Part shown: piece by piece, positions 1 to 64,000 of the stretch
Numbering within the stretch: the stretch's first letter is position 1
Layout: each line of letters starts with the position of its first letter
Assembly (NCBI RefSeq): GCF_022095675.1
Contig: NZ_JAHYSG010000047.1
Coordinates: forward strand, 22,779-86,778
Source of the DNA: Dactylosporangium sp. AC04546
GTDB lineage: Bacteria > Actinomycetota > Actinomycetes > Mycobacteriales > Micromonosporaceae
Length of the DNA: 64,000 bases
Direction: 5' to 3'
Notes under the pieces: generated by a model
Told to the model about the DNA's origin: nothing
The model's database searches: none
What the model saw: the letters and a program-made list of their open reading frames with translations, nothing else
Translations under genes and position numbers: made by a program

Positions 1-122
1 CCGCAAAAGGAAAACCCGCGAACCATAATTCGTTGCCAGGCTGTAAATTCATCTGCACGTTCTAGGGTCCCCGATCTTTGCTGTGCCACCCTTTTGCAAT
101 GGGGCACACGGAACCGCTCATC
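1..122. other. left-edge intergenic stretch
   Basis: No gene is seen here. A small hairpin (TGTGCC at 82-87 pairing with GGCACA at 103-108) lies just before the first gene. No convincing -35/-10 pair was found. The gene to the left is outside the window. Confidence 0.4.
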
Positions 123-413
123 ATGCAGATCTACTGCCGCCTGGAAGTTGCGGTGACCGATCCGGAGCTGATCGGGAAGCTGGCCGGCCAGCAGCTCCGC
201 GAGGCAGAAATCGACTGGTCACGGCGGGAGGAGGACCTCGAGGAAGCGGTCCACCAGCTCGAGTCCGACCTGACGCAGGCATTGTCGTGCGTCGTTGAGC
301 ATGATCGGATGATCGAGCACCTGCCCGGCGTGGAGTCGCGGGGCGGGCTGGTGTTCACGGCGTTCGGCAAGCCGGACGACCGCTTCCGCCCGGGGTTCAC
401 GGACTTTCTGTGA
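123..413 (+). CDS. hypothetical protein
   Basis: A 96-residue acidic soluble protein whose family I do not recognise. It has no signal peptide or membrane segment. The middle (residues about 28-60) is rich in Glu/Asp/Arg/Leu and could form a helix or short coiled coil. The ATG at 123 is chosen because the 15 residues upstream of it (from 78) overlap the hairpin at 82-108 and read like non-coding sequence; neither start has a good ribosome site. It converges on the ABC importer ATPase gene, which ends 67 bases away. Codon bias fits a real actinobacterial gene, but no function can be inferred. Confidence 0.5.
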   Translation: MQIYCRLEVAVTDPELIGKLAGQQLREAEIDWSRREEDLEEAVHQLESDLTQALSCVVEHDRMIEHLPGVESRGGLVFTAFGKPDDRFRPGFTDFL

Positions 414-480
414 GACCCATGGCCTCCGACCCGACCACGAAGCGGTCGGCGTCGGGGGCCACCTGCAGGCATCGAGGTCG

Positions 481-1242
481 TCAGCCGCCCCGCTTCGCCT
501 GCTGGATCTGCTCGTAGACACGGCCGCGCAGCTCGGTGAAGCGTGCGGCCGACCGGGTGGTGAGCTGGTCGCGCTCGGGCGGCAGGTCGACGTCGAGCGT
601 GTCGATGACGTGCGTCGGCGACTTCGACAGCACGATGACCCGCTGGCCGAGGTACACCGCCTCGTCGATGTCGTGGGTGACGAACAGCAGCGTCACGCGC
701 AGCCGCTGCCACACCTGCCGGATGAGGTCCTCCAGCTCGGCGCGGGTCTGGGCGTCGACCGCGGCGAACGGCTCGTCCATGAGCAGCACCTTCGGCTCGA
801 AGGCGATCGCGCGGGCGATGGCCACCCGCTGCTGCATGCCGCCGGAGAGCTGCCACGGGTAGGCGTCGTGCGCGTCCTCCAGCCCGACGGCGGCCAGCGC
901 CTCGTCCACCAGCTGCCGCTTGTTCGGCGAGCGCAGCGGCAGGCCGACGTTGTCGCGCACGCGCATCCACGGGAAGAGGCTCCGGCCGTACTCCTGGAAC
1001 ACCACCGCCAGCCCGTCCGGCGGCCCGTTGACGACCCGGTCGCCGACGCGCACCTCGCCGGAGGTCGGCGCGAGCAGCCCGGCGACGCAGCGCAGGAGGG
1101 TGGTCTTGCCGCACCCCGACGGCCCGACCAGGCAGGCGAACTCCCCGTCGGCGAGCTTGAACGTCAGGTCGCCGATCGCCTCGACCCGCCGCCCGTGCCC
1201 CTCGTAGACCTTCTTCAGGCCGGTGACCTCCAGCATCACCAT
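481..1242 (-). CDS. ABC transporter ATP-binding protein (SsuB/TauB type)
   Basis: A 253-residue ATPase that powers uptake by the two permeases encoded just upstream. It has Walker A GPSGCGKTT (about residue 39), signature LSGGMQQR, Walker B LLMDEPFAAVD and the H-loop VTHDIDEA. This is the nitrate/sulfonate/taurine importer subfamily. Two ATGs (1242 and 1236) lie at the end of the permease gene, whose stop codon overlaps the start, so translation is coupled. It is the last gene of the four-gene importer operon that diverges from pcaI. By context the substrate is an aromatic acid or related carboxylate; the sequence alone cannot say. Confidence 0.9.
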   Translation of the reverse strand: MVMLEVTGLKKVYEGHGRRVEAIGDLTFKLADGEFACLVGPSGCGKTTLLRCVAGLLAPTSGEVRVGDRVVNGPPDGLAVVFQEYGRSLFPWMRVRDNVGLPLRSPNKRQLVDEALAAVGLEDAHDAYPWQLSGGMQQRVAIARAIAFEPKVLLMDEPFAAVDAQTRAELEDLIRQVWQRLRVTLLFVTHDIDEAVYLGQRVIVLSKSPTHVIDTLDVDLPPERDQLTTRSAARFTELRGRVYEQIQQAKRGG

Positions 1243-1997
1243 TCCCTTTCCGCGGCGCGCTGGCCGTGGTACCACGCCAGGCTCCACCGCTCGAACACCC
1301 GGAACAGCAGGGCCAGCAGGACGCCGATGAGGCCCAGCAGCAGCACGCCGCTGTACATCTCCGGGACCTGGAAGCCGCGCTGGAACTGCACGACGGTGAA
1401 GCCGAGGCCGCTCTGGGCGGCGAACATCTCGCTGATGACCATGAGGATGATGCCGATCGACAGGGCCTGCCGCGCGCCGGTGACGATCTGTGGCGAGGCG
1501 GAGCGCAGCACCAGGTGGGTCAGCCGCTGGAAGCCGCGGATCCGGTACGTCTGGCAGGTGTCCGACAGGACGCCGTCCACGGCCCGCACGCCCTCGACGG
1601 TGTTGAGCAGCACCGGCCAGAGGCACCCGGAGACGATGACCAGCACCTTCATCAGGTCGCCGATGCCGGCCACGAGGATGAGGATCGGCACCAGGACCGG
1701 CGGCGGGACGGCCCGCACGAACTCCAGCACCGGCTCGACGGTCGCCCGCACGCGGGCGTGCTGACCGATGACCACGCCGAGCCCGACCCCGGCGACGAGC
1801 GCCACCAGGTAGCCGACGGCCAGCCGGGCCAGGCTGGGCAGCACGTCGTCGACGATTCGCGGGCCGATCCAGGTCTCGGGGAAGACCGACAGGATCTCCC
1901 GCAGCGGCGGCCGGTAGAAGTCGGTCGAGCCGGCCGAGAAGACCCACCAACCGGCCAGGAGCAGCAGCGGGAGCAGCAGGATCTTGACGGCTCTCAT
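1236..1997 (-). CDS. ABC transporter permease (SsuC/TauC type), second copy
   Basis: A 253-residue inner-membrane permease of the BPD_transp_1 family. Hydrophobic helices include one at residues 5-20, and the cytoplasmic EAA-type loop reads GVRAVDGVLSDTCQTYRIRG at about residues 131-150. It overlaps the neighbouring permease gene by 4 bases at its start and the ATPase gene at its end. It is paralogous to the other permease, so the channel is probably a heterodimer. The start is the ATG at 1997, which lies inside the upstream stop codon. Importer family membership is clear; the substrate is not. Confidence 0.9.
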   Translation of the reverse strand: MRAVKILLLPLLLLAGWWVFSAGSTDFYRPPLREILSVFPETWIGPRIVDDVLPSLARLAVGYLVALVAGVGLGVVIGQHARVRATVEPVLEFVRAVPPPVLVPILILVAGIGDLMKVLVIVSGCLWPVLLNTVEGVRAVDGVLSDTCQTYRIRGFQRLTHLVLRSASPQIVTGARQALSIGIILMVISEMFAAQSGLGFTVVQFQRGFQVPEMYSGVLLLGLIGVLLALLFRVFERWSLAWYHGQRAAEREW

Positions 1998-2752
1998 GCC
2001 TGGGCCGCCCGCTGCGCCGGGTGCCAGGCCAGGACGCGCCGCTCGCCGGCCCGGGTCACCAGGTTGGCCAGGACGCCGAGCACGCCGGTGACGACCACCA
2101 GCGCGTACATCGCGGCCACGGCACCGCTGGACTGGGCCACGGCGATCTCCTTGCCGATGCCCGGGGTACCGATGATGAGCTCGCCGGTGATGGTGAGGAT
2201 CAGTGCCACCGCGGTGGCCAGCCGCAGCCCGGTCACCGTGTACGGCAGCGCGGTCGGCCAGGTGAGCCGCCACAGCTTCTGCCACGCGGTCAGGTGGAAG
2301 CTGCGGGCGGTGTCCCGGGCGATCGGGTCGACGTCGGCCACGCCGTGCAGCACCTGCACGAGGATCTGCCAGAACGAGGCGTACACGACCAGCAGCAGCG
2401 TGGCGGTGCGCGCCGTGCCGTAGAGCAACACCGCGAGCGGGATGAGCGCCACCGAGGGGATCGGCCGGAGGAACTCGATGGTCGACGCCGTGTACTCGCG
2501 CAGGATCGGCACCGAGCCGATCACCACGCCCGCGACGAAGCCGGCGACGGCCGCGATGGCCAGGCCGGTGAACCAGGTCTGGAGGGTGTCGAGCAGCGCC
2601 TGCCAGAACGCCCCGTGCCGGGCCTCCTCGCCGAGGGCGACGGCGATGCGGCTGGCGGGCGGCAGGTATTCGGCCGGCACGAGGCCGAGCCGCGGCACCG
2701 CTTCGAGCAGCGCCACGAACCCGGCCACGCCGATCAGTCCATAGGCTTTCAC
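1994..2752 (-). CDS. ABC transporter permease (SsuC/TauC type), first copy
   Basis: A 252-residue permease with about six hydrophobic helices and an EAA-type loop (GVADVDPIARDTARSFHL, about residues 138-155). It forms the membrane channel together with the paralogous permease downstream. The ATG at 2752 overlaps the stop of the substrate-binding protein gene by 4 bases. All four importer genes overlap, which implies one tightly coupled transcript starting in the divergent region at about 3.75 kb. Confidence 0.9.
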   Translation of the reverse strand: MKAYGLIGVAGFVALLEAVPRLGLVPAEYLPPASRIAVALGEEARHGAFWQALLDTLQTWFTGLAIAAVAGFVAGVVIGSVPILREYTASTIEFLRPIPSVALIPLAVLLYGTARTATLLLVVYASFWQILVQVLHGVADVDPIARDTARSFHLTAWQKLWRLTWPTALPYTVTGLRLATAVALILTITGELIIGTPGIGKEIAVAQSSGAVAAMYALVVVTGVLGVLANLVTRAGERRVLAWHPAQRAAQA

Positions 2753-3723
2753 GGGATGAGGTCGTCCAATGCGGGAGCCTTGTCCAGCAGCTTGTCCTGC
2801 ACCGCGAGGTCGGTCAAGGTCTGCACCGACGCCTTGTTCACCTCGGCCGGCCAGGCCGGCAGCGTGATCTTCGCGGTGACGTCCGCGGTGATCTGCGTGT
2901 AGGTGGTGATGATCTGCCGCACCTCGTCTGGATGCGCGTTCGCGTAGGCGAGCGACTCGGCCATCGCCTCCTTGAACCGCTTGACCAGGTCTGGGTTCTT
3001 GGCGATGAGGTCCTGCGAGGTGAAGTAGGTCGCCACGGTGAGGTTCGCGGCGGCGTCGACGTAGTTGGAGGCCACGACCCGGGCGCCCTGCCCCTTGGCT
3101 GCGGTCACGAACGGCTCGACGACCCAGATCGCGTCGACGCGGCCCGCGGCGAGCGCGGCGGGCTGGTCGGGGAAGCCCAGCTCGACGAACTGGATCCCGG
3201 ACGGGTCGCCGCCGGCCTTGCGCACGGACGCGCGCACGGTGGTGTCACCGATGTTCTTGAGCGTGTTGACCGCGACCTTCTTGCCGGCCAGGTCCTTCGC
3301 GCTCTGGGTCGGGCTGTCGCCCTTCACCAGCACGGCGCTGAAGTCCGCACCGTCCTTGCCGGTGGACGCGACGCCGTTGGCGACGACCTTGATCGGCAGG
3401 CCGCGCGACTTGGCCAGGATCAGCGACGTCATGTTGCTGAAGCCGAACTGGAACTGGCCGCTGACGACGCCGGGCACGATGGCGGCGCCGCCCTGGCTGG
3501 TCTCCAGGCTCAGGTCGATGTTGCGGGAGCTGAAGAAGCCCTTCTGCTTGCCGAGGTAGATGGGTGCGACGTCGACGATGGCGATCACGCCGGCGGCGAC
3601 CTTGTCGGGCTGCCCGGGTGCGGCCCGGGTGGGTGACGTGTTGTTGCTGGAGTTGCCGCCGCAGGCGGTGGCGGCGAGGAGTGTGGTGGCGGTGAGGAGC
3701 GCGGTGACGGCTAGGCGGCGCAT
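2749..3723 (-). CDS. ABC substrate-binding lipoprotein, NMT1/SsuA family
   Basis: A 324-residue periplasmic-type binding protein anchored as a lipoprotein. Its signal peptide ends in a lipobox with Cys near residue 21 (LLAATAC), followed by a Gly/Asn/Ser-rich linker. The body has the NMT1/THI5-like fold with AAIVPGVVSGQFQFGFSN and a C-terminal VEPFVTAAKGQG region. ATG 3723 is preferred over ATG 3735 because GGAG lies 6 bases before it, inside the longer form. It heads the importer operon and diverges from the pca genes, with an operator just upstream, so uptake of an aromatic acid feeding protocatechuate or 3-oxoadipate is a reasonable inference. Nitrate, sulfonate and taurine are the family's other ligands. 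Confidence 0.85.
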   Translation of the reverse strand: MRRLAVTALLTATTLLAATACGGNSSNNTSPTRAAPGQPDKVAAGVIAIVDVAPIYLGKQKGFFSSRNIDLSLETSQGGAAIVPGVVSGQFQFGFSNMTSLILAKSRGLPIKVVANGVASTGKDGADFSAVLVKGDSPTQSAKDLAGKKVAVNTLKNIGDTTVRASVRKAGGDPSGIQFVELGFPDQPAALAAGRVDAIWVVEPFVTAAKGQGARVVASNYVDAAANLTVATYFTSQDLIAKNPDLVKRFKEAMAESLAYANAHPDEVRQIITTYTQITADVTAKITLPAWPAEVNKASVQTLTDLAVQDKLLDKAPALDDLIP

Positions 3724-3746
3724 CTGGGACTCCATCCGGCAAGGGG

Positions 3747-3771
3747 TGTTCGGATAGCGAACTTCTGTTCG
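3747..3771. promoter_or_regulatory. IclR-type operator of the importer operon (three half-sites)
   Basis: GTTCG at 3748-3752, CGAAC at 3758-3762 and GTTCG at 3767-3771 make one inverted pair plus one direct copy. The same arrangement, in mirror image and with identical spacing, lies before pcaI. Acinetobacter PcaU/PobR operators (IclR family) are known to contain three repeats, two palindromic and one direct. The likely ligand is the IclR protein encoded at 7181-7969. Confidence 0.65.
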
Positions 3772-3803
3772 TCAGGCTGCGACTCGCACCGACCGTAAGG
3801 CCA

Positions 3804-3832
3804 TTGACGGCCCGCCGCAAGCTCTCTAGGGT
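3804..3832 (+). promoter_or_regulatory. sigma-70-type promoter of the pca operon
   Basis: TTGACG (3804-3809), a 17-base spacer and TAGGGT (3827-3832) match the main actinobacterial housekeeping promoter well. Transcription would start near 3839, just before the operator at 3842-3866, so a bound regulator would sit on the start site or just downstream of it. Confidence 0.65.
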
Positions 3833-3841
3833 TTCGGCTAG

Positions 3842-3866
3842 AGAACAACTGTTCGGCATCCGAACA
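3842..3866. promoter_or_regulatory. IclR-type operator of the pca operon (three half-sites)
   Basis: A perfect 7+3+7 palindrome, TGTTCGG-N3-CCGAACA at 3850-3866, has a third half-site AGAAC at 3842-3846. The spacings (10 and 9 bases between half-site starts) equal those of the importer-side operator read from the other strand. It ends 4 bases before the AAGGGG ribosome site of pcaI. Confidence 0.7.
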
Positions 3867-3880
3867 CGAAAGGGGTGGGC

Positions 3881-4675
3881 GTGGCGGAGCTGCTGACGCT
3901 GCCCGAGGCCGTCGCGGCCCTGGTGCACGACGGCGACACGGTCGCCCTGGAGGGGTTCACGCACCTCATCCCGGTCGCCGCCGGGCACGAGATCATCCGG
4001 CAGCGCCGCCGCGGGCTCACGCTCGTGCGGATGACCCCGGACATCGTCTACGACCAGCTCATCGGGGCCGGCTGCGCGACGAAACTGATCTTCTCGTGGG
4101 GCGGCAACCCCGGGGTCGGCTCGCTGCACCGCTTCCGCGACGCCGTCGAGCGCCAGTGGCCCGGCCCGCTGGAGCTGGAGGAGCACAGCCACGCCGGGAT
4201 GGCCAACCGCTACGTGGCCGGGGCGTCCGGGCTGCCGTTCGCCGTCCTCCGGGGGTACCGCGGCACCGACCTCCCCGCCCAGACCGACACGATCAAGCCG
4301 ATCGAGTGCCCGTTCACCGGCGAGGTGCTCACCGCGGTGCCGGCGCTCAACCCGGACGTCGCGATCGTCCACGCCCAGCGCGCCGACCGGCACGGCAACG
4401 TGCAGCTGTGGGGCATCACCGGGGTGCAGAAGGAGGCGGTGCTCGCCGCCGCCCGCAGCCTGGTGACGGTCGAGGAGATCGTCGACGAGCTCGACCCGCG
4501 GCCGGGCGCCGTGGTGCTGCCGTCCTGGGTGGTGACCGCGGTCGCCGAGGTTCCCGGCGGCGCGCGTCCCTCGTACGCCCAGGGGTACTACGACCGCGAC
4601 AACGACCACTACCGCGCGTGGGACGCGATCAGCCGCGACCGCGCCGCCTTCACCGCCTGGCTGGACGCGCTATGA
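3881..4675 (+). CDS. pcaI: 3-oxoadipate CoA-transferase subunit A
   Basis: A 264-residue alpha subunit of a class I CoA-transferase. With PcaJ it would activate 3-oxoadipate with CoA from succinyl-CoA near the end of the beta-ketoadipate pathway. It is of the glutaconate-CoA-transferase-like form common in Actinobacteria, with the N-terminal GDTVALEGF loop and SWGGNPGVGSLHRFRDA. GTG 3881 is chosen because AAGGGG lies 5 bases upstream; a GTG at 3875 would overlap that ribosome site. It overlaps pcaJ by 4 bases. Pathway placement comes mainly from the pcaB/pcaC neighbours. A related steroid-ring enzyme (IpdAB) is the main alternative. Confidence 0.8.
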   Translation: MAELLTLPEAVAALVHDGDTVALEGFTHLIPVAAGHEIIRQRRRGLTLVRMTPDIVYDQLIGAGCATKLIFSWGGNPGVGSLHRFRDAVERQWPGPLELEEHSHAGMANRYVAGASGLPFAVLRGYRGTDLPAQTDTIKPIECPFTGEVLTAVPALNPDVAIVHAQRADRHGNVQLWGITGVQKEAVLAAARSLVTVEEIVDELDPRPGAVVLPSWVVTAVAEVPGGARPSYAQGYYDRDNDHYRAWDAISRDRAAFTAWLDAL

Positions 4676-5427
4676 CCTTTACTGCCGACGAGATGATGAC
4701 GGTCGCCGCGGCGCGGGCCCTGCAGGGGCACACCGCGTGCTTCGTCGGCATCGGCCTGCCCAGCGTCGCGGCCAACCTGGCCCGCCGCACCGGCAACCCC
4801 GGCCTGGTGCTGGTCTACGAGTCGGGCACGATCGGCGCCCGGCCGACCCGCCCGCCGCTGTCGATCGGCGACGGCGAGCTCGCCGAGACGGCCGACACCG
4901 TGGTCAGCGTGCCGGAGATGTTCAACTACTGGCTCCAGCCCGGCCGGATCGACGTCGGCTTCCTCGGCGCCGCCCAGATCGACGAGTTCGCGAACATCAA
5001 CACCACCGTCGTCGGCGACTCGTACCGCGAGCCGAAGGTGCGCCTGCCCGGCGCCGGCGGCGCGCCCGAGATCGCCGCGTCCTGCCGTGAGGTCTTCGTG
5101 GTGCTCCGGCAGGGCCCCCGGGCGTTCGTCCCGCGGGTCGACTTCCGCACCTCGGTCGGCCACGGCGACGGCCCCGGCTCGCGCGAGCGGCTCGGCCTGC
5201 GCGGGCGCGGCCCGGTACTGGTCATCACCGACCTCGGGATCCTCTCCCCCGACCCGGCGACGTGCGCGCTGACGCTGACCCACCTGCACCCCGGGGCGAC
5301 CGTCGAGCAGGCCCGCGCCGCCACCGGCTGGGACCTCGCGGTCTCCCCCGCGCTCGAGCGGACCGCGCCGCCTTCCACTGTGGAGCTCGCCGAGCTGCGC
5401 GCCCTGCTGGGAGGGGAGGAGTCATGA
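4672..5427 (+). CDS. pcaJ: 3-oxoadipate CoA-transferase subunit B
   Basis: A 251-residue beta subunit that carries the catalytic glutamate of class I CoA-transferases. Glu50 in VYESGTIG corresponds to the Glu that forms the CoA thioester in this family. Its presence argues for a true transferase; IpdB-type hydrolases lack this Glu. It ends with a Glu/Leu-rich tail and overlaps both pcaI (ATGA at 4672) and the following pcaG remnant (ATGA at 5424). It forms a heteromeric complex with PcaI in the cytoplasm. Confidence 0.8.
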   Translation: MTFTADEMMTVAAARALQGHTACFVGIGLPSVAANLARRTGNPGLVLVYESGTIGARPTRPPLSIGDGELAETADTVVSVPEMFNYWLQPGRIDVGFLGAAQIDEFANINTTVVGDSYREPKVRLPGAGGAPEIAASCREVFVVLRQGPRAFVPRVDFRTSVGHGDGPGSRERLGLRGRGPVLVITDLGILSPDPATCALTLTHLHPGATVEQARAATGWDLAVSPALERTAPPSTVELAELRALLGGEES

Positions 5428-5687
5428 GCACCCCGCTCGACTGGCCCCCGATCGGCGCGCAGGCCCCACATCTCGCGATGTCGGTCTTCGCGCGGTGCCT
5501 GCTCGATAGAGTCGTCACCAGGGTGTACTTCCCGGACGAGCCCGGCAACACCACCGACCCGGTCCTGTCCGCGATCCCCGACACGGCAGTCCGGGAGACG
5601 CTCGTGGCCCGCGAGGACGACGACGGCGACCGGTTCGACATCCACCTCCAGGGTCCGCATGAAACCGCATTCTTCGAGCTTGTTTGA
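5424..5687 (+). pseudogene. pcaG: protocatechuate 3,4-dioxygenase alpha subunit, C-terminal remnant
   Basis: Encodes only 87 residues, against about 190-200 for PcaG. From residue 13 it matches the PcaG C-terminus: APHLAMSVFARCLLDR, TRVYFPDEPGNT, DPVLSAIPD and FDIHLQGPHETAFFEL. The N-terminal half and the whole partner gene pcaH are missing. Yet the start codon overlaps the pcaJ stop (ATGA) and the frame is intact, so an 87-residue peptide would be made. The best explanation is an internal deletion that fused a pcaG tail to a coupled start; residues 1-12 are of unclear origin. PcaH carries the iron ligands, so this product cannot cleave the ring alone. Confidence 0.8.
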
Positions 5688-6810
5688 CGGCGTCCTGGCC
5701 CGCGGGGAGGTCGCCGCGGCCGTCGCCGACGACGCCTGGCTGCACGCGATGCTCCAGGTCGAGGCCGCGCTCGCCCAGGTGCAGGCGTTCAGCGGGCTGA
5801 TCGACCAGGCCGCCGCCGACGCCGTCGGGGCCGCCGCGCGGCCCGAGCGGTTCTCCACGGCCGACCTCGGCGCTCAGGCGGCCGCGAGCGGCAACCCCGT
5901 GGTGCCCCTCGTGGAGGCGCTGCGGGCGGCCGTGCCACCGGAGGCGGCGCCGGCCGTGCACCGGGGCGCCACCAGCCAGGACATCCTCGACACGGCCGGC
6001 ATGCTGGTCGCCTCCCGGGCGGTGCGGGTCGTGCTGGCCGACCTCGCCGCCTGCGCCGACCAGGCCGCCCGGCTGGCCCGCGAGCACCGCGAGACCCCGA
6101 TGATCGGCCGCACCCTGCTCCAGCAGGCGGTGCCCACCACGTTCGGCCTGAAGGCGGCCGGCTGGCTCGGCGGGCTCGACGCCTCCCGGCGCCGCCTGGA
6201 GCAGGTCCAGCGGGACCGGCTCGCGGTGCAGTTCGGCGGCGCGGCCGGCACGCTCGACGCCTTCGGTGCGGACGCCCCCGACATCCTGGAGAGCCTCGCG
6301 ACGCTGCTGGGGCTGAACGAGCCGGCGGTACCGTGGCACACCGAGCGCACCCGCATCGCCGAGCTCGCCGGCGCCCTCGGCTCGGTCGCCGGCGCCGTCG
6401 CGAAGGTCGCGCGAGACCTCACGCTGCTCGCCCAGAACGAGGTCGACGAGGTCGCCGACGCGTCGCCCGGCGGCTCCTCGGCGATGGCCCACAAGCGCAA
6501 CCCGGTCGCCGCCGTCTGCGCCCTCGGCTGCGCCGGCTCCGCGCCCGGCCTGGTCGCCAACCTGCTGGCCGCGATGGCCCACGAGCACGAGCGGGCGGCA
6601 GGCGCCTGGCACGCCGAGTGGCGCCCGATGCGCGAGCTGCTGGTCGCGACCGGCTCCGCGGTCTCGTGGCTGCGGGCGGCGTTCGAACGGCTGATCGTCC
6701 ACCCCGACGTGATGCGGGAGAATCTGGTCCGCAGCGGCCTCACCGGCGACCTGACCGCCGCGGGGCTGCTCGTCGACCGGGCACTCAAGGCCTACGCGAA
6801 GGGATCATGA
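5659..6810 (+). CDS. pcaB: 3-carboxy-cis,cis-muconate cycloisomerase
   Basis: A 383-residue member of the fumarase/aspartase superfamily. It closes 3-carboxymuconate, the PcaHG ring-cleavage product, to 4-carboxymuconolactone. It shows the family signature GSSAMAHKRNPVAAV (about residues 272-286) and the substrate-loop region RGATSQDILDTAG (about 107-119). The start overlaps the pcaG remnant by 29 bases. Length is within the actinobacterial range, shorter than the roughly 450 residues of proteobacterial PcaB. It looks intact although its upstream enzyme is deleted here. Confidence 0.85.
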   Translation: MKPHSSSLFDGVLARGEVAAAVADDAWLHAMLQVEAALAQVQAFSGLIDQAAADAVGAAARPERFSTADLGAQAAASGNPVVPLVEALRAAVPPEAAPAVHRGATSQDILDTAGMLVASRAVRVVLADLAACADQAARLAREHRETPMIGRTLLQQAVPTTFGLKAAGWLGGLDASRRRLEQVQRDRLAVQFGGAAGTLDAFGADAPDILESLATLLGLNEPAVPWHTERTRIAELAGALGSVAGAVAKVARDLTLLAQNEVDEVADASPGGSSAMAHKRNPVAAVCALGCAGSAPGLVANLLAAMAHEHERAAGAWHAEWRPMRELLVATGSAVSWLRAAFERLIVHPDVMRENLVRSGLTGDLTAAGLLVDRALKAYAKGS

Positions 6811-7184
6811 TGAGCGACGCGGCGGCCCGTGGCGCGGCGGTACGGCGGGAGGTCCTCGGGCCGGAGCGGGCCGACCGGCCGCCCGAGCCGTTCGCCGTGC
6901 CCTTCCGCGAGTGGGTGCTCGACGCGGCCTGGGGACAGGTCTGGGACCGCCCCGGCCTCGACCGGCGCACCCGCAGCTGCGTCACGCTCGCCGTGCTCAC
7001 GGCTCTGCGGTGCACCGACGAGCTGGAGATGCACGTCGAGGCGGCGCTGCGCAACGGCGTCACGCCCGACGAGATCGCCGAGGTGCTGCTGCACACGACC
7101 GTGTACGCTGGCGCGCCGGCCGGCAACGCGGCGTTCGCGATCGCGTCCCGGGTGTTGTCGGCGCAGGAGGGGCGACCGGAATGA
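6807..7184 (+). CDS. pcaC: 4-carboxymuconolactone decarboxylase
   Basis: A 125-residue stand-alone decarboxylase of the CMD/AhpD fold that turns 4-carboxymuconolactone into 3-oxoadipate enol-lactone. Typical segments are TRSCVTLAVLTALRCTDELEMHVEAA and HTTVYAGAPAGNAAFAIA, each given here only as landmarks near residues 52 and 94. Many actinomycetes fuse this domain to the PcaD hydrolase (PcaL); here it is separate and no pcaD follows. ATG 6807 overlaps the pcaB stop; ATG 6810 is equally possible. It overlaps the regulator gene by 4 bases. Confidence 0.85.
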   Translation: MMSDAAARGAAVRREVLGPERADRPPEPFAVPFREWVLDAAWGQVWDRPGLDRRTRSCVTLAVLTALRCTDELEMHVEAALRNGVTPDEIAEVLLHTTVYAGAPAGNAAFAIASRVLSAQEGRPE

Positions 7185-7969
7185 CCGAGCCGCGCGGTCC
7201 CGACTTCGTGCAGTCGTTGGAGCGCGGGCTGGCCGTGATCCGGTGCTTCGACGCCGACCGCCCGGAGCTGACCCTGAGCGAGGTCGCCGCGCTGACCGGC
7301 GTCACACGGGCGGCCGCGCGGCGGTTCCTGCTGACGCTGGCCGACCTGGGGTACGTCCGCAGCGACGGCCGCCAGTTCTCGCTGACCCCGCGGGTGCTGG
7401 AGCTCGGCTACGCCTACCTGTCGGGCCTGTCCTTGCCGGCGGTGGCCGAGCCCCACCTGGAGGCGCTCGTGGCCGAGGTCAACGAGTCGTCGTCGATGTC
7501 GGTCCTGGACGGCGACGACGTGGTGTACGTCGCCCGCGTCCCCACCTCCCGCATCATGACCGTGATGATCAGCGTGGGCACCCGCTTCCCGGCCTACGCG
7601 ACGTCGATGGGCCGCGTCCTGCTGGCCGGGCTGCCGGAGGACGAGCTGGAGGCGTACCTCGCCAAGGTCCGCCTCGACCGCCTGACCACCCGCACCGTCC
7701 CCACCCCGGCCGCTCTGCTGGCGGAGATCAACCGGGTCCGCGCCCAGGGCTGGGCGCTGGTCGACCAGGAGCTGGAGGAGGGCTTACGCTCGGTGGCGGC
7801 CCCGATCCGCGACCGCACGGGCCGTACGGTCGCGGCCCTGAACATCTCGGCTGCCGCCTCCCGCACGTCGATCGACTCGATCCGCCGCACGCTGATCCCG
7901 CCTCTGGTCGCCACGGCCGCCCGCATCGAGGCCGACCTCCCCTCCAGGCTGCACACCGGCCACCGCTGA
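7181..7969 (+). CDS. pcaR: IclR-family regulator of the pca genes
   Basis: A 262-residue regulator with an N-terminal winged helix-turn-helix (about residues 10-70: LTLSEVAALTGVTRAAARRF) and a C-terminal effector-binding IclR domain (about 85-250) with GRVLLAGLP and GWALVDQELEEGLRSVAAPI. The PcaR/PcaU/PobR group controls protocatechuate and 4-hydroxybenzoate genes and responds to pathway aromatics or 3-oxoadipate. It is co-transcribed with its likely targets (4-base overlap with pcaC). It should bind the two operators at about 3.75 and 3.85 kb and so coordinate import and catabolism. Whether it activates, represses or both is not visible. Confidence 0.8.
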   Translation: MTEPRGPDFVQSLERGLAVIRCFDADRPELTLSEVAALTGVTRAAARRFLLTLADLGYVRSDGRQFSLTPRVLELGYAYLSGLSLPAVAEPHLEALVAEVNESSSMSVLDGDDVVYVARVPTSRIMTVMISVGTRFPAYATSMGRVLLAGLPEDELEAYLAKVRLDRLTTRTVPTPAALLAEINRVRAQGWALVDQELEEGLRSVAAPIRDRTGRTVAALNISAAASRTSIDSIRRTLIPPLVATAARIEADLPSRLHTGHR

Positions 7970-8219
7970 CCGCTTCCGATGGCTCGGGTCCGAGCAAGTG
8001 ACGACCGTCGCTCCCGCCAGACACCGCTCTTCCCGGCGCGACATCCGTCCCGCCGAGAAGACGCTGCCATCGCCGTCGTCCCAAGGACCCGCGGCCTGCC
8101 GGCCGCGACCGGCGTCCGCTTCCGCCCGCACCCACCCGGCGCGGCGGATATTTCTGTGGGGAATATCTATTCCTGACCGGAATACCGTTCAACCCCACTA
8201 CATGCCTCGCCGGGCTGAG
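7970..8219. other. convergent intergenic region with GGAATA palindrome
   Basis: Lies between the convergent pcaR and TIGR03089 genes. No gene or clear terminator is seen. A 14-base palindrome (GGAATA-TC-TATTCC, 8160-8173) is followed by another GGAATA at 8179-8184; this A/T-rich patch stands out from its surroundings. Confidence 0.4.
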
Positions 8220-8906
8220 TCAGATGACGCGGGTCACGCCCTCGGCGGCCGCGCGGGCGTCCAGCAAAGCGCGGTCCAGGTTGGCACAGACGACAACCGA
8301 GGCACCCGCCTGAAGCGGCGTCAACAGCCACTTCATCGGGTGCTCGTGCTCAGCGGCATCCACCAGCAGCCGGTCCCCGCGATGCAGGTCCATCTCCTGG
8401 GCCAGACCCTCGGCCACGCGGCCCCACTCGCCGTACGTCGTGCCGTCGGTGCTCGCGGCGTCCGTCGGGCGGACCCGGCCCAGGTTGGGCAGCGCGGCCG
8501 AGTGAGCCCGCAGCGCCGGCTCCAGCGACCGGTAGCCGTCGGCCTCGCCCAGCACGAACCGGTGCGGCGCGTCCGGGATGTTCTCCAGCCACGACCCGAC
8601 GCGGCGCTGCTCGACGAAGACCGCGTCGAAGCGGTCCGCGGGCGACAGGCCGGCCGTGGCGGACAGCTGGAACGACACCTCTGCGCCCAGCGACCAGGCG
8701 CCCAGCAGGGCCGCCGCGGTGAGCCAGTGCGGCGGGAGCAGGCTGGCCACGCGCGAGCCGGCGCCGACGCCGCACTCGTGCAGCAGCAGGCCGGCGGCGC
8801 GGGCGGACCACTCGCCGAGGGCCTGGGCCGACAGCTCGGTGCGTTCGCCGGTGGCGTCGTCGTAGAAGGTCAGCAGCGGCTGGTCGACTGTCGTGGGGAG
8901 CGCCAT
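8220..8906 (-). CDS. TIGR03089 family protein (AMP-binding-like fragment family)
   Basis: A 228-residue member of an Actinobacteria-specific family that resembles only the N-terminal half of acyl-CoA synthetases/AMP-binding enzymes. Recognisable parts are LTFYDDATGERTELSAQALGEW, split here near residues 11-32, and SRVASLLPPHWLTAAALLGAWSLGAEV near residues 53-79. The adenylation motifs and C-terminal domain are absent, so no ligase activity is expected. This is the family's normal length, not a truncation. Its ATG shares one base with the stop of the upstream lipoprotein gene (TGATG). Function is unknown. Confidence 0.8.
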   Translation of the reverse strand: MALPTTVDQPLLTFYDDATGERTELSAQALGEWSARAAGLLLHECGVGAGSRVASLLPPHWLTAAALLGAWSLGAEVSFQLSATAGLSPADRFDAVFVEQRRVGSWLENIPDAPHRFVLGEADGYRSLEPALRAHSAALPNLGRVRPTDAASTDGTTYGEWGRVAEGLAQEMDLHRGDRLLVDAAEHEHPMKWLLTPLQAGASVVVCANLDRALLDARAAAEGVTRVI

Positions 8907-9538
8907 CACAGCATCATGACAGCCTCGCTGCGGCCCACCTCGGGAGCCGTCGGGGGCAGCGACTCGTACTTCTCCAGCAGCGCGTGCAGCACGAACACGT
9001 ACGGCGACCGCGACACAAGCCCCGAGACCGTCGCCGTGACGCGGGTGCAGCCGGTGCCGGGCGCCACCGCCTGCCAGGTCCAGCCGGGCTGGGGGCCGTA
9101 GGTGAAGAACTGGGGCACGGCGGCCAGCTGGTACTCGGTGATGGCCGGGTCGCCGATGTTCCACCAGCTGACCGTGGCCGTCGTGGTGCCGGGCGTCACG
9201 TCGAGGCCGTTGACGACGCCTGGGCGGACCACGCCGGTGCACTCCGACGGGCTGGCGCTCGGCGTCGCCCGGGACGGCGAGGCCGTCCTGAACGGGGAGA
9301 TCGAGGCGATCGGGCCCCGCGCGGGCGTGCCCGTCGTGAGGCCGGGGGTCGGGACGGCGTCGCCCTTGAGGTACACCGTCTTCTGGGGAAGGTCGAGCAC
9401 CTTGCCGCTGCCCTTGGAGGTCCCGCCCGACGACGACCCGCCGCCCAGCCCGGGCAGCATGCCGCAGCCGGTCACGCCGGCCAGCAACGCGGCCGACAGC
9501 GCCAGGGCCGTGCCGATGCGCCTCCTCACCTCGGGCAC
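8906..9538 (-). CDS. secreted lipoprotein with fibronectin-III-like domain
   Basis: A 210-residue protein with a lipoprotein signal (LLAGVTGCG, Cys near residue 25), a Ser/Gly-rich linker, a Pro/Thr/Ser-rich stretch (about residues 60-98) and a C-terminal beta-sandwich-like region (about 100-200; GLDVTPGTTTATVSWWNIGD) resembling an Fn3 module. It is likely displayed outside the membrane. It is coupled to the TIGR03089 gene downstream and follows uppP by 28 bases on the same strand, so all may share a transcript. No enzymatic motif is seen. Confidence 0.7.
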   Translation of the reverse strand: MPEVRRRIGTALALSAALLAGVTGCGMLPGLGGGSSSGGTSKGSGKVLDLPQKTVYLKGDAVPTPGLTTGTPARGPIASISPFRTASPSRATPSASPSECTGVVRPGVVNGLDVTPGTTTATVSWWNIGDPAITEYQLAAVPQFFTYGPQPGWTWQAVAPGTGCTRVTATVSGLVSRSPYVFVLHALLEKYESLPPTAPEVGRSEAVMML

Positions 9539-9566
9539 ATCGGCACGGCGCCGGTGGTTCTGAGCG

Positions 9567-10400
9567 TCAGGTCGCCTCGATGGTGCCCGTGCCGACGAGG
9601 AGCAGGACGACGGTGCCGAGGATCACGCGGTACCAGATGAAGATGGTGTAGTTGTGCTTCGCGATGAACCTCAGCAGCCAGGCGACGGCGAGGTAGCCGA
9701 CGATGCCGCTCACGACCGTCGCGGTGATGGTCGCGGCCCACCCGACGCCGTTGGCGATGTTGTCGTACTCGTCGGTGACCTGGAGCACGGTGGCCGCCAG
9801 CAGGGCCGGGATGGACAGGAAGAACGACAGCCGGGTCACCGTCACGCGGTCGAAGTCGCGCAGCAGGCCGGCCGACATCGTGGCGCCCGACCGGGACACG
9901 CCGGGAATCAGGGCGAGCGCCTGCGCGCAGCCGATGATGAGCGTGTCCTTCCAGGTCACGTCCTCCTCGTGGCGCTGCTGGGTGGCGGCGCGGTCGGCGA
10001 ACCACATCACGCCGGACCAGCCGATGAGGGCGAACCCGACGAACCACAGGCTGCGCAGTGTGGTCTCGACCTGGTCCTTGAACAGCAGGCCGATGACCGC
10101 GATCGGGATCGAGCCGATGATGACCATCCAGCCGAACCGGTAGTCGCGGTCGCGGTGCGCCTTCGAGAACAGGCCGCGGAAGAACGCGGGGACGATCCGG
10201 GCGATGTCCCGCCGCAGGTAGATCGTGGTGGCGAGAACGGCGCCGCTCTGGATGATCGCGGTGAACGCGGTGACGTCGGGGTCGTCGATGTTGTACCCGA
10301 GCAGCTTCTCCAGGATCGTCAGGTGGCCCGTGCTGGAGATCGGCAGGAACTCGGTGAGCCCCTCGACGGCGCCGAGGAGGATCGCCTCGAAGATGTTCAC
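9567..10400 (-). CDS. uppP: undecaprenyl-diphosphatase
   Basis: A 277-residue polytopic membrane enzyme that dephosphorylates undecaprenyl pyrophosphate, recycling the lipid carrier for peptidoglycan synthesis. Both BacA/UppP signatures are present: EGLTEFLPISSTGH (about residues 13-26) and PGVSRSGAT (about 171-179), with about eight hydrophobic helices. The GTG at 10400 overlaps the stop of the ATP-grasp gene by 4 bases, so it is translated from the same transcript. Confidence 0.95.
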   Translation of the reverse strand: MNIFEAILLGAVEGLTEFLPISSTGHLTILEKLLGYNIDDPDVTAFTAIIQSGAVLATTIYLRRDIARIVPAFFRGLFSKAHRDRDYRFGWMVIIGSIPIAVIGLLFKDQVETTLRSLWFVGFALIGWSGVMWFADRAATQQRHEEDVTWKDTLIIGCAQALALIPGVSRSGATMSAGLLRDFDRVTVTRLSFFLSIPALLAATVLQVTDEYDNIANGVGWAATITATVVSGIVGYLAVAWLLRFIAKHNYTIFIWYRVILGTVVLLLVGTGTIEAT

Positions 10401-11290
10401 GGGAGCCGCCGCACGATCGCGTCCGCGAACCGGTCGTGCGCGCCCTCGGCGGTACCGAGGAACAGCGACGGCTCGGCGAGCTCGATCTCGATGACCACCG
10501 GGCCGTCCGCCGCGGGCAGCAGGTCCACCCGGACGTACAGCAGGTCGCCCGCCGGCACCGGCAGCGCCGCGAGGACCCGCTCGCCGAGCGCGAGCTCTTC
10601 CGCGGAGGGGGTCCGCGGCGTGATGTCCTCCTCGACGTACAGCCCGGCGACGCCCTCGTCGGGCCCGGTGAGCAGGGCCCCCTTGCGGATCGCGTGGCTG
10701 TAGCGCCCGTCGACGTAGAGCAGGGCGGTCTCCCCCGCGGTGTCGACATCGGCGAGGTAGGGCTGGATCATGACGGTCCGGCCGGCCCGCTGGAGCCGCC
10801 CCACGTGGGCCTCGGCCAGGCCGGCCTGGGTCGCCAGGTCGTAGCGGCCGGTGTCGACGCTGCCGGCGCTGACGGCCGGCTTGACCACGATCTCGCCCTC
10901 GCCGGCGGGCTTCCACCCGTCGCCGGGCTCGACCCAGGTCGTCGGGACGATCGGCACGCCCTGGTCGGCGAGCTCGCGGAGGTACCGCTTGTCGGTGTTC
11001 CAGGCGATGACCGCGCCCGGGTTGGCCAGCCGCGGCACGGCCGTGGCCCAGGCGACGAACTCGTCGCGGCGCTTGGCGTAGTCCCATGTGCTGCGCACCA
11101 CGGCCAGTCCGTAGGCGGACCAGTCGGCGTCGGCGTCCCAGGCGACCGGTTCGGCGGTGACGCCGCGGGCGGCGAGGGCCGGGATCAGGGGTTGGTCGTC
11201 GGGGTCGAGGTCGGGCAGTTCCCCGCAGGTAACGAGAGCGACCCGGGCGGCGGCCCGGGTCGCAGAGGACTGGGAATGATCGGCACTCAC
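10397..11290 (-). CDS. ATP-grasp domain protein
   Basis: A 297-residue ATP-grasp fold protein resembling the glutathione synthetase/RimK side of the superfamily. Visible landmarks are WNTDKRYLRELADQGVPIVP (N-terminal lobe), GEIVVKPAVSAGSVDTGRY (ATP-binding Lys/Ser/Gly region) and PVVIEIELAEPSLFL (metal-binding Glu strand). Such enzymes join a carboxylate to an amine or thiol using ATP; the substrates here are unknown. It overlaps uppP. Similar proteins are often annotated only as ATP-grasp domain-containing. Confidence 0.75.
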   Translation of the reverse strand: MSADHSQSSATRAAARVALVTCGELPDLDPDDQPLIPALAARGVTAEPVAWDADADWSAYGLAVVRSTWDYAKRRDEFVAWATAVPRLANPGAVIAWNTDKRYLRELADQGVPIVPTTWVEPGDGWKPAGEGEIVVKPAVSAGSVDTGRYDLATQAGLAEAHVGRLQRAGRTVMIQPYLADVDTAGETALLYVDGRYSHAIRKGALLTGPDEGVAGLYVEEDITPRTPSAEELALGERVLAALPVPAGDLLYVRVDLLPAADGPVVIEIELAEPSLFLGTAEGAHDRFADAIVRRLP

Positions 11291-11308
11291 CGAGCGAGGA
11301 TACGCACC

Positions 11309-11632
11309 CTAGCGGGAGAGGGTTCGCCGCCCCATGGAGCGCCAGAGGTCGTTGCTCGGGCGCATCTGCTCGAGGAGCTCCCGCTCCCACGCGTTCTCGA
11401 TCGTGACACCGGCCTGTGCGCAGGCGGAGCGCGCGATGTCCGTGCCCTCGGCGAACTGGTCGCCCCAGACTCCGTCTTCCCCGACGAGCACGATGCGGGC
11501 ACCGCGCCGGCCGACGTACTCGATGACTGCCTTTGCCCCGCCGTGGTCCTCCGCGAAGGACTTGATGCCGGAGATCAGGCTGCCCGGCACCGGCCGGTTC
11601 AGGGTCATCGTCGTATCGGAACCATCTGCCAT
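11309..11632 (-). CDS. hypothetical protein
   Basis: A 107-residue soluble protein that I do not recognise. The middle (AVIEYVGRRGARIVLVGEDG, about residues 35-54) reads like an alpha/beta unit, and the C-terminus is basic. ATG 11632 is preferred over an in-frame GTG 9 bases upstream; neither has a clear ribosome site. The stop lies 18 bases before the ATP-grasp gene start on the same strand, so it may begin that operon. A hairpin at 11726-11755 lies upstream. Confidence 0.55.
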   Translation of the reverse strand: MADGSDTTMTLNRPVPGSLISGIKSFAEDHGGAKAVIEYVGRRGARIVLVGEDGVWGDQFAEGTDIARSACAQAGVTIENAWERELLEQMRPSNDLWRSMGRRTLSR

Positions 11633-11725
11633 GACGGCCACACTAAAGGGACGGTGGGCCGCCTGTGGATGAACTGCGGGCAGGTTGTGATCGTGGTTAC
11701 TGCGAGGTTTAGCCCGAGGGCCCGG

Positions 11726-11755
11726 CGATTTGCCCGATCATGTACCGGCAAATCG
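11726..11755. promoter_or_regulatory. hairpin/inverted repeat upstream of the 107-residue gene
   Basis: CGATTTGCC (11726-11734) and GGCAAATCG (11747-11755) form a perfect 9-base inverted repeat with a 12-base loop in an A/T-richer 255-base gap. It could be an operator or part of the ctaB terminator; there is no T-run. Confidence 0.35.
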
Positions 11756-11887
11756 GGATATTCAGGGCGGCCATTTTTCAGTGGAAACGAGATTTGCATC
11801 ACGTCTCGACAACCGGAACGAATGTGCCAAAAAATTCGGGCGTTTCTAGCTTAAGTTTCGCTTAGGCCCGCATTTCCGCGGCCCTTG

Positions 11888-12877
11888 CTACTGGATCAGC
11901 GCGTCGATCGCGATGCCGACGAACAGCAGCGTGAGGTACGTGACGGACCAGTGGAACAGCCGCATCGGCTTGAGCGGCTCGCCCCGCCGGGCCCGGTTGT
12001 CGAGCTTGTGGGCCTCGATCAGCAGCAGCGCGCCGGTGACGACGGCCACGACGCCGTAGAGCGGGGTCATCCCGAACGGCCAGAGTGCGACGGAGGCGAG
12101 CACGGTGAGCCAGCTGTAGACGACCGTTTCCAGGCCCACGCGGCGCATGCTCGCCACGACGGGCAGCATCGGGATGCCGGCCCGGGCGTAGTCGTCCTTG
12201 AACTTGATGGCGAGCGCGTAGAAGTGCGGCGGCTGCCACAGGAACACGACCGCGAACAGCACCCAGGCCTGCCACGACAGGCCGCCGGTGACCGCGGCCC
12301 AGCCGATGAGCACCGGCGCCGCGCCGCAGGCGCCGCCCCACACCGTGTTGGACGGCGTGGTCCGCTTGAGCCACAGCGTGTAGACGAGGTCGTAGTAGGC
12401 GATCGCGCCGACCGTCAGCAGCGTGGCGAGCGGGTTGGTGAAGACCGCCATGAGCACGGTCGACAGCACGGCGAGCGTGAGGCCGAACACCAGGGCCGCC
12501 CGCGGCGACACGAAGTGCGTGGCCAGCGGGCGCCGCGACGTGCGCTTCATCACCTGGTCGATGTCGCGGTCGATGTAGCAGTTCAGCGCGTTGGCCGCAC
12601 CGGCCGCGAGCGTGCCGCCGACCAGGACGACCAGGACCAGCCACAGCGACGGCAGGCCGTGGTCGGCCAGGAACATCGCCGGGACGGTGGTGATGAGCAG
12701 CAGCTCGATGATGCGCGGCTTGGTCAGCGAGACGTAGGCCTTGATGACCGCGCCGAGACTTGCGCGCCGGACAGCCGCCTGCGCCTGCTGGGCCCTGGCA
12801 AGGGCCGCGGCCGACGTGGGACGGACCGCCTCGGACGCGCTCTGGGGAACCGATGCACGGTCGACGAGCTGCGTCAC
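11888..12877 (-). CDS. ctaB: protoheme IX farnesyltransferase (heme O synthase)
   Basis: A 329-residue UbiA-superfamily membrane enzyme that adds farnesyl to heme B to make heme O, the precursor of heme A for cytochrome aa3 oxidase. The prenyl-diphosphate/Mg site [18 protein letters not shown] is clear (about residues 92-109), and a second site lies near [12 protein letters not shown]. About nine hydrophobic helices follow a roughly 45-residue hydrophilic N-terminus. GTG 12877 is chosen because AAGGTGG lies 9 bases before it. It diverges from tkt, the conserved actinobacterial arrangement. Confidence 0.92.
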
Positions 12878-13227
12878 GCTGGATAGCCACCTTCCGGCGT
12901 CGGACCACGGAGTCGCCTGGCGAATTCGGGTCGAGATCGCCAGGCCCTCGCATCCTAGAACAGCAACTGTGCAGGCCAGACGCGGGCCCCGGGGAAGTGT
13001 GCCCGGCGGATTTCGCGCACAGCAGAACGGATCGGCGTTTGGACGGATCCGGACCGTCCGGCCACTCCGGCGCCGTGTGGCCATCGACTACCGTTGCCGC
13101 AGGCAGTGTCGCCGATGTCCGAAACATGGTCGACTGCGCGTGCCGCCACCCGATCGTGGGTAGGGTCGACCTGATAACCCCTCGAGGAAAATACGCAACC
13201 TCGCCGTTCGACAGGAGCAGCACCGCC
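12878..13227. other. ctaB-tkt divergent control region
   Basis: A 350-base gap that must hold promoters for ctaB (minus) and the tkt operon (plus). A short inverted repeat (GGACGG 13041-13046 with CCGTCC 13054-13059) is present. TAGGGT at 13161-13166 could be a -10 for tkt, but I find no matching -35. No gene is seen. Confidence 0.5.
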
Positions 13228-15369
13228 GTGAGCGTTGAAGAGGTCAAGGGTCCCGAGCTTTCCTGGTCCGAGGTCGACCGGCGGGCGGTCGACACGGTCC
13301 GGGTGCTGGCGATGGACGCCGTCGAGAAGTCGGGCAATGGCCACCCGGGCACGGCGATGAGCCTGGCCCCCGCCGCATACCTGTTGTTCCAGAGGGCCAT
13401 GCAGCACGACCCGACCGACCCCAACTGGATCGGCCGGGACCGGTTCGTCCTCTCCTGCGGGCACTCCAGCCTGACGCTCTACATCCAGCTGTACCTCGCG
13501 GGCTACGGGCTGAGCCTCGACGACCTCAAGTCGCTGCGGCAGTGGGGCTCGCTCACGCCGGGCCACCCGGAGCACGGGCACACGGCCGGCGTCGAGACCA
13601 CCACCGGCCCGCTCGGTCAGGGCATCGGCAACGCGGTCGGCATGGCGATGGCCGCCCGCCGCGAGCGCGGCCTGTTCGACCCGGAGCCGCCGGTCGGTGA
13701 GAGCGTCTTCGACCACCACGTCTTCGTGCTGTGCTCCGACGGCGACATCGAAGAGGGCATCAGCCACGAGGTGAGCGCGCTCGCCGGCCACCAGAAGCTC
13801 GGCAACCTGGTCGTCATCTACGACGACAACGAGATCTCGATCGAGGACGACACCAGGGTCGCCAAGAGCGAGGACGTCGCCGCCCGCTACGAGGCCTACG
13901 GCTTCCACGTGCAGACCGTCGACTGGCGCAAGGGCCACGACGCCGGCGACGGCGTCTACGTCGAGGACGTCGAGGCGCTGCACGAGGCGATCCTCGCGGC
14001 GAAGGCGGAGACCTCCCGCCCGTCGTTCATCGCGCTGCGCACGATCATCGGCTGGCCGGCCCCCAAGAAGCAGAACACGGGCAAGATCCACGGATCGGCG
14101 CTCGGCGCCGACGAGGTCGCCGCGACCAAGCAGGTGCTGGGCTTCGACCCGGCGCTGTCGTTCGAGGTGTCCGACGAGATCCTGACCCACACCCGCGGCG
14201 TCATCGAGCGCGGCCGCGACGACCACGCCAAGTGGGACAAGCGGTTCGCCGAGTGGCGTGAGGCCAACGCCGAGCGCGCGGCCCTGCTCGACCGGCTCTA
14301 CTCCGGCGCGCTGCCCGACGCCTGGGAGAAGGCGCTGCCCGAGTTCGCGCCGAGCGCCAAGGGCGTCGCGACCCGCAAGGCGTCCGGCGACACCCTGGGC
14401 GCGCTCGCGCCCGTGCTGCCCGAGCTGTGGGGCGGCTCGGCCGACCTGGCCGAGAGCAACAACACGACGATGGAGGGCGAGCCCTCGTTCCTGCCGTCGG
14501 AGTATGCGACGAAGGCGTTCCCCGGCCACGAGTACGGGCGGACGATGCACTTCGGCATCCGCGAGCACGGCATGGGCGCCATCCTCAACGGCATCAAGCT
14601 GCACGGCCCGACCCGCCCCTACGGCGGCACCTTCCTGGTCTTCTCCGACTACATGCGCCCGGCGGTGCGGCTCGCCGCGCTGATGAAGCTGCCGGTCGTC
14701 TACGTCTGGACGCACGACTCGATCGGCCTCGGCGAGGACGGCCCGACCCACCAGCCGATCGAGCACCTGTCGGCGCTGCGCGCGATCCCCGGCCTCGCCG
14801 TGGTCCGCCCGGGCGACGCCAACGAGACCGCACAGGCCTGGAAGGCCGCGCTGGAGCGCCGCGACCAGCCGATCGCGCTGGCCCTCACCCGGCAGAACCT
14901 GCCGGTCCTCGACCGCACCGAATATGCGTCGGCCGACAACGTCGCCAAGGGCGGCTACGTGCTCAAGGACGCGTCCAACGGCCAGCCGCAGGTCATCATC
15001 GTGGCCACCGGCTCCGAGGTGCAGCTCGCCGTCGAGGCGCAGCAGCGGCTGGAGGAGGCGGGCACCCCGACGCGGGTCGTCTCGATGCCGTGCCAGGAGT
15101 GGTTCCAGGAGCAGGACCTGGCGTACCGCCAGCAGGTCTTCCCGACCGGCGTGAAGGCGCGCGTCAGCGTCGAGGCCGGGATCGCGATGTCGTGGCAGGG
15201 CCTGCTCGGCGACTGCGGCGTGGCGGTCAGCATCGAGCACTACGGCGCCAGCGCGCCGTACACGGTGCTGTTCGAGCAGTTCGGGTTCACGGCCGACGCG
15301 GTGGTCGCGGCGGCGCACGCGTCGCTCGCCAAGGTCGGCGAGATCACCGGCAGCACCACCGGCAACTAG
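13228..15369 (+). CDS. tkt: transketolase
   Basis: A 713-residue thiamine-diphosphate enzyme that moves two-carbon units between sugar phosphates in the non-oxidative pentose phosphate pathway. Visible landmarks are [17 protein letters not shown] (about residues 37-53), TPP-binding [13 protein letters not shown] with DDNEIS, the second-domain [14 protein letters not shown] and [21 protein letters not shown] 13228 is chosen because AGGAG lies 10 bases upstream and the protein then begins like other actinobacterial transketolases. It is the first gene of the tkt-tal-pgi-zwf-opcA-pgl operon. Confidence 0.96.
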
Positions 15370-15386
15370 TACCCAAGGAGACAGCG

Positions 15387-16499
15387 ATGACTTCCGATCG
15401 GCTGGCCGAGCTCGCCGCCGCCGGCGTGGCGATCTGGCTCGATGACCTCTCCCGCCAGCGGCTGACCAGTGGAGGCCTCGACAAGCTGCGCCGTGAGCAG
15501 CACGTCGTGGGCGTCACCAGCAACCCGACCATCTTCGCCAAGGCCCTGTCGCAGGCCGAGGACTACGCGGACGCCGTCAAGGACCTCGCGCTGCGTAAGT
15601 GCGCGGTCAGCGAGGCGTCCCGCGCGCTCATGACCGCCGACGTCCGCTGGGCCTGCGACGTCATGCGGCCCGCCTACGACGCCAGCAAGGGCCAGGACGG
15701 CCGGGTCTCCATCGAGGTCGACCCGACCCTCGCCAACGACACCGAGCGCACCATCGCCGAGGCGAAGGCGCTGTGGTGGATGGTCGACCGCGAGAACCTG
15801 TTCATCAAGATCCCGGCGACCAAGGAGGGCCTGCCGGCGATCACGGCCACGCTCGCCGAGGGCATCAGCGTCAACGTCACGCTGATCTTCTCGCTGGAGC
15901 GGTACGAGGCGGTCATCAACGCCTTCTTCGCGGGCATGGAGCAGGCCAAGGCCAACGGCCACGACCTGTCCAAGATGGCCTCGGTGGCGTCGTTCTTCGT
16001 GTCGCGCGTCGACACCGAGTACGACAAGCGCCTCGAGAAGCTCGGCAGCGACGAGGCGAAGGCCCTCATGGGCAAGGCCGCCGTCGCCAACGCCCGCCTG
16101 GCGTACAAGCTCTACGAGGGCCTGTTCGGAAGCGAGCGGTGGCAGGCGCTGGCCGACGCGGGCGCCCACCCGCAGCGGCCGCTGTGGGCGTCGACCTCGA
16201 CCAAGAACCCGGAGTACCGCGACGTCATCTACGTCGAGGAGCTCGTGGCGCCGGGCACGGTCAACACCATGCCGGAGTCGGTCGTCCACGCGTTCGCCGA
16301 CCACGGCGAGGTGCGCCTCGACGCGATCACCGGAAACTACGACCACGCCCACCGGGTCATGGACGGGCTCGCGGCGCTCGGCATCAGCTACGACGACGTC
16401 GTCGAGGTGCTGGAGCGCGAGGGTGTCGAGAAGTTCACGGCCAGCGGCAGCGAGATGCTCGAGACGGTCCGGGTGGCCCTCGAAGCGGCTGCGAAGTGA
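15387..16499 (+). CDS. tal: transaldolase
   Basis: A 370-residue transaldolase that transfers dihydroxyacetone units from sedoheptulose 7-phosphate to glyceraldehyde 3-phosphate. The Schiff-base lysine is Lys141 in [23 protein letters not shown] (about residues 42-53) is the N-terminal signature. AAGGAG lies 6 bases before the ATG, 17 bases after tkt. It is the longer, actinobacterial/cyanobacterial form. Confidence 0.95.
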
Positions 16500-16541
16500 T
16501 CCTGCACCGCTGACACTGAGCTGGTAACCGGAGGGGAACGG

Positions 16542-18014
16542 GTGTCTGATCTACTCGACGACGTGGTCGCCGCGGCCGGGCTGACGGTCTTCGGCGCCGC
16601 CTCCGTCCCGGGCTCGATCGACGCCCGTTCCCTTGCGGAGCCGCCTCCCGCGGGTCCGCCGGTGCCGGCCGGCCTCCTGCCGCGCATCGCCGAGCTGCGG
16701 GCCGAGCTGCGCTCGCGCGGGCTCGACCACGTGGTGCTGTGTGGCAGCGGCTCCTCCGTGCTGGCCGCCGCGGCGATCGCCCGCACGCTCGGCGTCGACC
16801 TCACGGTCCTCGACGCCGACGATCCCCATCAGGTCCGGGCGGCGCTCGGCGACCGCCTCGGGCGGACCGTGGTCGTCCTGGCCTCGCCGGAGACCGACAG
16901 CCACCGCCGGGCCTATCAGCAGGCCTTCGAAGACGCCGGTCACGACGATGTGGGCCGGCGTTTCGTCATCGTGACCTCCCCCGGCTCGCCGTCGGCCACG
17001 CTGGCCGCCGAGACCGGTGCGCACCTGTTCCTCGCCGAGCCCTCGTCCTCGGCCTTCTCCGCCTACGGGCTGGTCCCCAGCGGCCTGGCCGGCGCGGACG
17101 TCGCGTCGCTGCTCGATCAGCCGGTGCGGCGCGCGGCGGCTGGCTTCGCGCTGACGCCGCTGTCGCCGTCCCTTTCGGTCGAGGCGTCCGACGACCCCGG
17201 CGTCGCACTGGGGGCCGCGATCGCCGCCGGTGCCCGGGCCGGGCGCGACAAGCTCGCCCTCGCCTCCGACGGCACCGGCCTCGACGGGCTCGCCGACTGG
17301 ATCGCGCACCTCGTCGCCGCGCGGACCCCGCTCGTCCCGGTCGTGCTGGAGAACCCGTCCGCCTGGGGCCACGAGGGTCCCGACGTGCTCAGCGTGACGC
17401 TCGGCGGCGCCGTCGGCGCGGGCCTGATGCCCGGCGGCGGCATCGCCCCCGACCTCGCCGTCAACGGCCCGCTCGGCGCCCAGTTCGCGGTGTGGGAGCG
17501 CGCGGTGGCGGTCGCCGCCGGCATCCTCGGCCCCGGCGAGCCGTTGCGCTGCGAGCCTGCCCTCAGCGCTGACACGCCCGCGTTCGTCGACGGCGCCGTC
17601 GAGGTCTACGGCGACGTCTCCGCGACGACCCTCATCGGGGCCGTCGACCAGTTCGCCCGCGGCATCGGGCCGGGCGGCCACCTGGCGGTGACGGCCTTCC
17701 TCGACCGGGTGGGCGACGCGGCCGCCACCGGTGTCCGCGACGCGCTCGGCGCCCGCGTCCCCCGGGTGGTGACGTTCGCCTGGGGCCGGCTGCCGCAGGG
17801 GAACCCGGCCGCCGGCTCGTTCCTCCAGCTCACCGGCGCGGTGACCGACGACCTGCCGATCCCCGGCCGCGAGCAGACCTTCGGCGAGCTCCAGGCCGCG
17901 CAGGCCGCGGGCGAGCGCCGGGCCCTGCGCGGCCTCGGCCGCCCGGTGCTGCGCCTGCACCTGACCGACCGGGCAACCGGTGTCGAACAACTGTTGGCCG
18001 CCCTCGGAGGGTGA
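16542..18014 (+). CDS. pgi: glucose-6-phosphate isomerase, divergent actinobacterial form
   Basis: A 490-residue protein with tandem sugar-isomerase (SIS) folds. It matches the shorter, divergent glucose-6-phosphate isomerases encoded in this operon in actinomycetes rather than the roughly 550-residue classical enzyme. Landmarks are DHVVLCGSGSSVLAAAAIA (first SIS phosphate loop), TVVVLASPETDSH and the C-terminal FLQLTGAVTDDLPIPGREQT. GTG 16542 has GGAGGGG 5 bases upstream. It would interconvert glucose 6-phosphate and fructose 6-phosphate, feeding zwf next door. The classical PGI signatures are weak, so exact activity is less certain than the family. Confidence 0.75.
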   Translation: MSDLLDDVVAAAGLTVFGAASVPGSIDARSLAEPPPAGPPVPAGLLPRIAELRAELRSRGLDHVVLCGSGSSVLAAAAIARTLGVDLTVLDADDPHQVRAALGDRLGRTVVVLASPETDSHRRAYQQAFEDAGHDDVGRRFVIVTSPGSPSATLAAETGAHLFLAEPSSSAFSAYGLVPSGLAGADVASLLDQPVRRAAAGFALTPLSPSLSVEASDDPGVALGAAIAAGARAGRDKLALASDGTGLDGLADWIAHLVAARTPLVPVVLENPSAWGHEGPDVLSVTLGGAVGAGLMPGGGIAPDLAVNGPLGAQFAVWERAVAVAAGILGPGEPLRCEPALSADTPAFVDGAVEVYGDVSATTLIGAVDQFARGIGPGGHLAVTAFLDRVGDAAATGVRDALGARVPRVVTFAWGRLPQGNPAAGSFLQLTGAVTDDLPIPGREQTFGELQAAQAAGERRALRGLGRPVLRLHLTDRATGVEQLLAALGG

Positions 18015-18019
18015 GACTG

Positions 18020-19537
18020 ATGACGAATCCGCTGCGGGACCCCCAAGACCGGCGGCTGCCTCGGATTCCCGAGCCGTGCGCGCTGGTCATCTTCGGTGTG
18101 ACCGGCGACCTGGCGCGCAAGAAGCTCATCCCGGCCGTCTACGACCTCGCCAACCGCGGTCTGCTGCCGCCGAGCTTCGCCGTGCTGGGCTTCGCCCGCC
18201 GCGACTGGGGCGACGGCGACTTCGAGGAACTCGCCCGCAAGGCGGCGATGGCCGGCGCCCGCACCACGTGGCGCGAGGAGGTCTGGTCGCGCCTCGCCGG
18301 CAACATCCACTTCGTGCAGGGCTCGTTCGAGGACGACACCGCCTTCGACCACCTGGCCCAGACCCTCGACGACCTCCGCGACCAGGCCGGCATCCCCGGC
18401 AACGCCGCGTTCTACCTCTCGATCCCGCCGTCGGCCTTCCCGATCGTGCTCAAGCAGCTCGAGCGCACCGGCATGTCCGACAACGCGAAGTCGGGCGGCT
18501 GGCGCCGGGTGGTGGTGGAGAAGCCGTTCGGCTACGACCTGGCCTCCGCCCGCCAGCTCAACGACCTGGTCGACGACGCGTTCACCGCGCAGGACGTGTT
18601 CCGCATCGACCACTACCTCGGCAAGGAGACGGTCCAGAACATCCTGGCCCTGCGCTTCGCCAACAACCTCTTCGAGCCGGTCTGGAACTCCAACTACGTC
18701 GACTCGGTGCAGATCACGATGGCCGAGGACGTCGGCATCGGCACCCGCGCCGGGTTCTACGACACGGTGGGCACGGCCCGCGACGTCCTCCAGAACCACC
18801 TGCTCCAGTTGCTGGCCCTGGTCGCGATGGAGGAGCCGACGGCGTTCGACGCCAACGCGATCCGCACCGAGAAGCTGAAGGTCCTCAACGCCATCGCGGT
18901 GCCGACGGACGTCTTCTCGCATACGGTCCGGGGGCAGTACCTCACCGGCTGGGTCGCCGGTGAGCGCGTCGCCGGCTACCTGGAGGAGAAGGACGTCCCG
19001 CAGGACTCGAAGACCGAGACCTACGTCGCGGTCCGGCTGGGCATCCAGAACCGGCGCTGGGCGGGCGTCCCCTTCTACATCCGGGCCGGCAAGCGGCTCC
19101 CCCGGCGGGTCACCGAGCTCGCCGTGTCGTTCAAGAAGGCGCCGCACCTGCCGTTCCAGCCGGCCGACGTGGAGATGCTCGGCCACAACCAGCTGGTCAT
19201 CCGGGTCCAGCCCGACGAGGGCGTGATGCTCAAGTTCGGCTCCAAGGTGCCCGGCACGACGATGGAGGTCCGCGACATCGCGATGGACTTCCAGTACGGC
19301 GAGGCGTTCACCGATGCCAGCCCCGAGGCGTACGAGCGGCTCATCCTCGACGTGCTCGTCGGCGACAAGACGTTGTTCCCGGACTCGGCCGAGGTCGAGG
19401 CAAGCTGGAACGTGGTCGACCCGCTGGAGGCGGCCTGGGCGGGTTCGACGCCCGAGCCGTACCGCGCGGGCGAGTGGGGTCCGCGGGCCGCGGACGAGAT
19501 GCTGGCCCGCGAGGGCCGCGCCTGGCGCCGGGCATAA
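18020..19537 (+). CDS. zwf: glucose-6-phosphate dehydrogenase
   Basis: A 505-residue enzyme that oxidises glucose 6-phosphate to 6-phosphogluconolactone with NADP. It has the Rossmann motif GVTGDLARKKL (about residues 29-39), the active-site motif RIDHYLGKE with His198, and the substrate-binding EKPFGYDL. ATG 18020 is preferred over a GTG at 18011 because GGAGGG ends at 18011, ideally placed for the ATG. It lies 5 bases after the pgi stop. OpcA, encoded next, is its known assembly/activity partner in Actinobacteria. Confidence 0.96.
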   Translation: MTNPLRDPQDRRLPRIPEPCALVIFGVTGDLARKKLIPAVYDLANRGLLPPSFAVLGFARRDWGDGDFEELARKAAMAGARTTWREEVWSRLAGNIHFVQGSFEDDTAFDHLAQTLDDLRDQAGIPGNAAFYLSIPPSAFPIVLKQLERTGMSDNAKSGGWRRVVVEKPFGYDLASARQLNDLVDDAFTAQDVFRIDHYLGKETVQNILALRFANNLFEPVWNSNYVDSVQITMAEDVGIGTRAGFYDTVGTARDVLQNHLLQLLALVAMEEPTAFDANAIRTEKLKVLNAIAVPTDVFSHTVRGQYLTGWVAGERVAGYLEEKDVPQDSKTETYVAVRLGIQNRRWAGVPFYIRAGKRLPRRVTELAVSFKKAPHLPFQPADVEMLGHNQLVIRVQPDEGVMLKFGSKVPGTTMEVRDIAMDFQYGEAFTDASPEAYERLILDVLVGDKTLFPDSAEVEASWNVVDPLEAAWAGSTPEPYRAGEWGPRAADEMLAREGRAWRRA

Positions 19538-19554
19538 GAGGGGTTGCGAGACTC

Positions 19555-20577
19555 ATGATCGGACTTTGGGACACCACCGGTATCGAGGTCGTCAAGGCGC
19601 TGGCCAACGAGCGGCGCAGCGCCGGCGGGCTGACCAGCGGACTCGCGCTGACGCTGATCGCCGTGGTCGACGAGCGCCAGGTCCGCGAGGCCGAGGCCGC
19701 GGCGACCATCGCCGCCGCCCAGCACCCGTGCCGGCTGCTCATCATCGTGCGGGCCGACGTCACCCAGCAGCGTTCCCGGCTCGACGCCGAGATCGTCGTC
19801 GGCGGTCGCCTCGGCCCGTGCGAGGCGGTCGTGATGCGGATGCAGGGCCGGCTGGCGCTGCACGCCGAGTCGGTCGTCATGCCGCTGCTCGCCCCGGACG
19901 TGCCGGTGGTGACCTGGTGGCAGTGCACGCCCCCGGAGCGGATCGCCTACGACCCGCTGGGCGTCGTCGCCGACCGGCGCATCACCGACAGCGCGCAGGC
20001 CGACGACCCGGTCGAGGCGCTGCGCATCCGCGCCGACGACTACGTGCCCGGCGACACCGACCTGGCCTGGTCGCGGATCACCCCGTGGCGCACCCTTCTG
20101 GCCGGCGCGTTCGACGCCAACCGGGTAGGGGTCCGAGCGGTGAACATCGTCGCGCCCGACAAGGACCCCACAGCCCCGCTGCTCGGCGGCTGGCTGGAGG
20201 CCCGCCTCGGCGTGCACCCGACCCGGTCGAGGGGCAGCGGCAAGATCATGGAGGCGGTCGAGCTCCAGCTGGAGGACGACACCACCATGCGCCTCGTCCG
20301 CGACCTCAACGCGGGCGTCGCCACGCTCCAGTGCACCGGCCAGCCCGACCGCATCCTGCCGCTGAGCCGCCGGCCGCTGGGCGAGGAGCTCGCCGAGGAG
20401 CTGCGCCGCCTCGACCCCGACCAGCCCTACGCGGCCGCCCTCGCCGCCGCGACCGGCAAGGGCCGCCTCGACGAGCGGCTCGCGCCCCGCGTGCACATCT
20501 GGAAGGACCCGGCGCTCGCCGAGCGCCCGGAGGCCGCCCCGCCCGCACCCAGCCTGCAGGAGACGCTGTCTTCATGA
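19555..20577 (+). CDS. opcA: glucose-6-phosphate dehydrogenase assembly protein OpcA
   Basis: A 340-residue protein required for assembly and activity of Zwf in cyanobacteria and Actinobacteria. Family landmarks are MIGLWDTTGIEVVKAL at the start, PVVTWWQCTPPERIAYDPLG (about residues 122-141) and SRITPWRTLLAGAFD. ATG 19555 gives the conserved N-terminus; AGAGGGG lies 11 bases upstream, a somewhat long spacing. It overlaps pgl by 4 bases. Confidence 0.93.
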   Translation: MIGLWDTTGIEVVKALANERRSAGGLTSGLALTLIAVVDERQVREAEAAATIAAAQHPCRLLIIVRADVTQQRSRLDAEIVVGGRLGPCEAVVMRMQGRLALHAESVVMPLLAPDVPVVTWWQCTPPERIAYDPLGVVADRRITDSAQADDPVEALRIRADDYVPGDTDLAWSRITPWRTLLAGAFDANRVGVRAVNIVAPDKDPTAPLLGGWLEARLGVHPTRSRGSGKIMEAVELQLEDDTTMRLVRDLNAGVATLQCTGQPDRILPLSRRPLGEELAEELRRLDPDQPYAAALAAATGKGRLDERLAPRVHIWKDPALAERPEAAPPAPSLQETLSS

Positions 20578-21344
20578 CCCAGTCCAAGGTCGTCGTCCAC
20601 ACCGAGCCGAAGCTCCTCGCCGAGGCGGCGGCCGCGCGCCTGATCGTGCGGCTGACCGACGCGCAGGCCGAGCGCGGTGAGGCCACCGTGGTGCTCACCG
20701 GCGGCCGCATCGCCGCCCAGATCTACCAGGCGGTGCGCGAGTCCCCGGCCCGTGACGCGGTGGACTGGTCGCGGGTGAACCTGTGGTGGGGCGACGAGCG
20801 GTTCCTGCCTGCCGGCGACCCGGAGCGCAACGAGACCCAGGCCCGCGCGGCCTTCCTCGACGTCCTCCCGCTGACGCCGTCGCGCGTCCACCCGCTCCCG
20901 CCCTCCGACGGCCCCGACGGCGACGACGCCGAGGCCGCCGCGGCCCGCGCCGCCGCCGAACTGGCCGCCGCGGCCGGCCCCGGCCACGCGGAGCTCCCCC
21001 ACTTCGACGTCGTACTGCTCGGCGTCGGCGAGGACGGCCACGTGGCCTCGGTGTTCCCGGAGCACCCGGTGACGTTCGAGACCCGGCCGGTGTCGGCGGT
21101 CCGGGGCAGCCCCAAGCCCCCGCCGGTGCGCATCACGCTGACCCTGCCGGCCATCAACACGGCCGACGAGGTGTGGCTGATCGCCTCGGGCACGGGCAAG
21201 GCGCGCGCTGTGGGCCTGGCGCTCGCCGAGGCCGGCCCGCGCCAGATCCCGGCCGCGGGCGTCCACGGCCGCGAGCTGACGCTGTGGCTGCTGGACTCGG
21301 CGGCCGCCCACGACCTGCCGCCGAAGTTCCGCAGCCTGGTCTGA
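20574..21344 (+). CDS. pgl: 6-phosphogluconolactonase
   Basis: A 256-residue lactonase of the DevB/SOL family, related in fold to glucosamine-6-phosphate isomerase. It hydrolyses the lactone made by Zwf. Landmarks are VVLTGGRIAAQIYQAV, WGDERFLPAGDPERNETQAR (about residues 72-91) and LLGVGEDGHVASVFP (about 145-159). It is the last gene of the pentose phosphate operon and overlaps opcA by 4 bases. The coding end abuts a 60-base tandem repeat. Confidence 0.94.
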   Translation: MTQSKVVVHTEPKLLAEAAAARLIVRLTDAQAERGEATVVLTGGRIAAQIYQAVRESPARDAVDWSRVNLWWGDERFLPAGDPERNETQARAAFLDVLPLTPSRVHPLPPSDGPDGDDAEAAAARAAAELAAAAGPGHAELPHFDVVLLGVGEDGHVASVFPEHPVTFETRPVSAVRGSPKPPPVRITLTLPAINTADEVWLIASGTGKARAVGLALAEAGPRQIPAAGVHGRELTLWLLDSAAAHDLPPKFRSLV

Positions 21345-21348
21345 CCGC

Positions 21349-21468
21349 TCGACGCTGTCTCCCGGCCGGCTGCCCGCTGCGGCGGCCGGCCGCCCCGCCG
21401 CAGGCGAGTCGACGCCGTCTCCCGGCCGGCCGCCCACCACGGCGACCGGCCGCCGCGCCGAAGTCGTG
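21349..21468. repeat. two-copy 60-base tandem repeat
   Basis: Two adjoining imperfect copies (21349-21408 and 21409-21468), each beginning TCGACGC and containing CCCGGCCGGC and further CCGGCCG segments, follow the pgl stop. Each copy can form GC-rich hairpins, so the array may act as a terminator for the pentose phosphate operon. Confidence 0.7.
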
Positions 21469-21488
21469 CCGCGCTCTACCGTCCTGCC

Positions 21489-21542
21489 ATGATCAAAGGA
21501 AACTTCTGGTCGCTATGGCAGCCAGAATCTTCCCTTGATCAT
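21489..21542. repeat. large imperfect hairpin with GATCAAGG-type ends
   Basis: The 21-base arms (21489-21509 and 21522-21542; 18 of 21 paired) end in ATGATCAA and flank a 12-base loop. It is less GC-rich than its surroundings and lies between the convergent pgl and rbpA genes. It looks like a dispersed intergenic palindrome; it may also block read-through. Confidence 0.65.
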
Positions 21543-21689
21543 GGGCGCTCAAGCCGTGATCGCGGATTCCGCACGGCTGAGCGAAGAGGCCACTCCATCA
21601 GCACGCCATCCACCGGGACAAAGCGGGCAAATCACCAAGGCCGGGGGTGCGGATCACCGCCAGGCGGCCCGATGCGGCCAGTGGGAGCG
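21543..21689. other. remaining pgl-rbpA intergenic sequence
   Basis: Together with the two repeats upstream this is a 345-base gap between convergent genes. Nothing further is recognised in this part. Confidence 0.4.
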
Positions 21690-22028
21690 TCAGGAGCGAC
21701 GCTGGCGGAGGCGGGTCAAGGCCTCCTGAAGGATGGCCTCGCCGTCGGCGTCGGTGCGCCGCTCCTTCACGTACGCCAGGTGGGTTTTGTAAGGCTCGGC
21801 CCGCGGCCGCTCCGGCGGCGCCTGCTCGTCCTGCCCCGCCGGGAGGCCGCAGCGCGGGCAGTCCCAGGTAATGGGGGGCGTGATCTCGGCGGCGAAGGCC
21901 GGCTCGGTCACATGGCCGTTGGCGCACCAATAGGTGACGCTACGGCGAGGGGCCTGCTCGCCGCGCTCGGCCCAGCGCATGGGGCCGGAGCCGACTCGGG
22001 TTCCGCGGATGGCGTTGCCAGCTGCCAC
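21690..22028 (-). CDS. rbpA: RNA polymerase-binding protein RbpA
   Basis: A 112-residue Actinobacteria-specific transcription factor that binds the housekeeping sigma factor and RNA polymerase and stabilises open complexes. It shows an N-terminal basic tail with RGTRVGSGPM, a zinc-binding core with Cys-Ala-Asn-Gly-His and CPRCG, and a C-terminal helix with HLAYVKERR that corresponds to the sigma-interacting region. GTG 22028 has AGGAG 9 bases upstream. It lies downstream of secG on the same strand, separated by a terminator. Confidence 0.93.
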   Translation of the reverse strand: MAAGNAIRGTRVGSGPMRWAERGEQAPRRSVTYWCANGHVTEPAFAAEITPPITWDCPRCGLPAGQDEQAPPERPRAEPYKTHLAYVKERRTDADGEAILQEALTRLRQRRS

Positions 22029-22089
22029 GGCTGCTCGCTCCTGTTCGTCGGGGGGTGCGACGTCGTGCGGAGTGCAGGAGTGTGGGCGA

Positions 22090-22128
22090 AAAACACCTGC
22101 GCGCGGCCCCGGAACGGAACCGCGCGCA
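22090..22128 (-). terminator. terminator after secG
   Basis: A perfect 9-base stem (22098-22106 with 22120-22128) and a 13-base loop, followed on the minus strand by GTGTTTTTCG. This is one of the few intrinsic terminators here with a real T-run. Confidence 0.8.
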
Positions 22129-22151
22129 TCATTTTAAAGCGTCGGCGCTGC

Positions 22152-22409
22152 TCAGGCACCACCGTTCTGGACAATTTTCAGCCAAAGCCCAAGTCCAACA
22201 ATGCACGCGAACCAGACGATGCCGACGAGGATCGTGTATCGGTCCAGGTTCTTCTCGGCGACCGAGGAGCCGGCAAGGCTCGACGAGACGCCGCCGCCGA
22301 ACATGCTCGACAGGCCGCCGCCCTTGCCACGGTGCAGGAGCACGAGCATGGTGAGCAGAACACTCGTGATGACCAGCAGCACGATGAGGGTGTAGGCGAA
22401 CGCCGTCAT
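22152..22409 (-). CDS. secG: preprotein translocase subunit SecG
   Basis: An 85-residue membrane protein of the SecYEG channel with two hydrophobic helices (about residues 6-26 and 60-78). Between them lies the conserved cytosolic loop HRGKGGGLSSMFGGG. The ATG at 22409 is preceded by AGAGGACG. Its position near the tpiA-pgk-gap cluster is conserved in actinomycetes, although an inserted binding-protein gene separates them here. Confidence 0.93.
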   Translation of the reverse strand: MTAFAYTLIVLLVITSVLLTMLVLLHRGKGGGLSSMFGGGVSSSLAGSSVAEKNLDRYTILVGIVWFACIVGLGLWLKIVQNGGA

Positions 22410-22458
22410 GGCGCGGTCGTCCTCTCGGTGGGCGGATGGGTCAGGCTGGGCAAGCTTA

Positions 22459-24171
22459 CTAGGCGAGGCCGAGTGCGCACAGATCGGGCTGCCCGAATTG
22501 CGGGTGGATGAACCCGCCGCGGACGTTGGTGCCCGCCATGCGCAGGGACTTCATGTAGATGAGCGGGATCGTCACCGCCTGCTGCTGGATCTTCTCGTCG
22601 AGCTCGCCCCACAGGCGGTACTGCCGCTCCGGCATTGACTCCGACAAGGCCGCGGTGATCGCCTCATTGATGGAAGGGTCGTTCAGGAGCGCGTAGTTCT
22701 GGTTGTTCGTGGCGTTCGCCTTGGTCGGGATGAGCCGGCCGTCGAACAGCGGCGGGATGACCGCCGAACCGTTGGCCCAGTCGGGAATCCAGCCCGCCCA
22801 GAGCAGGTCGTTCTGGTTCGCCGGGTTGCCGATGACGTCGAAGTACGTCTCCGGGTCGATCCCATTGACCTTCAGCTGGATGCCGACCTGCTGGTACGTC
22901 TCCACCATCGTCGCGGCGAGGCGGCGGAGGTCCTTCTGCTCCGGGATCGACAGGGTCAGCGTGGTCGGGCACGGCTTGCCGGCGTTGCGCTGGTCCTCCA
23001 TGAGCTTGATGGCCACGTCCGGCTTGCCCTCGACGTTGTTGGTGCTGTCGTAGAGGTCGAACTTCTTGTGGGCCTTGAGCTGCGGCGCGATCATCGTGTT
23101 CGCGTAGTCGCCGTAGACCGAACCACCGGCCGCCGCGCGGAACTTTCGCTTGTTGAAGGCATACACCAGGGCCCGGCGGCAGTCGAGGTTCGGGATCCGC
23201 TTGGAGTTGATCGCGAGGTACCGGATGCCCCCGTAACTGCCCTGGACCGCTCGCGCCGACAGGTCGGGGTCGTTGACCACCTGCTGCACGAAGTTCGGCG
23301 CGACGTTCTTGTCCAGGTCGATCGTGTCGGCGAAGTCGCCCTCGCTCTGGATCAGGTTCGAGGTGACCGTCGGCAGGTCGCCGTTGGCCTCCATCACGAT
23401 CTTGTCCGGGTAGGCCTTGCGGACGGTGTCGGTCTTGCGGTCCCAGTACGAGTTGCGGACGTAGACGAGCTGCTGGTCGGTGACCTCCTGCAGCTTGTAC
23501 GGCCCGTTGGAGAAGGGCTTCTTGTCGTACTGGTCCTTGGTGTCCTGCTTGGCCGGGACGGGCGCGAAGACCGACATGGCGACGGTGTAGCCGAAGTCGC
23601 CGACCGGCTGGGCCAGCGTGAACTTGATGTTCCGCTGGTCGACGCACTGGACCGAGGTCAGCCCCTTGCCGCCGTTGTTGCCGCCGACGAACGGGCCGGT
23701 GTAGGCGTCGGTGCCGGCGAGGTACGTCTTCGCGTAGGGCTGGGCGACCGAGAAGAGGCTGGAGAAGCTGCGCTCCACGCCGTACTTGACGTCGGCGCAG
23801 GTGACCGGCGTGCCGTCCTCCCAGCGGACGTCGTCCTTGAGCTGGAAGTCCCAGACGCGGTTGCCCTCGCTGGGCCGGCCGGCGTCGGTGGCCAGGTCGC
23901 CGACGATCTCACTGGAGGCCGCACCCGGCTCCGACTTGAAGGTCGTGAGCGTCCGCGTGGTGAGGCGGCTGACGTTGGCCTCGGTCGCCGTCGCGATGCG
24001 CTGCGGGTCGAGGTGCGCCGGCTTGGCGCTGACGATCACGTGCAGGGTCCCGCCCGTCCGGGGCGGCTGGGGCTGGTTCTTCGCGTCCGCATCGCTGCAC
24101 CCGGCGGTCGCCAGCAGCGTCAGACCGATCGAACCCGCCACGATGGCACGACGGCGCGTTCCGAACAACAT
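22459..24171 (-). CDS. peptide-type ABC substrate-binding lipoprotein (family 5)
   Basis: A 570-residue solute-binding protein of the DppA/OppA family. It has a lipoprotein signal (LLATAGCSD, Cys near residue 25) and family landmarks YGVERSFSSLFS, SNGPYKLQEV, LAINSKRIPNLDCRRAL and LLWAGWIPDWANGS. It would deliver oligopeptides, or less often sugars or nickel, to a membrane importer. No permease or ATPase gene is nearby, so it either serves a transporter encoded elsewhere or works alone. Ribosome site AAGGAC lies just before the ATG, and two short hairpins lie in its leader (24188-24202 and 24217-24233). Confidence 0.88.
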   Translation of the reverse strand: MLFGTRRRAIVAGSIGLTLLATAGCSDADAKNQPQPPRTGGTLHVIVSAKPAHLDPQRIATATEANVSRLTTRTLTTFKSEPGAASSEIVGDLATDAGRPSEGNRVWDFQLKDDVRWEDGTPVTCADVKYGVERSFSSLFSVAQPYAKTYLAGTDAYTGPFVGGNNGGKGLTSVQCVDQRNIKFTLAQPVGDFGYTVAMSVFAPVPAKQDTKDQYDKKPFSNGPYKLQEVTDQQLVYVRNSYWDRKTDTVRKAYPDKIVMEANGDLPTVTSNLIQSEGDFADTIDLDKNVAPNFVQQVVNDPDLSARAVQGSYGGIRYLAINSKRIPNLDCRRALVYAFNKRKFRAAAGGSVYGDYANTMIAPQLKAHKKFDLYDSTNNVEGKPDVAIKLMEDQRNAGKPCPTTLTLSIPEQKDLRRLAATMVETYQQVGIQLKVNGIDPETYFDVIGNPANQNDLLWAGWIPDWANGSAVIPPLFDGRLIPTKANATNNQNYALLNDPSINEAITAALSESMPERQYRLWGELDEKIQQQAVTIPLIYMKSLRMAGTNVRGGFIHPQFGQPDLCALGLA

Positions 24172-24258
24172 GCTTGTCCTTACGTCACCCGCTCGTGGCG
24201 GGACCAGGCCACTTTAGGCGGCATTCAGCCGCCGCGGAACCGGGGGTGGCCCGAACGA

Positions 24259-24296
24259 CAAACGTCGCGCGGCCCGTGAGGACCGCGCGACGTTTG
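24259..24296 (-). terminator. strong hairpin terminator after tpiA
   Basis: A perfect 14-base stem (24259-24272 with 24283-24296) with a 10-base loop, 53 bases past the tpiA stop. There is no T-run, which is common for actinobacterial terminators. It isolates the glycolytic operon from the binding-protein gene. Confidence 0.75.
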
Positions 24297-24349
24297 GTGA
24301 CGCGAGTGCTAGACCGGGTTCAGAGCCGATAGGCCCCAACCAAAATCAG

Positions 24350-25138
24350 CTACTTGCCGAGGCGACAGATGCGGACGAAACCCTCCGCATCGATGCTGGC
24401 GCCGCCCACGAGCGCGCCGTCGATGTCGGGCTGCTCGATGATCGAAGCGACGTTGTCGTGCTTCACCGAGCCGCCGTAGAGGATGCGGATCCGGTCGGCG
24501 GTGCCGCCGGAGTACTTCTCGGCCAGCCGGGTGCGGATCGCGCCGATGACCTCCTGCGCGTCCTGCGGCGTCGCCACCTTGCCGGTGCCGATCGCCCAGA
24601 CCGGCTCGTACGCGATGACGATCTTCTCGACCTCGTCGGCCTTGACCTTCTCCAGGCCGGCGTCGAGCTGCGCGAGCGTGTAGCCCACGTGCTCGCCGGC
24701 CTCCCGCACCTCGAGCCCCTCGCCGATGCACAGGATCGGCGCGATCCCGTTGGCCAGGGCGACCTTCACCTTGGCGTTGACCAGGGCGTCGTCCTCGTTG
24801 TGGTACTGCCGGCGCTCCGAGTGCCCGACCACCACGTACTGGCAGCCGAGCTTGGCCAGCATGGCAGCCGAGATCTCGCCCGTGTAGGCCCCGGACTTGT
24901 TGTGCTGCGAGACGTCCTGGGCGCCGTAGCCGATGAGCAGCTTGTCGCCGTCGACCAGCGTCTGGATGCTGCGGATGTCGACGAACGGCGGCAGCACGAC
25001 CACCTCGACCTCGTTGAGCTGCGGCTCCGTGAGGCTGAAGGCCAGCTTCTGGACCAGCGCGATGGCCTCGAGGTGGTTGAGGTTCATCTTCCAGTTGCCG
25101 GCCATGAGCGGCCGGCGGCCCGTCTGGGGAGTGGTCAT
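24350..25138 (-). CDS. tpiA: triose-phosphate isomerase
   Basis: A 262-residue TIM-barrel enzyme that interconverts dihydroxyacetone phosphate and glyceraldehyde 3-phosphate. Catalytic residues are visible: Lys17 in AGNWKMN, His106 in VVGHSERR and Glu178 in [11 protein letters not shown], followed by the phosphate-binding ILYGGSV. It starts 3 bases after the pgk stop, so it is co-translated in the gap-pgk-tpiA operon. Confidence 0.96.
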
Positions 25139-25141
25139 CGC

Positions 25142-27610
<2,469 letters not shown>

Positions 27611-28591
27611 TCACCCCACGAGCATCTCCGGCGTCACGGCGGACTCGGTGTCCGGAATGCCCAGATCACGAGCCCGCTTGTCGGCCAGCGCCAGCAGCCG
27701 CCGGATCCGGCCGGCGATGGCGTCCTTGGTCAGCGGCGGGTCGGCCAGCGCGCCCAGCTCCTCCAGCGAGGCCTGCCGATGCTCCAGCCGCAGGGTGCCG
27801 GCGCTGAACAGGTGCTCGGGAGCCGCGTCGGCCAGGATCTCCATCGCGCGGGCGACCCGCGCGGCGGCCGCCACCGCGGCCCGCGCCGAGCGGCGCAGGT
27901 TGGCGTCGTCGAAGTTGGCCAGCCGGTTGGCGGTGGCCCGGACCTCGCGCCGCACCCGGCGCTCCTCCCAGGTCAGCACGCTCTGGTGGGCCCCGATGCG
28001 GGTCAGCAGCGCGGCGATCGCGTCGCCGTCCTTGACCACGACCCGGTCGACGCCGCGCACCTCGCGGGCCTTCGCGGTGATGCCGATCCGCCGGGCCGCG
28101 CCGACCAGCGCCAGCGCCGCCTCGGGCCCGGGGCAGGTGATCTCCAGCGCGCAGCTGCGGCCGGGCTCGGTGAGCGAGCCGTGGGCCAGGAACGCGCCCC
28201 GCCAGGCGGCGACGGCGCAGCACATGTTCGCCGACACGACGTGCGGCGGGAGCCCGCGCACCGGACGGCCCCGGACGTCGAGCAGGCCGGTCTGCCGGGC
28301 GAGCGCCTCGCCGTCCTTGACCACCCGGACGATGAAGTGGCTCGCCTTGCGCAGGCCGCCGGAGGCCAGGACATGGATCTCGCTCTGGTACCCGTACACC
28401 TCCGACACCTCGCGCCGCAGCCGGCGGGCGGCGGCGTTGGTGTCGAGTTCAGCCTCGACGACCACCCGGCCGGAGACGATGTGCAGTCCGCCGGCGAAGC
28501 GCAGCAGCGCGGCCATCTCGGCGCGCCGGCAGCAGGGTTTCGCCACGTCAACCCGGCTCAGCTCGTCCTTGACCGCAGCGGTCATCGCCAT
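27611..28591 (-). CDS. whiA: sporulation regulator WhiA
   Basis: A 326-residue DNA-binding protein that, with WhiB, drives the sporulation-septation programme in actinomycetes. It has an N-terminal LAGLIDADG-like part ([27 protein letters not shown]) and a C-terminal helix-turn-helix with [20 protein letters not shown]. The start MAMTAAV is the family's conserved N-terminus and overlaps the yvcK stop. It belongs to the uvrC-rapZ-yvcK-whiA cluster conserved across Gram-positive bacteria. Confidence 0.95.
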
Positions 28592-29775
28592 TCTGTCGTC
28601 ACCTCGCGGTTTTCGAGTTCCCTACGGATCAGCGGCTCCAGAGCTGCCGCGAGTGCCAGCGGATCGTGCCGAGGGGATCCGTCGACGACGGCCACCGGCG
28701 CCAGCACCAGACGTGCACCAAGCGATTCTGCCGCACGATGGACCGGTTCGGGGTCGCCTACGGCTTTCCCGTCAGCAAGAACTACATCGACCTGTAACCC
28801 AGGTAGGTAACGACGCAGCGCGGCCAGGTGTTCCGGCAGCGTCAATCCCGCGGTTTCGCTGTCCGCGGCGAGGTTCAATGTGACCAGCCGTTTTGCGGCG
28901 CTGGCCCGGATCGCGTCGGCGAGCCCGGGCACCAGCAGGTGCGGGATCACGCTGGTGAACCAGGACCCCGGCCCGAACAGCAGCCAGTCCGCGCGCTGCG
29001 TCGCCAGCACCGCCTCCGCGCACGCCGCCGGCGCGGCCGGCGTCAGCCGCACCCGGTCGATGGTCTTCGCGGTGACGGCCACCTCGTGCTGACCCCGGAC
29101 AGTGACGACCTCACCACCGTCGGACAGATCGGCCTCGATGTGCAACGGTTGCCGGGACATCGGCAGTACCCGCCCGCCGCACCGCAGCATCGCGGCCGCC
29201 TGGTCGAGCGCCGCGACCGGGTCGCCGGCCAGCTCCATGAGCGCGCACAGGACGAGGTTGCCGACTGGGTGCCCGGCGATGTCGTCGGCGCCGTCGAACC
29301 GGTGCTGGAACAGCTCGGCCATCGCGGTCTCGTCGGCGAGCGCGGCCAGGGCCTGGCGGAGATCGCCGGGCGGCAGGATGTCGCGCGTCTGCCGCAGCCG
29401 CCCGCTGGACCCGCCGTCGTCGGCGACGGTCACGACGGCCGTGATGTCGAGCGGCGCGTCGGCTTGGAGGCGGCGCAGCGCGCGCAGGGTCGCGGACAGA
29501 CCGTGCCCGCCCCCGAACGCCACGACCCGCACGGGCCGCCGCCCGTCCCCGGCCTCGACCACCGGTTCGGCCAGCCCAATGCCGCCGGCCACCACCGCTG
29601 CCGCCTCTGCCAACAACTCCTCCACACCACGGTCGACACCCGGACCCACGTCGTTGCCCATCGGCTCGACGCCGGCCGATCCACTCGGGGTGGATCGACC
29701 AACGTCTGATTGAGCAGGCGACGGTTCGGGCGGAGGCGCCGGCCGCGCTGCCGGCGCTGGTGCCGGATCGGTCAT
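28582..29775 (-). CDS. yvcK: gluconeogenesis factor YvcK/CofD-like protein
   Basis: A 397-residue member of the YvcK (CofD-like) family, which is needed for growth and wall shape on gluconeogenic carbon and binds UDP-sugars in the better-studied homologues. The nucleotide-binding start [15 protein letters not shown] and [14 protein letters not shown] are clear. Residues 1-85 are a Pro/Ala-rich, probably disordered extension that most homologues lack. ATG 29775 is favoured because GGAGG lies 4 bases upstream; a shorter form from ATG 29661 is possible. It overlaps whiA. Confidence 0.88.
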
Positions 29776-29856
29776 GCGGCCTCCGCTTCGCTCCGGCCGC
29801 ACGACTTCACGCTGAGCCCTCGATGACCGGCCCCTCCGCTGCGCTCCGGACCGGTC
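29776..29856. repeat. pair of CTCCGCT-type hairpins between rapZ and yvcK
   Basis: Two similar palindromes lie in the gap: 29776-29800 (arms GCGGCC/GGCCGC) and 29825-29856 (arms GACCGG/CCGGTC). Each encloses CTCCGCT-CGCTCCGG-like sequence. The first includes the yvcK ribosome site, so folding could limit yvcK translation; the second overlaps the rapZ stop. Confidence 0.55.
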
Positions 29857-30754
29857 ATTCGCGCCCCAGGTCGCGGTGCTGCGGCGACGCCGCGAGCCGC
29901 ATCTCGCGCAGCCGGCGGGCCAGCTCCTCGGCGATGGCCACGCTGCGGTGCTTTCCGCCGGTGCAGCCGACGGCGATCGTGAGATACCGCTTGCCCTCAC
30001 GCTCGAAGCCCGGCGCGGTCGCGTTGATCAGCCGCGCGTACGTCTCGACGAAGGTCACCGCCCCGCGCTGCCCCAGCACGTACCGGCTGACGTCCGTCTC
30101 GCGGCCGGTGTGCTCGCGCAGCTCCGGCACCCAGTACGGGTTGGGCAGGAAGCGCGCGTCGAGCACGAAGTCGGCGTCGGGCGGCAGCCCGTACTTGAAC
30201 CCGAAGGACAGCACCGTCACCCGGATCTGGGTCGTGTCCTCCTCGCCGAACATCTCCTCGATGCGGCCGCGGAGCTGGTTGACGTTGAGATGGCTCGTGT
30301 CGATGAGGACGTCGGCCTGCTCCCGGGCCTCCTGGAGCAGCTTGCGCTCGGCCGCGATCCCGTCGGAGAGCCGCCCCGCGCCCTGCAGCGGGTGCGATCG
30401 GCGCACGCTCTCGAACCGCCGGATGAGCACCTCGTCGTCCGCGTCGACGAACACCATGCGCGGGTTGAACCCCCGCTCGCGCAGCGCCTTGACCGCCCCC
30501 GGAAGATCGGTCGAAAATGCGTGACTGCGCACGTCGAGCACCATCGCCGTGCGCCGGGCGGCCCCCCGCGCCTGGTACGCCAGCTCGGCCATGTCGAGCA
30601 ACAACGCCTGCGGCAGGTTGTCGACGACGTAATACCCCACGTTCTCCAGAGCCCGGGCGACCGTGCTGCGCCCACCGCCGGACACGCCCGTGACGATGAC
30701 CAGGTCGGTCGTCGTCCGGTCAGGCGTGACCGGCTCCCCCTCTTCGCTCACCAC
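29855..30754 (-). CDS. rapZ: RapZ-family nucleotide-binding protein
   Basis: A 299-residue P-loop protein. In E. coli, RapZ is an RNA adaptor controlling glucosamine-6-phosphate synthase mRNA; in Gram-positives the role is less clear. Walker A is GVSGGGRST, with Arg in place of the usual Lys as is common in actinomycetes. The C-terminal domain contains FGFKYGLPPDADFVLDARF and IAVGCTGGKHRSVAIAEELA. GTG 30754 is chosen because it begins 10 bases after uvrC; a start at 30832 would overlap uvrC and add basic low-complexity sequence. Confidence 0.88.
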   Translation of the reverse strand: MVSEEGEPVTPDRTTTDLVIVTGVSGGGRSTVARALENVGYYVVDNLPQALLLDMAELAYQARGAARRTAMVLDVRSHAFSTDLPGAVKALRERGFNPRMVFVDADDEVLIRRFESVRRSHPLQGAGRLSDGIAAERKLLQEAREQADVLIDTSHLNVNQLRGRIEEMFGEEDTTQIRVTVLSFGFKYGLPPDADFVLDARFLPNPYWVPELREHTGRETDVSRYVLGQRGAVTFVETYARLINATAPGFEREGKRYLTIAVGCTGGKHRSVAIAEELARRLREMRLAASPQHRDLGRE

Positions 30755-30764
30755 GCGGTCGAGT

Positions 30765-32750
30765 CTATGTGGTGACGCCTTCCGCCCCCGCCGCTCGGTC
30801 GGTTTGCCCCTCTTGGGCGGGTGCCGGGCCATCGCCGTTGAGCGCCGTCAGGATCGCCTCGGCAGTGCGGCGGCCGATGCCGTGGACCTCGGCGATCTCC
30901 TCGATGCTCGCCGCCTTCAGCCGTTTGAGTGAACCGAAGTGCCGCAGCAGGGCCTTGCGGCGGATCTCGCCGAGGCCGGGAACACCGTCCAACGTGGACG
31001 TGGTCATGCGCTTCGAGCGCTTCTGCCGGTGATACGTGATGGCGAACCGGTGGGCCTCGTCGCGGACGCGCTGGAGGAGATACAGGCCCTCGGAGGCGCG
31101 CGGCAGGATCACCGGGAACTCGTCGTTGGGCAGCCAGACCTCCTCCAGCCGCTTCGCGAGGCCGCAGATCGCGATGTCGTCGATGCCCAGGTCGAGCAGC
31201 ACCTGCGCGGCCGCGTTGACCTGGGGCTGGCCGCCGTCGACGACCACCAGCTGCGGCGGGTAGGCGAACTTGCGCGGCCGGCCCGTCGTCGGGTCGATGC
31301 CCGGCCGCGACGGGTCCTCCTCGCCGTCGGTCAGCTCGTCGAGCTCGACCTTCGCTTCGAGATAGCGCGCGAACCGCCGCCGGAGCACCTCCGAGATCGC
31401 CGACACGTCGTCGGTGGCGCCGTTGACGGCGAACCGCCGATACTCGCTCTTGCGCGACAGCCCGTCCTCGAACACGACCATGCTGGCGACCACGTCGGTG
31501 CCCTGGATCTGGGACACGTCATAGCACTCGATGCGCAGCGGCGCCGTCTGCATGCCGAGCGCCTCGGCGATCTCCTCCAGCGCCTTGCTGCGCGTGCTCA
31601 GGTCGCCGGCCCGGCGCAGCTTGTGCTGCTGGAGCGCCTGCTCGGCGTTGCGGGCGACGGTCTCGGCGAGGGTCTTCTTGTCGCCGCGCTGCGGGACGCG
31701 GATCGCCACCCGGCTGCCACGCAGCTTCGACAGCCAGTCGGCGAGTGCGTCGACGTCGGCCGGCAGCTCCGGGACCAGCAGCTCCTTGGGCAGGTCGGCG
31801 GAGTCGGCGCCGGCCTCCGTGCCGTAGATCTGGCTGCAGAAGTGGTGGACCAGGTCGCCGGCGGTCAGCTCCTCGGTCTTCTCCACGACCCAGCCCCGCT
31901 GGCCGCGGACCCGCCCGCCGCGCACATGGAACACCTGCACGGCGGCCTCGAGCGGGTCGTCGGCGAACGCCACGACGTCGGCGTCGACGCCGTCGCCGAG
32001 CACGACCGCCTGCTTCTCGATGGCGCGCCGCAGCGCCCCCAGGTCGTCGCGCAGCCGGGCCGCCCGCTCGAAGTCGAGCTCGTCGCTGGCCGCATACATC
32101 TCGCGCTCCAGCTTGCGGACCATCATGTCGGTCTTGCCCGCCATGAAGTCGCAGAAGTCCTCGACGATCTGCCGGTGCTCCGCCTCGCTCACCCGGTCGA
32201 CGCAGGGGGCGGAGCACTTCCCGATATACCCCAACAGGCACGGCCGGCCGATCTGCCCAGCCCGCTTGAAGACGCCCGAGGAGCAGGTGCGCGCCGGGAA
32301 CACCCGCAGCAGCAGGTCGAGCGTCTCCCGGATCGCCCAGGCGTGCGCATAGGGCCCGAAATAGCGCACACCCTTGCGCTTCGCGCCACGCATCACCTGG
32401 AGCCGCGGATAGGCCTCGTCGAGGGTGACGGCGAGATAGGGATAGCTCTTGTCGTCGCGATAGCGGACGTTGAATCGCGGGTCGTAGGCCTTGATCCAGT
32501 TGAACTCCAGCTGGAGCGCCTCGACCTCGGTGCCGACGACGACCCAGTCGACCCGCGACGCGGTGGTGACCATCTGCTGGGTGCGCGAGTGCAGCGTCCA
32601 CACGTCGGCGAAGTAGGAGCTCAGCCGCTGCCGCAGCGACTTGGCCTTGCCCACGTAGATGACCCGGCCCGACGGGTCGTAGAACCGGTAGACGCCGGGC
32701 GAGTCCGGAATGGTGCCGGGGGCGGGGCGATACGTGGACGGGTCAGGCAC
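30765..32750 (-). CDS. uvrC: excinuclease ABC subunit C
   Basis: A 661-residue nuclease that makes both incisions in nucleotide excision repair after UvrAB loading. In order it shows the GIY-YIG domain ([19 protein letters not shown], about residues 18-36), a Cys-containing segment with [16 protein letters not shown], the UvrB-contact UVR region, the RNase H-like nuclease domain ([20 protein letters not shown]) and a C-terminal tandem helix-hairpin-helix. GTG 32750 is preferred over an upstream TTG because it gives the usual distance to the GIY-YIG domain. It precedes rapZ-yvcK-whiA. Confidence 0.95.
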
Positions 32751-32834
32751 GGTTCCGAGACTAGTCGGACGGTACGACAAAACCCGCCGGGGCGGGGCCG
32801 GCCGCCCCCTCTCGGCCGACCCCGCGACGGTTCC

Positions 32835-33269
32835 TTACGCCAGCGAGATGTTGTCGCCCTCGACCTTGAGCTGCTTCTCGGCGAGCCCCTTGGTCGCCGG
32901 GCCGGTCTTCACCGACCCGTCGGCCGCCGAGAACGCGCTGCCGTGGCACTTGCAGTGGATCGAGCCGTCCGACACCTCGGAGACCACACACTGCTGATGC
33001 GTGCAGATCGAGCTGAAGGCCTTGAACTGGCCCGACGCCGGCTGGGTGACGACCACCCCGCCACCTTCGGTGAAGATCTTCCCTCCACCGACCGGGATGT
33101 CGGCCTTGGCCGCCAGGACGCCGCCGGCCGCCGCACCACCGGTGCTGCCGCCGTTGTCGTTCCCCGACGAGCCGCTGTCGCTGTCATCGTCTCCACACGC
33201 AGCTAGCACCGTCACGGCCGTAACGCCGGCCGCTCCGGCAAGCACCGCACGGCGGGTCGTGTCACTCAT
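32835..33269 (-). CDS. Rieske [2Fe-2S] lipoprotein, copy 1
   Basis: A 144-residue secreted iron-sulfur protein. Its N-terminus combines a twin-arginine motif (TTRRAVLAG) and a lipobox ending in Cys (VLAACG), then a Ser/Asp/Gly-rich linker. The Rieske ligands are CTHQQC and CKCHGS. ATG 33269 is chosen because AAGGAGA lies 5 bases upstream. A paralogue lies directly upstream on the same strand. It is likely an electron carrier on the outer face of the membrane; no cytochrome or oxygenase partner is nearby. Confidence 0.88.
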   Translation of the reverse strand: MSDTTRRAVLAGAAGVTAVTVLAACGDDDSDSGSSGNDNGGSTGGAAAGGVLAAKADIPVGGGKIFTEGGGVVVTQPASGQFKAFSSICTHQQCVVSEVSDGSIHCKCHGSAFSAADGSVKTGPATKGLAEKQLKVEGDNISLA

Positions 33270-33385
33270 AGGCTCTCCTTCAATGATCGTGGCCCGCTGG
33301 CTACGCCGAGAACTACCCCCATACTGGTTCGCTCGGTTCAATGCTCAACAAATCCTCAGAAATCCGTTATCTCGGCGTGATGTAG

Positions 33386-33904
33386 CTACACCTCGACGAC
33401 GTAGCCGTCCTGCACCTTCACCGGCACGCCGTTCAGCCCCCGGGACGCCGGCCCCCGCACCAGGCTGCCGTCGGCCACCTTGAACTGCGAGTTGTGCCCG
33501 GGGCAGTTGATGACGGCGTCACCCGCGGCCGGCGGGTCGACCATGATCCCCTGGTGCGGGCAGGCCGCCTTGAACGCCTTGAACGTGCCCTGCTTCGGCT
33601 GCACGACGAGCACGGTGTCCTTCGCGATCACGCCACCGCCCACCGGGACCTCCTTCGTCGCGACGAGCGCGCCGGCTGGTGGCGCGGCCTCGCCGGGCTG
33701 GGTCGGTGCGCCGGTGTTGTCGAAGGGATTGGCGGCTCCAGTGGTACTGCCGGCAGCCGGCGGGCTGCTCGCCCCACCGTTCGCGGCCGGCTCCGCGGGG
33801 TCGTCGCCGCCGCACCCCGCGACGACGGTGACACCCAGCGCGCCGGCCCCGAGCAGCAACGCCCGCCGCGCGGCGCAGGGATTGAATCGGTCCTGAACTG
33901 GCAC
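33386..33904 (-). CDS. Rieske [2Fe-2S] lipoprotein, copy 2
   Basis: A 172-residue paralogue of the preceding gene product with the same plan: ARRALLLG twin-arginine region, VVAGCGG lipobox, a long Pro/Ala/Gly/Ser linker and a C-terminal Rieske domain with CPHQGI and CPGHNSQF. Ligand spacing is normal (Cys-X-His and Cys-X2-His pairs). The domains of the two copies have diverged strongly, so the duplication is old. The pair near uvrA/uvrC recurs in related actinomycetes. Confidence 0.87.
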   Translation of the reverse strand: MPVQDRFNPCAARRALLLGAGALGVTVVAGCGGDDPAEPAANGGASSPPAAGSTTGAANPFDNTGAPTQPGEAAPPAGALVATKEVPVGGGVIAKDTVLVVQPKQGTFKAFKAACPHQGIMVDPPAAGDAVINCPGHNSQFKVADGSLVRGPASRGLNGVPVKVQDGYVVEV

Positions 33905-34069
33905 CCAGTCCTCCTGTGATCAGGCCTCGCCAAGCGGCGAGGGTAGCAGCGCCACCTTCGAGCCACCTGGCTATCGCCTTCGAGCGCGAACCCCGGCCGC
34001 CGGTTCCCGCACCGACGAAACCGGCCCACCCGCTTGGCTCGGGTGGGCCGGTCAGCGGACGTGCGCCGG

Positions 34070-37186
<3,117 letters not shown>

Positions 37187-37310
37187 GCTTCCCCTTGGCA
37201 GTGATTTGTCCGGTTCGAACACCGTCCCGGTGCCAGCCGACAACTCTAGCCAGGGGGTATGACACTTTTCCGCGCCCGACAGACACGAACGGGGGACACG
37301 AACCTCCGGG

Positions 37311-38348
37311 CTATGGACGCGCCAGCCGCTTGGCCTTGCCGCGGCTCTCGCGCTTCATCCGCCGTACCGATGCAAGCATCTGCTCTTTCTGTAGCTTCTG
37401 CCAGTGCGCGAAGCGTCGCGCGTTCAGCACGCCGTCCTCCACCGCCGCCCGGACCGCGCAGCCCGGCTCCTCGGCGTGCCGGCAGTCCTGGAACCGGCAG
37501 TGGGCCGCGAGCTCGGTCACGTCGGCGAACGCCCGGTCGAGGCCGGCCGCGGTGTCGAACATGCCGACGAGGCGGACGCCGGGGGTGTCGAGCACCGCAC
37601 CCCCGCCCGGCATGGGCACCAGCGCCCGATATGTGGTGGTGTGCCGGCCGCGCCCGTCGGCCCGCAGCGTCTGGGTCTGCATGACCGGCGCCCCGGCGAG
37701 CGCGTTGACCAGGCTCGACTTGCCGGCGCCGGACTGGCCCAGCAGGCCGAGCGTGCGGCCGTGGGCGACGAACGGTCGCAGCGCGTCGAGCCCCAGGCCC
37801 GTCCGCGTGCTCACCGCGTGCACCACCACCCCGGACTCCCGGCCCGGCATCTGCGCGGCCAGCGCGAGCGGGTCGGCGGCGAGATCGGCCTTGGTCAGCA
37901 CCAGCAGCGGTTTCGCCCCCGACTCCCAGGCGAGCGCCAGCAGGCGCTCGATACGCCCGATGTCGGGTGACGGGTCGACCGGCTCCACGACCGCGACCGC
38001 GTCGACATTGGCGGCGAGCAACTGGCCGAAGGACTCCTCGCCGGCCACGGCTCGGACGATGGCGGTGCGTCTCGGCAGTACCGCCTCCGCCGTCACCCGC
38101 TGGTCGGGCCACGTCCGGACGACCAGCCAGTCGCCGGCGCACGGCAGGGCCGCCGGATCCTGCGCGCCGCGGGCCAGCAGTGATCCGGCCAGACTGGCGC
38201 GGACCGGGCCGTCGGCGGCCAGCGCGGTACAAATGCCGCGGTCAACCCGGCTGACCCGCGCGGGCCGCTGGCCCGGCAGGTCGTGGCGGCGCGCATAGGC
38301 CGCGGCGAAATCGTCGTCCCACCCAAGGGCCGACAGGTCGATTGTCAT
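37311..38348 (-). CDS. rsgA: small ribosomal subunit biogenesis GTPase RsgA
   Basis: A 345-residue circularly permuted GTPase that helps mature the 30S subunit. The motif order is the family's permuted one: G4 LTKADL precedes G1 [12 protein letters not shown], then G3 DTPG. An N-terminal OB-fold precedes them, and the C-terminal zinc knuckle has Cys and His ligands in [17 protein letters not shown] 38348 has AGGAAG 5 bases upstream. Confidence 0.92.
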
Positions 38349-38426
38349 CCACTCTTCCTGACGTACTGGTGTTCGGAAATCCACGGTAGGTAGCGCGTCC
38401 ATGCCGCGAAACCGAATATCGCGGCT

Positions 38427-38873
38427 ATGGTCGGGTGCGTGCTCCCCTCGCATGTGCTGGCCAGCGCCGTCGGACTCCGCCTTGAGCGGGCCGATGTCCA
38501 GTGGCACGTCTCACCTGGCCAGGAGGACTCGCTGATGCGGTTCTGGCTCACCTTCGGTGGGCGGTCGTTCGGGTTCCACGTGGGCGCCGAGGACGAGATC
38601 CTGGACGTGATCATCGAGGAGCGCGGCACCGACGCCGAGATGGGCATCTACGGCCGGCTCGAGGTGCGCCCCGCCGCCGACGACGACCCCGCGGCCGCCG
38701 CCGTCGGCCAGCGCCTGGTGGTCGTCCACGATCTCTACGCGGGCTACCTCGGCAAGCCCATCGGCGCGCGGCTGTCCTTCGAGACCGTCGACCTCAGCGT
38801 CGCCGACTGGGAGGACGAACTGCACTGGGCGGTCGGCGACCTGCCGCCTGCGGTCGGGGTACGGCACCGGTAG
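38427..38873 (+). CDS. hypothetical protein
   Basis: A 148-residue soluble, acidic protein that I do not recognise. It has a mixed alpha/beta look, with FWLTFGGRSFGFHVG and GYLGKPIGARLSFETVDL as its most regular strands. The start could be ATG 38427 or GTG 38439; neither has a clear ribosome site. It diverges from rsgA and lies 10 bases before the MDMPI-like gene on the same strand, so it may be the first gene of that operon. Confidence 0.55.
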   Translation: MVGCVLPSHVLASAVGLRLERADVQWHVSPGQEDSLMRFWLTFGGRSFGFHVGAEDEILDVIIEERGTDAEMGIYGRLEVRPAADDDPAAAAVGQRLVVVHDLYAGYLGKPIGARLSFETVDLSVADWEDELHWAVGDLPPAVGVRHR

Positions 38874-38883
38874 CGTTTACCGC

Positions 38884-39561
38884 GTGACGGCTGATCCGCT
38901 GGTCCTCGACGCCGAGCTCGACCGCGCCACCGAACGCCTGCTCGGCACCGTCCGCACGCTCGACGGCAACGGCCTGACCGCGCCGTCCCTCTGCCCCGGC
39001 TGGACCCGCGGCCACGTGGTGACCCACCTGGCCCGCAACGCCGACGCCTACGTCAACCTCCTCACCTGGGCCCGCACCGGCGTGCGCACGCCGGCGTACG
39101 CGTCGCCCGCCGTACGGGACGGGGACATCGAATCCGGATCGGGCCGGTCCCCGCAGGATCAGCTCGACGACCTGGTCACCGCCGTGGCCCGGCTGCGCTC
39201 GGCGATCGACGAACTGCCCGCCGAGTCCTGGTCGGCGGTCGTCGAGCTCCCGTCCGGCACCCAGATCCCCGCGGCCCGCGTGGTCTGGGCGCGCATCTGC
39301 GAGGTGGAGCTCCACCACGTGGACCTGGACGCGGGCTACGGCCCGGCGGACTGGCCGGAGTCGTTCCCGCAGCGCCTCCTGCACGACCCGACGACCCCGC
39401 GCCCGGCGACGCTGGTCGACCCGACCGGCCACTGCCTGTTGTCGATCGCCGACGCCCCCACGGTGACCGGCCCGGTCCACCTCCTGGCCGCATGGCTGAC
39501 CGGCCGCAGCGACGGCACCGGCCTGACCGGCGACCTGCCCTCCCTGGAGAACTGGAAATGA
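38884..39561 (+). CDS. maleylpyruvate isomerase family (mycothiol-dependent, DinB-like) protein
   Basis: A 225-residue protein with the N-terminal DinB-like four-helix bundle typical of mycothiol-dependent transferases/isomerases. Likely metal ligands are the His in GWTRGHVVTHLARN (about residues 40-53) and the Glu/His pairs in CEVELHHVDLDAGY. Family members use mycothiol, the main thiol of Actinobacteria, as a cofactor. The GTG start at 38884 has no clear ribosome site. It overlaps the metallo-beta-lactamase gene by 4 bases, a pairing often seen in actinomycetes. The real substrate is unknown. Confidence 0.85.
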   Translation: MTADPLVLDAELDRATERLLGTVRTLDGNGLTAPSLCPGWTRGHVVTHLARNADAYVNLLTWARTGVRTPAYASPAVRDGDIESGSGRSPQDQLDDLVTAVARLRSAIDELPAESWSAVVELPSGTQIPAARVVWARICEVELHHVDLDAGYGPADWPESFPQRLLHDPTTPRPATLVDPTGHCLLSIADAPTVTGPVHLLAAWLTGRSDGTGLTGDLPSLENWK

Positions 39562-40148
39562 GCCTCTCGATCACGAAGCTGTCCGTCGGCCCGATGGACA
39601 ACAATGCGTACCTCTTGCGCTGCACCACGACCGGCGAGGGCATCCTGGTGGACGCCGCCAACGAGCCGCCGCGCCTGCTGTCGCTGATCGGCCCGGACGG
39701 CATATCGTCGGTCGTCACGACGCACCGCCACGCGGACCACTGGCAGGCGCTCACGGAGGTGGTCTCGGCAACGGGCGCGGCCTCGCTGGCCCACCCGGCG
39801 GACGCGCCGGAGATCCCGGTGGTGACCGACACGCTGACGGAGGGCGACACCCTGCACCTGGGCGAGCTGACCCTCTCGGTGATCCACCTGGTGGGGCACA
39901 CGCCGGGCTCGATCGCGCTGTACTACGCCGGCGAGGGCGGCCACCTCTTCACGGGCGACTCGCTGTTCCCTGGGGGTCCTGGGCGGACAACAAACCCGAA
40001 GGACTTCAACTCCTTGATGGACGACCTGGAGGAGAAGGTCTTCGGCCGCCTACCGGACGGGACGGTGATCTACCCGGGGCACGGCAAGGACTCGACACTG
40101 GGCACGGAGCGCCCGTCGATCCCGGAGTGGCGCGCCAGGGGCTGGTAG
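39558..40148 (+). CDS. metallo-beta-lactamase fold hydrolase (glyoxalase II-like)
   Basis: A 196-residue MBL-fold hydrolase. The metal-binding motif is THRHADHW (about residues 54-61), followed by a His in VGHTPGSI, the Asp in FTGDSLFPGG and a C-terminal His in YPGHGKD. It resembles hydroxyacylglutathione hydrolases; next to a mycothiol-dependent enzyme it may act on mycothiol thioesters, an inference. Translation is coupled to the MDMPI-like gene. Parts of this gene family recur as fragments at 44632-44716 and 45500-45677, so it was once tandemly duplicated. Confidence 0.87.
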   Translation: MSLSITKLSVGPMDNNAYLLRCTTTGEGILVDAANEPPRLLSLIGPDGISSVVTTHRHADHWQALTEVVSATGAASLAHPADAPEIPVVTDTLTEGDTLHLGELTLSVIHLVGHTPGSIALYYAGEGGHLFTGDSLFPGGPGRTTNPKDFNSLMDDLEEKVFGRLPDGTVIYPGHGKDSTLGTERPSIPEWRARGW

Positions 40149-40172
40149 CTCTGCTCCGTCGCCATGGACGGT

Positions 40173-40200
40173 GGAAGGGCTCCCTTGCGGAAGCCCTTCC
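40173..40200. terminator. bidirectional hairpin terminator
   Basis: A perfect 9-base stem (GGAAGGGCT 40173-40181 with AGCCCTTCC 40192-40200) and 10-base loop sits in the 57-base gap between the convergent MBL gene and the giant secreted protein gene. Confidence 0.7.
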
Positions 40201-40205
40201 GGTCG

Positions 40206-43200
40206 TCAGCGCTTCTTGATGAACGTCACGTTGACGGACTGTGTCGCGCTCTGACCGGCCGCGTTCTCGAACGCGACCGTGAGATCCACGGCCAGCTCAC
40301 CCTTCTCTATCAAGGTTTCGCGGTACGCGGGCGCGACCGTCACGTTCATCGTGAAGGTGCTCCCTTTACTCACATGCTTGGTGAACGTGGCCACCTCGGC
40401 GCCGGACAGGGTGACCGTACCGGCCGAGTTCACCGTGACGGTGATCTCTGCCGTGCCTGCGTTGACGTTGGTGTCCACCTTGTCGACCGTCACCACCGGC
40501 GGCGGGGTCACGGGGACCACCTCGATGAACATCGGACTGGAAAGCGTCGCCTGTCCGGACGAGTCGACGACCAGCGCCTGGAACTTGACGTGCTTGCCCG
40601 CGTCCGCCGGACCCGGTGTCCAGCTGAACAGATACGGCGACGCAGCGGCTGTGCCTACCTTGGTGCCGTTGACGACCAGGGTCGCCGACTGGACGGCGAA
40701 GTCGTCGGCAGCCCGGATCAGCGGATGCACCGTCGATCCGACCTGGAACACCGAGCCACGCCCCGGGTCGGCCACTTCGGCGGTCGGCGCGGAGTCGACG
40801 ATGCTGCCGACGCCGGTCGGTACCTTCGGCGACGGGTGCGGTTTGGTGATGGTGACCGTGGCCGCGCCTGTGCTGTCGGGGCCGGAGATGGCCTCGCGTT
40901 GCTGACCCTTGCCGAGATCACTGCCCGATACGGCGAACGGGGCGCCTTCGCGCACCGCGCTGTTGGCAGCGTTGGCGTTGTACACGGCGAATCCGTTCCC
41001 GGTGATGATGTCACCCGAAGCGGTGAGCGCTCCGGCCGTATCGGTGCCGGCGTCGGTCAGCAGGATGCCGTACGACTGCGACGGTGCGGGCGTGTAGTAG
41101 TTCCCGGTGATCCGGCTGTTGTTCACGAAGCCGGTCACACCGCTGGTGTACTTGATGCCGGCCTGCGGGTACAGGCTGTTCGGCTCGCCCTTGACGACCG
41201 TGTTGGTCACATAGCCGTGGTAGCGGATGCCGGTCCGGACGGCGTTGTCCGGGCTGCCGTCCCTGCCGCGGGCTCCGTCGAACAGGATTCCGCCCGTCTG
41301 GTAGCCGGTTATCACGCTGTTGGTGACGGTGAGCTCGCTCTCGACCGTGCCGGAGCTCGCCCCCTGGATCACGCCGGTCTTGACGACGCCCCAACCATGC
41401 GGGTGATCGGCCAGTTCCTGGGCGTTGGTCGCGACCTTCATCGGACCGACGACGGAGCTCGCGACGCGTCCGGCCGCGCCGAAGAATGCGATGCCCGCCT
41501 CGGCCCAGACGTTGCCCGACGTCACCGTCACGCCCGAGATGTCAACGAACATCTCGTTGGTGTCGGTCGAGCCGAGAGATTGCCTGGAGACCGTGATCAC
41601 GTTGCCGCCACCGTCACGAAGGTACGGCTGGCTGCCCGCCAAGGTCCCGAGCGACTGGTCCGGCTCGATGATCACCTTGTCCGCTCCCGCACCCTTGATC
41701 TTCAAGGGTTTGTTGATCGTCAGCCCGTTCTTCGCGCCCGTCTGTACGGGGTTGGACGTGTGGTTCACCGGAGTCGACGACTCCTGGTAGACACCCGCAC
41801 ACACCACGATCGTGTCCCAAGGCGACGCGTAGTCGACGGCCGTCTGGATCGAGGTGAACTGAGCGTTCGGACACTGCTTCTTGTCGTCGTCGACGGTCCA
41901 GGTCGTGTTTCCCTGTGGGTTCGCGACCACGTCGTTGAGCTTGACGTTGCCCGGGCTGTTGTCATAGGCGGCGAGGTAGCTCGCCGGGTCCGGACCACCG
42001 AGGGCGGAGGGGCCGTAACCGGCACCATTCGCCTGGTTGCCGTCCGACAGGATCTGCGATCCCGCCACGCTCTCCTGGAAGCGAACATCCGCCATCTCGA
42101 TCGAGCCGGACTTCGGCATGTCGCCCACACCGAAGCGGAACTCGAGCTTCGACAGGGAGCTGATGTCCACGCCCTGCGCCGCGAACTCGGTGAGCGGGAC
42201 GCGGATCTGGTCGAGGACGATGTGGGTGTTCGGCGTGTTCGTGCCGGTCGACATGTGCAGGGCGTTGCCCCAGCGTGGGTCTCCGGCGTCGACGGTGCCC
42301 TCGTGGCCGGCCGTGTCGCTCAGCGCGATCAGGAAGTGCTGGGTCGTCGAGGTCGGGTCGTACGACGTCGGCAACTCGTTGGGCCACACCGGGTTCGCCG
42401 GAGTGCCGTTCACCGTCGTGTCTCTGGTGTTGTCGCCACGGTTGTCGGCGCCCGGGTTGCGGGTGTCGAAGAAGTTGACGGCGGCACCCAGCGTCAGCGC
42501 CTTGAGGCCCTGCACGTTCTTCGACGCGGCCGGGATCTGGGCGGTGAGCGTGGCGGTCGAGTTCTGGTCCCACGCGAGCGTGAGCTGGCGACCGTAGGAG
42601 TGGTTGATCGGGCTGTTCTCGCGGGTGGCGTTCTGTCCACCGAGTGAGCTTGCCGCGGGCAGCGGGCAGGGCTTGGCGGCGGTCGGCAGGCCACTCTTGC
42701 CGAGCTGCGCCGGTGCGAAGTCCTGGGGCTCCGGGTTGCACCAGTCGTAACCGCCCACGGTCGGCGCCGGCTTCGACGCGACACCAGCAGCCTGGGCGTA
42801 CGGGTCCGCGAAGCCACTGCCGCCCAGGGAGCCGCCGAGAGCGTTGAGGGTGAGTGGGTTCTCCACCTCGGGACGTATCACGTCCACCCGCTCCTGCGGC
42901 GCGGCGAAGTAGGACGTGTTGACCCGCTCGTTGCATGGGATGGCCTTGCCGGACGGACTTGTGGGACAGGCCGTCGGCGGGATCTGCAGCCCGGTGGAGG
43001 TGTTCGCCAGCTCGCCGGTCATGTACGGCTGGAACGCGCCCTCACCGCCGATGTACCGACGGAAGAAGGCGGCCATCGTGGCGAGTCCGAGCTTCTCCTG
43101 ATCGCCCATGCGTGCCGCGTCACCCGAGATCTTGGTGTTCACGGCCGGGTTGAGCGGGTCGAGGTTGCCGATCGCGTAGTTCAGGTTCGGATCGGTGGAG

Positions 43201-44291
43201 CTCGCGGCACCACTGAGCCGAAGGTTGTGCGGGTGGATGTTGTTGGTCGCGAACGGTGCCGAGTTACCGCACGCCGCGTCGTTGTTGGCCTGGCCGTCCG
43301 CGCCACCGTCGGCATACCAGACGGTGTTGTACCAGTTGTGGATCGCACCCAGGTGCTCCACCTGGATCCGCGGGAAGGGGTCGCCCGGGTTGATGTACTG
43401 GCTGCGCTCGAACAACCGGGCGCCCTGCAGGTTGGAGACGTCGCCGTCGCACATCGGCAGGATCGTCATGTACGGCATGCCGTACGGAGCCTTGCGTTCG
43501 TAGTCGACCGGCGCCAGTGAGATGACCCCCCGGATCGGATACCTGGGGCCGTCGGTGCGGATGCGGTTGTAGTCGATGAAGCTCGAGACAGCGTCACCGC
43601 CGCGTGAGTGGCCCATCAAGCCGATGCGGGTCATGTCAAGATGACCGGAGAGCGCCGTGCCGATAGTGGTGTGCTCGTCGGCAGGCAGACCTCCACCGCG
43701 GTTCGCCGCGCTGAGCGCGTCGAGGGTGGCGGCGATGAGCATGCGCCGGTTGTGCATGCCTTTGCCCTTGGGGTTGTCCTGCCGCATCATCAGCTGGTCC
43801 TGCGAGATGGAGAACGTCGTGTATCCCCACGTGGCGAGGTTCTCCGCGAGGTACGCGTAGCCGCTCTCGTTGTGCTTGAACTGCGCACAGGTGGCGCGCA
43901 CGGAGTCCTGGCCGACGTCGCACGATCCATGGTTGCCGTGCACCAGAACGATCAGCGGCGAGGGCGTGGTACGCAGGCTCCAGTCCGGCATGTAGAGCTG
44001 ACCGCGAATCTCGAACTGCTCCGGCGCCTGTGCCGTCCCTGCCGTCGGAAGGGCTCCGTCGGAGTTCGGCTCCTCGATGGTGGCCAGACCGAACTTGGCC
44101 TCCTGGATGACCCGATGCCCGAACGGTCCGCGGGCCGTCGGGTCAGGCAGGTCCGCCGAATTCGTCGCGGCCACGGCTGGCACTGCCGGTGCTGCCGTTG
44201 CCTGCGAAGGCAGCGCTACCTGGACAGTCAGCGAGGCGGTCACCAGGAGGAGCACGTAGGCACTCTTCCGTCTTCTAAACGGTATTTTCAC
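40206..44291 (-). CDS. giant secreted protein: alpha/beta-hydrolase, beta-helix and Ig-like regions
   Basis: A 1361-residue exported protein. A Sec signal peptide (RRRKSAYVLLLVTASL, cleavage near ATAAPA) is followed by an alpha/beta-hydrolase (about residues 70-450) with IVLVHGNHG and nucleophile elbow GLMGHSRGGD. A middle beta-rich region (about 520-760) follows. A right-handed beta-helix/pectin-lyase-like region (about 810-1140) starts at FTSIQTAVDYASPWDTIVVC, with many NSRITGN/TNSVITG turns. Two Ig-like domains end the protein. A secreted esterase acting on a polymer is plausible. GTG 44291 is preferred over ATG 44297 because GGAG lies 6 bases before it but touches the ATG. It lies between MBL gene fragments. 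Confidence 0.85.
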   Translation of the reverse strand: MKIPFRRRKSAYVLLLVTASLTVQVALPSQATAAPAVPAVAATNSADLPDPTARGPFGHRVIQEAKFGLATIEEPNSDGALPTAGTAQAPEQFEIRGQLYMPDWSLRTTPSPLIVLVHGNHGSCDVGQDSVRATCAQFKHNESGYAYLAENLATWGYTTFSISQDQLMMRQDNPKGKGMHNRRMLIAATLDALSAANRGGGLPADEHTTIGTALSGHLDMTRIGLMGHSRGGDAVSSFIDYNRIRTDGPRYPIRGVISLAPVDYERKAPYGMPYMTILPMCDGDVSNLQGARLFERSQYINPGDPFPRIQVEHLGAIHNWYNTVWYADGGADGQANNDAACGNSAPFATNNIHPHNLRLSGAASSTDPNLNYAIGNLDPLNPAVNTKISGDAARMGDQEKLGLATMAAFFRRYIGGEGAFQPYMTGELANTSTGLQIPPTACPTSPSGKAIPCNERVNTSYFAAPQERVDVIRPEVENPLTLNALGGSLGGSGFADPYAQAAGVASKPAPTVGGYDWCNPEPQDFAPAQLGKSGLPTAAKPCPLPAASSLGGQNATRENSPINHSYGRQLTLAWDQNSTATLTAQIPAASKNVQGLKALTLGAAVNFFDTRNPGADNRGDNTRDTTVNGTPANPVWPNELPTSYDPTSTTQHFLIALSDTAGHEGTVDAGDPRWGNALHMSTGTNTPNTHIVLDQIRVPLTEFAAQGVDISSLSKLEFRFGVGDMPKSGSIEMADVRFQESVAGSQILSDGNQANGAGYGPSALGGPDPASYLAAYDNSPGNVKLNDVVANPQGNTTWTVDDDKKQCPNAQFTSIQTAVDYASPWDTIVVCAGVYQESSTPVNHTSNPVQTGAKNGLTINKPLKIKGAGADKVIIEPDQSLGTLAGSQPYLRDGGGNVITVSRQSLGSTDTNEMFVDISGVTVTSGNVWAEAGIAFFGAAGRVASSVVGPMKVATNAQELADHPHGWGVVKTGVIQGASSGTVESELTVTNSVITGYQTGGILFDGARGRDGSPDNAVRTGIRYHGYVTNTVVKGEPNSLYPQAGIKYTSGVTGFVNNSRITGNYYTPAPSQSYGILLTDAGTDTAGALTASGDIITGNGFAVYNANAANSAVREGAPFAVSGSDLGKGQQREAISGPDSTGAATVTITKPHPSPKVPTGVGSIVDSAPTAEVADPGRGSVFQVGSTVHPLIRAADDFAVQSATLVVNGTKVGTAAASPYLFSWTPGPADAGKHVKFQALVVDSSGQATLSSPMFIEVVPVTPPPVVTVDKVDTNVNAGTAEITVTVNSAGTVTLSGAEVATFTKHVSKGSTFTMNVTVAPAYRETLIEKGELAVDLTVAFENAAGQSATQSVNVTFIKKR

Positions 44292-44631
44292 GACCATCTC
44301 CGCGAATTGATTAGGGCCCGAATGATTCGGACCCTAAAGAACTCACGTTTCTCAGCCTTGATCCACTTGTAAAATGTGGATCTCTCGATCCCGCTTGTTC
44401 GCCCTAAATCCACAGGTCAGGGCATCGGGATCGGTTTGGGGTGAACGCGGTGACTTCGTTGCTTTTGCCGTCTATCTGGATCCGACCGAGCACCAGCCCC
44501 GCCCACAGCGCTCGAAAATCGAAGATCAGCACCGAGGGCGGGGTGCGGGCACGACACGAGGGTCCCGATCGGCCTCGACTTCACCACCCCAGGCTCCATC
44601 ACCTGGCCGCGTAGTTCCGTCCGTCCGCGAC
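44292..44631. other. A/T-richer upstream region of the giant gene with two palindromes
   Basis: No convincing gene. It contains a 27-base near-perfect palindrome (TTAGGGCCCGAA 44311-44322, TTCGGACCCTAA 44326-44337; 11 of 12 pairs) and a second one (GATCCAC 44360-44366 with GTGGATC 44376-44382) whose loop holds TTGTAAAAT. Both lie just upstream of the giant gene start and may be its operator and promoter. Base composition is lower in GC than the neighbours. Confidence 0.5.
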
Positions 44632-44716
44632 TTCCCCGGGGGTCCTGGGCGGACAACAAACCCGACCGACTTCAACTCCTTGATGGACGACCCGGAGGAG
44701 AAGATCTTCGGCCGCC
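44632..44716 (+). pseudogene. 85-base fragment of the MBL-fold gene
   Basis: Matches 39966-40050 of the intact metallo-beta-lactamase gene at 80 of 85 positions by eye. It covers the segment from FPGG to FGR and keeps the frame, but neither the beginning nor the end of the gene. As a direct repeat it brackets the giant secreted gene. Confidence 0.85.
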
Positions 44717-44731
44717 GGACCCAGCAGCCTT

Positions 44732-44767
44732 CCTGGCTCGTGATATCATGTGATATCACGAGCCAGG
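44732..44767. promoter_or_regulatory. vapBC operator: 36-base perfect palindrome
   Basis: Arms CCTGGCTCGTGATATCA (44732-44748) and its complement (44751-44767) are separated by TG. The inner part holds two TGATATCA copies, each itself palindromic. It ends 13 bases before the vapB start and is the expected autoregulatory site for the VapBC complex; it probably overlaps the promoter. Confidence 0.8.
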
Positions 44768-44780
44768 CGGGAGACCAGCG

Positions 44781-44999
44781 ATGACCGACCTCCTTATCCG
44801 CGACGTGCCGGACGATGTGGTGGCCGCAATCGACGCCAACGCCGGTCGGCTGGGCCTGTCGCGCACCGAATACCTTCGACGCACCTTGACTCAGGCGGCA
44901 CATCGACCCGCCCCCGTGACAGTCGACCAACTACGACGCTTCACGGACACGTTCGGCGACCTTGCCGATGACGACCTCATGCGCGAGGCATGGAAGTGA
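44781..44999 (+). CDS. vapB: antitoxin VapB, ribbon-helix-helix type
   Basis: A 72-residue antitoxin. The N-terminal ribbon-helix-helix ([18 protein letters not shown], then [12 protein letters not shown]) binds DNA; the C-terminal tail (residues about 45-72, [18 protein letters not shown]) would wrap and inhibit the toxin. GGGAG lies 8 bases before the ATG. It overlaps vapC by 10 bases and lies just after a large palindrome that is its likely binding site. Confidence 0.88.
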
Positions 45000-45397
45000 G
45001 CTGGCTGATCGACAAGTCCGCTCTTGTGCGACTCGGCGCCAGCCCCGACGCGGAGACGTGGGCAGACCGGATTGGCCGGGGCCTTGTCCACATCACCACG
45101 GTCACGCTCCTGGAGGTGGGCTACTCCGCCCGGACAGCCAGAGAAATCCGCACCGCCTCCAGCGAACCACCGCTCTCCCTGATGCCGGTCGAATACCTAA
45201 CGCCCGCAATGGAGCAGCGCGCCGTTGAGGTCCAGGCGACTCTCGCCGACCTGGGGCAACATCGCGCGCCGGGCATTCCCGATCTTCTGATCGCCGCCGC
45301 AGCCGAACGCGCCGGCCACACCGTGCTGCATCTTGACAAGGACTTCGAAGTCATCGCGGGCGCAACCGGCCAGCCAACAGAGCGTCTCCGCACGTGA
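44990..45397 (+). CDS. vapC: toxin VapC, PIN-domain ribonuclease
   Basis: A 135-residue PIN-domain endoribonuclease. Acidic active-site residues are visible: Asp in [11 protein letters not shown] (residue 8), Glu in [12 protein letters not shown], Asp in [11 protein letters not shown] and Asp in [10 protein letters not shown]. VapC toxins cut tRNA or rRNA when free of antitoxin. ATG 44990 is used; a GTG at 44996 would also work. With vapB it forms a compact module lodged between two fragments of an MBL-fold gene, consistent with arrival as a mobile module. Confidence 0.9.
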
Positions 45398-45499
45398 TCA
45401 CGTCGGTCGTAACGCATCCGCAGCGACCTCGACGTCACGGACCATCCAAATCCGCAGCCTTTTCACAAGGCTGCGGTACCGAGCGACTCCCTCTTCCCG

Positions 45500-45677
45500 A
45501 GCGGGGTGGGCAACACGTTCGGCTCGAAGGAGAACTTCGACTCCCTGTACCACGACGTGACCACGAAGCTCTTCGACGTCCTGCCGGACGGGGTCACTTC
45601 AACCCGGCCACGGCGCGAACTCCACGATCGGCACCGAACGCCCGTCCCTACCGGAGCGGCGCGCCCGCGGCTGGTAG
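45500..45677 (+). pseudogene. 3' remnant of a second MBL-fold gene
   Basis: Reads like the C-terminal part of an MBL hydrolase: GNTFGSKENFDSLYHDVTTK, then FDVLPDG, a frameshift, and in another frame the usual ending GTERPSLPERRARGW and stop. It aligns with the last 150 or so bases of the intact gene ending at 40148 but is clearly a different paralogue. It is probably the surviving end of a tandem partner gene destroyed by the vapBC/giant-gene insertion. Confidence 0.8.
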
Positions 45678-45678
45678 C

Positions 45679-46080
45679 TCAGGACTCAGACAGCCGCTCG
45701 TGAAGCGACCGGCCGAACCGCTCGAAGAACACCGCGTACGCCGGCGCGCCCGGCGTCCACGACTCGCCCTCGTCACGGGCGGTGTAGCGGTCGATCGCGC
45801 CGCCGAAGTCCGCACGGGCCGCCGTCCAGAACTCACGCCCCTGGGCGACGATCCACATGCACAGATCCTCGGTGTCGTCCTCGGAGTACCGCACCCCGTC
45901 CACGACCGGTCCGTCCCAGTAGTCGGCGAGCTCCTCCGCCGCCAGCTCGTACGCCAGCTGGAACGCCACGATCTCGTCCTCCGGCGCCTCGCGTAGCCAG
46001 GCGAGGAGGCTCGCCTGGCTCCGGGCGTGCGTCTCGAGCACCGACCAGAACCGCTCCGGAACGTCCATCACCGCGTTCAT
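45679..46080 (-). CDS. DUF4240 domain protein
   Basis: A 133-residue soluble acidic protein matching the DUF4240 pattern. FWSVLETHARSQASLLAWL is followed by AFQLAYELAAEELADYWDGP, then DLCMWIVAQGREFW. Family function is unknown; some members occur as immunity-like genes near polymorphic toxins, which I do not see here. ATG 46080 is used; ATG 46068 (MDVPERFW) would fit the family start equally well. It ends 1 base from the MBL remnant on the opposite strand. Confidence 0.7.
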   Translation of the reverse strand: MNAVMDVPERFWSVLETHARSQASLLAWLREAPEDEIVAFQLAYELAAEELADYWDGPVVDGVRYSEDDTEDLCMWIVAQGREFWTAARADFGGAIDRYTARDEGESWTPGAPAYAVFFERFGRSLHERLSES

Positions 46081-46244
46081 ACCACGGTGCGTCCGCGCCA
46101 CAATGTTGCCTGCCCAGAACCGTCAAGGTTCCCGGGCGGTGTGGGGAACACGGCCAGGCGACCACGACCGGTGCGGCTGAGTGACCACGAACGTGGCGGC
46201 CAGATGACCACTGATCATGCAGACGGCGTGACGGCGGCGGCGAG

Positions 46245-47435
46245 TCAGGGGGTGGTGGGCCAGGGGATCTCGGTCTCGACCGGCCGGCTGTAGTCGACGC
46301 CGGGCACGTCGAAGCCGTGCAAGCGGCGCACCTCGCCGGCGAACCAGTCCAGGTCGGCCAGGCCGGCGATGGTTTCGGTGGTGGCGTCCCGCCAGCGCTC
46401 GCCGATCGCGGCCTGCACCGCCGGTTCCAGTTCCCACGTGTCGAGCCGGACGCGGGCCTCGTCGTCGGTGGTCAGCTCGACGGTACCGATGAGCTGGTCC
46501 CAGAGCTGCACCAGCTGCGCGGCCGGGGACACCATGGCGTCGCCGAGCACGGCGCGCAGCAGCCCGACGTACAGGGCGATGCCCGGAATAGCGGTCGACG
46601 ACTGCGTGACCGCGGCCCCGTTGACGCTGGTGACCGCCCGCCCACCGCGGGCGGCGAGTTCGGCGTGCAGTTCCCGGGCGGTGGCCTCCAGGTCGGCCTT
46701 GGCCGCGCCGATGGTGCCGGCCCGGTAGATCCCGGACGTCAGCGGCGAGCCGATGTAGGTCAGCGCCACGGTCGTGACCCCGTCGGCGAGCATGTCGGCC
46801 GCGCTCAGGTGATGGATCCACCGGCGCCAGTCGGCGCCGCCCATGACCGCGACGGTCTGCGCGGTCTCCTGCTCGGTGGCCGGCTCGCTGGTGACCGTCT
46901 TGACCACCGGGGCTCCGTCGTCGAACGCGAGGGTCTTGGTGGTGTGGGCCGCGCCGAGCGGCTTGAGGACCGAGGCGTACGTCTCGCCGGTGTCCGGGTC
47001 GGTACGCCGCGGCGCCGCCACCGAGTAGATCAGGTGGTCGATCGGGCCGAACCGTTCGGCGAGCAGCTTGGTCACCTGCTCCTTCGTCTGGTCGCTGAAC
47101 GCGTCGCCGTTGACGAACACGAAGTCGTCCCCGGCCAGTTCGGCGGTGGCGGCGACGCGGTACCAGCCGGCGGTGGCGGTCCGCCGCGGCGTCGGCGCCT
47201 TCTCCAGGCACACCCCGACGCCCCGGATGCCGTAGCGGGCCAGGCCGGCGATGGTGGCGGCCAGCCCGTACCCGGCCGAGCAGCCCACGACCAGCGCAGT
47301 GGGCCTGCGCCCGGACGGTACCGAGCCGGCGGGAACATCACTCCACATCCGGTTCACCGTCTCCGCGCAGCCGGCCGGGTGGGCGTCCAGGAACACGAAC
47401 CCCTTGCCGGCGGGGGTGACGACACGTGCGCTCAT
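46245..47435 (-). CDS. fabV: trans-2-enoyl-ACP/CoA reductase, FabV type
   Basis: A 396-residue NAD(P)H-dependent enoyl reductase of the FabV class, performing the last step of fatty acid elongation. It has the family start GKGFVFLDAHPAGCAETV, the NAD motif VVGCSAGYGLAATIAGLA (about residues 48-65) and the catalytic region TYIGSPLTSGIYRAGTIGAA, where a Tyr and Lys eight residues apart are expected. FabV is insensitive to some FabI inhibitors in other bacteria and is uncommon in actinomycetes, which usually rely on FabI/InhA. It is alone, diverging from ung with no other fatty acid genes nearby, so transfer from elsewhere is possible. Confidence 0.88.
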   Translation of the reverse strand: MSARVVTPAGKGFVFLDAHPAGCAETVNRMWSDVPAGSVPSGRRPTALVVGCSAGYGLAATIAGLARYGIRGVGVCLEKAPTPRRTATAGWYRVAATAELAGDDFVFVNGDAFSDQTKEQVTKLLAERFGPIDHLIYSVAAPRRTDPDTGETYASVLKPLGAAHTTKTLAFDDGAPVVKTVTSEPATEQETAQTVAVMGGADWRRWIHHLSAADMLADGVTTVALTYIGSPLTSGIYRAGTIGAAKADLEATARELHAELAARGGRAVTSVNGAAVTQSSTAIPGIALYVGLLRAVLGDAMVSPAAQLVQLWDQLIGTVELTTDDEARVRLDTWELEPAVQAAIGERWRDATTETIAGLADLDWFAGEVRRLHGFDVPGVDYSRPVETEIPWPTTP

Positions 47436-47557
47436 CAGGTGTGGCCCTTCGACTCGTCATGGCGGCGTGCAGGCGCGCTACATATCTTCCACGGTGCGCA
47501 GCTCCAGCCGCCGCGCTGGTTGACCATGGGCGGCCGGCGGGCGATAGATTGCCCGCC

Positions 47558-48265
47558 ATGACCGTATCGGCGAAGCCCGTCTATCTGCTGGACTTCCTGC
47601 CCGACGACTGGCGCGAGGCGGTCACGCCGTACGTCGACCCCGCTGTCGTGGCGGCCCTGTCCTCGTTCGTGGTCGAGGAGTACCGGTCCGGCACGGTGTA
47701 TCCGCGGAAGCAGGACATCTACGCCGCGTACAAGCTGTCGCCGCTCGCGACGACCCGGATCCTCATCCTCGGCCAGGATCCGTACATCCGGCCAGGGCAG
47801 GCCCACGGGCTGAGCTTCAGCGTGCCGCCGGGCGTCCCGGTCCCGCCGTCGCTGCACAACGTGTACCAGGAGATGCGCGAGGACCTCGGGGTGGACCCGC
47901 CGCCGTCGGGTGACCTGACCGCGTGGTGCCGGCAGGGGGTGATGCTGCTCAACGCGGTACTGACCGTCCGCGCCGGCTCCCCGAACTCGCACAAGGGGCG
48001 CGGTTGGGAGAACGTCACCGACGCCACGATCCGGGCGCTGAACGCGAAGGAGGAGCGCGTCGTGTTCGTGCTGTGGGGAGCGGCGGCGAAGGCGAAGGCG
48101 CCGCTCGTGACGAACGACCGGCACGTCGTGCTGCGGGCCGGGCACCCCAGCCCGATGAACCCGGCCGGTTTCCGCGGCAGCCGGCCGTTCAGCCGGATCA
48201 ACGCGGCGCTCGTGGCGGCCGGAGCCTCGCCGGTGCGCTGGTCGCCCTCCATGCCGCGGCTTTGA
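47558..48265 (+). CDS. ung: uracil-DNA glycosylase, family 1
   Basis: A 235-residue repair enzyme that removes uracil from DNA. Both family-1 motifs are present: the water-activating loop GQDPYIRPGQAHGLSFSVP (about residues 72-90) and the minor-groove loop HPSPMNPAGFRGS (about 196-208). Other typical parts are VMLLNAVLTVRAG and VLWGAAAKAK. The ATG at 47558 lies 122 bases from the divergent fabV start. Confidence 0.94.
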   Translation: MTVSAKPVYLLDFLPDDWREAVTPYVDPAVVAALSSFVVEEYRSGTVYPRKQDIYAAYKLSPLATTRILILGQDPYIRPGQAHGLSFSVPPGVPVPPSLHNVYQEMREDLGVDPPPSGDLTAWCRQGVMLLNAVLTVRAGSPNSHKGRGWENVTDATIRALNAKEERVVFVLWGAAAKAKAPLVTNDRHVVLRAGHPSPMNPAGFRGSRPFSRINAALVAAGASPVRWSPSMPRL

Positions 48266-48331
48266 GGGCGCGACGCTTCGTTGGGCCGGTGCGCCTCCCG
48301 TGATTACCCTCGGTACTAGGAGGTGATCTTC

Positions 48332-48652
48332 ATGTCTAGATTCCTCATCCAGGGAACCTTCACCCCGGACGGGCTCCGCGGGCTGCTCAAGGAAGGGGGC
48401 AGCGGGCGAGTTGACGCAGTCCGGAAGATGGCCGAAAGCGTCGGCGGACACCTGGAGTCGTTCGACTTCTGCTTCGGCGACAACGACACGTATGTGATCT
48501 GCGAGCTGCCGGACAACCAGGCCGCCACGGCGGTCGCGCTCGCGGTCGGTGCGTCCGGCGGTGCCACCACCAAGACCGTGGCCCTGCTGACCCCGGCAGA
48601 GGTCGACCGGGCGGTGCTGCAGACCGTCGACTACCGCGCCCCGGGCGGCTGA
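48332..48652 (+). CDS. GYD-domain protein
   Basis: A 106-residue ferredoxin-like-fold protein of the GYD family (function unknown, stress-linked in some bacteria). Visible parts are RFLIQGTFTPDGLRGLLKEGG at the start, given here as residues 3-23, and ESFDFCFGDNDTYVICELPD. A full-consensus ribosome site AGGAGGTGA (48318-48326) lies 5 bases before ATG 48332, which decides the start. It ends 3 bases from a convergent gene. Confidence 0.85.
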   Translation: MSRFLIQGTFTPDGLRGLLKEGGSGRVDAVRKMAESVGGHLESFDFCFGDNDTYVICELPDNQAATAVALAVGASGGATTKTVALLTPAEVDRAVLQTVDYRAPGG

Positions 48653-48654
48653 CC

Positions 48655-49173
48655 TCACGGGGTCAGGCCGTCGGGGACGGGCCAGTGCAGTGCGCCGAGC
48701 AGGGCGGCCAGCTTGTGGTCGAGCTCGATGCCGACCGCGGTGATATCCGGGTTCCCCAGCGACGCGAACTGCAGGCTGGGCTGCTCCACCGCGAAGCGCG
48801 TCGGGCCACCCCGGGCCTGTGAGATGACCGTGCGGAGCGGGGCGTACAGCATCGCGGCTGGGTCGTGGCGGGTCATCCGCTCGGCGATCGTGTGGTTGCC
48901 CATGAGGTACGCGGCCCAGCGCGCGGTGTCCCCGGCCAGCCCGAAGACGGAGTCGCTGGAGAAGCGCCAGTAGATCAGGAAGCCGTGCCGGGCGATCTCG
49001 TCGGTCAGGGAGAGCACGGTGCGCCAGTCGGCCTTGTCGGCCACGAGTCGCTCGAAGCGCGCCGCCGGATACTCGGGCACCAGGGCCTCGTACCGGGCGA
49101 CGGCGTCGTCGAACGAGCCGTCGACCTCGATGAACAAACGGCGGGCCGGCCAGTCGGCCGCGGTGATCGTCAT
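48655..49173 (-). CDS. DUF302-like protein
   Basis: A 172-residue soluble protein. The second half (AYLMGNHTIAERMTRHDPAA, then LYAPLRTVI, then LQFASLGNPDITAVG) follows the pattern of DUF302 proteins, which often bind small ligands, but the match is loose. The N-terminal half (FIEVDGSFDDAVARYEALVP) is not recognised. It is a single gene converging on the GYD gene and diverging from the glycosyltransferase fusion. Confidence 0.55.
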   Translation of the reverse strand: MTITAADWPARRLFIEVDGSFDDAVARYEALVPEYPAARFERLVADKADWRTVLSLTDEIARHGFLIYWRFSSDSVFGLAGDTARWAAYLMGNHTIAERMTRHDPAAMLYAPLRTVISQARGGPTRFAVEQPSLQFASLGNPDITAVGIELDHKLAALLGALHWPVPDGLTP

Positions 49174-49352
49174 GCCCGCGACTACCCCGCGGTCGCGGCA
49201 TCAAGCGTGCGGTCCGCGGGAAGATTGACCGGTCGATACGTGTTGGATAGCGTGCTGATCACTCTTTGGACCAGGGATGTCCGCATGCAATTCGTTCGTC
49301 CGCGCTCGCCTCACCGCCCTGATCTGCGGAGCCCGGAGAAGCGGCGGGGGCA

Positions 49353-51140
49353 ATGATCATCACACTGGTCAGCGACACGTTCAACGTCGGGAACAACGGC
49401 ACGACCATATCGGCGATGCGCTTTGCCGCGACCCTCATCTCGCGGGGGCATACGGTGCGCGTGGTCGCGTGCGGTGAACCGGGCGGCGTCACCGGGCCGG
49501 AAATGTACTGGGTGCCGGAGCTCGTCGTGCCGATCGCCAGTCGCCTCGCGCACCACCAGAACACGGTGTTCGGCAAACCCGTCCGGCAGGTCCTGATCGA
49601 GGCGATTCAGGGCGCCGACGTCGTGCACATCTATCAGCCGTGGCCGCTGGGCCGGGCCGCGGAACGCATCGCGCGGCAGCTCGGGGTGCCGGCCGTGGCC
49701 GCGTTTCACGTTCAGCCCGAGAACATCACGTACAACATCGGCCTGGGCTGGTTCCGCCCGGCCGCGCATCTTGTCTACCTCCTGCTACGGCTCATGTTCT
49801 ACCGCCGGTTCACCGACATCCACTGCCCGTCGACGTTCATCGCGGCACAGCTGCGCCAGCACGGGTACCGTGCCCGGCTCCACGTCATTTCCAACGGCGT
49901 CGGTGGCGCTTTCCGGCCGGGTCCGCCGCGCGTTCGGGGCGCCGACGACCGCTTCCGGATCCTGATGGTCGGCCGGTTCTCGCCCGAGAAACGGCAGGAC
50001 GTGCTGATCCGGGCCGTGCGGCGTTCGCGCCATGCGAGGAGGATTCAGCTGTACCTCGCGGGACACGGCCCGAGCGAGAAGCGTCTGCGGCGGATGGGCG
50101 CCAAACTGCCGAATCCCGCGCGCTTCGGCTACTACTCGCAGGACGACCTCGTCGACCTCATCCGCGACTGCGATCTGTACGTCCACGCCTCCGACGTCGA
50201 AATCGAGGGCCTGTCGTGCATGGAGGCGTTCTCCTGCGGACTCGTCCCGGTCATCTCCGACAGCCGCCGGAGCGCGACCGGCCAGTTCGCGCTCGGCCCC
50301 GAAAATCTGTTCCGCGCGGGCGACCCGGCGTCCCTGGCGGAACGCATCGACGCGTGGATCGACGGCCCGGCCGCCCGCGAATCCGCCTCGGAAACGTACG
50401 CCCGCTACGCCGAACTCTATTCGGTCGACCGCAGCGTCAAGGCGATCGAACGGGTCTACGCCCGGGCCGGCCGCGCCCCAGAGGCACCGGCCGGATACGC
50501 CGGGCGCGTGTACCGCCTCTTCTCGACCGCCTTCTACTACGTGGTGGCGATTCCGCTGCTGTTCCTCTGGACGCGCGTCATTCTGGGCGTGCGCACCGAG
50601 GGCGAGAAGCGCCTCCCCCGCACCGGTGGCGCGCTGACCGTCTGCAACCACGTGCACCTGCTCGACAGCGCACTCGTCGGCCTGGCCCTGTTCCCCCGCC
50701 GCCCGGTGTTCACGTCGGCGCCCATCAATCTGGAGAACCGCTGGTACGGCGCACTGGTGCGATTGCTGGGCGGCGTGCCGGTACCGCAGACGCCCGCCGG
50801 GCTGCCCATGTTCTTCTCGGAGATGGAGCTCTTCCTCGCCCAGGGAAGAATTGTGCACTTCTTCCCCGAGGGTGAGCTGAAGCCGTACGACACGAGCCTG
50901 CGCGACTTCAAACTCGGCGCATTCCACCTGGCCGCCCGGGCCCGAGTGCCGGTGGTCCCGCTGTCGATCCGCTTCACCTCGCCGACAGGCGTGAGCCGCG
51001 TGTTCCGCCGCAAGCCAACGATGGTCATCGTCATCGGCGAGCCCATCGTCCCGGCGACGACGGACCCCAACCACGACCGCCGCATCCGCATGGAGCTCGC
51101 GAAACGCCGTATGCACGACCTCATCACCCGCGCGGCCTAG
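49353..51140 (+). CDS. glycosyltransferase family 4 / 1-acylglycerol-phosphate acyltransferase fusion
   Basis: A 595-residue two-domain enzyme. Residues 1-375 are a GT-B glycosyltransferase of family 4: SDTFNVGNNGTTISAMRFA, ILMVGRFSPEKRQDVLIRAV and the EX7E motif EIEGLSCME. A hydrophobic segment (about 390-412) leads into a PlsC-type acyltransferase with the HX4D motif in NHVHLLDSA (His433, Asp438) and FFPEGELKPYD near residue 510. Such a chain could glycosylate a lipid acceptor and acylate the sugar or lipid at the membrane, as in phosphatidylinositol mannoside or glycolipid synthesis. There is no partner gene nearby. The fusion is continuous with no frameshift. Confidence 0.85.
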   Translation: MIITLVSDTFNVGNNGTTISAMRFAATLISRGHTVRVVACGEPGGVTGPEMYWVPELVVPIASRLAHHQNTVFGKPVRQVLIEAIQGADVVHIYQPWPLGRAAERIARQLGVPAVAAFHVQPENITYNIGLGWFRPAAHLVYLLLRLMFYRRFTDIHCPSTFIAAQLRQHGYRARLHVISNGVGGAFRPGPPRVRGADDRFRILMVGRFSPEKRQDVLIRAVRRSRHARRIQLYLAGHGPSEKRLRRMGAKLPNPARFGYYSQDDLVDLIRDCDLYVHASDVEIEGLSCMEAFSCGLVPVISDSRRSATGQFALGPENLFRAGDPASLAERIDAWIDGPAARESASETYARYAELYSVDRSVKAIERVYARAGRAPEAPAGYAGRVYRLFSTAFYYVVAIPLLFLWTRVILGVRTEGEKRLPRTGGALTVCNHVHLLDSALVGLALFPRRPVFTSAPINLENRWYGALVRLLGGVPVPQTPAGLPMFFSEMELFLAQGRIVHFFPEGELKPYDTSLRDFKLGAFHLAARARVPVVPLSIRFTSPTGVSRVFRRKPTMVIVIGEPIVPATTDPNHDRRIRMELAKRRMHDLITRAA

Positions 51141-51152
51141 CCGCCGCCGGCC

Positions 51153-51623
51153 TCAGCCGGCCACCCGACGACGAACGTCTTCGATGAAGGGCGATTGCAG
51201 CAGGTGTACCCAGGGCAGGAACAGCGGCTGCGGGAGATCATCGAAGGTGAACCATCCCTGGCGCGTGAACTTGTCGGGTTCCAGGACCTCGGGCTCGCCC
51301 TCCGGGCAGTCGCCGAGCATCCAGATGGTGACGTAGTGCCGGTCCTCGTCGGTGAAGACGTCGTTCGTGACGCCGCCGAAGTGGAGATCGACGACCGTCA
51401 GGCCGGTTTCCTCGGCCACCTCGCGCGCCGCCACCTGCTCGAAGGACTCGCCGAACTCGAGGTGCCCGCCCGGCACCGACCACGATCCGGCGCCGTGTGA
51501 GCCGCGCCGCTGTCCCATGAGAAACCGTCCGTCGCGGATGACGAACACGCCGATGCCGACCCTGACGTTCTGCACAACCGCGCACGATACGGCGTCGCCG
51601 CGTCCGGAGGACACGCGGTACAT
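51153..51623 (-). CDS. Nudix hydrolase
   Basis: A 156-residue pyrophosphohydrolase. The Nudix box is complete (GGHLEFGESFEQVAAREVAE followed by ETGLTV, about residues 52-77), preceded by RVGIGVFVIRDGRFLMGQR. The C-terminal W and F residues resemble MutT/NUDT15-type enzymes acting on modified nucleotides. ATG 51623 has GGAGG only 2 bases upstream; GTG 51614 would have better spacing. It is the last gene after the three microprotein copies, 24 bases away, and may share their transcript. Confidence 0.85.
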   Translation of the reverse strand: MYRVSSGRGDAVSCAVVQNVRVGIGVFVIRDGRFLMGQRRGSHGAGSWSVPGGHLEFGESFEQVAAREVAEETGLTVVDLHFGGVTNDVFTDEDRHYVTIWMLGDCPEGEPEVLEPDKFTRQGWFTFDDLPQPLFLPWVHLLQSPFIEDVRRRVAG

Positions 51624-51647
51624 GACCTCCGGACGCGGCGAGGAATG

Positions 51648-51755
51648 TCAGCCGCCCTGCTCGAACGGGGCGCCGATCGTGTACAGCAGAGTCGCGAGCG
51701 ACGCGAGCGTGAAAACTGCGAGAACCACGCGGCGCCAGGAAATCGTTGCGGTCAT
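51648..51755 (-). CDS. 35-residue membrane microprotein, copy C
   Basis: Third in transcription order of three near-identical small genes with an exact 133-base period. The 35-residue product has a basic N-terminus with WRR (residues 7-9), one membrane helix (about 10-27) and the outside tail GAPFEQGG. AGAGGAG lies 7 bases before the ATG. Unlike copies A and B, its tail has no His. Function unknown; too short for usual gene calling. Confidence 0.75.
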   Translation of the reverse strand: MTATISWRRVVLAVFTLASLATLLYTIGAPFEQGG

Positions 51756-51780
51756 CGTGTGCTCCTCTGAGGATTGGTGG

Positions 51781-51888
51781 TCAGCCGCCGTGCTCGTGCG
51801 GAGCGCCGATCGTGTACAGCAGCGTCGCGAGCGACGCGAGCGTGAAAACTGCGAGAACCACGCGGCGCCAGGAAATGGTCGCGGTCAT
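51781..51888 (-). CDS. 35-residue membrane microprotein, copy B
   Basis: Second copy. Residues 1-30 are identical to copies A and C, and the tail is GAPHEHGG. AGAGGAG lies 6 bases before the ATG. It is separated from its neighbours by 25-base spacers that also repeat. By the positive-inside rule the His-containing tail should lie outside the membrane. Confidence 0.78.
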   Translation of the reverse strand: MTATISWRRVVLAVFTLASLATLLYTIGAPHEHGG

Positions 51889-51913
51889 GATGTGCTCCTC
51901 TGCGGGTTGGTGG

Positions 51914-52021
51914 TCAGCCGCCGTGCGTGTGCGGAGCGCCGATCGTGTACAGCAGGGTCGCCAGCGACGCGAGCGTGAAAACTGCGAGAACCACGCGGCG
52001 CCAGGAAATCGTTGCGGTCAT
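51914..52021 (-). CDS. 35-residue membrane microprotein, copy A
   Basis: First copy in transcription order. Its ATG overlaps the stop codon of the DUF5317-like gene (ATGA), with GGAGGTG 4 bases upstream. The tail is GAPHTHGG. Across the three copies every base change in codons 1-30 is synonymous, which argues strongly that the peptides are translated and under selection. Confidence 0.8.
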   Translation of the reverse strand: MTATISWRRVVLAVFTLASLATLLYTIGAPHTHGG

Positions 52022-52623
52022 AGGTCACCTCCTACCGGAATCGCGGTGCGCGTTTCTTGGACCGTTGCTGACTCCCGCCGGTGCCGGCGCATCGCGAGCG
52101 CCACGACCGCGCAGGAGCCACCGCTGATCAGCAGGTCGCCGAGGCTGACGACCTTTCTCAGCGGAGCGATGGGAATGATGTCGCCAAGGTACGAAAGCCG
52201 CGTTCCGTCACCGGCCGGCACATTCTTCGGCGTGGTGATGCCGGCCCTGAGCCCGGCCGCTTCGGCCGCCGCCGGCGAGTACGGCATCCGCCCGTTCAAC
52301 CCGATCGCGACCGCATTGAGCGCGGCCCCGAGCACGATCGCAGCTCCGGCGATCCGCAGCCCGGCGGGCCAGTGCCGCAGGTTGACCCCGAGCCACAGCA
52401 ACACGGGCGCGAACACGACGGCCAGCATGGCGCGGTCACTGACGAGCTCCCGCACGAGCGGCACGTAGTAATGGGCGACCTGGAGCCCGGCGGCGAGCCA
52501 CAGCAGCCAGAGCCCACGGATTCGAATGGCCCGGAACCCGGCCAGCCGCCCACCGGCCAGATACCCGATCCCGACGCCAAGCAGAGGTGGAATGACAACC
52601 AGCACCAGCATGCGAATGGACAC
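52018..52623 (-). CDS. DUF5317-like membrane protein
   Basis: A 201-residue membrane protein with about five hydrophobic helices. It contains the stretch LNAVAIGLNGRMPYSPAAAE (about residues 108-127) that I associate with the DUF5317 family, found mainly in Firmicutes and Actinobacteria and of unknown function. GTG 52623 has GGGGAG 7 bases upstream; ATG 52611 is possible. It leads an operon with the three microproteins and perhaps the Nudix gene. Confidence 0.7.
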   Translation of the reverse strand: MSIRMLVLVVIPPLLGVGIGYLAGGRLAGFRAIRIRGLWLLWLAAGLQVAHYYVPLVRELVSDRAMLAVVFAPVLLWLGVNLRHWPAGLRIAGAAIVLGAALNAVAIGLNGRMPYSPAAAEAAGLRAGITTPKNVPAGDGTRLSYLGDIIPIAPLRKVVSLGDLLISGGSCAVVALAMRRHRRESATVQETRTAIPVGGDL

Positions 52624-52828
52624 GCCGCATCTCCCCGTTTTCGCCGCGCGGTTACCATGCCATTCGTAACAGAGACAAACCCGAATCAAATGGGTCAAAC
52701 GTACAACGTCGAACGTCAATACGTCACAAAACTCAACATGCACGGCCACTGTTGTGGCGACACACGTATCAGCTTGAGTATCAGGTTTGCCTGTTGCTCA
52801 CGGCGCCCGCGACAGCCTGGAGGAGTTC
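52624..52828. other. divergent intergenic region with GTATCAG direct repeats
   Basis: A 205-base, A/T-richer gap between the DUF5317-like gene and a small plus-strand gene. Two GTATCAG copies (52766-52772 and 52778-52784) are spaced 12 bases apart. They could be part of a regulator site or promoter. Confidence 0.35.
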
Positions 52829-53074
52829 ATGACCACCACGTCTCACGGCCACAAGTACCACAGCGACTTCGCCCGCCGTTACTACGGCGAAGGTGAGGCG
52901 AAGGGCGAGGCTCGCGCACTGCTCCTGGTGCTGAAGAGCCGGGGCATCGAGGTGTCGGACGCGGTCCGCGAGCAGGTCACGGCGTGCACGGACCATGACC
53001 AGCTGGACCGACGGCTCGAGCTGGCCGCCACCGCGGAGTCGATCAAGGACATCGACGAGCGATTCACTGACTGA
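52829..53074 (+). CDS. small protein resembling the C-terminus of Rpn/PDDEXK transposase-like nucleases
   Basis: An 81-residue protein. YYGEGEAKGEARALLLVLKS followed by TACTDHDQLDRRLELAATAE resembles the C-terminal helical region common at the end of actinobacterial Rpn-family (recombination-promoting nuclease) proteins. The PDDEXK nuclease domain is absent. GGAGGAG lies 4 bases before ATG 52829, so it is properly expressed as a short gene. It could be a domesticated fragment or an independent small family; I have not found the missing domain nearby. Confidence 0.6.
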   Translation: MTTTSHGHKYHSDFARRYYGEGEAKGEARALLLVLKSRGIEVSDAVREQVTACTDHDQLDRRLELAATAESIKDIDERFTD

Positions 53075-53095
53075 ACACGGGCGGCGCTGCGGCGC

Positions 53096-53956
53096 TCAGG
53101 TGCCCGGGCGCTTGGTGTAGGCGTGGCGCGGGTTGATCGACTCGTCGCTGGTGTAGTTCGTCAGCAGCAGCGACGGCGACTGGCCGTAGAGCGGCATCGG
53201 GCGGCTGCCGAAGTGCAGCGGGCCGCCGGCCACGTTGTTGAACTTCAGGTGCAGCATGCTCCAAGGGCCCGCCGGGTCCCACTCCGCGCGTTCGATCGTC
53301 CAGGTGCCGTCGCCCGGGGTCGGGGCCGGGAATGCGAACGGTGGCGTGCGGAACAGGAAGGACACGTCATCGGCGTGGAACGATCCATCCTGCTCGACCA
53401 CTATCGATCTTCCGCTCGCCTGGTCGAGCCACTCGCCTATCACCTGGTCGCGGGTCACGTCCGCCGGCGGGCCCGGCTGCGCGGGGTGGATCGACGCACC
53501 GCCAACCCGGTGGTAGCGCACCGTGCGGTCCAGGTCGGGGGCGCCGACATAGATGACCAGCTGTACCTCGCCATTGACGCGCTGCACTTCCAGGCTGTTG
53601 CCGGACGCGGCCGGCACGCCGCGGTCGACGTCGAAGTACAGCGATACCGAGGCGTTCGGGCCGTCCAGGTGGCCGACGAGTTTGCGGATCGACCAGGAGC
53701 CGGAGCCCGCGCCCGGGGCCGGGCTCGCGCCGTCGCGGTTCAGCAGGTACGCGACGTTGTCGGCGTAGAAGTCGCCGCTGGAGAGGAACTCGATCCCGTC
53801 GCCGGTGCGGGCGTCGCGCCAGGTGCCGGCCAGCGCCTCGGGGGTCATGTCGACCCACTCGAACGACGAACCCCCGCCGCGGCCACCACCGCCGCTCGGC
53901 GCGGCGAAGCAGGCGCCCGTCAGCAGTAGCACGACGAACAGCAGACCGGTTCGCAC
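53096..53956 (-). CDS. secreted lipoprotein with two homologous lipocalin-like repeats
   Basis: A 286-residue lipoprotein: signal with LLLTGACFA, then a Gly-rich linker. The body is an internal duplication: LAGTWRDARTGDGIEFLSSG (about residue 50) followed by SGSWSIRKLVGHL corresponds to VIGEWLDQASGRSIVVEQDG (about 170) followed by DGTWTIERAEWDP. Each half reads like a beta-barrel that starts GTW/GEW, as in lipocalin-type domains. GTG 53956 begins the signal peptide; upstream sequence in this frame is not coding. Ligand unknown. Confidence 0.75.
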   Translation of the reverse strand: MRTGLLFVVLLLTGACFAAPSGGGGRGGGSSFEWVDMTPEALAGTWRDARTGDGIEFLSSGDFYADNVAYLLNRDGASPAPGAGSGSWSIRKLVGHLDGPNASVSLYFDVDRGVPAASGNSLEVQRVNGEVQLVIYVGAPDLDRTVRYHRVGGASIHPAQPGPPADVTRDQVIGEWLDQASGRSIVVEQDGSFHADDVSFLFRTPPFAFPAPTPGDGTWTIERAEWDPAGPWSMLHLKFNNVAGGPLHFGSRPMPLYGQSPSLLLTNYTSDESINPRHAYTKRPGT

Positions 53957-54082
53957 GCCGTGATCGTAGGTCTTCGATGCGGCGAATACGCGCCGACCGC
54001 GTGAAGGGATTGTGCGGACACCCCGGCCAGGACGAGCCGGCGTCCGCGTGATGGGATCCAGCCGGAAGCGGGGGTGAAACCG

Positions 54083-55066
54083 ATGCGGATGCTCGTTGTC
54101 GGAGGGACGCGGTTCGTCGGGCGGCACATCGTCGAGCAGGCGATCGAGCGGGGCCACGAACTCACGCTGTTGCACCGCGGGCGCAGCGGGGGTGAGCTCT
54201 TTCCGCAGGCCCGGCACATCCTCGCCGACCGGAACGGCGATCTTGCGGCGCTGGCCGGCGGGGAGTGGGACGTCACCGTCGACGTCAGTGGATATCTGCC
54301 GCGGCAGGTCCGGGACCTCGCCGACGCGCTGGACGAGCGTGGCGGGCGATATGTCTACATCTCCAGCGTCTCCGTGTACGCCGGCCCGCCGCCCGGGTTC
54401 ACCGAGGACGCGGCACTGCACGAGCTTCCCGATCCCACGATCGAGGAGATCAGCGACGAGACGTACGGCGGGCTGAAGGCGGCCTGCGAGCGCGCAGCGC
54501 TGGACCGGTTCGGCAGCGGGACGCTCATCGTGCGGCCCACCTACGTCGTCGGGCCCTACGACCACCTGTGCCGGTTCACCTGGTGGGTCGAGCGCGTGGC
54601 GCGCGGCGGCGAGATCCTGGCGCCGGGGCCGCCCGACGCCGCGATCCAGGTCATCGACGCCCGCGACCTGGCTGCGTGGACGCTCGACATGATCGAGCGG
54701 GGCGACGGCGGGGTGTTCCACGCGGCGTACCCCAGGCCGCCGTTCCCGTTCCGCGCACTCCTGGAAGCGATGGTTGTCGAAGTGGGGCCGCCCGGCACGA
54801 CGCTGACGTGGGTCGATCCCGACTTCCTCGGCGACCGCGGCGTCGACGCCGACAGCCTGCCGCTGTGGTCCGCGTTCGATCCCGAGGCGGCCGGCAACCT
54901 GGCCGACCCGTCGGCAGCGTTGGCGGCCGGGCTGTCACCGCGCCCGCTGTCCGAGACGATCCGGGAGACACACGCTCACGCGGTACAACATCCGCTGGAA
55001 CCGCTGCCCGAGCGCCTGACCCCGGAGCGCGAAGCGGCCCTGCTGGCCGAGTGGCACCAGCGCTGA
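54083..55066 (+). CDS. NAD-dependent epimerase/dehydratase family protein
   Basis: A 327-residue extended short-chain dehydrogenase-like protein. It shows the Rossmann motif MLVVGGTRFVGRHIVEQA, ISSVSVYAG and the active-site region SDETYGGLKAACERA, where the usual Tyr-X3-Lys becomes YGGLK. It would use NAD(P) on a nucleotide sugar or similar substrate; without sugar genes nearby the substrate is open. ATG 54083 (six bases after GGGGGTG) is preferred over GTG 54074. Confidence 0.83.
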   Translation: MRMLVVGGTRFVGRHIVEQAIERGHELTLLHRGRSGGELFPQARHILADRNGDLAALAGGEWDVTVDVSGYLPRQVRDLADALDERGGRYVYISSVSVYAGPPPGFTEDAALHELPDPTIEEISDETYGGLKAACERAALDRFGSGTLIVRPTYVVGPYDHLCRFTWWVERVARGGEILAPGPPDAAIQVIDARDLAAWTLDMIERGDGGVFHAAYPRPPFPFRALLEAMVVEVGPPGTTLTWVDPDFLGDRGVDADSLPLWSAFDPEAAGNLADPSAALAAGLSPRPLSETIRETHAHAVQHPLEPLPERLTPEREAALLAEWHQR

Positions 55067-55070
55067 CGCC

Positions 55071-55391
55071 TCAGTCGAAGGCGACCCGGAAGTCGGCGAT
55101 CAGCCCGTCGGCCCACCGGACCGTCAGCGTGCCGGCGCCGCCCCTGTCCCAGGCGAAGCGGGCCACATCGACGTCCGCCGACGTCTCCACCGACTGGACC
55201 GTGATCGTGTCGTCGGGCGGGTCGGCCGAGTAGGCGGCGATGATGGCGTCGAGGCCGACGTACGGGCCGCCGGGGTCGCCCGCGATGTCGAGCGTCGCAC
55301 TCTCGGCGAAGGCGGCCAGGTAGTCCTCCCACTCCCCCGTCCGCACCCCGTCGTTGAACCGCCGGCACTGCTCCAGCACGCGCTCCGCCAT
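55071..55391 (-). CDS. NTF2-like (SnoaL-type) protein
   Basis: A 106-residue cone-shaped-barrel protein. RRFNDGVRTGEWEDYLAAFA and ATLDIAGDPGGPYVGLDAI follow the SnoaL-like pattern of small enzymes and binding proteins. Substrate unknown. It converges on the epimerase gene, 4 bases apart, and diverges from the amylase-family gene. Confidence 0.75.
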   Translation of the reverse strand: MAERVLEQCRRFNDGVRTGEWEDYLAAFAESATLDIAGDPGGPYVGLDAIIAAYSADPPDDTITVQSVETSADVDVARFAWDRGGAGTLTVRWADGLIADFRVAFD

Positions 55392-55629
55392 GGCACCTGT
55401 CTACCACCGAAATCGACCACGGTCGACGTAGGCAGGAAGGAACGACACAAGGGGCGAAACGGAAGCGGAGCAAGGCGCGAACGGGGTTGGAGCGACGAGA
55501 AGGCCGAGGAAGAGCAGGAGCGAAGAACGGAGCGGCCTCGACGCCAGCCAACAAGAGCGCGCAACCCTCCGCCCCATGGAAGGATCAGGAACGCCGAAGA
55601 GCCGAAGCAGGCCGGGACGGAGACGGGCG

Positions 55630-57384
55630 ATGGAGTTGCGCCGAGTGGCCGACATCGATCTCAGCACCCTCACCCAACGCGAGTTCCATCCGTCGCCCGC
55701 CGCCTGGGAGGACGAGGTCCTCTATTTCCTGCTCGTCGACCGGTTCGACGACGGCTTGGAGCGGCCGTTGATCACGGCTGAGGATCGCGGGAACGCCGTC
55801 GGCAGTGCGGCGGACGCCGACCGGTGGCGGGACGCCGGAGCGACCTGGTGCGGTGGCAACCTCGGCGGGATCCGGCGGCGGCTCGGGTACCTCGCGCGGC
55901 TCGGGGTCACCGCCGTCTGGATCAGCCCCATCCTCAAGCAGGTGCCGAGCCAGGACACCTACCACGGGTACGGCACACAGAACTTCCTCGATGTCGACCC
56001 ACACTTCGGCACCGCGCGGCAACTGCGGGAGCTCGTCGCCGAAGCGCATGAGCACGGTATCCGGGTCGTGCTCGACGTCGTGTTCAACCATGCCGGCGAC
56101 GTGTTCGGGTACGAGCCCGACAACCGGCCCGTCTGGATGGGGTCCGCATACGACGTCCGCGGGTTCCGGGACGCCGACGGGAAGCCCACGCTGCCGTTCG
56201 CGAGCTGCCCCGAGGCCTGGCCGGACGGGGCCGTCTGGCCGGAGGAGCTGCAGCGGCCCGGCACGTTCTCGGCCAAGGGGCGCATCGTCAACTGGGACCG
56301 ATATCCGGAGTACCTCGAAGGAGACTTCGCCGGCCTCAAGGACATCAATCTCGGCCGCGGCCCCATCGACCGGTACCAGCCCTCCCCCGCACTCCAGGCG
56401 CTGACCCGGGCCTACCAGTACTGGATCGCCTTCGCCGACCTCGACGGGTTCCGCGTCGACACCGTGAAGCACATGGACCCCGGCGCCGCCCGGTACTTCG
56501 CCTCGGCCATCCACGAGTTCGCGCAGTCCATCGGCAAGGAGCGCTTCTACCTCATCGCGGAGATCACCGGGGACCGCGCGTTCGCGTACCGCACCCTGGA
56601 AGAGATCGGCATGGATGCCGCCCTCGGGCTCGCCGACGTGCAGGACCGGCTCGAGCGGGTCGCCACGGGAGAGGCCGACCCGCGGGAGTACTTCGACCTC
56701 TTCCGCAACTCGCTCCAGGTCGGCCGCGAGTCCCACACCTGGTTCCGGGACAAGGTCGTCACCGGCTACGACGACCACGACCAGGTCCGCAAGGGCCCGT
56801 GGAAGGCACGGTTCGCCAGCGACCACGGAGCATTGACCACCGTCGCGCTCGCCCTCAACGCCACCACCCTCGGCATCCCCTGCGTCTACTACGGCAGCGA
56901 GCAGCTCTTCGACGGCGCGGGCGGCGACGACCGGTACCTCCGCGAAGCCATGTTCGGCGGCGAGTTCGGCCCGTTCCGCAGCCGCGGCGTCCACGCCTTC
57001 GACGAATCGCACCCGGTCTATCAGGAGCTGGCGAAAATCCTCGATCTCCGCAAACGCACGCAGGCACTGCGGAGGGGCCGGCAGTACCTGCGGCCGCGGT
57101 CCACCGACGGCGTCCGCTTCGAGCCACCGACGCAGCGCGGCCTGATCCCATGGTCGCGCATCTTCGCCGATCACGAAGTATTGATCGCTGTCAACACCGA
57201 TCAGCAGGCAGCCCACACCGCATGGGTCACCGTCGATGACGGGCTTCACGCCGCCGGCGACACGCTGACCTGCCGGTACAGCACCGACCACAGCCTGGAG
57301 GGAAGTTTCACGCGCGTCGAGCGGCGCAACGGGAAAGCTGTCGAGATCACCGTCCCGCCCGCTGGTGTGGTCATTTACGAATAG
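55630..57384 (+). CDS. alpha-amylase family (GH13) glycoside hydrolase
   Basis: A 584-residue GH13 enzyme acting on alpha-glucans or related alpha-glucosides. All four conserved regions are visible: I DVVFNHAGD (about residue 148), II GFRVDTVKH with nucleophile Asp277, III IAEITGD with acid/base Glu311, and IV YDDHDQ with Asp384. There is no signal peptide, so it is cytoplasmic. ATG 55630 is favoured because GGAG lies 8 bases upstream and the preceding in-frame residues are basic and low-complexity. No sugar transporter lies next to it; it may work on stored glycogen or imported maltodextrins. Confidence 0.88.
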   Translation: MELRRVADIDLSTLTQREFHPSPAAWEDEVLYFLLVDRFDDGLERPLITAEDRGNAVGSAADADRWRDAGATWCGGNLGGIRRRLGYLARLGVTAVWISPILKQVPSQDTYHGYGTQNFLDVDPHFGTARQLRELVAEAHEHGIRVVLDVVFNHAGDVFGYEPDNRPVWMGSAYDVRGFRDADGKPTLPFASCPEAWPDGAVWPEELQRPGTFSAKGRIVNWDRYPEYLEGDFAGLKDINLGRGPIDRYQPSPALQALTRAYQYWIAFADLDGFRVDTVKHMDPGAARYFASAIHEFAQSIGKERFYLIAEITGDRAFAYRTLEEIGMDAALGLADVQDRLERVATGEADPREYFDLFRNSLQVGRESHTWFRDKVVTGYDDHDQVRKGPWKARFASDHGALTTVALALNATTLGIPCVYYGSEQLFDGAGGDDRYLREAMFGGEFGPFRSRGVHAFDESHPVYQELAKILDLRKRTQALRRGRQYLRPRSTDGVRFEPPTQRGLIPWSRIFADHEVLIAVNTDQQAAHTAWVTVDDGLHAAGDTLTCRYSTDHSLEGSFTRVERRNGKAVEITVPPAGVVIYE

Positions 57385-57401
57385 GCAAATGACGATAGGA
57401 T
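57374..57401 (+). promoter_or_regulatory. promoter of the secreted beta-propeller gene
   Basis: TTTACG (57374-57379), a 16-base spacer and TAGGAT (57396-57401), the ideal actinobacterial -10. It overlaps the end of the GH13 gene and lies 40 bases before the next start. Confidence 0.6.
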
Positions 57402-57441
57402 TCCCGGGTCCGCAGTGAGATCTTGATCGGGGAGGACCTCA

Positions 57442-58347
57442 ATGCACAGACGCACCCTGCTGGCCGGCGCCGCGGGCGTCGCGGCCGGCCTGGCAGTCCC
57501 GGGAGCAGCCGAAGCGAGAACGACGTTCCCGGAGATCATCGACCTGCCGCCCGGATTCCAGCCGGAGGGCATCACCGCCGGCCCGGGCACCACGTTCTAC
57601 GTCGGCTCACTCGCCACCGGCGCGATCTACCGCGGCGACGTCGCCACGGGCAAGGGATCGACGCTCGTAGAAGGCAGCAACGGCGCCGCCCTGGGCCTGG
57701 AGTTCGACCGCCACGGACGGCTCTGGGTCGCCGGCGCGGGCACCGGTGGCGCAACCGTGTACAGCGCCACCGGGCGCAAGCTCACGCAGTACAACTTCAA
57801 TGGCACATTCGTCAACGACGTCGTCGTGACCGAGGACGCCGCCTACTTCACCGACTCCTACCAGCCGGTGCTCTACAAGGTGCCGCTCCACCACCACAGG
57901 CTGCCCGGCCAGGACGCGGTCCAGATCATCCAGCTCCCGGGCGAGCTCGGCGACGCGGCCGGGTTCAACAACGGAATCGAGGCGACGCCGGACGGCCGGC
58001 TGATCATCGTGCAGATGCTCGCCGACCGCCTGCTCTCCTACGACCCGAAGCGCGGCACCGCCGGCCGGATCGACCTCGGCGGCGCCAGCGTCCTGCAGGG
58101 CGACGGCCTGCTCCGCCGCGGCCAGCACCTGTACGTCGTGCGGAACTTCTTCAACATCATCGCCAAGTTCCGCCTGCACCCGAGCCTCAAGAAGGCCGAG
58201 CTGGCCGAGGAGATCACCCACCCGAAGTTCGACATCCCGGCGACGGTCGCCGGCTTCGGCCCGCACCTCTACGCCGTCAACGCGCGGTTCAACGTCGAGG
58301 TGCCGACGCCGGAGACCACGTACAACATCGTTCGCACTCGATCCTGA
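57442..58347 (+). CDS. exported SMP-30/gluconolactonase-like beta-propeller protein
   Basis: A 301-residue secreted protein. A twin-arginine signal (HRRTLLAGAAG, cleavage near AEA) is followed by a beta-propeller of the SMP-30/NHL type: PPGFQPEGITAGPGTTFYVG, then GLEFDRHGRLWVAGAGTGGA, then NNGIEATPDGRLIIVQ. Metal-binding lactonase residues are plausible but not certain, so it may be a binding protein. Tat export suggests it folds, perhaps with a metal, before leaving the cell. Confidence 0.8.
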   Translation: MHRRTLLAGAAGVAAGLAVPGAAEARTTFPEIIDLPPGFQPEGITAGPGTTFYVGSLATGAIYRGDVATGKGSTLVEGSNGAALGLEFDRHGRLWVAGAGTGGATVYSATGRKLTQYNFNGTFVNDVVVTEDAAYFTDSYQPVLYKVPLHHHRLPGQDAVQIIQLPGELGDAAGFNNGIEATPDGRLIIVQMLADRLLSYDPKRGTAGRIDLGGASVLQGDGLLRRGQHLYVVRNFFNIIAKFRLHPSLKKAELAEEITHPKFDIPATVAGFGPHLYAVNARFNVEVPTPETTYNIVRTRS

Positions 58348-58350
58348 GAC

Positions 58351-58386
58351 CCGGGAGCCGGCGGTGGCGCCACCGCCGGCTCCCGG
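58351..58386 (+). terminator. 36-base perfect palindrome terminator
   Basis: Two 18-base arms (58351-58368 and 58369-58386) pair without mismatch, 3 bases after the beta-propeller stop and 15 bases before the next ATG. There is no T-run. It may stop transcription of one gene and also hide or modulate the start of the next. Confidence 0.75.
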
Positions 58387-58401
58387 CAATACTCAGCGGG
58401 C

Positions 58402-59328
58402 ATGGAGCCATCGATGGGCCGCGACCTCGCGCACGCGCTGCGCACCGGCCCGTTCTCCGCCGCGCTGCACCTCGCCATCGAGGACCGCGGGATCCGGCTG
58501 GAGGACATCCAGGACCGGCTCTCGGCGGAAGGCGTGCACGTCAGCCTCACCACGCTGTCGTACTGGCGGCGCGGCCGCAGCCGGCCGGAGCGCCCCGACT
58601 CGATCAAGGCGGTCCGGCTGCTGGAGAAGATCCTGTCCCTGCCGGAGGAGTCGCTGATCGTCCAGCTCGGCCCGCGCCGGCCGCGCGGCCGCTGGCTGAG
58701 CCGCCCGCCGGGGACCATCGAGATCGACCGATTGTTCGCCGACCACACCGGCGTCGCGAGGATGCTGGGCGATCTCGACCGCTGGCGATATCACGAGCTG
58801 ACCCGCCTCAGCCTTCATGATCTGTACCACGTGGGCGCGCAGCGGCAGGAGAAGGGCCTGACGGTCCGCCAGGTCCTGCGCGCGAACGTCGACCGGGTGT
58901 CGCGGACGGTGGCGATCTTCGAGACCGACGACCTCGACGCGACGGTGACGGTGAACCCGGTGCGCAACTGCCGCCTCGGGCGCGTCCGCTCGGTGCCGAC
59001 CGCCGGCCTGGTCGCCGCCGAGATCATCTTCGACCGGATCCTGACCCAGGGCGAGACGGTCGTGGTCGAGTACGAGTACCTGAGCGACTCGAGCCTCCCG
59101 GCCAACCGCTACTACCGCGGCTTCGCGGTCCCGGTGACCGAGTACGTCATGCAGGTGCAGTTCGACGCGGACGCGGTGCCGGCCCGCTGCCACCGCTTCG
59201 AGCGGCGGGCGCTCAACGCGCCCGAACAGGGCGTCGGCGAGGCCTGGATCGGATCCACGAACGGGGCACACCTGATCGCGTCAGATGTGCCCCCTGGCAT
59301 CGTGGGAATGCGCTGGGAGTGGGAGTAG
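58402..59328 (+). CDS. helix-turn-helix protein with C-terminal sensor-like domain
   Basis: A 308-residue cytoplasmic protein. The N-terminus (about residues 17-80: AIEDRGIRLEDIQDRLSAEG and TTLSYWRRGRSRPE) is a Cro/C1-like helix-turn-helix. The C-terminal 200 residues (NRYYRGFAVPVTEYVMQVQF; HRFERRALNAPEQGVGEAW) are not recognised but are beta-rich and recur in actinobacterial proteins of this type. It is probably a transcription regulator. Its start lies right behind a 36-base palindrome. Confidence 0.65.
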   Translation: MEPSMGRDLAHALRTGPFSAALHLAIEDRGIRLEDIQDRLSAEGVHVSLTTLSYWRRGRSRPERPDSIKAVRLLEKILSLPEESLIVQLGPRRPRGRWLSRPPGTIEIDRLFADHTGVARMLGDLDRWRYHELTRLSLHDLYHVGAQRQEKGLTVRQVLRANVDRVSRTVAIFETDDLDATVTVNPVRNCRLGRVRSVPTAGLVAAEIIFDRILTQGETVVVEYEYLSDSSLPANRYYRGFAVPVTEYVMQVQFDADAVPARCHRFERRALNAPEQGVGEAWIGSTNGAHLIASDVPPGIVGMRWEWE

Positions 59329-59331
59329 GGG

Positions 59332-61236
59332 CTAGGCGGCGCTGACCGACACGTCGTCGATCACGAAGCTGGTCTGCAGCGACCAGTCCTCGACGCCGGT
59401 GAACTTCACCGTGGCGCTCTGCCCGGCGAAGCCGCTGACGTCGACGGTCTTCTCGACGTAACCGGTGGTCTTGTCGAGGTTCGTCCAGGTGCCCACGGTC
59501 GTGCCGCCCACGGTGAGGGTCAGCCGGTCGTAGACGACGTTCTCGTACTCCGCGGTGGTGATGCGGATCCAGAACCGCAGGGTGACGCTGCCACAGCCGG
59601 CCGGGAAGGCGACGGCCTGCGACAGCGTGTCGGTCTGCACCTGGCCGCCGCCGTTGAGCCACGCGTTGCGGGTGCCGCTGCGCGCGGGGTACTGCGTCCA
59701 CGTCCCGATGACGTTCGCGGTCGCGGTCCACGGGGACGTGCCGTTCTCGAAGCCGGGGTTGCCGACCGGTTGGGTGGGCGAGCAGCCGCCGCCCGTGGTG
59801 ACCGTCCAGGTGAAGGTGGCCTGGCCGGTCCTGCTCGCGGCGTCCGTCACGGTCACGGTGACGTTGGACGTGCCCGCCGTCGTGGGCGTGCCGGTGATCC
59901 GGCCGGTGGATGCGCCGATGGCCAGGCCGGTGGGCAGGCCCGAGGCGCTCCAGGTGTACGGGCTGGTGCCGCCGGACACCTGCAGCTGCAGGTCGACGGC
60001 CTGGCCCACCGGCGTGGTGCGGTTGCCGGGGTTGGTCACCGACGGGTCGCCGGGGGTGCCGCCCCCGATGAAGCCCGTGTAGAGCAGGACGTTCGGCGAG
60101 CCGCTGCCCGGGCTGGTGATCTTTCCGGTCGTACCGTTGGTCACCAGCGCGTTGCGGACCTGAGCGGGGGTGGCGCCCGGGTTCGCGCCGAGGTACAGCG
60201 CCGCCGCCCCGGCGACGTGCGGCGACGCCATCGAGGTGCCGGTCATCGTGGCGCTGCCCGTGTTGCTCGAGTAGGAGGCGGACACGATGCTGGTACCGGG
60301 CGCGAACAGGTCCAGGCAGGAGCCGTAGTTGCTGGTCGAGTTGCGCGCGTCGGAGCTGTTCGAGTTGCCGACCGTGATCGCCGCGGAGACGGCCTGCGGG
60401 CTGTAGTAGCAGGCGTCGTCACCGTTGTTGCCGGCCGCCTGGACGAACTGCACGCCCGAGTTGATGAGGCCGGTGACCGCGCTGTCCATGGCCTGGCTGG
60501 TGCAGCGGCTGCCGCAGCCGATGCTGTAGTTCGCCACGGCCGGCTTCTGGGCGTTGGTGCGCACCCAGTTGATGCCGGCGATCAGGTCGTCGTTCGTGCC
60601 GGTGCCCTGGCAGTCCAGGACCCGGACGGACACCAGGCTCGCCTGCTTGGCGACGCCGTACGTGGTGCCGACCGCGGTGCCGGCGACGTGCGTGCCGTGA
60701 CCGTGGCAGTCCGCCGGGTTCGCGTCGCCGTCGACGATGTCGGTGCCCGGCTTGACCCGGCCGCTGAAGTCCACGTGACTCGCGTTGAGCCCGGTGTCGA
60801 GCACGTAGACGGTGACGCCCTTGCCGGGGTCGGCCGGATAGGTGTACCGCTGGTTCAGCGGCAGGCTCGCCTGGTCGATACGGTCGTCGCCCCAGTTCGG
60901 CGGGTTGTTCTGGGTATCCTGCACGCTGATGCGCTGGACCTGCTCGACGCTCGCGACGGCCGGGTCGGCGGCCAGCCGGCGGGCCTGGTCGGCGCTCATG
61001 GCGCCGGAGAACCCGTTGTCGAACAGGTGGCGCGCCTGGCCGTACCGCTTGGACAGCTCGGTGCGCTTGCCGGTGTTCCTCAGCGCTTCCTTGAGGGTGA
61101 CGATGTACCGGCCGGGTACCGCGTCGGGGCTGTCGGCGTAGAGGATCGCGCCCTGCGCCTCGGCCTGCGCCGCGGTCGTGGTGCCGGCCGCCGCCAGGAC
61201 GGCGGCGAGCACGGCGATCGGGAGTTTTCGCAACAC
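59332..61236 (-). CDS. secreted subtilisin-like serine protease (S8) with Ig-like and C-terminal modules
   Basis: A 634-residue exported protease. In order: Sec signal (to about residue 26), an inhibitor I9 propeptide (about 39-106; GRYIVTLKEAL), then the S8 catalytic domain with Asp147 (VLDTGLN), His180 (HGHGTHVAG), oxyanion Asn270 (AAGNNGDD) and Ser335 (GTSMASPHVAG). A putative-Ig (He-PIG) domain follows (about 395-475; SGLPTGLAIGASTGRITG), then a C-terminal jelly-roll-like domain (about 485-634) that may bind polymer. Paired Cys residues suggest disulfides, as in aqualysin/proteinase K types. It is a single gene. Confidence 0.93.
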   Translation of the reverse strand: MLRKLPIAVLAAVLAAAGTTTAAQAEAQGAILYADSPDAVPGRYIVTLKEALRNTGKRTELSKRYGQARHLFDNGFSGAMSADQARRLAADPAVASVEQVQRISVQDTQNNPPNWGDDRIDQASLPLNQRYTYPADPGKGVTVYVLDTGLNASHVDFSGRVKPGTDIVDGDANPADCHGHGTHVAGTAVGTTYGVAKQASLVSVRVLDCQGTGTNDDLIAGINWVRTNAQKPAVANYSIGCGSRCTSQAMDSAVTGLINSGVQFVQAAGNNGDDACYYSPQAVSAAITVGNSNSSDARNSTSNYGSCLDLFAPGTSIVSASYSSNTGSATMTGTSMASPHVAGAAALYLGANPGATPAQVRNALVTNGTTGKITSPGSGSPNVLLYTGFIGGGTPGDPSVTNPGNRTTPVGQAVDLQLQVSGGTSPYTWSASGLPTGLAIGASTGRITGTPTTAGTSNVTVTVTDAASRTGQATFTWTVTTGGGCSPTQPVGNPGFENGTSPWTATANVIGTWTQYPARSGTRNAWLNGGGQVQTDTLSQAVAFPAGCGSVTLRFWIRITTAEYENVVYDRLTLTVGGTTVGTWTNLDKTTGYVEKTVDVSGFAGQSATVKFTGVEDWSLQTSFVIDDVSVSAA

Positions 61237-61405
61237 GGTGGAGACCTCCTTGGGGGTGGCCGGCTCCGGGGCCGGGCCGGTCGGCGCCGACCCCGGAGGG
61301 CTGCGACGACGCTAGGAGGCCGTGCATCGAACGGGGAACGTCGATGAAGAGACGTCGGCGTTCCGTGCCGTCAAAACTGTTTATGAACCGTGCAAGACTG
61401 GCCGG

Positions 61406-62284
61406 ATGACGACTCTCGGCGCCGTGTTCCTGCCCCAGAATCCGCCCGAACGCCTTCGGTCCGTCGTCCGGGCCGCCGACCAGGCCGGGCTGGAGGAGCT
61501 GTGGCTGTGGGAGGACTGCTTCCTGGAGAGCGGCATCGCCACCGCGTCCGCCGCGCTCGCGTGGAGCACGTCCATGCGCGTCGGCGTCGGCCTGCTGCCC
61601 GTGCCCCTGCGCAACGTGGCGCTCACCGGCATGGAGGTGGCCACGCTGTCCCGGCTGTTCCCCGGCCGCGCGCTCATCGGCGTCGGCCACGGTGTGCAGG
61701 ACTGGATGGGCCAGGTCGGCGTGCGGGTCGAGTCGCCGGTGACCCTGCTGCGCGAGTACACCGCCGCCCTGCGCGCCCTGCTCGCCGGTGAGCGCGTCAC
61801 GACCGCCGGCCGCTACGTGAAGCTCGACGGGGTCGCGCTCGACTGGCCGCCGACCGCGCCCACCCCGATCCTCGTCGGTGCGGTCGGCCCCCGCACGCTG
61901 CGGCTGTCCGGGGAGGTCTCCGACGGGACCATTCTCACCGGTGGGACGGATCCAGCAGGTGTACTGCGGGCGCGCGCGCTCGTCGACGAGGCCCGCACGG
62001 CGGCCGGCCGCTCCGCGGCCCACCCGATCGTCGTCTACCTGCACGCCGCGACCGGCGAGGGCGCTGCCGACCGGATGGCCGCCGAGCGGGAGCGCTGGGG
62101 GTACCAGGGCCGCAGTCCCTCCGACGTGACCGTCGTGGGTGACGAGCACGCGATCGCCGACGCGGTGCACCGCTGGGCGGCGGCCGGCGCCGACAGCGTC
62201 GTCCTCCAGCCGACCCCGGACGACCCGGACCCGGAGGGCTTCGTGCGCTTCGTGGCCGAGCGCGTCCGCCCGCTGGTGGGCTGA
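61406..62284 (+). CDS. LLM-class flavin-dependent oxidoreductase
   Basis: A 292-residue luciferase-like TIM-barrel enzyme, probably using F420 (common in actinomycetes) or FMN. Landmarks are AADQAGLEELWLWEDCFLES, MRVGVGLLPVPLRNVALTGM, FPGRALIGVGHGVQDWM and PTPILVGAVGPRTLRL. ATG 61406 is used; ribosome site weak. It is followed closely by a PASTA protein and a YbaK-like protein (gaps 1 and -4), so three genes probably form an operon, though no common pathway is evident. Confidence 0.85.
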   Translation: MTTLGAVFLPQNPPERLRSVVRAADQAGLEELWLWEDCFLESGIATASAALAWSTSMRVGVGLLPVPLRNVALTGMEVATLSRLFPGRALIGVGHGVQDWMGQVGVRVESPVTLLREYTAALRALLAGERVTTAGRYVKLDGVALDWPPTAPTPILVGAVGPRTLRLSGEVSDGTILTGGTDPAGVLRARALVDEARTAAGRSAAHPIVVYLHAATGEGAADRMAAERERWGYQGRSPSDVTVVGDEHAIADAVHRWAAAGADSVVLQPTPDDPDPEGFVRFVAERVRPLVG

Positions 62285-62285
62285 C

Positions 62286-62567
62286 GTGGCCATGGAGCGG
62301 GCCGTGGTGCCCGACCTGGTCGGCCTCACCGCACGGGAGGCGCACAACCGCGCCTACTACGCCGGCGTGCTCGCGTGCGGCGTCGACCCGGACGGCCCGC
62401 CGCTGGTGGTGATCGGTGCGAAGGTCGTGACGGCCCAGCACCCGGCGCCCGGCACGGTCGTGGAGCGCCGGGCCTTCGTGACCGTGTTGTTCGCCGGTGA
62501 CCGCGCGCCGCTGCACGGGGCGCCCGATAACGATCGGTTGTCTGGAGCCTCGGAGGTGGACGAGTGA
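62286..62567 (+). CDS. small single PASTA-domain protein
   Basis: A 93-residue protein containing one PASTA domain (VVPDLVGLTAREAHNRAYYA, then VVTAQHPAPGTVVERRAFVT). PASTA domains usually sit outside the cell on Ser/Thr kinases or penicillin-binding proteins and sense muropeptides; this one has no signal or membrane segment, so its place of action is odd. GTG 62286 has GGTGGG 5 bases upstream; ATG 62292 is possible. It starts 1 base after the oxidoreductase stop and overlaps the next gene by 4 bases. Confidence 0.75.
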   Translation: MAMERAVVPDLVGLTAREAHNRAYYAGVLACGVDPDGPPLVVIGAKVVTAQHPAPGTVVERRAFVTVLFAGDRAPLHGAPDNDRLSGASEVDE

Positions 62568-63031
62568 GCAACGCGGCGATCGACGGGGTGGCCGCGAGCG
62601 GCATCGCGTACCGGATCGTGGAGCACGGGCCGGTCCGCAGCCTGGCCGAGGCCGCCGCGGCCCGCGGGGTCGCGGTGCCCGACGTGGTGAAGACGATCGT
62701 GGTGCGGCTGGCCGACGACGACTTCCGGTTCGTCCTCGTGCCCGGCGACCGGGTCATCTCGTGGCCGAAGCTGCGGGCACTGCTCGGGGTCAGCCGGATC
62801 TCGATGCCCGACGCGGCGACCGCCAAGGCGGCGACCGGCTACGAGCGCGGCACGATCACGCCGTTCGGCTCGACCACCGCCTGGCCGGTCGTCGCCGACG
62901 AGCGGGTCCGCGGCCGGGAGATCACGCTCGGCGGCGGCGCGCACGGCGTGGCGCTCGCGGTCTCCGCGGACGCCGCGCTGGTGGCGCTGGAAGCGACGGT
63001 CGCCGATGTCTCCGACCCGGAGGAGTCGTAG
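62564..63031 (+). CDS. YbaK/EbsC-type aminoacyl-tRNA deacylase-like protein
   Basis: A 155-residue protein of the YbaK/ProX superfamily, whose members remove wrongly attached amino acids from tRNA (for example Cys-tRNAPro). Landmarks are RIVEHGPVRSLAEAAAARGV, VVKTIVVRLADDDFRFVLVPG and the GYERGTITPFGS loop. It fits the free-standing actinobacterial form. Its start overlaps the PASTA gene (ATGA). Confidence 0.85.
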   Translation: MSNAAIDGVAASGIAYRIVEHGPVRSLAEAAAARGVAVPDVVKTIVVRLADDDFRFVLVPGDRVISWPKLRALLGVSRISMPDAATAKAATGYERGTITPFGSTTAWPVVADERVRGREITLGGGAHGVALAVSADAALVALEATVADVSDPEES

Positions 63032-63245
63032 CCTCGGGGCTGCCCCTCGCTAATGGAATTTGCGCAAATTGCCCATTTCGCCGGCGAGGTGTGTCAATCT
63101 GGCTCCGGCAACGATCATTGCCCGGGTTTCCGGAGGCCGGCCGTCTCGACGACCGGCGGCACGGGTCTGTTCTCGGCGTTTCCCGCCGGGCGCGGGCACG
63201 CGGCCGGAAAGCGCACGTGAGCCCTGGGCCGAACGGGGAGTTCCG
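63032..63245 (+). other. leader of the NlpC/P60 gene with a 14-base palindrome
   Basis: A 214-base region. It begins with a perfect A/T-rich palindrome, AATTTGCGCAAATT (63057-63070), a likely operator. The rest is GC-rich and can form short hairpins. Actinobacterial NlpC/P60 genes often carry a c-di-AMP (ydaO) riboswitch, but its conserved GGGTGAAT-type and CCGACAG-type blocks are not visible here. The GGGGAG at 63235-63240 is the ribosome site. Confidence 0.5.
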
Positions 63246-63992
63246 CTGACCAGCCAACCGTTACGCCGCAACGTCGCGGCCGCCACCACCCTCTGCACCA
63301 TCGCTGCCTCGGCCGTCGGCGGCTCACTGCTCACGCAGGCTCCGGCCGTCTCCGACCCCGCGCCCTACGTCGCCGTGGGCCCGGCCGAGCCGCACCGCCC
63401 CGATCGCCTGGCCGAGCTCCTGCCGGCCCGCCGCCCGCCGGCGGAGCTCCTGCCGGCCCGCCGCCCGCCGGCGGAGCGTCGAACGCCGATTGCGCAAGCA
63501 ACCCCGGCAACGACCGCGGTCAACGCGCGAGCGTCGTTGGAAAAGACCCCGCGAACCGCCCGCGCGCAGCGCAAACGCACGCATGCGAAACCGCGCACGA
63601 CCGCGCCGCCGAACCGCCCGCGCACCCGGCCGCGGCCCGTCCCGCAGGGCAACGCGGGCGACGGCGGCGTGATCGGTTTCGCGATGGCGCAGGTCGGCAA
63701 GGGGTACCGCTACGGCTCCACGGGCCCGGACCGGTTCGACTGCTCGGGCCTGGTCGTCGCGGCGTACCGCCGGATCGGCGTCAACCTGCCCCGCTCCACG
63801 AGCGGCCTGGTGGGCCGGGGCCGCCCGGTGACCCGCGCCGAGCTCCGCCCGGGCGACCTGGTGTTCCCGTCCTCGGGCCACGTGGGGATCTACATCGGCG
63901 GCGGCCGCATGGTCCACGCCTCGACGGAGCGCGGCGGCGTGAAGGTGAGCCCGATCTACTCCTTCCGCACCGCCCGCCGCCCGCTCGCCTGA
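63246..63992 (+). CDS. secreted NlpC/P60 cell-wall peptidase
   Basis: A 248-residue exported peptidoglycan endopeptidase if started at CTG 63246, which has GGGGAG 5 bases upstream and gives a clean signal peptide (RRNVAAATTLCTIAASAVGG, cleavage near APAVSDP). The only in-frame ATG (63060) would add 62 implausible residues lying inside an apparent leader. A Pro/Arg-rich basic linker (about residues 45-130) precedes the NlpC/P60 domain: catalytic Cys in DRFDCSGLV, His in SSGHVGIYIGGG and the third polar residue near MVHAS. It likely cleaves stem peptides during growth or division. Confidence 0.85.
   Translation: MTSQPLRRNVAAATTLCTIAASAVGGSLLTQAPAVSDPAPYVAVGPAEPHRPDRLAELLPARRPPAELLPARRPPAERRTPIAQATPATTAVNARASLEKTPRTARAQRKRTHAKPRTTAPPNRPRTRPRPVPQGNAGDGGVIGFAMAQVGKGYRYGSTGPDRFDCSGLVVAAYRRIGVNLPRSTSGLVGRGRPVTRAELRPGDLVFPSSGHVGIYIGGGRMVHASTERGGVKVSPIYSFRTARRPLA
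63414..63473 (+). repeat. perfect 30-base tandem duplication inside the NlpC/P60 gene
   Basis: Two identical 30-base units (63414-63443 and 63444-63473) encode ELLPARRPPA twice in the linker. The frame is kept, so the only effect is a longer basic, Pro-rich linker. Identity at the base level suggests a recent slippage event. Confidence 0.9.
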
Positions 63993-64000
63993 CCCCACCC

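Follow-up and report, generated by a model that had tools for sequence, protein, structure and literature searches.

Why does an actinomycete keep three small genes in a row that encode almost the same membrane-type peptide? In Dactylosporangium sp. AC04546, three genes of 35 codons follow the gene of a DUF5317 membrane protein on the minus strand of the window, the whole stretch of 64,000 nucleotides that was analysed (Table 1). A sequence-only reading of the window had described this arrangement, and its description agrees with the ORFs throughout. The start-to-start distances are exactly 133 and 133 nucleotides, each copy has a strong, purine-rich ribosome site, and the TGA of the upstream gene overlaps the first ATG. 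As it had also reported, residues 1-30 are the same in all copies; codons 3, 4, 20, 22, and 29 vary, all synonymously, and non-synonymous change is confined to codons 31-33 (HTH, HEH, FEQ). In pairwise comparison the core has 11 synonymous and 0 non-synonymous differences (pS 0.14, pN 0), and the tail positions have 0 and 10. Directly past copy 3, a hairpin overlies the first ATG (51623) of the NUDIX ORF. It may be an operon end or attenuator, or it may control the NUDIX gene.

Table 1. Features of the microprotein locus (positions are those of the window)
Feature	Position	Strand	Remarks
DUF5317 gene	52018..52623	-	201 aa; five predicted long helices; PF17248 match; stop overlaps first microprotein start (ATGA)
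Shine-Dalgarno AGGAGG, copy 1	52028..52033	-	from sequence; within the end of the DUF5317 gene
Microprotein copy 1	51914..52021	-	35 aa; tail HTHGG
Tail codons, copy 1 (HTHGG)	51917..51931	-	identical tail in G215
Shine-Dalgarno GAGGAG, copy 2	51895..51900	-	from sequence
Microprotein copy 2	51781..51888	-	35 aa; tail HEHGG
Tail codons, copy 2 (HEHGG)	51784..51798	-	identical tail in 13 genomes including that of the window
Shine-Dalgarno GAGGAG, copy 3	51762..51767	-	from sequence
Microprotein copy 3	51648..51755	-	35 aa; tail FEQGG
Tail codons, copy 3 (FEQGG)	51651..51665	-	identical tail in G130 and G215
Hairpin	51595..51641	-	19-nt arms, 95% complementary inverted repeat; directly past copy 3, before the NUDIX gene

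The simplest explanation is a recent tandem DNA repeat that has no function and is open by chance. The 133-bp units are 83-92% identical to the reference copy, as such a repeat would be. However, core changes are synonymous only, the tails are conserved, and the family is kept with different spacers in three bacterial families. Chance is excluded because the frame and the core are kept in other genomes and the core differences in the window are all synonymous. A non-coding or functionless repeat is ruled out by the homologues and the synonymous-only core changes, and its probability is practically nil.

The sequence-only reading had proposed comparing the peptide, its copy number, and its tails in related genomes. 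Clear relatives with the same frame were found in a protein search of 101 such genomes. A profile of 14 members (A1) matched 49 of 300 Micromonosporaceae genomes at E <= 0.1 and 27 of these at E <= 1e-5; matches weaker than 1e-5 lie mostly within long open frames and are not counted. With a profile of 39 members (A2), the family is found in 28 of 354 Micromonosporaceae genomes at E <= 1e-4. It is present in three of the seven genomes of the window's genus (G000-G006) and in two of 35 genomes of the genus Actinacidiphila, the second of which has the tails SWGGG and SWTGG (DNA read by eye). Named loci include those of Dactylosporangium sucinum, Dactylosporangium fulvum, Rugosimonospora africana, Micromonospora yasonensis, Micromonospora fulviviridis, four Catellatospora species, and Actinacidiphila bryophytorum. 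Nonomuraea gerenzanensis, which belongs to another order, has a DUF5317 gene, the ATGA overlap, and then a peptide gene ending LLYTVGAPWDSH; its tail WDSH is also found in G116. Peptides are 26-35 residues long. There are 1-15 copies in a row and 1-17 in a genome, with differing tail sets. The two largest arrays have 15 copies (L083, in G215) and 11 copies (L069, in Actinacidiphila). G215, which shares its genus with G206 and G245, has 2 more copies in L084.

The family was also sought outside chromosomes. A scan of viral contigs with the A2 profile and a plasmid search with the microprotein gave no relative, and within this scope a mobile element or phage gene was rejected. The plasmid search with DUF5317 gave a single record, the 11.85 Mb replicon of Nonomuraea gerenzanensis (NZ_LT559118.1, L231). 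This record is filed as a plasmid, and its size suggests a chromosome.

The peptides are closely associated with DUF5317. Among the 300 Micromonosporaceae genomes, 26 of the 27 with the peptide (E <= 1e-5) also have DUF5317, compared to three of the 273 others (Fisher p = 4.7e-33). The peptide is found without DUF5317 in G333, and DUF5317 without the A-type peptide in G048, G175, and G204. In total 29 of these genomes have DUF5317, encoded by 37 genes. A peptide ORF lies beside 35 of the 36 DUF5317 genes outside the window (36 of 37 with the window), compared to 6 of 401 background ORFs from these regions; this rule was written after the peptides were known, and the background ORFs are mechanical. 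Downstream, the rule covers up to 400 nt from the stop codon in both groups; upstream, it reaches 600 nt from the domain match for DUF5317 and 500 nt from the start codon for background ORFs. The sole DUF5317 gene without a peptide ORF is G299:C13. The peptide genes are upstream of DUF5317 in seven A-type cases and downstream in the others. Arrays without a nearby DUF5317 gene (L032, L034, L079, L091, L093, and L095) are all in DUF5317-bearing genomes except that of G333.

All but one of the DUF5317 genes without an A-type peptide adjoin a small peptide of another kind. In five cases this is a longer type located upstream of DUF5317 (L133, L134, L135, L139, and L140; MEKKKPLKDR...TLYTIAAPMIGNDPKP and kin; another example is ...LLTTLYTIAAPMIGNDPKP). 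In two cases it is a third type located downstream, ending VAPYTQGL or VAPYNSPH (L136 and L138). The microproteins are thus a real, unnamed, and selected multicopy family of small membrane-type peptides linked to DUF5317. This bears out part of the suggestion of the sequence-only reading, "a multicopy small membrane subunit or signal", and subunit and signal are still the right alternatives.

The microproteins may be permanent single-pass subunits of a DUF5317 complex. In such a hetero-oligomer the different tails would adjust or vary the outer face, and nothing would be released. KdpF, CydX, and AcrZ are known examples of small single-pass subunits. The ATGA coupling and the strict pairing suit a stoichiometric complex. 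Two cases in which DUF5317 and a peptide are read in one frame also count in favour of subunits. On a contig of 1,039 bases (P0029) the DUF5317 frame continues into a peptide with the ending LLLFTVGAPHEHGG; in G221 (L078) it likewise extends into a peptide, and both end in GAPHEHGG. A model of the P0029 fusion gave no confident placement of the tail. On the other hand, 1-17 copies per genome with different tail sets would be odd for a fixed complex. In L078 the 3' end of the DUF5317 ORF (9395-10189) also contains, in another frame, a microprotein ORF (9484-9591), so that one stretch would encode both. The same overlap is found in P0013, P0048, and P0097 (by eye for proteins).

No third partner is seen. 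When the proteins of 37 regions were clustered by BLAST, with a shadow frame of DUF5317 set aside, DUF5317 was found in 28 regions and the next clusters in 12 (ABC ATPase by eye), 9, 7, and 5 (response regulator by eye); no gene except DUF5317 is in more than 12 of the 37. Ten proteins flanking three arrays are a sugar kinase, a cupin, a PilZ protein, an MFS protein, a GH48 protein, a GDSL lipase, a DUF6461 protein, an ABC ATPase, a DUF6297 protein, and an alpha/beta hydrolase. Among these ten and five neighbours from the window, 15 proteins in all, no receptor stands out.

What kind of protein is DUF5317? The window protein matches PF17248 with 67.2 bits (E about 2.1e-18 to 3.5e-18), above the curated cut-off of 25 bits. 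Its true start is probably the GTG at 52623 rather than the mechanical ORF start at 52749, because homologues start about there and GGGGAG is found upstream of this GTG. An AF2 model (pLDDT 90.6) has five long helices and a strand-bearing stretch at residues 111-160. This stretch contains many of the residues that are invariant among 112 aligned sequences related to the window protein (NGRMPY ... PKN ... TR ... D ... SxGD), including the K of P-K-N. The DUF5317 proteins beside the longer peptides do not have this K (by eye). From the positive-inside rule, we infer that the stretch is outside the cell, on the same side as the tails. Fold searches gave no clear match in solved or viral folds, a profile search of PDB sequences gave nothing credible, and a Pfam search at high E gave only DUF5317 itself and noise. 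In PADLOC and PHROGs (E <= 0.01), the window protein, two homologues, and microprotein copy 1 matched 0 families. The SxGD motif with an upstream Asp resembles that of GxGD-type aspartyl proteases by eye; this assignment is not claimed, as the PDB, Pfam, and fold searches did not support it.

DUF5317 is also common in other Actinomycetota. It is found in 108 of 396 genomes drawn from the phylum and in 100 of 394 drawn from the class. At the 60 best-scoring distant loci, 30 from each draw, a convincing peptide neighbour is found once (L150, 2058-2141: MRKWTLLRWLLAVAAIVVAGGAPTKWA). Weak small ORFs near DUF5317 in L142, L143, L149, L152, L163, and L193 were judged by eye to be due to chance. Since most distant DUF5317 proteins seem to lack a peptide, DUF5317 should have some role without it. 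One branch of DUF5317 would therefore appear to have recruited, or kept, the peptides.

The peptides themselves share a common body, the carrier. Each of the 103 profiled copies has a basic residue ahead of a hydrophobic run, with K, R, or H at the boundary of the run, and a motif of the form YTxG-AP. Counted from the P of A-P, Y is found at -4 in 95 of the 103 copies, T at -3 in 98, G at -1 in 102, and A at +1 in 102. The residues at -3 and -1 before A-P are both small in all 103 copies, a signal-peptidase-like pattern as read from the sequence; the two V-A-P peptides (G204 and G299:C66) break this rule. The run is 19 residues long in 60 copies, 16 in 35, and of another length in 8. The tail has five residues in 96 copies, four in 6, and six in 1. 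With start codons assigned by rule in 102 of the 103 copies, mean length is 31.9 residues, mean net charge is +1.2, and 89 of 102 copies have a ribosome site with at least four matches to AGGAGG. The 62 gaps between copies range from -4 to 112 nt with a median of 8 nt, and in many arrays they are 2-5 nt.

These dimensions bring to mind the type I toxins of the Ldr and Fst kind. In these toxin-antitoxin systems, an antisense RNA overlaps each toxin gene. As small membrane peptides silenced in this manner, the microproteins would resemble Ldr in length, in the single hydrophobic segment, and in tandem copies. However, the short spacers leave little room for antisense genes, the translation signals are strong, the genes are coupled to DUF5317, and typed tails would have no role. 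Such toxins are therefore a very improbable explanation.

Codon comparisons in 13 chosen regions indicate purifying selection on the core (13 of 15 copies of L083, 4 of 6 of L086, and 2 of 3 each of L096 and L102 were included). In the 11-copy array L069, pN/pS is 0.25 in the core and 1.95 in the tail. In L083 the values are 0.48 and 0.67, with tail pS (0.78) near saturation. In several other arrays the tail value does not exceed 1 (L085 0.90, L086 1.00, L035 0.17, L084 0.08, L101 0.20), and the core of L101 reaches 1.25 on few sites. Excess tail change is clear only in the window and L069.

How do the tails vary, then? In a tally by text pattern, which includes the longer type and misses one copy each in G221 and G297 as well as the V-A-P types, 104 copies from 31 genomes have 51 tail strings. 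The commonest are HEHGG (13 genomes), MTEGS (9), YEHGG (9), and YNHGG (5). Many tails recur in other species and genera. The G215 array contains all three tails of the window (HTHGG, HEHGG, and FEQGG), and HLSIG and HISTG co-occur in G215, G245, and G297 on different cores. Of the 51 strings, 34 are found in one genome only, among them every one of the 11 that the tally has for Actinacidiphila bryophytorum.

Within an array, tails are not repeated. All tails differ in 27 of 27 multi-copy regions. When tails were shuffled among copies, over all 30 genomes, 9.0 redundant copies were expected within genomes and one was observed (HEHGG, at two loci of G308; p about 1e-4). In a second tally, within loci, there are 0 identical tail pairs compared to 9.1 expected (p = 5e-5), and 0 compared to 3.5 without the two largest arrays (p = 0.02). 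Note that the shuffles exclude the longer and V-A-P types and treat copies as independent although the genomes are kin. Of 72 informative copies, 35 have the nearest core in their own genome, and the nearest core has the same tail in 21. Cores are so partly homogenised inside genomes, with the tails kept apart. Non-redundancy of tails is a general result: an array is a repertoire with one copy per tail type.

The sequence-only reading had suggested that the outside tip is diversified, perhaps for metal or partner binding. In the window and in the 11-copy array, the tail does vary more than the core. This change is not free, as many tails recur across genera and are non-redundant in a genome; random diversification of the tip was rejected for the same reasons. 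Metal binding fails as a general role, since many tails have no His (e.g., MTEGS, SQMS, EWTGG, and DYVGG).

A non-redundant and recycled repertoire would suit an arms race, and so would the patchy spread (28 of 354 genomes). The arrays could encode multi-peptide antimicrobials resembling leaderless bacteriocins, each tail with its own target and DUF5317 as the immunity or export protein. Tandem small ORFs near a membrane protein, most with their own ribosome site (89 of 102), are a feature in common with multi-peptide leaderless bacteriocins. The microproteins differ from the aureocin A53 type, to which this comparison is confined, in a common core with typed tails, in mean length (32 residues compared to 50), and in mean charge (+1.2 compared to 4.63, the values for aureocin A53-like peptides in an extract of PMC11580447). 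Moreover, unlike an immunity gene, DUF5317 is common in other Actinomycetota, mostly without peptides, and no transporter is found in more than 12 of the 37 regions. An antimicrobial role is thus considered unlikely.

The reading that we favour, with a probability of about 0.45, is that each microprotein is a carrier of the Sec type, and that the short peptide which it displays or releases outside the cell is specific to its type and acts together with DUF5317. The operon would yield the five-TM DUF5317 protein together with several small carriers, all built alike: the N-terminus would be short and basic, the hydrophobic segment after it would be of the Sec type and end in L-Y-T-x-G-A-P, and some five residues would form the tail, outside the cell. 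All carriers would share this body, and the information would reside in the tail, which, as the most economical mechanism, would be read outside the cell with a different meaning for each type. The outer stretch of DUF5317 may work with the tails as a binder, sensor, or maturation protein. Most probably the tails would serve as extracellular peptides in the manner of ligands or pheromones, whether they stay on the anchored carrier or are set free by a cut such as TxG|AP.

Carrier anatomy points both ways. The -3/-1 pattern speaks for a cut that would free AP and the tail, as does the 16-residue run in a third of the copies. Such a run, seen in 35 of the 103 copies, counts against permanent subunits, and a fixed complex leaves the non-repetition of tails inside an array unexplained. 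The strict LYTxGAP and the 19-residue run of most other copies (60 of 103), which can span a membrane, would also be in keeping with a stable partner helix. The conservation of L-Y-T exceeds what a signal peptidase or export signal should need; this counts against the favoured reading and would fit a specific helix contact equally well. Because the features are divided in this manner, we keep display or release of tails at the figure given above and regard a plain heteromeric complex as a tentative alternative of lesser but real weight.

Display or release by carriers has several analogues. AgrD of the AgrD/AgrB pair is a small membrane-associated precursor whose gene adjoins that of a membrane protein with about 200 residues, and AgrB has a catalytic His and a catalytic Cys. 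The microproteins likewise are small and membrane-type, and their genes are next to that of a membrane protein of this size. DUF5317 differs from AgrB in that no Cys or His is invariant, or nearly so, in the 112 sequences, and no histidine kinase is found among the 15 neighbours scanned. The SHP pheromones of Rgg systems are tiny hydrophobic precursors, some with a C-terminal Gly-Gly. By this description the microproteins would be alike; their partner is different, and no Rgg-like gene is found among the 15 neighbours. RiPP precursor arrays (e.g., those of prochlorosin precursors) have a conserved leader, a variable C-terminal part, and many copies, as do the microproteins. They differ in that the neighbours scanned include no modification enzyme, the tail would lie outside the membrane, and many tails come from a shared repertoire.

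The closest analogues are the propeptides of RRNPPA systems (Phr, NprX, PapR, and AimP). According to extracts of two papers, a small ORF adjoins the partner gene upstream or downstream, and an export segment is followed by a short C-terminal active peptide that is freed by an N-terminal cut (PMC9765709; PMC11343458). The microproteins would have the same layout, with a putative export segment and a putative cut. In RRNPPA systems the precursor bearing the C-terminal pheromone is exported by Sec, and for 71 Rap receptors a pair of propeptide genes is found next to the receptor gene (PMC9765709). Some systems, called chatterers, have several propeptides or different peptides (extracts of PMC9765709 and PMC11343458). 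The differences are also clear. The RRNPPA partner is a cytoplasmic TPR receptor and here it is five-TM DUF5317; the organisms are Actinomycetota, not Bacillota; up to 15 separate ORFs are in one array; and there is no match to a curated family. A TPR-type receptor of RRNPPA was not found among the 15 neighbours scanned, nor among the clusters in at least five of the 37 regions, which were judged by eye. Since there is no such receptor beside the arrays examined and the partner is different, the microproteins may work like RRNPPA propeptides, by analogy, but are no members.

The sequence-only reading knew of no described system of this form, and our searches agree. Copy 1 matched no family in Pfam, NCBIfam, PADLOC, or PHROGs, so that the microproteins add a family without a model in these four curated libraries. 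In a literature search that covered no preprints and few subscription papers, neither DUF5317 nor PF17248 is mentioned, nor is any of the three strings tried from cores or tails. Searches on peptide pheromones and on small membrane proteins in tandem gave either nothing relevant or analogues only. DUF5317, a widespread membrane family that is absent from the literature searched, would here gain its first partner and the first role that can be put to the test. The pattern itself is unusual: one carrier body and many tails, many of them common to genera and unrepeated within an array. It is conceivable, though doubtful as yet, that this is an undescribed kind of actinomycete signalling or recognition, namely a non-redundant repertoire of extracellular peptide words (AP and about five residues), up to 17 per genome and common to genera, with DUF5317 as a new membrane receptor or maturation protein. 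The actinomycete quorum signals named in an extract of a review are gamma-butyrolactones, methylenomycin furans, AI-2, and putative AHL-like molecules (PMC4748050). Should the tails be signals or recognition tags, a repertoire of coded peptides would join these in actinomycetes, and it can be tested directly with synthetic peptides of five to seven residues.

Several smaller observations concern the neighbourhood and architecture of these genes. In the window, positions 49353-51140 encode a 595-aa protein that combines GT4-type glycosyltransferase domains and an acyltransferase domain. In D. fulvum, NUDIX-like and acyltransferase-like genes (by eye) flank an orphan array (L034), as in the window, and the DUF5317 gene with two copies is found at a separate locus (L026). 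In three other Actinomycetota (L151, L167, and L168), the DUF5317 frame extends into a long MFS-like second part (by eye). In L137 the DUF5317 frame is preceded by an apparent GGDEF/EAL stretch (by eye), and a PilZ gene is located near the G215 array (L083, 8176-9036); these two are a hint of a link to c-di-GMP.
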